Origin: a virus
Strand: one strand, 5' to 3'
Virus record (IMG/VR): IMGVR_UViG_3300021197_001283
Span: 1 to 27,622 of that record
DNA length: 27,622 nucleotides
This document shows, piece after piece, positions 1-27,622 of this stretch. The stretch's first letter is position 1, and each line of letters starts with the position of its first letter. A model generated the notes under the pieces. It was given only the letters and a program-made list of their open reading frames with translations, was not told the origin of the DNA and did not search any database. The translations under genes and the position numbers were made by a program.

Positions 1-541
1 CTGTGCCAGTATATGTGACTGTGTTATCAGAGCCGTCGATGTCCATATAGTTGGTGGCTTGGTCAATATTAATAGTTGAAGTGACCGTATTGTTTGAGCC
101 TTGAATAATCCAATCAAGATCTAATGTTCCTGCTGCTGCGGTGGTTGCTTGGTTCAACGTCATAGTATTACTAGAACCTGTCACGTTGATATTGACGTTA
201 GAGTTATCTGCACCGTAAGTATTGGTCGTGTCAGTAACCACATTCATCACGTTAGAGCCGCCAGTAAACTGAAAAAAACCAGTATAGGTATCAGCAGTAA
301 TATCACCCTTCCACAGGTTGCTTGCGCCTATTTGATTGATATCGAGTGTGTTGGTTGTTCCGATAAAATCAAAGTCAGTTAGATTGCCAGCGACAGAACC
401 CACACCACCAATTAAGTTGCCACCACCTTGTTGCTCTAAATCGATATTCGCCGTCGCGCCAGATTGATCCATAAAAATTTCATTATCCGCAAACAGTGGA
501 TGAGCTAACGTACACAAAACTAATAAAAGTATTCTATTCAT
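1..541 (-). CDS. Secreted curlin-like repeat protein (partial, runs off left edge)
   Basis: The gene reads from ATG at 541-539 and stays open for 180 codons to the window edge, so its C-terminus is missing. Residues 1-18 form a clear Sec signal peptide (MNRILLLVLCTLAHPLFA, then DN). The rest is Asn/Thr/Gly/Asp/Gln-rich with irregular repeats of curlin type, N-x-h-x-h-x-Q-x-G-x-x-N. Examples are NTLDINQIGASN (64-75), NTMTLNQATT (125-134) and STINIDQATNYMDI (155-168), with GS(S/N/D)NT turns at 122-126, 148-152 and 170-174. In CsgA/CsgB such repeats are the strand-turn-strand units of the amyloid beta-solenoid. Its ATG overlaps the csgG stop (ATGA, 538-541), so it is translationally coupled to the secretion pore and is the obvious substrate candidate. 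Spacing between Gln/Asn positions is looser than in E. coli CsgA. A generic beta-helical adhesin is the main alternative. Whether it is the polymer (CsgA) or nucleator (CsgB) counterpart cannot be told. Confidence 0.72.
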   Translation of the reverse strand, partial: MNRILLLVLCTLAHPLFADNEIFMDQSGATANIDLEQQGGGNLIGGVGSVAGNLTDFDFIGTTNTLDINQIGASNLWKGDITADTYTGFFQFTGGSNVMNVVTDTTNTYGADNSNVNINVTGSSNTMTLNQATTAAAGTLDLDWIIQGSNNTVTSTINIDQATNYMDIDGSDNTVTYTGT

Positions 542-1329
542 TTTTTAACGCTCCAGTATCCTGCCGTTAGACCGTCTTGAATTGTTTGGAGAACTGCCGT
601 TTCTATGGCGGCTTGGAGGGCTAAGTTTACAGACTCGTTTTGGACTGAGCCGTTCTCGATTTCAATCAATTCTGTGCCTTGGGCAACAAATTTGAAAACA
701 TCCTGACTATATCCTACACTAAGAATGCTCTTAGTGACCAGAACTTCGAGTAAAACCCTGCCGGTTAGTACCGAAACGGTACGTAACGACACTGTTATCG
801 TATCTTTTCGGTATTTTTTAGACGCTCCAATGCCCAAGTACCTAGCACCCATGCCCCCGGATGTCTCATTACTGTCATAACCGACCACACTTCCTTGCAT
901 CAATAATCCAGCAAACAACAACGGTTTTATCTTTTGTTTCTCGCTGGCTTCTTGTCTCGTAGCGCGAATGATCTGTCGTTCCTTCATTAGGTTGTCTACA
1001 CCAACGCGCTCAACTACATCAAAGAACCCTTGCTTTTGACCACCTGCATGGTGCAACGCTCGAATTAAATAAGTTACCGGGCTTTGCGTAACCGCTGTAC
1101 TAAAGTTTGCAAACTCTCCATTGCTGCGCCGTTGCCCAGTGTCGTCATTAAAAGCCACGCCATACACCGCAACGACAGGTCTTTTTTCTGGTGGTTCAAC
1201 ACGAGCTAGTTCGGTAACCAGTAACGGTCGGATCTTGGGCAGCTGTTTTTTAGGGACAACGTGGTTGCTGACAGTAGTGCAGCTAGAAGTAAAAATCACC
1301 AATAGGCACAGAAATAATAGTCGTGCCAC
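538..1329 (-). CDS. csgG: CsgG-like curli secretion pore lipoprotein
   Basis: This is the homologue of CsgG, the outer-membrane lipoprotein that forms the nonameric pore exporting curli subunits. Matches to E. coli CsgG run along the whole length: DDTGQ, ANFSTAVTQS, a region like ERxGLxNLLxERxIIRA (here ERVGVDNLMKERQIIRA), GSVVGYDSN, GARYLGIGA, and AIETAVLQTIQDG near the C-terminus. The frame is open up to an ATG at 1434, but that would overlap csgF by about 150 nt and put 35 extra residues before the signal peptide. I prefer GTG at 1329. It gives MARLLFLCLLVIFTSS|C, a lipoprotein signal with the lipidated Cys at residue 17, and a 263-aa precursor (E. coli 277). Its stop overlaps the start of the curlin-like gene. 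The lipobox (TSSC) is slightly off consensus. Of the E. coli pore-constriction residues, Asn55 and Phe56 align with NF at residues 75-76 here, but Tyr51 is not matched. Family assignment is firm; the start is less so. Confidence 0.93.
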   Translation of the reverse strand: MARLLFLCLLVIFTSSCTTVSNHVVPKKQLPKIRPLLVTELARVEPPEKRPVVAVYGVAFNDDTGQRRSNGEFANFSTAVTQSPVTYLIRALHHAGGQKQGFFDVVERVGVDNLMKERQIIRATRQEASEKQKIKPLLFAGLLMQGSVVGYDSNETSGGMGARYLGIGASKKYRKDTITVSLRTVSVLTGRVLLEVLVTKSILSVGYSQDVFKFVAQGTELIEIENGSVQNESVNLALQAAIETAVLQTIQDGLTAGYWSVKK

Positions 1330-1804
1330 CTGATTGGTCAGTGACGGTGAGCGAAACAGTTTGTCCGTTAGTGCTGTAGTCAACTTTATTGCCCTCAAGC
1401 TCAAAGCTTCCACTCTCTGATTTTGTTTCTCCAAACATGTTATCTACTAATTGCCTAGACAACTCTGCGTATATTCTACTCTCTAAATTCCTAATAAACC
1501 TAGCCAAGGTACTATTATTGACTTCGCGCTCTGCTTCTTCAACCAAAGCAAGCTTCTCTTCTTTAATAGTATTTTCTCGACTGTGTTCTTGGTTTTCGAT
1601 AGTCAGGTAGTGAGCAGATGTGCCGTTGCCAGAAAAGCTAGGGCTTTTAAATTTGTGCAACATTTCCGCAGACGCAGTGTTTAGCGGAGAAAACAGTAAC
1701 AAAATAAAACAAACCAAAACCACACAAAAAATAACAACAACATGCCCTACAATGCTAGTTACTGTTTTTAGTATCTTTTTTATCTTGGATCTCACGTATT
1801 TCAA
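1283..1804 (-). CDS. csgF: CsgF-like curli assembly factor
   Basis: This is the homologue of CsgF, the exported partner that caps the CsgG pore and couples secretion to surface nucleation. A long hydrophobic N-terminus (about residues 21-46, ending TASA) looks like a signal peptide. The mature protein begins EMLHKFKSPSFSGNG, which matches the E. coli CsgF N-terminal plug (FRNPNFGGN) at F52, P55, F57, G59 and N60; E. coli Asn9 becomes Ser54. The C-terminal end (QTVSLTVTDQSGG, then TTIISV) resembles the E. coli beta-sheet end (LQLNVTDRKTG, TSTIQV). The middle is a charged helical stretch (about 75-125). At about 173 aa it is longer than E. coli CsgF (138 aa), mostly through the leader. The start is TTG at 1804, or GTG at 1795; neither has a strong ribosome-binding site, and both overlap the upstream gene's end, suggesting coupling. 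csgG begins inside its last codons. Confidence 0.88.
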   Translation of the reverse strand: MKYVRSKIKKILKTVTSIVGHVVVIFCVVLVCFILLLFSPLNTASAEMLHKFKSPSFSGNGTSAHYLTIENQEHSRENTIKEEKLALVEEAEREVNNSTLARFIRNLESRIYAELSRQLVDNMFGETKSESGSFELEGNKVDYSTNGQTVSLTVTDQSGGTTIISVPIGDFYF

Positions 1805-2015
1805 TCACCGTATCAAGCTTTTGTTGTAACCGTATGATATCGTTATCCAACATACGAATGCGGTCTATTAAGCCTACCAGAGTGGTCATAGTTTCGCCAA
1901 GCTTAGATTTTATTTTGGTAGTAATAAACTGCCAGATAAAATAAATCATGTACAGCAAGCCAACTGTCGCAACAATCGGAAACCCGTATTCGTTAATTAC
2001 TTGAGCAATATCCAC
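1755..2015 (-). CDS. Small single-TM protein with coiled coil, holin-like
   Basis: This 86-aa protein starts at GTG 2015, which overlaps the stop of the gene before it (TAGTG). It has one TM segment near the N-terminus (about residues 11-31, starting YGFPIVATVG), then a basic stretch and a heptad-like helix (about 42-75, LVGLIDRIRMLDNDIIRLQQ). The layout matches the protein at 2178-2459: an acidic short N-terminus, a GFPI motif at the start of the TM, then a coiled coil with D-x-x-R. The two look like diverged paralogues. Small single-TM, coiled-coil proteins next to lysis genes are often holins or holin partners. Here the gene sits directly before csgF, so an inner-membrane role in lysis or in the curli cassette are both open. 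No family is firmly recognised. Confidence 0.72.
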   Translation of the reverse strand: MDIAQVINEYGFPIVATVGLLYMIYFIWQFITTKIKSKLGETMTTLVGLIDRIRMLDNDIIRLQQKLDTVIEIREIQDKKDTKNSN

Positions 2016-2206
2016 TAAAATAGACTTATTTGTGGATTGAGGTTACGTTTTTTACATTCTTTTTCTAAAGCTTTGTCGGAAGCGTAGATTAATAGTTTTT
2101 CGGCTTCTTTTCTTTTTCTTTCCTGCTCCAATAGAATAAGTTTTTTTATTTCTTCTACCGGGCCATATTGAGATAAATCAATCTCTTCTCGCGTCTTCTT
2201 TTCCAT
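2015..2206 (-). CDS. Small charged helical protein, unknown
   Basis: This 63-aa protein is dominated by Lys and Glu (MEKKTREEIDLSQYG at the N-terminus, then a helix rich in E, K and R at about 17-53). It has no signal peptide or membrane segment, so it is probably cytoplasmic. It overlaps the end of the preceding gene by 29 nt and shares TAGTG with the next one. Its place between two similar single-TM proteins suggests that it belongs to the same membrane or lysis cassette. I do not recognise a family. It is accepted as real because the coding chain is continuous and the flanking overlaps are tight. Confidence 0.6.
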   Translation of the reverse strand: MEKKTREEIDLSQYGPVEEIKKLILLEQERKRKEAEKLLIYASDKALEKECKKRNLNPQISLF

Positions 2207-2459
2207 CGGCTCTTGATATCCTTTCTAGATCTGGGCGTATGCCTAACACGCTACACATTGTGCAATCCATTCTTACCATATCATGGTTCATGGTTTTTAC
2301 TCTATTGTCTAAACCTTGCACAATCACATGAATGCTCTGCACCTGACCGACAACAGATTCAAGTATGTATTTTATCGTAAGAAATATAAAGAAGCCGCCG
2401 ATAAGCGACATCGCTATGGGAAAACCGACCTCTGCAATCAGAGCAAACGCTTCGCCCAT
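2178..2459 (-). CDS. Small single-TM protein, paralogue-like to 1755-2015
   Basis: This 93-aa protein starts at ATG 2459, sharing TGATG with the upstream stop. It has one strong TM segment (about residues 8-35, EVGFPIAMSLIGG onward), followed by an amphipathic, likely coiled-coil stretch (about 36-66, including VQGLDNRVKTMNHDMVR) and a charged tail. The pattern E-x-GFPI, then TM, then L-D-x-R and D-x-x-R is shared with the 86-aa protein two genes on. Two Cys lie just after the coiled coil (M-D-C-T-M-C). A holin-type or membrane-scaffold role is inferred from size, topology and position after the two-TM protein; no catalytic motif is present. Confidence 0.72.
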   Translation of the reverse strand: MGEAFALIAEVGFPIAMSLIGGFFIFLTIKYILESVVGQVQSIHVIVQGLDNRVKTMNHDMVRMDCTMCSVLGIRPDLERISRADGKEDARRD

Positions 2460-2806
2460 CAGTCACCGCCTTTGAAGGCTTTGCTTTGTTTGTTCGTTCC
2501 TGCGTAAATTCCAAACACCGCTGCCATCGCTCCAACGACAATGCTGACCAACCCTGCTTGTTCTAGGTTTGGTTCTTTTAATTCCATGAACCAAGTGACT
2601 ACGTCGTAAAGCAATACAATGTAAACCGTGACAAAGATTCTAGGGAATATGCGCCAAGCATCTACCGTCTTAGCTAAATGCACCCACTTTTGAAACGGGT
2701 TAACCCCTATGTTATTGGGTGTAACTTCTAACTCTAGCTCAACCTTCTTTTTAACAGGTTCTTCGGTTTTTACTTCCGGAGGTGCTTCTGGTGTTATTTC
2801 TTTCAT
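2459..2806 (-). CDS. Two-TM holin-like membrane protein
   Basis: This 115-aa protein has a Glu/Pro/Lys-rich N-terminus (about residues 1-30) and then two hydrophobic segments: about 53-73 (FPRIFVTVYIVLLYDVVTWF) and about 82-104 (AGLVSIVVGAMAAVFGIYAG). The pattern of a tryptophan-ended first helix, a short acidic loop (MELKEPNLEQ) and a small-residue-rich second helix recurs in small membrane proteins of marine phages that are usually called holins. It is the first gene of the block of membrane and export genes that ends with the curli genes, so it may start a lysis cassette. There is no endolysin next to it. The ATG has only a weak upstream ribosome-binding site (GGA about 9 nt away). Confidence 0.74.
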   Translation of the reverse strand: MKEITPEAPPEVKTEEPVKKKVELELEVTPNNIGVNPFQKWVHLAKTVDAWRIFPRIFVTVYIVLLYDVVTWFMELKEPNLEQAGLVSIVVGAMAAVFGIYAGTNKQSKAFKGGD

Positions 2807-2822
2807 GGTTCGCGGTCCGTGA

Positions 2823-5800
2823 TTAAACTAGCGAGCCTATTCCTCCACGGCTTCGGCTTCTAATAATGTTAGACGTTATGTCGTTTGGAAACACATCTGC
2901 ATACTGGGCCCGTTGTTGGGGCGAAGCAGGTGCGTTTTGAAAAGGAGAAACTTGCGACAAAGATGAAGCCGGGTTAGGCTGCGTAGAAGATATTCTAGCT
3001 TTTTCAATCTTTCTTTTAAGATTTTCTTCTGCTTCTTTTATGTCTTCTTGACGTTTTCGTCTAAACCGTTCGGTCGGGGTTAGGCCGTCTAATCTTTTAG
3101 AATCACGTATTTGTTGACGTTCTTCTTCTGACAGTTTTTCTAAAGAAGTTTCGGGATCTTCTAAATATCTTTCTGTTGCGGCCGCTCTAGGAACAACAGG
3201 GGTGGCTATTCTAGGCAACCAAGATTGGACCATTTTGTTAACGGCAGTTAAAAATTTTCTATTTTCCGCATTTATTACAGCTTGTTCCCCTTTAGGTCTG
3301 GGAACATAATTTCCTTGAGCATCTAATTTATAAAAACCTTTTTCTTTTCCTAAATCCAACAACCCAGCCAACACTTTTTCGTTACCGGGCTCCAAGGCTT
3401 CTAAAAGAAATCTTCGACTAAACCCGGGAATAGATACTACTGAGTCTCCAACAAATTCCCTAGCTATTCCAGCACCTACTTGTGGAATAATCAAATCCCC
3501 GCCGCTAAAACCAATTCTGTTAGTCAAGTTACGTAAAAATTTAGAACCTAATATTGCAGCAAGGCCACCCCGTATCGAGTCTTTTATTTTTCCCATTCTA
3601 CCCTTTTTGATTTCGTCGGGGTTAGGTAAAGCCGTTTCCAAAGGTGTTTTAGGAGGTTGGCTCATTCTTGCTTGAACTTCTAAAGCGTTTGTAAGCTTTT
3701 TAAAGTTAACCATGTATTCGGCATCTATAATGCCTTCATCTAACATGACTTTTAGATAAGAGGGCTGCCCTCGAACGCCTCCCATAGGACCTAAAAGTGT
3801 TTCTTTAAATGTAAAAATGTTTCCCGTTAAGTCGCCGCTTCTGCTTACGGTGTTATATCTACTAAAAGCACGGTCTAAAACTACTTCTCTAAACCCTTCA
3901 ATAACGTCATCGCTTTGTTCTGAAGACCACTTAGCTATTTTTCTAAAAGTTTCAACGGGGTTTTTAGCACCTTCGACAGCCGTAAACAATTCGTTAGCGT
4001 CTGACCCTATTTCCGATGCCCATAAATTTTTTCTAGCTATGCCTTTAACAAATTCTCCTGCCGCTTGAGGCCCTGTACTAGGCATACGCAGTATCTGTTG
4101 TGGGGATTTACCCGATATCATTGAAAATTGTTGCAATATTTCGTTAGCGTCTTGAACGTTAATTAAAGAACCTTTTAATTCCTGTAACGCAGGAACGTCT
4201 TCAAACAATTCTCCAAAATTATCAAAAAAATCTGTTAAACCTTTTTCGTCTAAAGTGCCGTCTTTCCTAATTAATTTTTCAGCCAACTGCGAGTAAATAA
4301 CCCCAATTTGATCGTCTACCGCAGCCCCTCTAGCCTCTGCTTCGGCTTGGTTAGCTGATTCTTTTAATGGTCGGCCCGCCTCATCTACTTCTAAACCAAT
4401 TGACCTAGCAGCGGCCCTAACTTGAGACATTCTTAAATTTACCGCGTCAGAGCTTCCCGTTTTTAGTTTAGCCAGAGCAAGCTCTGGGGGTATGCTTCTG
4501 GCCCCAGTTTTGTTTGTTTGAAACAATCTTCCAGCAAACGTTCTATTAAAGGTGTCGTTAAGCGCTTTAGAATTTTCCCAAGCGGAAATAATCGCTTGAC
4601 CTGCTTCTGTCACTATCCCAGTTTCGCTTTGATCCTGTAATTCACGGTTAACTCTTCCGGTAATGTCTTCATCAATAGCACGAGCCAACTCACCGTAAGC
4701 AGAAGCCAGTACATCGTCTCCGGTATCCGCGTATTTACTTCTTGATTTACTTAGAAAAAGGCTTCTTAAATTCATTAATTCATCGAAAGGAAGGTTTTGT
4801 GCGTAAAGATCGAAAGAAAAGTCGTCAGGAAGCAAATCTTCATCAATGGGGTCAGAAACATCCATTATATTAATTTTTTTATTTCGTTGCGCCGCAGTAA
4901 AAGCGTCAACATCAAAGTCGTCGTCCGCCATTTGTGCCAAACTAGGGTCTTCGGCGAAGTCTTCAGGGTTAAAAAGTTTTTGGTTTAATAAATCTTCATC
5001 ACTAGAATCTAAAGAACGGTCTGCTTTTGCATCTTTAGTTCGAAGACCTTTAAACTTTGTGTCTCTTAAATTTATTAAAGCCTCAACTAAAGCACGAGGT
5101 CTAACGGTTTCGTCTTTTGGAATTTTTTCGTAATAAGATCTTTCTAACCTTCTAGCCGATTCTATTGATTCTTCAAGAGCATTTACAAGAACTATAGAAC
5201 TTTCCCTTCTTACCTCAGAAGCGGCTGTTTCATCAAGTGTTCCGTCTGAGTTTAATCTTTGTCCAGAGCCGATCCTTTGGTTAGCAAGAGTAACAGTTTC
5301 TATAACTTCGTTTATCTGTCTTTCATACTGTTCTTCAAGGGCATTGACCCTCATGTTATGACCTTCTACAAATTTGTTTAAGTCACCCTCTACTGGAATG
5401 TTAGCGTATCGAGCAGCAATTACGCTATTCATGTGCCCTATTAATTCTTCTTTTTCTTGTTGGGAAGCCGCTACATATATTTCATCAAAGTTCTTATCTA
5501 TACGTCTAAGGTTTTGAATTGTTATTTCTATAGCCCTACTTGATGTAGCTTCTACTGGATTTCGGTTTGGAGAAAAAGGAACTTCTTCTCCTCCGGGGAG
5601 CACCCTAAAAGATTCCGGGTCACTGGCTTCTATTAAAGCACGTCGAATTTGTTCGGGATCTTCTCCTACTTGTTCTACTATATCAATCAAGGCTTTTGAC
5701 GCGTTGCTTTCCCCTATTTGAGAAACAAGATTTCTATTTCGATATAAAGATATAGCTAGTTTAGGTAAGCTCATAAAAGGTAAAGTGGTTGCTACCGTTT

Positions 5801-6704
5801 CGTAACCCAATCGAGCTAACGGTTTTCCGGGTTCGTTGTACTCCGCAAGTCCGCCGCCAACCGCCGAAGTGCTGGTTATTACACTTTCAATTCCCAATAA
5901 TTGAAGGGGACTGTAATCTTTGACGCTTTTTCCTAAAAAAGAACCCGCTCTTCTAAATAAATTGTTTACAGCTTCTTTAGCCCGATTAAAACCAACTTGA
6001 TCTTCAACTAAAGAAAAATCTTGATTAGCTAACTTTTTTTTCATAAAAACAGTAGCAGGACCACCTATAGCGGCGTTTTCATAGAAAGTGTCTATACCTG
6101 CGCTTAAAGCATTTAATTCTGGATTAATAACTTTATCTACTTCAGGAATTATTCCTTCTTGAGATAAATAATCTTCTGCGGCATCGGCACCAAATAAAGT
6201 GCCTCCAATGCCAAAAAGAGCAACCCCTGTTGCAAGGGGAACACCTATAGTTGGTGCAGTAACAATCCCCGCGCCCAAACCTAAACTTGTTCCAGCGGCT
6301 GTCATGACAGCTTTAGGTAGTTTTTGTTGAACCAGATCTACAAACGTAGGGTCTTTATACCCCGTTAGTTTTTGAAGTAACTCTTTTTCAGTGGGCGGCC
6401 TTGTTACCCCGTTTTCTGTAACGGTCCAACCTTTGTCCGAGTGATCTCCAGCTAAAATAGCTTCTAAATTGTTTGGAATAGCCGGGTTAGCGTTAGCCGC
6501 TTGCTCTAAGAAAAATTTTGTAGTATTTGTAAGTGCTTCATTTTCACTGTCCGTTTGACGATACGTATCGTAAACTTGTTTAAGAGCAGAACTTCTCGGT
6601 TGGCTTGGGATCGTTTCAAATTCTTCTTGAACAACTTCGGGCCTATCAGAAACTTCTAAGTCTCCGATTCCACCTATGTTAAAAGTATCGTCGTTAGTTT
6701 CCAT
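2823..6704 (-). CDS. Very large virion protein, probable DNA-ejection protein
   Basis: This 1293-aa protein is the largest in the window. Its ATG overlaps the upstream stop (TAATG), with GGGGAC as ribosome-binding site. The N-terminal 130 residues are hydrophilic. A Gly/Ala-rich hydrophobic stretch follows (about 131-172, including TAAGTSLGLGAGIVTAPTIG), with a second weaker one at about 264-286. Long helical regions cover about 390-560. A strongly acidic part at about 564-632 is rich in D and E. The C-terminus has a basic coiled coil (RFRRKRQEDIKEAEENLKRK) and then a Pro/Ser/Gln-rich tail ending SRGGIGSLV. Lying last in a chain of five structural genes after the gp10-like tail protein, it holds the position of podoviral internal (ejection) proteins. 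The hydrophobic stretches would suit membrane insertion during DNA entry. I see no lysozyme, protease or polymerase motif. The role is inferred from position. Confidence 0.85.
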   Translation of the reverse strand: METNDDTFNIGGIGDLEVSDRPEVVQEEFETIPSQPRSSALKQVYDTYRQTDSENEALTNTTKFFLEQAANANPAIPNNLEAILAGDHSDKGWTVTENGVTRPPTEKELLQKLTGYKDPTFVDLVQQKLPKAVMTAAGTSLGLGAGIVTAPTIGVPLATGVALFGIGGTLFGADAAEDYLSQEGIIPEVDKVINPELNALSAGIDTFYENAAIGGPATVFMKKKLANQDFSLVEDQVGFNRAKEAVNNLFRRAGSFLGKSVKDYSPLQLLGIESVITSTSAVGGGLAEYNEPGKPLARLGYETVATTLPFMSLPKLAISLYRNRNLVSQIGESNASKALIDIVEQVGEDPEQIRRALIEASDPESFRVLPGGEEVPFSPNRNPVEATSSRAIEITIQNLRRIDKNFDEIYVAASQQEKEELIGHMNSVIAARYANIPVEGDLNKFVEGHNMRVNALEEQYERQINEVIETVTLANQRIGSGQRLNSDGTLDETAASEVRRESSIVLVNALEESIESARRLERSYYEKIPKDETVRPRALVEALINLRDTKFKGLRTKDAKADRSLDSSDEDLLNQKLFNPEDFAEDPSLAQMADDDFDVDAFTAAQRNKKINIMDVSDPIDEDLLPDDFSFDLYAQNLPFDELMNLRSLFLSKSRSKYADTGDDVLASAYGELARAIDEDITGRVNRELQDQSETGIVTEAGQAIISAWENSKALNDTFNRTFAGRLFQTNKTGARSIPPELALAKLKTGSSDAVNLRMSQVRAAARSIGLEVDEAGRPLKESANQAEAEARGAAVDDQIGVIYSQLAEKLIRKDGTLDEKGLTDFFDNFGELFEDVPALQELKGSLINVQDANEILQQFSMISGKSPQQILRMPSTGPQAAGEFVKGIARKNLWASEIGSDANELFTAVEGAKNPVETFRKIAKWSSEQSDDVIEGFREVVLDRAFSRYNTVSRSGDLTGNIFTFKETLLGPMGGVRGQPSYLKVMLDEGIIDAEYMVNFKKLTNALEVQARMSQPPKTPLETALPNPDEIKKGRMGKIKDSIRGGLAAILGSKFLRNLTNRIGFSGGDLIIPQVGAGIAREFVGDSVVSIPGFSRRFLLEALEPGNEKVLAGLLDLGKEKGFYKLDAQGNYVPRPKGEQAVINAENRKFLTAVNKMVQSWLPRIATPVVPRAAATERYLEDPETSLEKLSEEERQQIRDSKRLDGLTPTERFRRKRQEDIKEAEENLKRKIEKARISSTQPNPASSLSQVSPFQNAPASPQQRAQYADVFPNDITSNIIRSRSRGGIGSLV

Positions 6705-8911
6705 TAATTTGTCCCCAGAGCCTTAAACCCATCACCATATATTATTACAGGTTTGCTTGCTTCATCGAGAGCGGCTTTAAAATCATTGTCTTTAAGATCT
6801 ATGGCCATGTCCCTAATTTGAATCAACGTTCGTCTATAAGGGATCATTGCTAACATTGAATTTCTAGCTTGAACCCCTTGTTCTGAAGAAATTGTGCCCG
6901 CGTAAGCTTTATTTACTAAATCTTCTGATAGGGCAATTTGTGCACCAATTACGGCTTGAACGGTATCTGCTTTTGCTATAAATTCCTCTCGACCAACAAA
7001 AGCACCTGTTCCTATATTTAAAGTTTTACCTAAGTCTTGAATTGCAGCAGTTAATTTTTGACCCTGTAAGCCAAATATTTCTCTTGCTTTAACTTGGCTA
7101 AGAGCATCGGTAAAACCAAATATTTGCCGTAATGCTGCTGCTTCTGGATTAGTTTGATTTCTTTCAAAAAGTCCTTGTAAACTAGTCATAACACTTGTTA
7201 GCGGAGAAGAAATACCTGTTAACGTATTAATTTCTTCTAAATATTTAGAATTAATCATGTCAGGAAGCCTCTTGGCATCAAGCTCTAATTGAGCCCTTAA
7301 TTTTTCACCATCAGAAACGTAAGCAAAAGCGGGTCCAAGTCGTTCAAGTCTTTCGTTATCCAACAATGTTCGAAGAGGTTTGTTTCTTGGAAATCTGTTC
7401 ATTAAAGCATTAATTGTTGTACTGTTTAAATTTCCGGTAGGAACAGTTCCGTTAACAATTTGTGTTTTTAATAAATTTAAATCTTGAGGTTTTACATTGT
7501 AATCGCTATCTGTCTTATAAAAAGGAAGATTGGGTAACCCTAAAGCCCCGTTCCCATCTAACGTACCACCGCCTATATTTGCAGTAAGAATATTAGTATG
7601 TCGTTTTATATAAGGGTTTTCATCACCTGTTTTAGCAGATTTTTTAGCAAATTTTTCAGCTTTAGCTCTTAACATGTCTAACTCTTGTTGAGCGTAAGTC
7701 CCCGCTTTTGACGATTCGTTTAAAACAAAACTTCTTGCTATGCTAGGATCGTCCTTAAATTTGTTTTTAACGTCGTCATAAGCTGCTTGACTGACGAAAG
7801 TAGTTTTAATTCCAGTAAGCGGGTCCACCGCAGTAACTGGTTTCCGGGCAACAGAATCAGAAATTATTCTCGGTAACGTAGCTTGGTCTCCATATTTTTT
7901 TTCTATTGCATTTTTAAAAGTTGGAAAGTTTTTTCGCAGAATGCTCTCGGTTCTGGTTTCATATTGTCCGACGTCGTTTTTTACAGTAAAAGTTACATTT
8001 TCATAAACCCTATCTTCAGTGTCGCCAGAAAGAGTTTCAAGCGACTTCGAAAGGAATTTTAATTGACTCCCCGGATTATCTTTTTGTATTTTTATCGCTT
8101 CTTCCCTGTTTTGGGTAACTATAAGTTGGTTGTTATCAGCATCAAATACCGTATATTCGTCCGGGCCTGATCCTGCTGAAGCTGTTTGAAGAGTACCAAC
8201 TGTGGTAACTTGAAAATCTTGATTTGGATAATCTTTTCTTTGTTCTTCGGCTTCGGCTGCAGTAGAGTAAGTACCAACTTGTTTTCCATCAACAAACACC
8301 GCGTAAGGTTTATTTGCTGATCCTGCTGGAGCTACTTGAACACTAGCATCTACTGTTTGTACAGAAAAGTTATCATTGTCTTTAAACTTGGCTTTAAGGT
8401 CATAAAGAGCTATAGGGTCTGTGCTTATATCTCTTTGTATAAAAGTTCCTTCGGGGGTTTGTTCTACTAAAGCGTAAAGTTTAGGTGTCTTAGTAGAAGC
8501 TTTCATACTTGCTATTTTTGTTTTTATGTCAGCTTCCGCTTTCTTGTCCGCGTCTCGAAGAGCCATAGCCCTCGTGCCTATAGCTAACTTACGTTGTTTC
8601 TCTGCGTCGATGGCCGCTTTGGATATAGCGCCTACGTTGCCAATAAAGTTGCTTGCTGCGGGTCCAAACTGTCCGGTAGAGCCGTAATCAAAAAGGTTTT
8701 TAGACAAGTTAAATAATATCTGAGATTGGTCGTACTCGCGGTCCGCGGCCCGTGAGCCGAGAAACGGTCTAAGCTCTTCGGCTGCCGTTTTCTGGTATTC
8801 TTCAACAGTCTGCTTCTTTGGAATTAGCGAGTTTAGCATTTCATAACCCGTTGTTGCACTAGACTGCCTATTATTTATGGCTTCCATCAATGCTTTTTCA
8901 AGCTCGTTCAT
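6704..8911 (-). CDS. Large virion protein with triplicated module, probable ejection protein
   Basis: This 735-aa protein starts at ATG 8911 with a 4-nt ATGA overlap with the gene before it. The N-terminal 140 residues are helical and Ala/Lys-rich. They are followed by three tandem modules of about 40-45 aa, at about 145-188, 202-238 and 252-288. Each begins with a strand such as YAVFVDGKQVGTY or YTVFDADNNQLIV, then a helix (AAEAEEQRKDYPN, REEAIKIQKDNPG) and a strand (FQVTTV, LKFLSK). The rest (about 290-735) is mixed helical and has no TM segment or catalytic motif that I recognise. Its position between other large virion proteins suggests an internal or ejection protein. The family is not named. 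Confidence 0.83.
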   Translation of the reverse strand: MNELEKALMEAINNRQSSATTGYEMLNSLIPKKQTVEEYQKTAAEELRPFLGSRAADREYDQSQILFNLSKNLFDYGSTGQFGPAASNFIGNVGAISKAAIDAEKQRKLAIGTRAMALRDADKKAEADIKTKIASMKASTKTPKLYALVEQTPEGTFIQRDISTDPIALYDLKAKFKDNDNFSVQTVDASVQVAPAGSANKPYAVFVDGKQVGTYSTAAEAEEQRKDYPNQDFQVTTVGTLQTASAGSGPDEYTVFDADNNQLIVTQNREEAIKIQKDNPGSQLKFLSKSLETLSGDTEDRVYENVTFTVKNDVGQYETRTESILRKNFPTFKNAIEKKYGDQATLPRIISDSVARKPVTAVDPLTGIKTTFVSQAAYDDVKNKFKDDPSIARSFVLNESSKAGTYAQQELDMLRAKAEKFAKKSAKTGDENPYIKRHTNILTANIGGGTLDGNGALGLPNLPFYKTDSDYNVKPQDLNLLKTQIVNGTVPTGNLNSTTINALMNRFPRNKPLRTLLDNERLERLGPAFAYVSDGEKLRAQLELDAKRLPDMINSKYLEEINTLTGISSPLTSVMTSLQGLFERNQTNPEAAALRQIFGFTDALSQVKAREIFGLQGQKLTAAIQDLGKTLNIGTGAFVGREEFIAKADTVQAVIGAQIALSEDLVNKAYAGTISSEQGVQARNSMLAMIPYRRTLIQIRDMAIDLKDNDFKAALDEASKPVIIYGDGFKALGTN

Positions 8912-10011
8912 ACAGCACCTGCCATCATAAGATTGCCTACGCCTTGCCCCATCGCGTTGGGGACGCCTTCGTCGGTTGCCATGTTTATGTCACCTGCCAT
9001 GTTTTGCATTAAACCGCCTACGCCGCTGTCCATAGGCGTATCACCTTGGGCCATCATAAGCGCGGGTTGAGTAAGGGCAAGTACCGACTCAGGAGTTGCT
9101 TGAGCATCCTGTAATCCAACAATGCCCGCCAACTCTTGGTAACGCTCCGATATAGGCATTTGGTCACCACGAATCGCGTTGATTACCGACTCCGCATCTT
9201 CTGCATTGTCTAGGTCTGTCATTACAGAACTTAGGTAATCGCGGCCCACGGCCTCTGCTTCGGTAGCGGCTTGTTGTTCCGCACCTTCCAACATTGTTGG
9301 GTCTACCTGCTCTACTAATGAGTCTAACCCTTGAGGGGCCGCCCCCATCATCATGTTAGGGTCCTGCATCACTTCGCCTCCGTCTGCCATTTGATTGTTT
9401 GTGTACTTATCATATATCGATGTTTTTGCTCCGCCCATTTTTACGCCGCGTATAGGGCCTGTTAAAAAATAGCCGTCTTCGTCTACAACTCCTGCGTCAA
9501 AAAAACGTTTAAAAATAGTTTCGTTCATTTCAGTAGGGTTAGCAAACCCTTGAGAAGCCGCCATGCTGTAAGCATTGTGGGGAAGACCCGCTCCCGGCAA
9601 TCTGTCCACGCCACTTGCGTCAGTATATCCAATAATTCTTCCAGAATCGTCTTTAATCGGTGTGGTGGTTATTTGTTCTCCATCTTTCATAAAACTAGGA
9701 GTTCTTCCCGATACCTGCCACCGTTGCTCATAAGTATTGTAATACTCTGGATTAAGGTCAGCAGAATCTGGAACGTAACCGCCGTAAGGCGTGGTTCCTG
9801 TTTGTTCTTGTGCAACGGAATTCGCCGTATAGGTTGGCGTTTCTTTATTTAGTGTAGAAAAAAGACCTTTAAATTCAGGCATTTTAATATTTCCTGAACT
9901 AAAATTAACGTCAGACGCACCACCGAAATTAACATTCGACGCACCACCAAAATTAACCGCAGCTTCTCCGCCGTTGTTAAAAAATAATGGCCTTGAAAGT
10001 ATGCTATTCAT
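8908..10011 (-). CDS. Virion-associated protein with N-terminal repeats, unknown
   Basis: This 367-aa protein begins directly after the previous stop (TAGATG). The N-terminus has three repeats of an 8-residue unit, VNFGGAS plus one (about residues 19-41). A middle part (about 75-200) is rich in Tyr, Gly and Asp. The C-terminal half is acidic and Ala/Met-rich, with many short Met/Gly stretches (MADGGEVMQDPNMMMGA; GVGNLMMAGAV at the end). The A-D-G-G-E-V type of motif is common in structural proteins of marine phages. There is no signal peptide or TM segment. It probably belongs to the same particle component as its neighbours on both sides, with which it overlaps or abuts. No function can be given from the sequence alone. 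Confidence 0.78.
   Translation of the reverse strand: MNSILSRPLFFNNGGEAAVNFGGASNVNFGGASDVNFSSGNIKMPEFKGLFSTLNKETPTYTANSVAQEQTGTTPYGGYVPDSADLNPEYYNTYEQRWQVSGRTPSFMKDGEQITTTPIKDDSGRIIGYTDASGVDRLPGAGLPHNAYSMAASQGFANPTEMNETIFKRFFDAGVVDEDGYFLTGPIRGVKMGGAKTSIYDKYTNNQMADGGEVMQDPNMMMGAAPQGLDSLVEQVDPTMLEGAEQQAATEAEAVGRDYLSSVMTDLDNAEDAESVINAIRGDQMPISERYQELAGIVGLQDAQATPESVLALTQPALMMAQGDTPMDSGVGGLMQNMAGDINMATDEGVPNAMGQGVGNLMMAGAV
9901..9957 (-). repeat. 24-nt in-frame tandem repeat (VNFGGASx)
   Basis: This coding repeat gives residues 19-37 of the 367-aa protein: two full copies of VNFGGAS plus one variable residue, and a third partial copy VNF. The copies differ at several third positions, so they look old rather than freshly slipped. 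Confidence 0.7.
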
Positions 10012-11118
10012 CTAAAATAGGTTTGCTTTCTTGGCTGCGGCACCCGCTGTAAGTGCCCCTAAACCGAAACCTGCAACCTGTTGAAATGGCGAAGCGTTCG
10101 ATCCGCTAGTAGTTGTAAACTGAGTAGAAGCTCCCGGATTGTTTTTATATATATCGCTTAAAAAACTGTAAAGCTTAAACGGATACTCTTGGTTTCCGGC
10201 TTCGTTAGCTCTTTGTGCGTCAAGTATAGACTGCTGATTTGATTGCTGCACACCACCTAGAGACATCAATGTGTTTACATCGGATAAGTTTAGCCTAGAA
10301 GCAAGTTCACCAATACCCGCTTGTTGTACTCCTATATTGGCTAGTTGAGATCCAATTCCTGCGGTAGACGTACCGATATTGGCTAACTGACCAATACCCG
10401 ATTGATCTAACGCACCGTATCGAAGACCGAGATCTCCCGTCATACCTGCGCCCTGTAACTGACGCGCCTTACTAGCCTCGAAAGCTTGTTGTGCAGCACG
10501 TTGAGCGTTTAAGTAACCTGCGTTTCTCATGTTTGCGGCAGTTCTACCCTGTTGATCTAAAACGTTTCTACCCATCTCAGATTCCATAATGCCGCTTCTA
10601 GCACCACCAAAGGCACCAGAAGAAACTGCATTTGCTCGACCTTGTAACGCTTGTATGTCTCCCTGTCGCTGTATGTCAGCCAACGCTTGTTGCACCGCAG
10701 CATCTTCATAGGGGTTCATAAAAGCAGCAGTTGAACTGGGGTCAAACGCCGCTCCGGTACCTTCTAACTGACTAAGGGCTGAGTCTCGATAAGTGTCATA
10801 CTTACCTATTCCGGCGGAAGCTTGTTGATAAGCTTCATTCATTATAGGCAAAGAAGCTCCGGTAACCGCATCCATTCCAGCTTGAACGCCTTGACCACCC
10901 GCCTGTAAGTAAGGAGAGTAAGCACCAATACCGCTTTTAGCTAAGTCAAAACCCGCGTTTTGCATTCCTGAAAAACCCGCTATTTGATAGTCTGCAGGGG
11001 TAATGCCTTTTTCTAAATTCTGTTTGACTAAATCGTTTACGCTATTAATTAACGCAATTCTTTTTGCTTCTAAACCGGGCGATTCCCGGTACTCTGTAAT
11101 TTGAGTCTCGGTAGTCAT
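10012..11118 (-). CDS. Ala/Gln/Gly-rich virion protein, possible ejection or tail component
   Basis: This 368-aa protein has a strong ribosome-binding site (AGGAGCGG before the ATG) and a TAATG overlap with the gene before it. The N-terminal 35 residues form a hydrophilic helix (ESPGLEAKRIALINSVNDLV). The central part contains FMNPYEDAAVQQALADIQRQ, followed by an Ala/Gly stretch (SSGAFGGARSGI). This pattern recurs in virion proteins of many marine phages. Residues about 240-290 repeat short Ile-Gly/Leu-Ala units (QLANIGTSTAGIGSQLANIG). The protein ends in a Gly/Ala-rich, weakly hydrophobic stretch. It is probably a long helical structural protein inside or below the portal. Placement between two other large virion genes supports this; the exact role is unknown. 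Confidence 0.8.
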   Translation of the reverse strand: MTTETQITEYRESPGLEAKRIALINSVNDLVKQNLEKGITPADYQIAGFSGMQNAGFDLAKSGIGAYSPYLQAGGQGVQAGMDAVTGASLPIMNEAYQQASAGIGKYDTYRDSALSQLEGTGAAFDPSSTAAFMNPYEDAAVQQALADIQRQGDIQALQGRANAVSSGAFGGARSGIMESEMGRNVLDQQGRTAANMRNAGYLNAQRAAQQAFEASKARQLQGAGMTGDLGLRYGALDQSGIGQLANIGTSTAGIGSQLANIGVQQAGIGELASRLNLSDVNTLMSLGGVQQSNQQSILDAQRANEAGNQEYPFKLYSFLSDIYKNNPGASTQFTTTSGSNASPFQQVAGFGLGALTAGAAAKKANLF

Positions 11119-12809
11119 TAAACCGCTCCTCCTTCAAAACGTCTCATCATTGCGTACATGTTGTTCATTCCTCTTTGTCGGCTACCGCCTCCTGCTCCGC
11201 GAACCGCGTCTGCGGTCATTACAAATTCACCGTCGGAAAGCATCGCCGGAACGTCGTCAGAGGTTCCTGTGCCCGGACCCGATATAGCTCCCATTCTTCT
11301 AGGAAAAGACGCTTCACCACCTCCTGCTGCGTATAAAGTAGGAACATACACATTTGAGTAGGTGTTAGGTGCGTTGTATGTGCTTGCATACGTTCTTGGG
11401 TCCATGTAGCCGTAAGCTTCTGGGTTTTCTGCATATAACTCTTCCCCTGTCGGACCCCGCTCTATTTCTTCTTCTTCTGGAACTTTAAAACCACCCGCTA
11501 ATGAAAACAGCCCTGTACCTATCGCAGCGGATGGTCCATATTTACGAAGCATACTTGGACCTGCTTTAGCCACTTCAGCAGAAATCTCTGCGGCGGTAGG
11601 TTGGACACCTAATGCACGCATATTTGCTACATATTTTTCCCCAGCAGCTTTTTTCATAAGTTCAACGTCCGCTGGAGATCCCCCTGTTAAATAGTCTCCT
11701 GTTCGTTGTAAGAAGTTCCTGCTTTCTCCAGCACCCGTAATTCCTCCGGTTGTCGAACTCGGTATTGAAACTTGAGAACCACCTACATTAAACCCAGTGC
11801 CACCTGATAGTGGTCGGGTATTACTTGTTATTGGGCCTGATGGAATACTATCCATCATGTTTACTGGGCGAACTGGACCCATGTTTATTTTAGGGCCAGC
11901 CGATATTTGTTGAGCGTTAGGACCTACTGGACCTGATGGAAGACCATCCACCATGTTCACTGGACGAACTTGGTTAGATGGACCAACAGGGGTAACTTGA
12001 GTTGGATTAGCCCCAGCTTGACCAAAAGTAGAAGGATCTGCTGTTAAATACTTAGTGCTAAATAGTTCTGCATTAGAACCGGGCATTAAACCTCGACCTA
12101 GTGCAGAGAATCTTGCTCCGGGTGAAGACAAAGCATTGCCTATACTAGAAGTAAAGCCTTCACCAAACCCAACACCACCCGGTTTCAAACCTTTGAATCC
12201 TCCGGCCAGTCCCGTGCCTAACCCTGCAACAGCGCCGGAAATAAGCGCAGATTTAAGCGATTTACCTAAACTTTTCCCTTGTATTAAACTGGCTATCCCT
12301 GATCCAACCATAGGGCCAAATATAGGACCTAAAGGGGTAAAACCAAGCGCAATGGGTAAAACAACAGGGGCAATCTTTTTAAATACTTTGACTACGCCCT
12401 TTACCGCTTTTTTAATTCCTTTAAAAATTTTCTTAAAAAAGAACTCAGGTTGACCCGTTACTGGGTTCAAACTGTTTAATTCGTTACCTATAACATAGCG
12501 TTCTGGCTCTAACCCCATTTCTTCCATTTGCTTAAACAACGTAGCTTTAAGCTTTGGGTTAGCATCAAAAATAGCTGTAGGTATAACGGTTTCGCCCTCT
12601 GCGGCGTGAACCATGTAGGTATCTTCGTTTCTTCCGAACTCCGATAATTTGTCGGCTACTTGCTGTACTTGGGCAATTCCAGAGCTAGGAATGGGTGTGT
12701 AATCGTCGTCATCTGCCCAATCCCCCACAGTCGCGGTCAAAAAAGAAGCTAATCCACCTTCGGGAACCGTAAACGGCTCGGGTCTTTCATACGCTACTGC
12801 TTGTGTCAT
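11118..12809 (-). CDS. Virion protein with cationic amphipathic and hydrophobic segments
   Basis: This 563-aa protein is the first gene after the only sizeable gap, with AAAGGTG before its ATG. An acidic N-terminus (about 1-65) leads to VHAAEGETVIPT (67-78). A strongly cationic amphipathic helix follows (about 124-147, FFKKIFKGIKKAVKGVVKVF), then hydrophobic Gly/Pro stretches (148-205, PVVLPIALGFTPLGPIFGP onward). The middle is Pro/Asn/Gly-rich with two copies of an approximately 32-aa repeat (281-312 and 313-344). The C-terminus carries SGPGTGTSDDVPAMLSDGEF and VMTADAVRGAGGG, a motif widely seen at the ends of phage tail or ejection proteins. The cationic helix plus hydrophobic segments would suit a membrane-interacting ejection protein; a tape-measure-like part is the alternative. 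Both ends carry a similar GE-x-V-h-(P/T) element. Confidence 0.85.
   Translation of the reverse strand: MTQAVAYERPEPFTVPEGGLASFLTATVGDWADDDDYTPIPSSGIAQVQQVADKLSEFGRNEDTYMVHAAEGETVIPTAIFDANPKLKATLFKQMEEMGLEPERYVIGNELNSLNPVTGQPEFFFKKIFKGIKKAVKGVVKVFKKIAPVVLPIALGFTPLGPIFGPMVGSGIASLIQGKSLGKSLKSALISGAVAGLGTGLAGGFKGLKPGGVGFGEGFTSSIGNALSSPGARFSALGRGLMPGSNAELFSTKYLTADPSTFGQAGANPTQVTPVGPSNQVRPVNMVDGLPSGPVGPNAQQISAGPKINMGPVRPVNMMDSIPSGPITSNTRPLSGGTGFNVGGSQVSIPSSTTGGITGAGESRNFLQRTGDYLTGGSPADVELMKKAAGEKYVANMRALGVQPTAAEISAEVAKAGPSMLRKYGPSAAIGTGLFSLAGGFKVPEEEEIERGPTGEELYAENPEAYGYMDPRTYASTYNAPNTYSNVYVPTLYAAGGGEASFPRRMGAISGPGTGTSDDVPAMLSDGEFVMTADAVRGAGGGSRQRGMNNMYAMMRRFEGGAV
11814..11969 (-). repeat. In-frame ~96-nt direct repeat in the 563-aa protein
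   Basis: Two copies of the sequence for VRP-V-N-M-(V/M)-D-(G/S)-(L/I)-PSGP lie 32 codons apart (residues 281-300 and 313-332). They form a Pro-rich linker and share most of their bases as well as residues. Confidence 0.7.
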
Positions 12810-12829
12810 TGAACTGCACCTTTATACAT

Positions 12830-12855
12830 AGGTTTGAACTCACTATAACAAACCT
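12830..12855. repeat. Inverted repeat (7-bp arms, 12-nt loop) over the putative -10
   Basis: AGGTTTG at 12830-12836 pairs perfectly with CAAACCT at 12849-12855. The dyad encloses the TATAGT element. It is AT-rich, and on the minus strand no T-run follows, so it looks more like a possible operator or mRNA hairpin than an intrinsic terminator. Confidence 0.4.
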
Positions 12856-12871
12856 TTAAATTAATCGCCAA
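12842..12871 (-). promoter_or_regulatory. Possible sigma70-type promoter for the ejection-protein block
   Basis: Reading the minus strand, TTGGCG (12871-12866) is followed after 18 nt by TATAGT (12847-12842), close to the TTGACA/TATAAT consensus. It lies in the 75-nt gap between the 99-aa and 563-aa genes, about 35 nt upstream of the 563-aa start, in the right orientation. Chance matches of this quality are common in AT-rich DNA. Confidence 0.35.
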
Positions 12872-12884
12872 CATACCTTTATCC

Positions 12885-13184
12885 TCACGAAATCGTTACT
12901 GTTACACTGCCCACGGCTCCCGTTCCACTAAGGCCGTCTGGGTTTGTCATTCTATTTAATGCTATCTTTAAAAAACCGTTTCTTTCGAACAACGCGCCTT
13001 CTTCTAAACCCGCATCACTGGTCGGTAGATTTGTCATGACCGCAGTGGTTGACCTCGACTGACCGGGATTTTGTACTTGGGCAACATATATAGCAAAAGA
13101 ACGAATTATATCCGCCATATAAGTAGAGTCGTAAGTTTGTGGTGGATTTGGAAAAAACGGTATAGTTAAATTTCTGCTAGACAT
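12885..13184 (-). CDS. Small conserved structural protein, unknown
   Basis: This 99-aa protein starts at ATG 13184 with GGGAGA as ribosome-binding site and shares TAATG with the gp10-like gene before it. It begins MSSRNLTIPFFPNPPQTYD, followed by a helix (ADIIRSFAIYVAQVQNPG). Beta-rich sequence fills the C-terminal half (EEGALFERNGFLKIAL; GAVGSVTVTIS at the end). There is no signal peptide or TM segment. Small proteins of this shape commonly follow the gp10-like gene in marine podoviruses. The tight coupling suggests that the two proteins work together in the tail hub, but no function is known to me. Confidence 0.8.
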   Translation of the reverse strand: MSSRNLTIPFFPNPPQTYDSTYMADIIRSFAIYVAQVQNPGQSRSTTAVMTNLPTSDAGLEEGALFERNGFLKIALNRMTNPDGLSGTGAVGSVTVTIS

Positions 13185-15079
13185 TATTGTCTCCCATCAG
13201 GGCGTATGTCCAAACGAGGTGAACCCAACCGCCACTGCGTTTCTGCGGTATTGCTTTCTACCTTTAAAGCAAACGCTCGACCTCGTAATCTTATATAAAC
13301 CTGTTCCGTAAACTGCTCTACTACGGTAGAAGAAGCTGCTGCGGTTTGAGACACAACACTTGCGTCACTCTGTAAGTAATTGCCGCCAGAGGAGTTTCTT
13401 GTTTTTAAAGTAAACGTTGCTTTAGGCGCACTAGTAGAAGGCGAGCCATCAAACGTAACATCAGGCAATAATCGTCTTAAAAAAACAAAGTTATTGCCAT
13501 CCCCTATATCTATCTGACTAGATTCTACGTGCGCGGATATAGCGCTAGGCGGCACTGTGCTGCCGTCGTCTAAACCAAATTCATGATTGTATAAGTAATG
13601 GTCAGTCCCTGCGGCCATTGGATAGGTGTTTATTCCCCGGTCTAACCATGCTGTCCGAGTTAAAGTTCCGTAATACCAAACTTTTTCTTGATAGTTAAAG
13701 ATAACGTAACGGTCGCAATCGGTTGCATCAGAGGAAGGATAAAACCACCATATTTCGTTAAAAGTAGAGTTTAACCCTGCAAACGCCTTGTCTTTTTGCG
13801 TTTCATTAAAATCGTTAAAAACATACGATCTAACGGAACAAGGGAGTTTTTGTACTCGACCATCGTAAGCATAAAAGTCTTCTACGCCCATCCAAAAAAC
13901 AACATCGTCTACCGCTTTGGCTGCGTTAGGTCCCATAATAGTTGTGTTTTCGGATATTTGATTAATGCCAAAAGTAAAAGGCGGACCTAAAAACTGCATA
14001 GCGTGTAACGAAACATCGGTAAAAACAAGTATTTGTTGTCGCGTTTCTACAGCACAAACTATTTCGGAACCAGAACTTATGGTTAGATCTCCTGCGGTAT
14101 TTGTTGCCAGTGCGTCCCATGTGTTTGCGCTTCCTTGGCTACTAAACCGTATAAGTAAAGGGTCTTGAGTTCCTACAGCCGTTTGAGGGTCGCAACCAAA
14201 AGCAATAATGTGTCGGTCTTGGTCAGAAACTATTACTTGTTTGGCTATAGTAGGGGTTCCAGTATCTGCGCCACTTAATTCAGTAAGAGCAACACCTCGA
14301 CCAAAAGCAGATGATTTTGCGCTAGTGTCCCAATAAAATATCCCGCCGTCTCTAATGTTATAGATTAGGTCTTCGCCAAAATTATCGTGAGTCCACAGGC
14401 GCATAGTTGAGGTAACACCTAGAGTACCGTCAGAGTCCCACGTATCTCGGCCCCACGTATCTGTTCCCCAACCTAAGTTGTAAACCACCGTATCTAAACC
14501 GACGTTTACTTGGTACGCCGCTGTAGTGCTTGTGCCGCCGTTACCCGTATCGCTGCTGTTAGCGTTTACTGTAGCACCCGAAGTGTTTTTAGCTGTTATT
14601 GTGTACGCATTAGCACTAACTACAGTGCTTACTTGATATTCTTGGTTCAATACTGCTGCTGTAATATTACCGCCTAAACTTGCGGCGCTTGCAAAAGTTA
14701 CAAAATCGTTTTGTACAGCGCCATGAGCATTGTCAGTTACTGTTATAGTAGGCGAGCCATTACTAGCTGAAAAAATGTTGTCTGTAGTAGAAGTTTTTCT
14801 TAATGGAGTTATGTCTTTGTATTGTTCTCCCGACAAAATATAATATTTTAAATGCGTTCCAACTCCGGTAAAAGTAGACCCGTTTAACGAAACAAACGTG
14901 TGTAAAGCACGAGCAGATCCTAAATAAACGTTGTCATTTTTTCGCACCCAACCGCCTATTTTTTCTGGGGTGCCGGAAGTAAAACGTACTTTATTACAAT
15001 CGTACCAACCGCCCTCATTGCTGTATGAAGTTATTTCTCTGTTGATACCCGGACGAAACTGTAACTTAGTTAAAGGCAT
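13184..15079 (-). CDS. P22 gp10-like tail accessory (packaged-DNA stabilisation) protein
   Basis: This is probably the homologue of P22 gp10, the beta-propeller hub that closes the tail below the gp4 ring and keeps packaged DNA in. The N-terminus (MPLTKLQFRPGINREIT) and the SNEGGWYDCNKVRFTSG stretch are typical of this family in marine phages. So are later motifs such as GWGTDTWGRDTWDSD, VETRQQILVFTDVSLHAMQF and a FWMG-x-EDFYAYDGRVQ propeller blade. Residues about 95-165 form an inserted beta-rich module (NIFSASNGSPTITVTD, NDFVTF, EYQVSTV, AYTITA), an add-on seen in several structural proteins. I prefer the second in-frame ATG (15079), 1 nt after the upstream stop with GGAAAA in place, over the upstream one at 15097. 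It gives 631 aa (P22 gp10 is 472 aa). Confidence 0.85.
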   Translation of the reverse strand: MPLTKLQFRPGINREITSYSNEGGWYDCNKVRFTSGTPEKIGGWVRKNDNVYLGSARALHTFVSLNGSTFTGVGTHLKYYILSGEQYKDITPLRKTSTTDNIFSASNGSPTITVTDNAHGAVQNDFVTFASAASLGGNITAAVLNQEYQVSTVVSANAYTITAKNTSGATVNANSSDTGNGGTSTTAAYQVNVGLDTVVYNLGWGTDTWGRDTWDSDGTLGVTSTMRLWTHDNFGEDLIYNIRDGGIFYWDTSAKSSAFGRGVALTELSGADTGTPTIAKQVIVSDQDRHIIAFGCDPQTAVGTQDPLLIRFSSQGSANTWDALATNTAGDLTISSGSEIVCAVETRQQILVFTDVSLHAMQFLGPPFTFGINQISENTTIMGPNAAKAVDDVVFWMGVEDFYAYDGRVQKLPCSVRSYVFNDFNETQKDKAFAGLNSTFNEIWWFYPSSDATDCDRYVIFNYQEKVWYYGTLTRTAWLDRGINTYPMAAGTDHYLYNHEFGLDDGSTVPPSAISAHVESSQIDIGDGNNFVFLRRLLPDVTFDGSPSTSAPKATFTLKTRNSSGGNYLQSDASVVSQTAAASSTVVEQFTEQVYIRLRGRAFALKVESNTAETQWRLGSPRLDIRPDGRQ

Positions 15080-15080
15080 T

Positions 15081-15248
15081 TTATATTTTCCAAGCAATTC
15101 CAGCTAGTAACACAATAACTGACCCAGCGCCCGTAATCATAATAAACTCTATGCGTTTAATACGCAGTATAGCCTCTTTCCAACGTTCTTCCATTTGAAC
15201 CTCTACAACGGTAACACGCCTGTTTAAATCGTTAATTGGTTGAGTCAT
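15081..15248 (-). CDS. Small C-terminally anchored membrane protein
   Basis: This 55-aa protein starts at ATG 15248 inside the end of the gene before it. An in-frame ATG at 15266 (61 aa) is the alternative. The N-terminal half is a charged, likely coiled-coil helix (LNRRVTVVEVQMEERWKEA). A TM segment follows (about 34-54, IMITGAGSVIVLLAGIAW) and the protein ends three residues later. The architecture is like that of XhlA-type haemolysin or holin accessory proteins: a coiled coil plus one C-terminal TM. Its place just before the gp10-like gene, away from the other membrane proteins, is unusual. Function is not assigned. Confidence 0.72.
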   Translation of the reverse strand: MTQPINDLNRRVTVVEVQMEERWKEAILRIKRIEFIMITGAGSVIVLLAGIAWKI

Positions 15249-15477
15249 TTTCAAAGTTCTCGCCATTCTCAAACTTATATTGTTCTTTAACTTCGGCTAT
15301 TAGCATATTAGTAAAGTGCGTCATAGCAGCTTCTAGTCGCTCTAGGTCAAACTTCTTACCTGCTACTTCACTTTGCAGTTCTTTTATATGCCTGACTAAA
15401 TACCTTTGCCTATCTGATAAATCAGACTCAGTATAGTCTGTGCCGTCGATACTAATTACATTCGCTTCTTCAGTCAT
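15232..15477 (-). CDS. Small coiled-coil protein (DUF6447-like?)
   Basis: This 81-aa acidic protein has a good ribosome-binding site (GGAG, 8 nt before the ATG at 15477). It starts with a short beta-like segment (VISIDGTDYTESDLSD), then a long helix (about 22-68, LVRHIKELQSEVAGKKFDLE onward). The I-D-G-x-x-Y-x-x-x-D-L-S start followed by a heptad helix recalls the small phage family DUF6447; this is from memory and not certain. It is probably a soluble accessory protein of the fibre or tail module. It overlaps the small TM gene by 17 nt. Confidence 0.75.
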   Translation of the reverse strand: MTEEANVISIDGTDYTESDLSDRQRYLVRHIKELQSEVAGKKFDLERLEAAMTHFTNMLIAEVKEQYKFENGENFENDSTN

Positions 15478-15489
15478 GCTATTTCTCCG

Positions 15490-15825
15490 TTACCAAGATG
15501 AAGGTAGTTTACCTACGCTAGTAGGCGTGTCTAACTCTGTCAATTGCGCGTCTATGTCAGCTTTTAGCGCTGCTTCAGTTTTATCTAAAGCTGCAAGCGT
15601 TTGTGTCTTGCACCAAGCCTCGGTCAAAGAATTAAACGCTGTAAAGCTATCTGCATTTGCAGCACCTATAGTTGCTTGCCCATAGATTGAAGTAGCATTA
15701 TTTGGGGTTCTTGTGTCACTAACGCCAGTGATTCGCCAGTGTATAGATTTAACTACGTCACTCAACGAACCCTCGCTAGGTGCTGTATCTAGTTGGACAA
15801 AATTCCATGTGTATGTGTTAGCCAT
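15490..15825 (-). CDS. Conserved small phage protein (DUF7936-like), fibre-associated
   Basis: This 111-aa protein starts at ATG 15825, overlapping the fibre stop (TAATG). Its ribosome-binding site, GGAGG, lies inside the last codons of that fibre gene. The N-terminus (MANTYTWNFVQLDTAP) and the V-K-S-I-H-W-R-I-T strand are typical of a small beta-sandwich-like protein widespread in marine and cyanophage tail regions. The C-terminal half is helical (LAALDKTEAALKADIDAQL). Function is unknown. Its constant place beside tail-fibre genes suggests a fibre-associated or assembly role. Confidence 0.78.
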   Translation of the reverse strand: MANTYTWNFVQLDTAPSEGSLSDVVKSIHWRITGVSDTRTPNNATSIYGQATIGAANADSFTAFNSLTEAWCKTQTLAALDKTEAALKADIDAQLTELDTPTSVGKLPSSW

Positions 15826-17207
15826 TATCCTGCCTCCAGTGCTGTTATTCTTGCTTCTAATTCTTGTATTGTTTTTACTAGTAATGGTACTAGCTTACTT
15901 TGATCTATCTGCTGATGAATTGGTTTGTTGTCATCGTCTACTGCATCTTTTGCGCCTGTAATTGCATTTGGCACAACGCTTGATACTTCATGTGCAAGAA
16001 AACCATCAACAGTTCCTTTTTCTCGGTCTGCAATAAAATTAAACCTTGCTGGTTTGAGTTGTTTTAGTCTTGTAGTCGCATCAAAAGTATAACTAACATT
16101 TTCTTTTAATCTGTAGTCAGAAGATGTATTAAATGCTGTTGCTGTACCGCTCGAACCTGTAATTGAGCCTATTAAATCGTTGTTAGACTCTTTATAAAAA
16201 GCCATAAAATAATTGTTAGTGCCACCTCTAAGAGCAACTGGTGTTACAGAGCCTCCAGTAACTTGTAGGTATGCGTTATCGCTAGCAATAATACTGGTTT
16301 GGTTAATTAAAACCTGTCCATTTGACCGTATACGCATGCGTTCTGTGCCGCCAGTTGTTGCATCGTTAGCACCAGTATGAAAACGTAAATTTGTAGCGGC
16401 GTTTAGCTCGCCAACACCTCCACCAAGATAGACTATATTATCAGTACCATTGCTGAGAACGACAACCCCTGCAACGTCTTGTTCTGAATTGTGATAATGC
16501 GAACCAGCATATGTGCAGTACTTAGCCGTATCATTGGACTGACTCTGCGAACCGACAAACTGATTGCCGACTGACCCTATTACTGTTAGCGTTCTTGTTG
16601 GAGCAGATGTGCCTATACCTACCTTGCCAGCACTAGTAATACGCATGGCTTCTGAGCGTTGAGGTTTGAAAATTGCCTGACCAAGACCATCAATAGTAAA
16701 AACAGGAAAATAACCACTGCTTGACCCGTTCCAACCCATAGCACCTTCAAGAATAAAACTGCTATCAGCCGCCCACCTATTTTGAACAGCTAGCCCATTA
16801 TAGGTATCGGAGTCTTGTTCATTAACAACTCTTGCCGCCCAAACACCTGATGTTGGCCCTGATATGTTTCCGTCACCTGCAAGTAACACATCTAAAGTAG
16901 AAGCCGCTGCCGCGTGACCTATACCTACTTTTGTAGTTCCTGTTGGTATGTTAATAACTGTAGCGTCAGCGTCATTCTTGATAGTTACGTCTGATGTTGA
17001 GCCTTGTCCAGTAAGTATTAGCCCCTCAGCAGATGTGTAACCTACTGCCGCCGCATTTCCAGCACTTGTGTCTCCAGCTTGGCTTATGTCATTGGTTAAT
17101 ATTGTGCCTGTGGTTGCAGGCAAGGTCAGCGTTCTAGTCCCTGCTTCATCGGGTACTGCTAGCGTTACCGCACCTGATGTTGCTCCGCTTATTACTACGC
17201 TACCCAT
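15825..17207 (-). CDS. Tail fibre with self-cleaving S74 chaperone domain (1)
   Basis: This 460-aa protein is a beta-repeat fibre. The N-terminal half carries the shared module GYTSAEGLILTGQGSTSDVT (about 53-72) and then IPTGTTKVGIG. The middle is beta-rich, with R-I-T-S-A-G-K-V-G-I-G repeats. The C-terminal 99 residues are a Peptidase_S74 intramolecular chaperone: SSDYRLKENV (362-371) holds the Ser-Lys dyad (Ser363, Lys368, spaced by five as in endosialidases). DGFLAHEVS and a C-terminal coiled coil (LLVKTIQELEARITALE) follow. Such domains trimerise the fibre and then cut themselves off. The gene is tightly coupled to both neighbours. The C-terminal domain is nearly the same as that of the next fibre gene (17207-18394), implying duplication. 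The receptor is unknown. Confidence 0.93.
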   Translation of the reverse strand: MGSVVISGATSGAVTLAVPDEAGTRTLTLPATTGTILTNDISQAGDTSAGNAAAVGYTSAEGLILTGQGSTSDVTIKNDADATVINIPTGTTKVGIGHAAAASTLDVLLAGDGNISGPTSGVWAARVVNEQDSDTYNGLAVQNRWAADSSFILEGAMGWNGSSSGYFPVFTIDGLGQAIFKPQRSEAMRITSAGKVGIGTSAPTRTLTVIGSVGNQFVGSQSQSNDTAKYCTYAGSHYHNSEQDVAGVVVLSNGTDNIVYLGGGVGELNAATNLRFHTGANDATTGGTERMRIRSNGQVLINQTSIIASDNAYLQVTGGSVTPVALRGGTNNYFMAFYKESNNDLIGSITGSSGTATAFNTSSDYRLKENVSYTFDATTRLKQLKPARFNFIADREKGTVDGFLAHEVSSVVPNAITGAKDAVDDDNKPIHQQIDQSKLVPLLVKTIQELEARITALEAG

Positions 17208-18394
17208 CAGCTTCCCTCCAGTGTGCTTATTCTAGCTTCTAACGCTTCAATAACAGTCTGCTGTTCTTGTATTGTTTTTACTAGTAATGGTACTAGTTTA
17301 CTTTGATCTATGCTTTGATGGATTGGGTCGCCATCGCCGTCTACCGCGTCTTTTGCGCCTGTAACAGCTTCTGGAACAATGCTAGACACCTCATGAGCTA
17401 AAAACCCATCTACTGTTGTGTCTGCATCTGTTTTAAAATTAAATCTTGCAGGTTTGAGTTGTTTTAATCTTGTGGTTGCATCAAATGAATAACTAACATT
17501 TTCTTTTAATCTATAGTCAGAGCTTGTGTTAAAAGAAGTTGCAGAACCGTCTGTAGAAATATTGCCAACAAGTCCATTACCATTGACAAAACCTATCATG
17601 CTAACCGAACTAGTAACAAACGCACTGCCATCAGTGGTTTTAGCTCTAACACACATTCCTGTTCTTGCTCCAGAACGTCCGTCTAATTGAAAACAAGCAT
17701 TACCAATAGAACCGTCTGAATAGGCGGCGTTCGATTGAATTAAAACATTGCTTCCACCTATAAATAATGTATTTGTAGCATTGCCTTCATTTATAACAAC
17801 AGGAAAACTTCCAGTATCTCTGTCGTTTATTACCATAGAACCTGTTGCTATTGACTGCGCTCCATCTGACCTTACTTGAAAACCATAACCAGCGTTGCCA
17901 TCTTCAAAAATTAATTCGGCATAATTGTTGCTTACGGTCGTTGCAATTTTTGCGGTTGTCGCTGCGCCACTAGAAATTTCTACAAGACTGTCTGGAGCAG
18001 TTGTGCCTATACCCACTTTACCATCATTTAATATACGGACTCGTTCTGTATTATTTGTATTGAAACGAAATGGGATATTATCGCTAGTACCGATTCCACC
18101 AATGCCATTATAGTTCTCAACATCTACTATACCGCCGCCTGAAGTACGGCTAAACCTAGCCGCTACACCATCAGCCCCAGATGCTACATGAAGATTTACC
18201 GCCGCCGCCGTTGTTCCTATGCCTACTTTTGTAGTTCCTGTAGGTATACTTAAAACTGTAGCATCAGCATCGTTTTTAATCGTTACATCTGACGTACTGC
18301 CTTGCCCAGTAATTATTACGCCTTCTGCGCTTGTATACCCAAGACCTGCATCATCTCCTGCTGATGTATCTGAACCGTTTAATACTAAAGCCAT
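17207..18394 (-). CDS. Tail fibre with self-cleaving S74 chaperone domain (2)
   Basis: I choose ATG 18394 (395 aa) because GGAGG stands 7 nt before it and it shares TGATG with the 53-aa gene upstream. An earlier in-frame codon at 18433 lacks such a site. The N-terminus MALVLNGSDTSAGDDAGLGY leads into the shared module GVIITGQGSTSDVTIKNDAD. Beta repeats with V-G-I-G-T-T follow (G-K-V-G-I-G-T-T-A-P). The C-terminal approximately 105 residues are a Peptidase_S74 domain: SSDYRLKENVSYSFDATTRL with dyad Ser292/Lys297, DGFLAHEVSSIVPEA, and a coiled coil at the end. Identity with fibre 1 is very high across this domain but low in the central, presumably receptor-facing, part. This fits a duplicated chaperone with diversified binding regions. 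Confidence 0.92.
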   Translation of the reverse strand: MALVLNGSDTSAGDDAGLGYTSAEGVIITGQGSTSDVTIKNDADATVLSIPTGTTKVGIGTTAAAVNLHVASGADGVAARFSRTSGGGIVDVENYNGIGGIGTSDNIPFRFNTNNTERVRILNDGKVGIGTTAPDSLVEISSGAATTAKIATTVSNNYAELIFEDGNAGYGFQVRSDGAQSIATGSMVINDRDTGSFPVVINEGNATNTLFIGGSNVLIQSNAAYSDGSIGNACFQLDGRSGARTGMCVRAKTTDGSAFVTSSVSMIGFVNGNGLVGNISTDGSATSFNTSSDYRLKENVSYSFDATTRLKQLKPARFNFKTDADTTVDGFLAHEVSSIVPEAVTGAKDAVDGDGDPIHQSIDQSKLVPLLVKTIQEQQTVIEALEARISTLEGS

Positions 18395-18555
18395 CAGTCT
18401 GCCTCCGCTATGGTGTTCCCAGCGGCAACCCATTTTAAAATTTCTTGATAATGATTATTGCTAGTATCTACTGGTACTGCCCAAGTTACCCCATCAATAA
18501 CAGCATTAACTGATTTATTTTTATCGCTTGCGTATTTTGCAGATGTAATATTCAT
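18394..18555 (-). CDS. 53-aa conserved fibre-linked protein
   Basis: This short gene lies in what would otherwise be a gap between two fibre genes. It runs from ATG 18555 to TGA 18394-18396. The protein starts MNITSAKYASDKNKSVNAVI, has a central DGVTWAVPVD strand, and ends in the helix NNHYQEILKWVAAGNTIAEA plus D. A YQEIL-x-W-x-A-x-GNTI-x-x-A-D ending is common in tiny proteins next to tail fibres of marine phages, so I take it as real. Its last codons (GCG GAG GCA GAC TGA) supply the ribosome-binding site of the next fibre gene and overlap its start. It is probably a fibre-associated or host-range accessory protein; the function is unknown. Confidence 0.8.
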   Translation of the reverse strand: MNITSAKYASDKNKSVNAVIDGVTWAVPVDTSNNHYQEILKWVAAGNTIAEAD

Positions 18556-18557
18556 AA

Positions 18558-20030
18558 TTAAAGCTCCGCGTCAACTGTTATAGAGCCAGAGTTTTGAAAT
18601 ACTATTAGTTCTAAACATATACCACTTAAATCATTGACCGATACACCTGATGAAACTGTAAAAAATAAATTTGCACCAGTAAATGTTGTGCCTACTAATG
18701 CACCAGCAAAACTCGCCATCGCTATGCCTGTATTAGCCGCAGTTAAAACTTTCATGTTTGTTGCGCCTGTAACCGCAATAGAAGGTGCGGCTCTTTTTGT
18801 AGGATAATATAGCATGTACTCTGGCCTGTTAGCTGAATCTACTTGCGCCGTTGAAACAGGCATTATTGAATTTTGTGCGCTATCGTAAACAGAGCAATAC
18901 CTTTGGCATCGTTGCAACTCTTCTCCATAAGACAACTGCTCAAATTGGCTAGCGGTATTTCCTATCTCTAATTGCAGGTTTCTTATATCTATATAGTCAT
19001 TAGCTCCTGCTGTACCTGTCCAAGTCCACGCAATCTGTATAGCTATTTGTGTTTTGTCTGCTGGTATCGTTCCAGTTCCAGAGTAAGTAACAAACCCACC
19101 GCCTTGAGGTATTTCGGCAGTCACAACAAAAGCATTTTCAGCAGTCGTCATACCTACTGGGCTTTGATCAGTACCTTCACCGCCAACAACTCTAAACGCT
19201 GTACTACCACTTGTAGGACTCCAGTTAGCACCGCCTCTAGCTCTAAAAGAAAGCGTTACACTTTTTCCTGCTAAATGTTTACTGTCTACACTTTCTAACC
19301 CTTGAGCTATACCTGTTGCAAACGTAGTTGAGTTTCCGTTAGGTCTTTGGTATCTAATGTAGTATCCGTCACCTTCACCTGCATCTGATTTTGTAAGGAA
19401 TGATTGACCGTATCCTGTGCCACCACCAAAAGAACGCCACCTATCCATAGCATAAGTGTTCATCGTTGTGTTAGCCGCTGTTCCGTGTCTTTGGTTTACC
19501 GCACCATTTGGGTTGTGTATAGCGTTTCTACGACCACCAATCTGCCCTGAGTTAATGCTACCAACACCGACAATCCCACCAGCAAAAGTAACACCGCTAT
19601 GATCTAGCATAATATGATTTACAGGGCTTCCATTTATTATGGTCTGTAAATACAATCTACCATCTTCAGTTCCATCGCTAACATCAACAGCCTGTGATAC
19701 TATTTGAGAGTATGCAACATCTTGAGAATTATCATTTCTGCCACGAAAAACAAATTTTCCTAAAAAATCATCGTCTGCTGGGCTAGAAGATTCCCGATAC
19801 AAAACAACATCTGGTGCTGAATTTGCCGATGCTTCTGTGGTTTTAATAACTAAAAAATCATCTGTGCCTGTGCCGTCAATTTGTACATTTCCTGTTATTG
19901 TTGGTATGGTTGCGCCAGAGCTATTTACAGTGAGCTTAGTGTTACCCGCTGATTGCAGTTCTAAAGTACCTGACGTATCAGAAGTAAGTTTTAAACCGCC
20001 AGAAGTATCTGCATTTACTTTAGTTGTCAT
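18558..20030 (-). CDS. Tail fibre or adhesin with C-terminal sugar-binding-like domain
   Basis: This 490-aa protein starts MTTKVNADTSGGLKLTSDTS, a frequent start of phage fibres that attach by a short repeat. Residues about 20-165 are beta-repeat shaft. From about 168 to 382 there is a module seen in many marine phage fibres: RRNAIHNPNGAVNQRHG, then MDRWRSFGGG, VTLSFRARGGANW, IDIRNLQLEIGN, and FEQLSYGEELQRCQRYC. This layout resembles jelly-roll carbohydrate-binding domains. The last approximately 105 residues are a beta-rich tip. There is no S74 chaperone, unlike three other fibres here. The ribosome-binding site AGGA lies 8 nt before the ATG. A receptor-binding role is inferred. Confidence 0.88.
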   Translation of the reverse strand: MTTKVNADTSGGLKLTSDTSGTLELQSAGNTKLTVNSSGATIPTITGNVQIDGTGTDDFLVIKTTEASANSAPDVVLYRESSSPADDDFLGKFVFRGRNDNSQDVAYSQIVSQAVDVSDGTEDGRLYLQTIINGSPVNHIMLDHSGVTFAGGIVGVGSINSGQIGGRRNAIHNPNGAVNQRHGTAANTTMNTYAMDRWRSFGGGTGYGQSFLTKSDAGEGDGYYIRYQRPNGNSTTFATGIAQGLESVDSKHLAGKSVTLSFRARGGANWSPTSGSTAFRVVGGEGTDQSPVGMTTAENAFVVTAEIPQGGGFVTYSGTGTIPADKTQIAIQIAWTWTGTAGANDYIDIRNLQLEIGNTASQFEQLSYGEELQRCQRYCSVYDSAQNSIMPVSTAQVDSANRPEYMLYYPTKRAAPSIAVTGATNMKVLTAANTGIAMASFAGALVGTTFTGANLFFTVSSGVSVNDLSGICLELIVFQNSGSITVDAEL

Positions 20031-20039
20031 TCTATATTC

Positions 20040-22193
20040 CTATAAAACCACCCAGCGGCTACCGCTAGGAATCGTTACCACTACACCAGATTCTACCGTT
20101 ATTGGGCCAACGCTCATAGCATTTTTGCCAGAAGTAATAGTGTAATTAGTTGTTACGTCATCTGAGTTTTCTACAAACACTTGGTCTGCCCCGCCGCCTG
20201 TTGCGCCGCCACCAAGGCCACCCCATGCAGAAGTGTAGCCTTCAAACTGACTTAATGTACTGTTGTAGCGTATAAGACCTGCGGCATTTGATGGTCGTTG
20301 TGCTGTTGTGCCTACTGGTACTTTTATTGCGTTAGTCGCCGAAAACGACACTTGCCCAGCAGAGCTTATAGCTACCGCATCGGTATCACTAGCAGAACCT
20401 ATTGTGCCAGCATCAGCGACAAGTAATGAACCGCCAGTGATAACTCCAGATGTAGTAATAGTTGAGCTACCGTTGTTGATTGTTCCAAAGCCAGAGGTAA
20501 TTGAACCAGAATCTAGCGCACCTGTTGTAACGATAGAGCCAGAACCTGCAACAGCAGATGCTCCTATATCAGATAGCACTTCAGCGGCAGACCTGCCCTC
20601 TATAGACGTTCCAGCAACTCGTAAAAAGTCATCGTCTGCCACACCGCTAGTGAACACAGGTACATTGGTATTACTAATTCCTGTAGATAACGTAGCCGTT
20701 GTCGTAATGGCAGTCCCGTTCAGTGTCATAGCATCAGCTTCTAAAGTGCCGTCTACGTCAACATCCCCGGATATATCAAGGCTTCCACCTGTTAACTTAT
20801 CTACTTGCAGGTCAGCGTAGCTATTAATTGTGACATTCCCTGCTGTCGTGCCGTCTTCTGTATTACAGGCTATTGCAGCAAATTCGTCAGCAGACTCGTC
20901 CCATATAAACCCTTTGTTAGCAGTATTACTAGCAGAGCCGTTGCCTCGCGTAATAATAAACCCTTCGTCATACGCTGTGCCTGTATACCCTTGACCGTAT
21001 TTTACTAGTGGGTCGGTAACAGTAAGATTAGTCGTGTTTATCGTTGTGGTTGTACCGTTTACTGTAAAATCTCCAGTAACAGTTACATTATCGCCAAAGG
21101 TAACTTCTGACGTTCCGTGACCTATTGTAAGGGCTATACCAGAAGTTTCTGTGGCTATCTTTAATATGCCTGTGCCGTTAGTAATATATGAGTTTGTACC
21201 GTCATGGTACAACTGCATGTCAGACCCTGCGCCAAACTTAAACTTATCACTGTCTGGTACAATCAAATCACCGCTTGAGTCTACTGTCACAGCCTTCGAT
21301 GCTTCAGATGTACCCAGTGTGGTAATGTCTAGGTAGTTTATTTCTGCGGCAGTTGCCGTTACAGCGGTACTAGCTATAGATAACGCATCAGTTTCGAGAG
21401 TACCGTCAATATCGGCATCCCCGGATATATCAAGGCTGCCAGCGTCTAATTCACCTGTTAACGTAATATTACGAAAAGATGCAACATCTTTATTAGCGTC
21501 TGCCGTTACCGTTTTAGATGCTACTACTGTGCCAACAGCAGCGCCCGTGTCGTTATAATTAAGTTCTGCTGCGGTCGATGTAACTGTTGTACTGGCAATA
21601 GATAATGCGTCTGTCTCTAACGTACCGTCTATATCAGCATTACCACTGATATCTAACGAAGCACCATCTATTTCTCCAGAGGCTGTTACAGTAGTAAAAG
21701 TCCCTGCTGCCGCACTAGCCCCACCAATAACCGTACCGTCAATCGTACCGCCATCTATGTTGACAGAGGAGAAAGACAGGTTAGCAGTTATATCAACTAC
21801 TGCCGCTCCAGAACCTGCGCCATCTGCATAGATAATCTTACTGTCGCCATTTAAAACACTGACGTTAGCCCCGCTGCCTTGCGTAAACGTAGCAGTCTGC
21901 CCACTACTATTTACTACTATGTAAACTTTATCTGCGTCATTGGGAGCAATAGTAATTGTGTTTGTGCCACTAGGAGAGCCACCAAGGACAAGCACTTTAT
22001 ACATGCCATCGCTTAACGTGCCGTCAGTAGTGGTTAATGTATGTGTTGTTCCAGATAGAGTAATTGCACCGACACCATTAATGGATCGGTCAATAATATC
22101 CATGTTGGTGTTAATTGTGTCACCCCAACTGCCTGACTGGTCCCCGTCTCCCGGTTTTTCTATCCCTGAATTGCCTGTATACGAACTTGCCAT
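20040..22193 (-). CDS. Long repeat tail fibre
   Basis: This 717-aa protein has an N-terminal attachment-type motif, GDGDQSGSWGDTINTNMDII (about 15-34), shared in form with the fibre at 22769-24220. Beta-structured repeats follow: LDISG-(N/D)-ADIDGTLETDA and S-I-A-S-T-x-V-T-x-TAAE-(L/I)-NY occur twice (about 173-308), with a third, shorter LDISGDVDVDGTLEADA. A typical GSDMQLYHDGTNSYI unit and TVTGDFTVNGTTTTINTTNL follow, with a Gly-rich tip (GGLGGGATGGGADQVFV) before the final beta strands. It has no S74 domain or enzymatic motif. Proteins of this style are common among marine phages as long side fibres. It has AGGATAATTAA before the ATG. Confidence 0.9.
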   Translation of the reverse strand: MASSYTGNSGIEKPGDGDQSGSWGDTINTNMDIIDRSINGVGAITLSGTTHTLTTTDGTLSDGMYKVLVLGGSPSGTNTITIAPNDADKVYIVVNSSGQTATFTQGSGANVSVLNGDSKIIYADGAGSGAAVVDITANLSFSSVNIDGGTIDGTVIGGASAAAGTFTTVTASGEIDGASLDISGNADIDGTLETDALSIASTTVTSTAAELNYNDTGAAVGTVVASKTVTADANKDVASFRNITLTGELDAGSLDISGDADIDGTLETDALSIASTAVTATAAEINYLDITTLGTSEASKAVTVDSSGDLIVPDSDKFKFGAGSDMQLYHDGTNSYITNGTGILKIATETSGIALTIGHGTSEVTFGDNVTVTGDFTVNGTTTTINTTNLTVTDPLVKYGQGYTGTAYDEGFIITRGNGSASNTANKGFIWDESADEFAAIACNTEDGTTAGNVTINSYADLQVDKLTGGSLDISGDVDVDGTLEADAMTLNGTAITTTATLSTGISNTNVPVFTSGVADDDFLRVAGTSIEGRSAAEVLSDIGASAVAGSGSIVTTGALDSGSITSGFGTINNGSSTITTSGVITGGSLLVADAGTIGSASDTDAVAISSAGQVSFSATNAIKVPVGTTAQRPSNAAGLIRYNSTLSQFEGYTSAWGGLGGGATGGGADQVFVENSDDVTTNYTITSGKNAMSVGPITVESGVVVTIPSGSRWVVL
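21270..21677 (-). repeat. In-frame direct repeats in the 717-aa fibre
   Basis: Two copies of an approximately 70-residue unit (about 173-240 and 247-308) share the series LDISG-x-ADIDGTLETDALSI, then A-S-T-x-V-T-x-TAAE-x-NY. The copies differ at many third codon positions. Confidence 0.75.
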
Positions 22194-22202
22194 TTAATTA
22201 TC

Positions 22203-22766
22203 CTACCCTAACCAAGACACCGTAATTGTGCCAGAAGATCCTATTGCGTTACTCGCGCCCCAAGTCCAAAGAGTGTAGTTTCCACCAAAAGAAGCACTGT
22301 TTGCTTGTGAGTAACTAGCGTCAGTGCGATTGTATGTAGTCCCCCCTAACGTCATAGAAATCCAACCACTGTTATCAACATGAGACGTTACGTAAAACCT
22401 TAGTTGGCTAGATGTTGCATAAACACCGCCTATGGTTACGTCAAACCCTGAAAAAGCTATGGTGTTTGTACTTATAGAGCCAAAACTGCTTACCTGACCG
22501 TTTGCATCAAACCCAGTAACGCCTACGCCAAGCCCTATAATACTAGAACCTATGGTTATAGTGTAATCACCTGTGGTCTGAGTGTCAGTAGCTCCAAAAA
22601 AATCTGTTAGCGATATAGCACCGCTAGTAGGAACACTGTTGTTAGCTGTAGTGTTAGGAACAAGGCTGCCACCACGATAGTATTCAGTTAAAGAATGAGG
22701 GGCATCACCGCCAAACTCAGTAACTAAATCTCCAATATCGATAGGTGCTGAACTTGTAACCGCCAT
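22203..22766 (-). CDS. Beta-rich tail or adhesin protein, unknown
   Basis: This 187-aa protein has GAGGA 9 nt before its ATG. The N-terminus contains DIGDLVTEFGGDAPHSLTEY, then YRGG-x-x-VP and SGAISLTDFFGA (about 48-59). This is a frequent opening of phage tail proteins that expose a C-terminal beta domain. The rest is Gly/Ser/Thr-rich beta sequence (TIGSSIIGLGVGVTGF; TVSWLG at the end), compatible with a small jelly-roll. It lies between two fibre genes and abuts both, so it is probably a fibre tip or adaptor. No enzymatic motif is seen. Confidence 0.82.
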   Translation of the reverse strand: MAVTSSAPIDIGDLVTEFGGDAPHSLTEYYRGGSLVPNTTANNSVPTSGAISLTDFFGATDTQTTGDYTITIGSSIIGLGVGVTGFDANGQVSSFGSISTNTIAFSGFDVTIGGVYATSSQLRFYVTSHVDNSGWISMTLGGTTYNRTDASYSQANSASFGGNYTLWTWGASNAIGSSGTITVSWLG

Positions 22767-22768
22767 TG

Positions 22769-24220
22769 TTAAGAATCCTCAAATTTGATTGTTTGAACAT
22801 TGTTTCTTAACACACTTACTTCTTCTGACAATTCTTTAACTGCTTCTATTAAAACGCCTACTAAGTTGCCATAAGCAACCGATAAATGCTTATCTTCTGT
22901 GTCATCTGTAACCACTACTTCGGGCATGACCTCTTGCATTTCTTGTGCAATAACACCTACAGAGCGTTTATCTTTTTTATCAAAGTATACGCCACGCATG
23001 GCTTTTACTTTATCTAATGCGCTATCAATCGTTTCAATATTTGATTTAAACCGCACGTCAGAGCTAACAGTAACTTCAGTAGTCGCAGTCAAAGTACCCG
23101 TTACATTAACTCCGCCTGTTACGGTGGCTAGTTTAGAAGCGTTGTCATAAAACAAGGTTACTGCGCCATTTACCGCAGCAGTCAAATAGTCTTCTCCACT
23201 GTCGCTTTCTAAAGTAAGAGCATCGCTTTGTATTAACAAAGAACCTGTATTGTTATCTATTATTGAATTTGTACCATTGTGGCTAAGTTGAAGATCACTT
23301 CCAGCTCCAAGTTTAATAATGTCGTTATCACCCATGTTAAGGTGCGTAGATAGAGTGGTTTCTCCAGATACACCTAAAGCTCCACTTACAGTTACCGTTG
23401 CGCCTGACATAACTATTGATCCATTAGAAGATATAGATATAGCATCCGTATCGCTTGCAGAGCCTATTGTTCCAGCATCGGCAATAAGTAACCCAGCACC
23501 AGAAGTAATAGCGCCGCCTGTGCCTAATGTTCCCGCAACGGTTACATTTGTAGTCCCTGTAGGAATTTCTATAACATCTGCGTCGGCATCGTTCTTAATG
23601 GTTACGTCGTTGGTTGAACCTTGCCCAGTAAGAATTAGTCCTTCTGCAGCGGTATAACCCATCGCTGCGTTATCACCTGCGCTTGTGTCACCTGTTGCCT
23701 CTACCGTAGACCCTGTTATAACTCCAGAGGCGGTTAAAGTGGCCGCTGTTACAGTTCCAGAGGCGGTTAAAGTAGCTGCGGTAGTTGTACCTGCTAAATC
23801 AACATCGGTTAGTAAGTCATAAACAATACCTGCCGAAGCACCGCCACCATCGGTAGCGATCATTTTTACTTGACCCGCAGAAACTGCAACATTAGCCCCG
23901 CTTGATCCTTGCGAAAAAGTAAGTGTATAACTGGTTGCGTTTTCTACTATCCAAACTTTAGATACCGTATTTGGTGCAAGCGTTACCGTACAAGCTTGAC
24001 CGCCACCTGTGCATTTTAAATAAAAACTTCTAGCCTCATCAGTAGAGCCGTCTGCTATAGTTATAGTGTGTGTTGAGGCATCTGCAATGGCTTCTGAGCC
24101 GTAACTAAAAGCTTCTGCTATTAGTTCTAGGTTAGTATTAGTGTTAGTTCCCCATGTACCAGACGCATCGCCTGTAGCCATTTCATTAAGTCTTAAATCA
24201 TTTACATATGTACTTGCCAT
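22769..24220 (-). CDS. Tail fibre with S74 chaperone domain (3)
   Basis: This 483-aa protein begins with an attachment motif of the form GDASGTWGTNTNTNLELI (about 17-34). The shaft carries T-L-T-A-S-G-V-I-T-G repeats and the shared GYTAAEGLILTGQGSTNDVT module (about 188-207). LIADAGTIGSASDTDAISIS is nearly the same as a segment of the 717-aa fibre, and GSDLQLSHNGTNSIIDNNTG follows. The C-terminal 99 residues are a Peptidase_S74 domain of a different subtype from fibres 1 and 2: VSSDVRFKSNIETIDSALDK with dyad Ser387/Lys392, VGVIAQEMQEVMPEVV, and a final helix (LIEAVKELSEEVSVLRNN). It is self-processing by analogy. It is the first fibre in transcription order. Confidence 0.92.
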   Translation of the reverse strand: MASTYVNDLRLNEMATGDASGTWGTNTNTNLELIAEAFSYGSEAIADASTHTITIADGSTDEARSFYLKCTGGGQACTVTLAPNTVSKVWIVENATSYTLTFSQGSSGANVAVSAGQVKMIATDGGGASAGIVYDLLTDVDLAGTTTAATLTASGTVTAATLTASGVITGSTVEATGDTSAGDNAAMGYTAAEGLILTGQGSTNDVTIKNDADADVIEIPTGTTNVTVAGTLGTGGAITSGAGLLIADAGTIGSASDTDAISISSNGSIVMSGATVTVSGALGVSGETTLSTHLNMGDNDIIKLGAGSDLQLSHNGTNSIIDNNTGSLLIQSDALTLESDSGEDYLTAAVNGAVTLFYDNASKLATVTGGVNVTGTLTATTEVTVSSDVRFKSNIETIDSALDKVKAMRGVYFDKKDKRSVGVIAQEMQEVMPEVVVTDDTEDKHLSVAYGNLVGVLIEAVKELSEEVSVLRNNVQTIKFEDS

Positions 24221-24232
24221 TTTCTTGTACCT

Positions 24233-24610
24233 TTACGCTGCTATGTTTGTCCAATCGGGGTCTTGGCTTGGTGAAATCTCACTAAAAGACGAGGATTGAC
24301 TTGGTGTAATTTGACTAAAAGACGAAGATTGGCTTGGAACAATTGGACTCCAAACTAGTACGCCTCCACTTAACCCGGTAGCTGCAACACCTGTAGCAAA
24401 CGCATTGGTTACGTTAGTTGTAGTGACAGCGCCTACGTTTCCTGTTGCTGTGCTACCTGTAACCGAAACACTTACACCTACGCCTTGCACTATTGCAGGA
24501 GCAGCGGAGTTTACTACAGCTGTAGCTATAGGAACCGCGCTTCGGTTCCAAGGACCAGAAGACCAAGATCCTCTATTCCAACCAGCTACATAGGCGTTTA
24601 CTCCGCTCAT
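24233..24610 (-). CDS. Small Trp/Gly-rich structural protein with C-terminal repeats
   Basis: This 125-aa protein starts directly after the previous stop (TAAATG). The N-terminus is Trp/Gly/Ser-rich (GWNRGSWSSGPWN). The middle is an Ala/Val/Thr beta stretch. The C-terminus has three 11-residue repeats (92-124): PSQSSSFSQIT, PSQSSSFSEIS, PSQDPDWTNIA. Proteins with G-W-x-x-G-x-W and PSQ-x-x-x-W repeats occur in many marine phages near the fibre genes. They are likely exposed virion parts. There is no signal peptide or TM segment. The role is unknown; position suggests a link between the neck proteins and the first fibre. Confidence 0.8.
   Translation of the reverse strand: MSGVNAYVAGWNRGSWSSGPWNRSAVPIATAVVNSAAPAIVQGVGVSVSVTGSTATGNVGAVTTTNVTNAFATGVAATGLSGGVLVWSPIVPSQSSSFSQITPSQSSSFSEISPSQDPDWTNIAA
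24239..24337 (-). repeat. 33-nt in-frame tandem repeat, three copies
   Basis: These copies code for the three 11-residue PSQ repeats at the end of the 125-aa protein. The first two are nearly the same in bases; the third has diverged (D-P-D-W in place of S-S-S-F). Confidence 0.75.
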
Positions 24611-25057
24611 TTAAGCAATCCGTATAATCGCGTTACTCGCATCCGCCGCAGGAAAAACAATTACAAAATCCCCGGAAGACGAAGATTTGTCTGCACCAAA
24701 GTCTAAAACAACCACAGTAGGGTTGGTAACACTAAGCGAGGTAGTATTTGGCGTACTGTTGTATATCAACGCTCCGCGAGCGTTAGATATAGTCGAAGAT
24801 CCCCAAGTGCTGTCTGCAAAATCCGTTAAAGCGGTTGTCCCAGATAAGGTTGGGTCCACTTTAGTTAACGTGTTTCCTCCAGCAGTGTATGCCGTTCCCG
24901 TAACTTCGTTACTTGTAGTATATGCTGTGGTAGCCGCTGTAAAAGACGCGCTATTTGTGTACATAGCTACTTTTACCGTGTCTCCTTTAAAATCGTGGCA
25001 GCCATACAAAAGTTCTTTTTTAAAGCTGCTGCACATAAAATTTCCGCTAAAAGCCAT
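24611..25057 (-). CDS. Conserved marine-phage structural protein
   Basis: This 148-aa protein has a strong ribosome-binding site (AAGGAG). The sequence starts MAFSGNFMCSSFKKELLYG, then HDFKGDTVKVAMYT, followed by Tyr/Thr-rich beta sequence (TAYTTSNEVTGTAYTAGG). It ends with VVVLDFGADKSSSSGDFVIV and a P-A-A-D-A-S-N-A-I-I-R-I-A tail. This is a familiar beta-rich protein next to the head-tail joining genes of many marine podoviruses and siphoviruses. It is likely a small virion protein (decoration or tail). No enzymatic motif is seen. Confidence 0.85.
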   Translation of the reverse strand: MAFSGNFMCSSFKKELLYGCHDFKGDTVKVAMYTNSASFTAATTAYTTSNEVTGTAYTAGGNTLTKVDPTLSGTTALTDFADSTWGSSTISNARGALIYNSTPNTTSLSVTNPTVVVLDFGADKSSSSGDFVIVFPAADASNAIIRIA

Positions 25058-25354
25058 TTAAAGTCTCCTTATCAATTCCGCTAATTCGGGTTGTGCGGCA
25101 TCTATTAACGCATTATAAACCGTTGTTCTATCACTCTTTATAGCCTCTTTCATGTAAAAAGTAACGGTTTTTATTAGTTCTTGTTTGTAGGCATGAGCTT
25201 GCGCTTTAACCATCGGATCTGCTTGGTCCGATACAGAAACTATGCGGTCAACGCACCGTTCTGCTATTTCTTCGGGCGTAAAACCCCGGTTATTGGTTGT
25301 TTGTACGTCTACTTTAAAAGTAGGTGGTAATTCCATGCTTAGTGCTTGTGTCAT
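25058..25354 (-). CDS. Small conserved helical virion protein
   Basis: This 98-aa protein starts at ATG 25354 with a 4-nt ATGA overlap. After a short beta start (PPTFKVDVQTTNNRG) it is almost all helix: GFTPEEIAERCVDRIVSVS, then PMVKAQAHAYKQELIKTV, and an ending in Q-P-E-L-A-E-L-I-R-R-L. The GFTPEEIAERC-x-D motif is very widely kept in marine phages. It lies between the adaptor-like gene and a structural gene, so a virion or assembly role is likely. No function is known to me. Confidence 0.85.
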   Translation of the reverse strand: MTQALSMELPPTFKVDVQTTNNRGFTPEEIAERCVDRIVSVSDQADPMVKAQAHAYKQELIKTVTFYMKEAIKSDRTTVYNALIDAAQPELAELIRRL

Positions 25355-25998
25355 TGTCTTTGCCTAATAACTTGACCTGTCCTGTAAATATCTTGAGGTT
25401 CTTTTGCTTCTCCAAACATTTTTAAAGCAATAACTGCTTCTGAAAAACGTTTATTGTACTCTGCTAAAATATCTGCTTCGCCTTTCATGTAGGTATACGC
25501 TTCTACTAAACACCCGTACAAAAGACAAAATTTAGCGTTTTCGCTTAACCACGTAGTTCCGCTATCTCCTGCGGCGGTTAAACTAGCGGGTCTAAAAAAA
25601 TAATGTAGTTCCGCTGCATAAGAAGAGTCTGGAGTAGGTGCAATGAGAAACGTGTCTACATCGTAGATTCCGTAATATTTAGGTGTTCCTGTAGTAGAAC
25701 TATTTGGGTTTACCGTCTGAATGAACGTTGCATCTTTGTAATCTAAAAATATTTTATTGCTGCTACTTGTAGCTGATAAAGAAAAAGGAGCTAAATAGTC
25801 TGTAGGAGCGGTTAAAAATTGATTAGAGGAGGTAAAAGTTCCGGAAACGTTCTTTTTAAACAAATCTAATTGAACTGTTTTTAAAATGCGTTCTTCTGTT
25901 AACTGTATAAAATCGTTTAAATGAGAAACAAACGAAGTTTCTTCGTTTTCTGTGTAATCTTGTATTGCCGTTTTTAAACCAGAATATGTAAAACTCAT
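25351..25998 (-). CDS. Putative phage adaptor / neck protein
   Basis: This 215-aa protein has ATGA overlaps at both ends. The N-terminus has helices (YSGLKTAIQDYTENEETSFV; HLNDFIQLTEERILKTVQLD). These are followed by strands (FLTAPTDYLAPFSLS; FLDYKDATFI) and a C-terminal helical part (LLYGCLVEAYTYMKGEADIL). This is the pattern of adaptor or tail-tubular-type connector proteins in marine podoviruses. It lies two genes after the gp4-like protein, and with it would build the neck. The family is assigned by layout and motif memory, without a search. Confidence 0.72.
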   Translation of the reverse strand: MSFTYSGLKTAIQDYTENEETSFVSHLNDFIQLTEERILKTVQLDLFKKNVSGTFTSSNQFLTAPTDYLAPFSLSATSSSNKIFLDYKDATFIQTVNPNSSTTGTPKYYGIYDVDTFLIAPTPDSSYAAELHYFFRPASLTAAGDSGTTWLSENAKFCLLYGCLVEAYTYMKGEADILAEYNKRFSEAVIALKMFGEAKEPQDIYRTGQVIRQRQ

Positions 25999-26300
25999 GA
26001 TGTGGTCACCGTAACTTGTCCTACTTTTCCAAAAGAAAGAACCGGAACAAAGTTTGCAATTTCAGGGATAGGTGTTAAAACATAAACGTTTAACGCTTCT
26101 GCTTTATCGGGTCGAGCGTTTCTAAGGGCTTCAGGGTCTATTACTTTTCGAGAAGGGTTTAGTTGAGGTTGTTTAGCTTCCCACTCATCGTGACCAACTA
26201 AAGAACCGTTCCACTCTTTCTTCATTTTATTCAAAGGGTAAGCAAACCCAGAACGATCTGAAATACCTAAAGCGTTTTTACCTGTAGCAAATTTAGACAT
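25995..26300 (-). CDS. Small conserved structural protein, unknown
   Basis: This 101-aa protein starts at ATG 26300, sharing TGATG with the gp4-like stop. The N-terminus is basic (SKFATGKNALGISDRSGFAY, P-L-N-K-M-K-K-E-W), with HDEWEAKQPQL in the middle and P-E-A-L-R-N-A-R-P. The last 20 residues form a strand (VLSFGKVGQVTVTTS). G-K-x-A-x-G-I-S-D-R-S-G-x-x-Y is a motif seen in small proteins between gp4-like and adaptor genes of marine phages. It is likely a head-tail joining or virion component. There is no TM segment or signal peptide. Confidence 0.82.
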   Translation of the reverse strand: MSKFATGKNALGISDRSGFAYPLNKMKKEWNGSLVGHDEWEAKQPQLNPSRKVIDPEALRNARPDKAEALNVYVLTPIPEIANFVPVLSFGKVGQVTVTTS

Positions 26301-27205
26301 CAGTTAAACCTAGTGTAACTTAAACTTGGAACTATATTAAAAGAAGCCCTGTCCCTATCTTCCGTAATAGCTCGTTGCATTTCTTCTTCGTAAAGAGTTT
26401 TTAAGACAGTAATTCGATCTGGAGCGCGTTTTATAGCTAAGTAATACGCTAATCCAGCCGCCAAACAAGGGTAAAACCTAAAAGGAACATCTAAATTGTC
26501 CGTAAAAGCATCTGAATCATCCATTCTAACCAAACGGTTAAAAACAAAAACATCTGTATTGTTTTCCGGGGCGGGCCATATTTTTAATGTAGGAGTTATC
26601 TGCCTATCTATAAAAAACTGAGACGGCCTTCCTGTGCTGGCTTTGTTAGGTATGTTTAAATACGAGTCTCTGCTCAAACGTTCTGCGGCAAAATCTGTGT
26701 CATCCCTTGTTACAACTAAAGATAGTATGTCTATAGTAGACCTAACGTTATCAAAACTAGGGACCGTAGAAACAGTAGAAGAAGTTGAACTTGTTCCTCC
26801 CGTTATTGTTTCAGATGCTACGAAAGTGCCTACAGGTATGGTAATAACCAACGTATTGGCTAAAAAATCAGGAGAAGCGGCTGGTAAAGACGTTATCGTA
26901 GCAGTTGCGCCGCTAGTTGCCCCCGTCACCGTTTCTCCTACAGTAAAACCGGAAGAAGAAGCCGCAATTAAAGTTAAGGTCCCGGCAGGATACTCTGTAA
27001 CGCCAGAAGCTGCCGTAATCGACGTTTGTTGGACCGTCCACTGGTTTAGCCCTCGGTTAGCCCATTCTGCTAACATTAAATTTAAAGAGCGTTTAGCTGT
27101 TTTTAAGTCGTTTCCCGTTCTTACTTCTAAACCGCATCTTTCAAAAGCTTCTTCAATGTAGTCGCTTACGTCTAACTCAAAGTTTGTAGAACCTGAAGTA
27201 GCCAT
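26300..27205 (-). CDS. P22 gp4-like head-tail adaptor with inserted beta module
   Basis: This 301-aa protein resembles P22 gp4, the ring below the portal. The N-terminal helices DVSDYIEEAFERCGLEVRTG and LKTAKRSLNLMLAEWANRGL with N-Q-W-T are typical of the family in marine phages. The C-terminal half also fits: RPSQFFIDRQITPTLKIWPA, then P-C-L-A-A-G-L-A-Y-Y-L-A and a helical end. Between them, residues about 78-149 form an extra Thr/Ser/Gly-rich beta module with two G-E-T-V-T-G/S-E-T-I-T-G units, making the protein longer than P22 gp4 (166 aa). The gene follows the 64-aa repeat protein with a 3-nt gap. Assignment is good; a role in closing the portal is taken from the family. Confidence 0.83.
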   Translation of the reverse strand: MATSGSTNFELDVSDYIEEAFERCGLEVRTGNDLKTAKRSLNLMLAEWANRGLNQWTVQQTSITAASGVTEYPAGTLTLIAASSSGFTVGETVTGATSGATATITSLPAASPDFLANTLVITIPVGTFVASETITGGTSSTSSTVSTVPSFDNVRSTIDILSLVVTRDDTDFAAERLSRDSYLNIPNKASTGRPSQFFIDRQITPTLKIWPAPENNTDVFVFNRLVRMDDSDAFTDNLDVPFRFYPCLAAGLAYYLAIKRAPDRITVLKTLYEEEMQRAITEDRDRASFNIVPSLSYTRFN

Positions 27206-27208
27206 AAT

Positions 27209-27403
27209 CTATCTCTTTTTAACGCCGCCACCGCCACGCATTCTACGAACGCCTGTCTTTTTAGTAATACCACCGCCACCACGCATTCTACGAACGCCTG
27301 TCTTTTTAGTAATACCACCGCCACCACGCATTCTACGAACGCCTGTCTTTTTAGTAATACCCATTGCTTGTCGCTTTCTTGGTGAAATCAAATTATCATC
27401 CAT
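27209..27403 (-). CDS. 64-aa cationic triple-repeat protein
   Basis: After MDDNLISPRKRQAMG the protein is three copies of ITKKTGVRRMRGGGG (residues 16-60) and then VKKR. It is highly basic (Lys and Arg, few acidic residues) and without hydrophobic parts. It is compatible with a flexible nucleic-acid-binding or virion-internal peptide, as with short RG/GG-rich proteins. Its ATG overlaps the end of the gene before it (ATGGATGA). The repeats are almost perfect in bases as well, which suggests recent expansion or strong selection on the sequence. Its place ahead of the gp4-like gene suggests a head or neck role. No family is recognised. It could also be a decayed gene kept by repeat slippage, though frame and context favour a real one. 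Confidence 0.75.
   Translation of the reverse strand: MDDNLISPRKRQAMGITKKTGVRRMRGGGGITKKTGVRRMRGGGGITKKTGVRRMRGGGGVKKR
27236..27361 (-). repeat. 45-bp tandem repeat, ~2.8 copies
   Basis: Units at 27236-27280 and 27281-27325 are identical, and the third copy (27326-27361) matches for 36 bases before diverging. The period is 45 bp, a multiple of three, so the frame of the 64-aa gene is kept. This is a likely site for slippage and length variation. Confidence 0.9.
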
Positions 27404-27622
27404 TTTTTAATCTCCCATACAGTTCTGTACGTTTTTTAAAAATTTCGTTTACGTTATAGTTACCAGTATACCTATCGTAGTATCCCATTCTAGTTAATTT
27501 TTGAGAAGCATCGTATAACTTCGTTAAACTCTGTATAAAAACCATAGAATAGGCTTCTTCTATGTTTGCTTCAAAATCTTCATCATCAATTAACTCGTTT
27601 GTTTCATCGTCAGGATGAAAAC
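27396..27622 (-). CDS. C-terminal end of an unknown acidic protein (partial, runs off right edge)
   Basis: The minus-strand frame is open from the window edge (first full codon 27620-27618) to TGA at 27396-27398, about 74 residues. It reads FHPDDETNELIDDEDFEANI, then an amphipathic helical part (EEAYSMVFIQSLTKLYDAS), and ends with FKKRTELYGRLKNG. Other frames are quickly closed. The stop overlaps the start of the 64-aa gene by 8 nt. It has no known motif. By place (before the gp4-like adaptor) it may be a head or portal-linked protein. Confidence 0.7.
   Translation of the reverse strand, partial: FHPDDETNELIDDEDFEANIEEAYSMVFIQSLTKLYDASQKLTRMGYYDRYTGNYNVNEIFKKRTELYGRLKNG

Follow-up and report, generated by a model that had tools for sequence, protein, structure and literature searches.

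A marine phage probably carries a curli (type VIII) secretion cassette, and its curlin-like gene is exchanged between phages

We find that a marine virus record from IMG/VR (27,622 bases, analysed here in full and called the window) bears, at the left end of the contig, a set of genes that is probably a phage-borne curli (type VIII) secretion cassette, exporting a curli-like fibre to the cell surface during infection. We also find that the coding region of its substrate gene, csgA, has been exchanged between phages independently of the flanking csgG and fecR. Across relatives, the cassette has the order TM1-TM2-csgF-csgG-csgA-fecR-adenylate cyclase. The original prediction placed csgF, csgG and a curlin candidate at positions 1-1804; the three genes are indeed found there, on the minus strand, whereas the module is larger and extends from 2459 to beyond the contig end.

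1..541, minus strand: csgA-like curlin subunit gene; 180 of about 238 aa, with the 3' end lost at the contig end (from the ORF list and full-length relatives)
538..1329, minus strand: csgG, outer-membrane secretion pore lipoprotein; 263 aa, GTG start, lipobox TSSC
1283..1804, minus strand: csgF, pore-coupling factor; PF10614, CsgG-plug motif KFKSPSFSGNG
1755..2015, minus strand: TM2; 86 aa, with a single membrane segment at the N-terminus and a charged tail; phrog_18771, constant member of the cassette
2178..2459, minus strand: TM1; 93 aa, TM2 paralogue, phrog_18771
2459..2806, minus strand: 115-aa protein with two hydrophobic segments; phrog_10198, a neighbour only (14/76 loci), not a fixed member

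As judged by Pfam homology, the identities of CsgF (PF10614, E 5.2e-21) and CsgG (PF03783, E 3.3e-46) are certain, in agreement with the clear homologues first proposed. CsgG additionally matches E. coli CsgG in a phmmer search of PDB sequences (E 5e-42). Its gene stops at 538, and its start is best set at the GTG at 1329, which gives MARLLFLCLLVIFTSSC, a lipoprotein signal, with LLSSC at that place in relatives; the TTG at 1434 taken as the start by the ORF lister was rejected as too far upstream. There is a 47-bp overlap between csgF and csgG. Alignment of the window CsgF to E. coli CsgF (6l7a) covers the N-terminus of the latter, a match that is weak alone (E 0.04); the window protein retains the N-terminal KFKSPSFSGNG, the counterpart of the peptide with which E. 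coli CsgF plugs the pore. In CsgG-CsgF structures, this E. coli peptide sits in the pore. We note that a 1.5-kb wastewater fragment labelled 'Salmonella phage S.Kent' (OR851715.1) encodes a CsgG 38% identical to that of the window and may be contaminating DNA.

The third ORF (541-2) runs off the contig end without a stop; its product has a signal peptide and N-x-h-x-h-x-Q-x-G motifs. As first described, the ORF is coupled to csgG by the ATGA overlap of the csgG stop and its own ATG at 541-538. The complete gene, which an extension of the contig to the left was to supply, was recovered from near relatives (CsgG 96-98% identical), where it encodes 238 aa and is followed by genes for a protein with a FecR domain and for a CHASE2 adenylate cyclase. 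The motif Q-x-G-x-x-N is above chance, at 1.7 per protein over 37 relatives versus 0.11 in shuffles; canonical Q-x-G-x-x-N repeats number 1-2 in the third protein, as against 3-18 in the bacterial curlins inspected. In searches of the third gene alone against Pfam, PHROG and PDB sequences, no significant curlin match was obtained in the window clade. Genome by genome, Curlin_rpt (PF07012) matched in 15/16 records and passed its cut-off of 20.7 bits in four (G001, G014, HTVC008M and Melnitz): the window fragment scored 8.4 bits, a near relative 16.1 bits, and the G001 homologue, 92% identical in the mature region, 20.8 bits. A profile of the phage csgA, run on nine cellular csgG loci, identified repeat-rich curlin ORFs adjacent to csgG in several, with a best E of 5e-6 in this small search; E. 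coli CsgA was absent from the listed matches when PDB sequences were searched with a profile.

The structure search proposed for this product points in the same direction. An AlphaFold2 model built from 37 relatives is a beta-solenoid (pLDDT 84, pTM 0.81), whose top viral fold matches in BFVD are phage proteins annotated 'Curlin associated' (E 6e-5). Among PDB folds, the E. coli CsgA fibril 8enq was matched with Z 12.2 and an rmsd of 8.8 over 110 residues, its 19% being among the highest sequence identities of the PDB matches listed; SufB/SufD-like proteins gave the highest Z, and many beta-helices outscore 8enq. Since CsgA is not singled out among beta-helices, we rejected the PDB fold search as proof of a curlin, and the modelled fold is consistent with one without being decisive. 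From the Curlin_rpt matches, the profile search of cellular loci, the beta-solenoid model and the curlin-annotated viral matches, we conclude that the third gene is a divergent, degenerate curlin. It is under purifying selection (dN/dS ~0.07). We note that two invariant cysteines, C226 and the last residue, C238, close the curlin-like protein of the window clade (alignment A3), an ending that is missing from the first curlin gene of HTVC008M and from that of Melnitz.

The same three-gene order was sought in marine viruses by scanning IMG/VR with the CsgG protein and aligning the matches, which gave 33 loci and then 80 out of at least 578 relatives. Counting the loci with room for the gene in question, and bearing in mind that many are close relatives and the numbers hence not independent, csgG is preceded by csgF in 86/86 and by at least one copy of the TM pair in 65/65, and is followed by csgA in 91/91, fecR in 83/83 and the cyclase in 34/39. 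The link of csgF and csgA to csgG is thus conserved. In the downstream genes of relatives, Pfam detects a FecR domain and CHASE2 and cyclase domains, and the FecR fold is backed by structure (Z 15.2 and 13.2). The FecR tail, YTVIxIQxGVxNxVKINGGxxSxIKIxQ, is strongly conserved (last 35 columns of alignment A4) and resembles two curlin strands by eye; a curlin repeat at this C-terminus was rejected, with profile scores no higher than those of shuffled curlins and no Pfam match. CsgE (PF10627) gave no match in 16 phage records, mostly partial, while the E. coli control was detected. CsgE is present in the E. coli type VIII system and is not universal, hence not strictly defining.

The original prediction had named a contig chimeric with bacterial DNA as an alternative. 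We rejected chimerism because independent contigs show this cassette again, likewise flanked by phage sequence; two of them (L004 and L006) align with the window over the upstream junction at 91-93%. GC content along the window ranges from 38 to 47%, at about 42% overall, and no tRNA was found in the window as a clue to the host. Tail-fibre and virion genes lie on its minus strand; at 15825-18433, two adjoining genes belong to the same tail-fibre PHROG families (phrog_18345 and phrog_19195), as if duplicated. CsgG-like matches in bacterial genome contigs (L126-L132) were not accepted as bacterial, since these contigs bear the cassette and are apparently phage DNA binned with MAGs; the bins carry the labels Flavobacteriales, Sphingobacteriales, Rhodobacteraceae and Pelagibacter. 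Binning artefacts may explain the curli genes of such MAGs.

By the structural genes, the window phage is distantly related to HTVC023P/HTVC027P and DSL-LC04: the portal of a near relative is 51-53% identical to theirs, and a 637-aa protein also places the window lineage near them. A second carrier, G001, has structural genes of the HMO-2011 type, with a portal 61% identical to that of HTVC115P, which we take to be of this type, and 49% to that of HMO-2011 itself. The type VIII module has been described in HTVC023P-type podophages and in myophages (PMC9599517), and no paper containing both 'HMO-2011' and 'curli' was found in the open full-text literature.

The two TM proteins bear on a published annotation, in which one or occasionally two short histidine kinase ('HK') genes invariably stand before csgF (PMC9599517). 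In the loci analysed here, including HTVC008M, that position is held by the TM1/TM2 family, whose members each combine a single membrane segment with a charged tail; Pfam and PHROGs gave no match to a kinase domain (HisKA, HATPase) for the 86- and 93-aa proteins. From position, short length and copy number, TM1/TM2 are probably the published 'HK' genes, and correcting the label takes away a misleading regulatory model. Members of the TM1 family are confined, within the annotated phage collection, to the six records of HTVC008M and Melnitz, each of which has csgG as well. A 63-aa ORF between TM1 and TM2 (2015-2206) was rejected as a cassette member, as it is missing from L004 and other relatives, in which the paralogues abut there.

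Gene-by-gene comparison of synonymous divergence (NG86) reveals that csgA does not share the history of its neighbours. Between L014 and L033, dS is 0.14 in csgG and 0.17 in fecR, and 1.03 in csgA; between L018 and L024, the corresponding values are 0.10, 0.16 and 1.18. The converse is seen between L002 and L014, with dS of 1.49 and 1.63 in csgG and fecR and just 0.25 in csgA. Of 85 pairs in which csgG and fecR are close, 20 differ strongly in csgA and fall into three distinct clusters of loci; pairs within one cluster share events, so that the independent exchanges amount to a handful. With csgG or fecR as the middle gene, the control test gave 0/38, 0/40, 0/56 and 2/83. The gene trees conflict, with strong support: L014 groups with L031/L033 in the csgG (0.997) and fecR (1.0) trees, and with the L002 group in the csgA tree (support 1.0). 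Sliding identity breaks near or inside the ends of the csgA ORF, and the csgA signal peptide stays with the local lineage. Assembly chimerism is an unlikely source of this mosaic, since the flanks agree on both sides and the pattern occurs in independent metagenomes, although it is possible for single contigs.

We propose that the curlin-like protein would be exported by the host Sec machinery, given its signal peptide, and then pass through an outer-membrane CsgG pore that CsgF, by homology, would couple to the cell surface. This pore would work without its usual gate, CsgE. Outside the cell, the protein may fold into beta-solenoid fibres, the fold being predicted and amyloid formation presumed, while FecR, whose signal sequence places it in the periplasm, and the inner-membrane CHASE2 adenylate cyclase probably act as sensors or regulators of the process. 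The surface change would most likely serve the phage by keeping out competitors or making host cells clump. Superinfection defence and aggregation have both been proposed for such modules (PMC9599517); the known hosts of these phages are without curli genes (PMC9599517, PMC9004378), and no clumping was seen with Melnitz in culture (PMC9004378). If our reading is right, a cell would bear surface curli-like amyloid only while infected. The cassette is found on hundreds of marine virus contigs, with at least 578 relatives. The invariance and exchange of the substrate gene argue for a role of the fibre; against a curlin fibre, the window record and its nearest relative fall below the Pfam curlin cut-off and the repeats are few.

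These points bear differently on the other explanations. An ungated CsgG-CsgF outer-membrane pore that times or aids lysis, with the curlin-like protein as a plug or leftover, has been proposed in its lysis-pore form for Melnitz (PMC9004378) and was among the uses first suggested for the window. It would account for the missing CsgE gate in the 16 records and for Rz/Rz1 spanins and/or lysozyme encoded at most 2.5 kb downstream from the cyclase in 28/60 loci, with spanins present in the window's nearest relative. In the other 32/60 loci, however, no lysis gene was found near the cyclase, and we rejected a fixed lysis-cassette neighbourhood on these counts; a bare pore would, moreover, need no CsgF, and no locus with room for it lacks the substrate gene, which is under purifying selection and actively exchanged. 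The independent exchange of the substrate gene suggests that selection acts on the fibre as well as on the pore, which favours explanations with a fibre over a lysis pore. The invariant substrate gene weakens the lysis-pore idea, which we regard as unlikely. Uptake of nutrients or cofactors through the pore into the infected cell (suggested in PMC7029224 and PMC9599517) would likewise suit a pore without a gate, but leaves CsgF, the curlin gene and its exchange unexplained, and we find it very improbable.

The third protein could instead be a secreted, CsgG-dependent beta-solenoid adhesin or enzyme-like fibre that forms no amyloid. Degenerate repeats, a conserved C-terminal cysteine pair and a confident monomeric solenoid model, which is like many beta-helix proteins and has SufB/SufD-like folds at the highest Z, would fit such a protein; the curlin-annotated viral fold matches, the profile matches to bacterial curlins and the place of 8enq among the highest-identity PDB matches listed, albeit at an rmsd of 8.8, make it improbable in our view. 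For the preferred reading of an exported curli-like fibre, the exchange of csgA allows a further step, which we offer as a speculation and consider unlikely: unrelated phages of the same waters would swap the curlin coding region and keep their own pore, signal peptide and regulators, with the type of amyloid fibre under selection. Cross-seeding with the fibres of neighbours, or recognition by rival phages, might conceivably exert such selection.

The pairing of pore and substrate, which had looked new in the original prediction, was already known. A CsgF-CsgG-CsgA/B-FecR-AC operon was described in podo- and myophages in 2022 (PMC9599517) and is also discussed in PMC7029224 and PMC9004378; the GenBank annotation of HTVC008M (KC465899) lists CsgF, CsgG, a 'curlin minor subunit CsgB' and, further on, an adenylate cyclase, and that of Melnitz two curlin-repeat proteins and FecR. 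We did not find published the exchange of csgA, a carrier of the HMO-2011 type, or TM paralogues without a kinase domain behind the 'HK' label. The exchange lies outside the scope of PMC9599517 because CsgA/B, like 'HK', were omitted from its phylogenies as short, diverged or paralogous.

Compared with the HTVC023P-type pelagipodophages and the pelagimyophages (PMC9599517), the gene order from CsgF to AC is the same and CsgE is absent from both; in place of that paper's 'histidine kinase' there is a pair of short membrane proteins, and the window phage has a GC content of about 42%. The TM proteins, csgF, csgG, curlin, fecR and cyclase are shared with HTVC008M and Melnitz, whose CsgG proteins are 42% and 39% identical to that of the window; both have a second, longer curlin between fecR and the cyclase, which was not found in near relatives of the window. 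CsgF, CsgG and adjoining curlins are also common to bacterial curli operons (E. coli csgBAC/csgDEFG and the alphaproteobacterial and Bacteroidota csgFG loci). The nine cellular loci inspected have csgF, csgG and usually repeat-rich curlins, with no phage-type TM pair, FecR or cyclase within ~7 kb, and E. coli curli additionally has CsgE, CsgD and CsgC.
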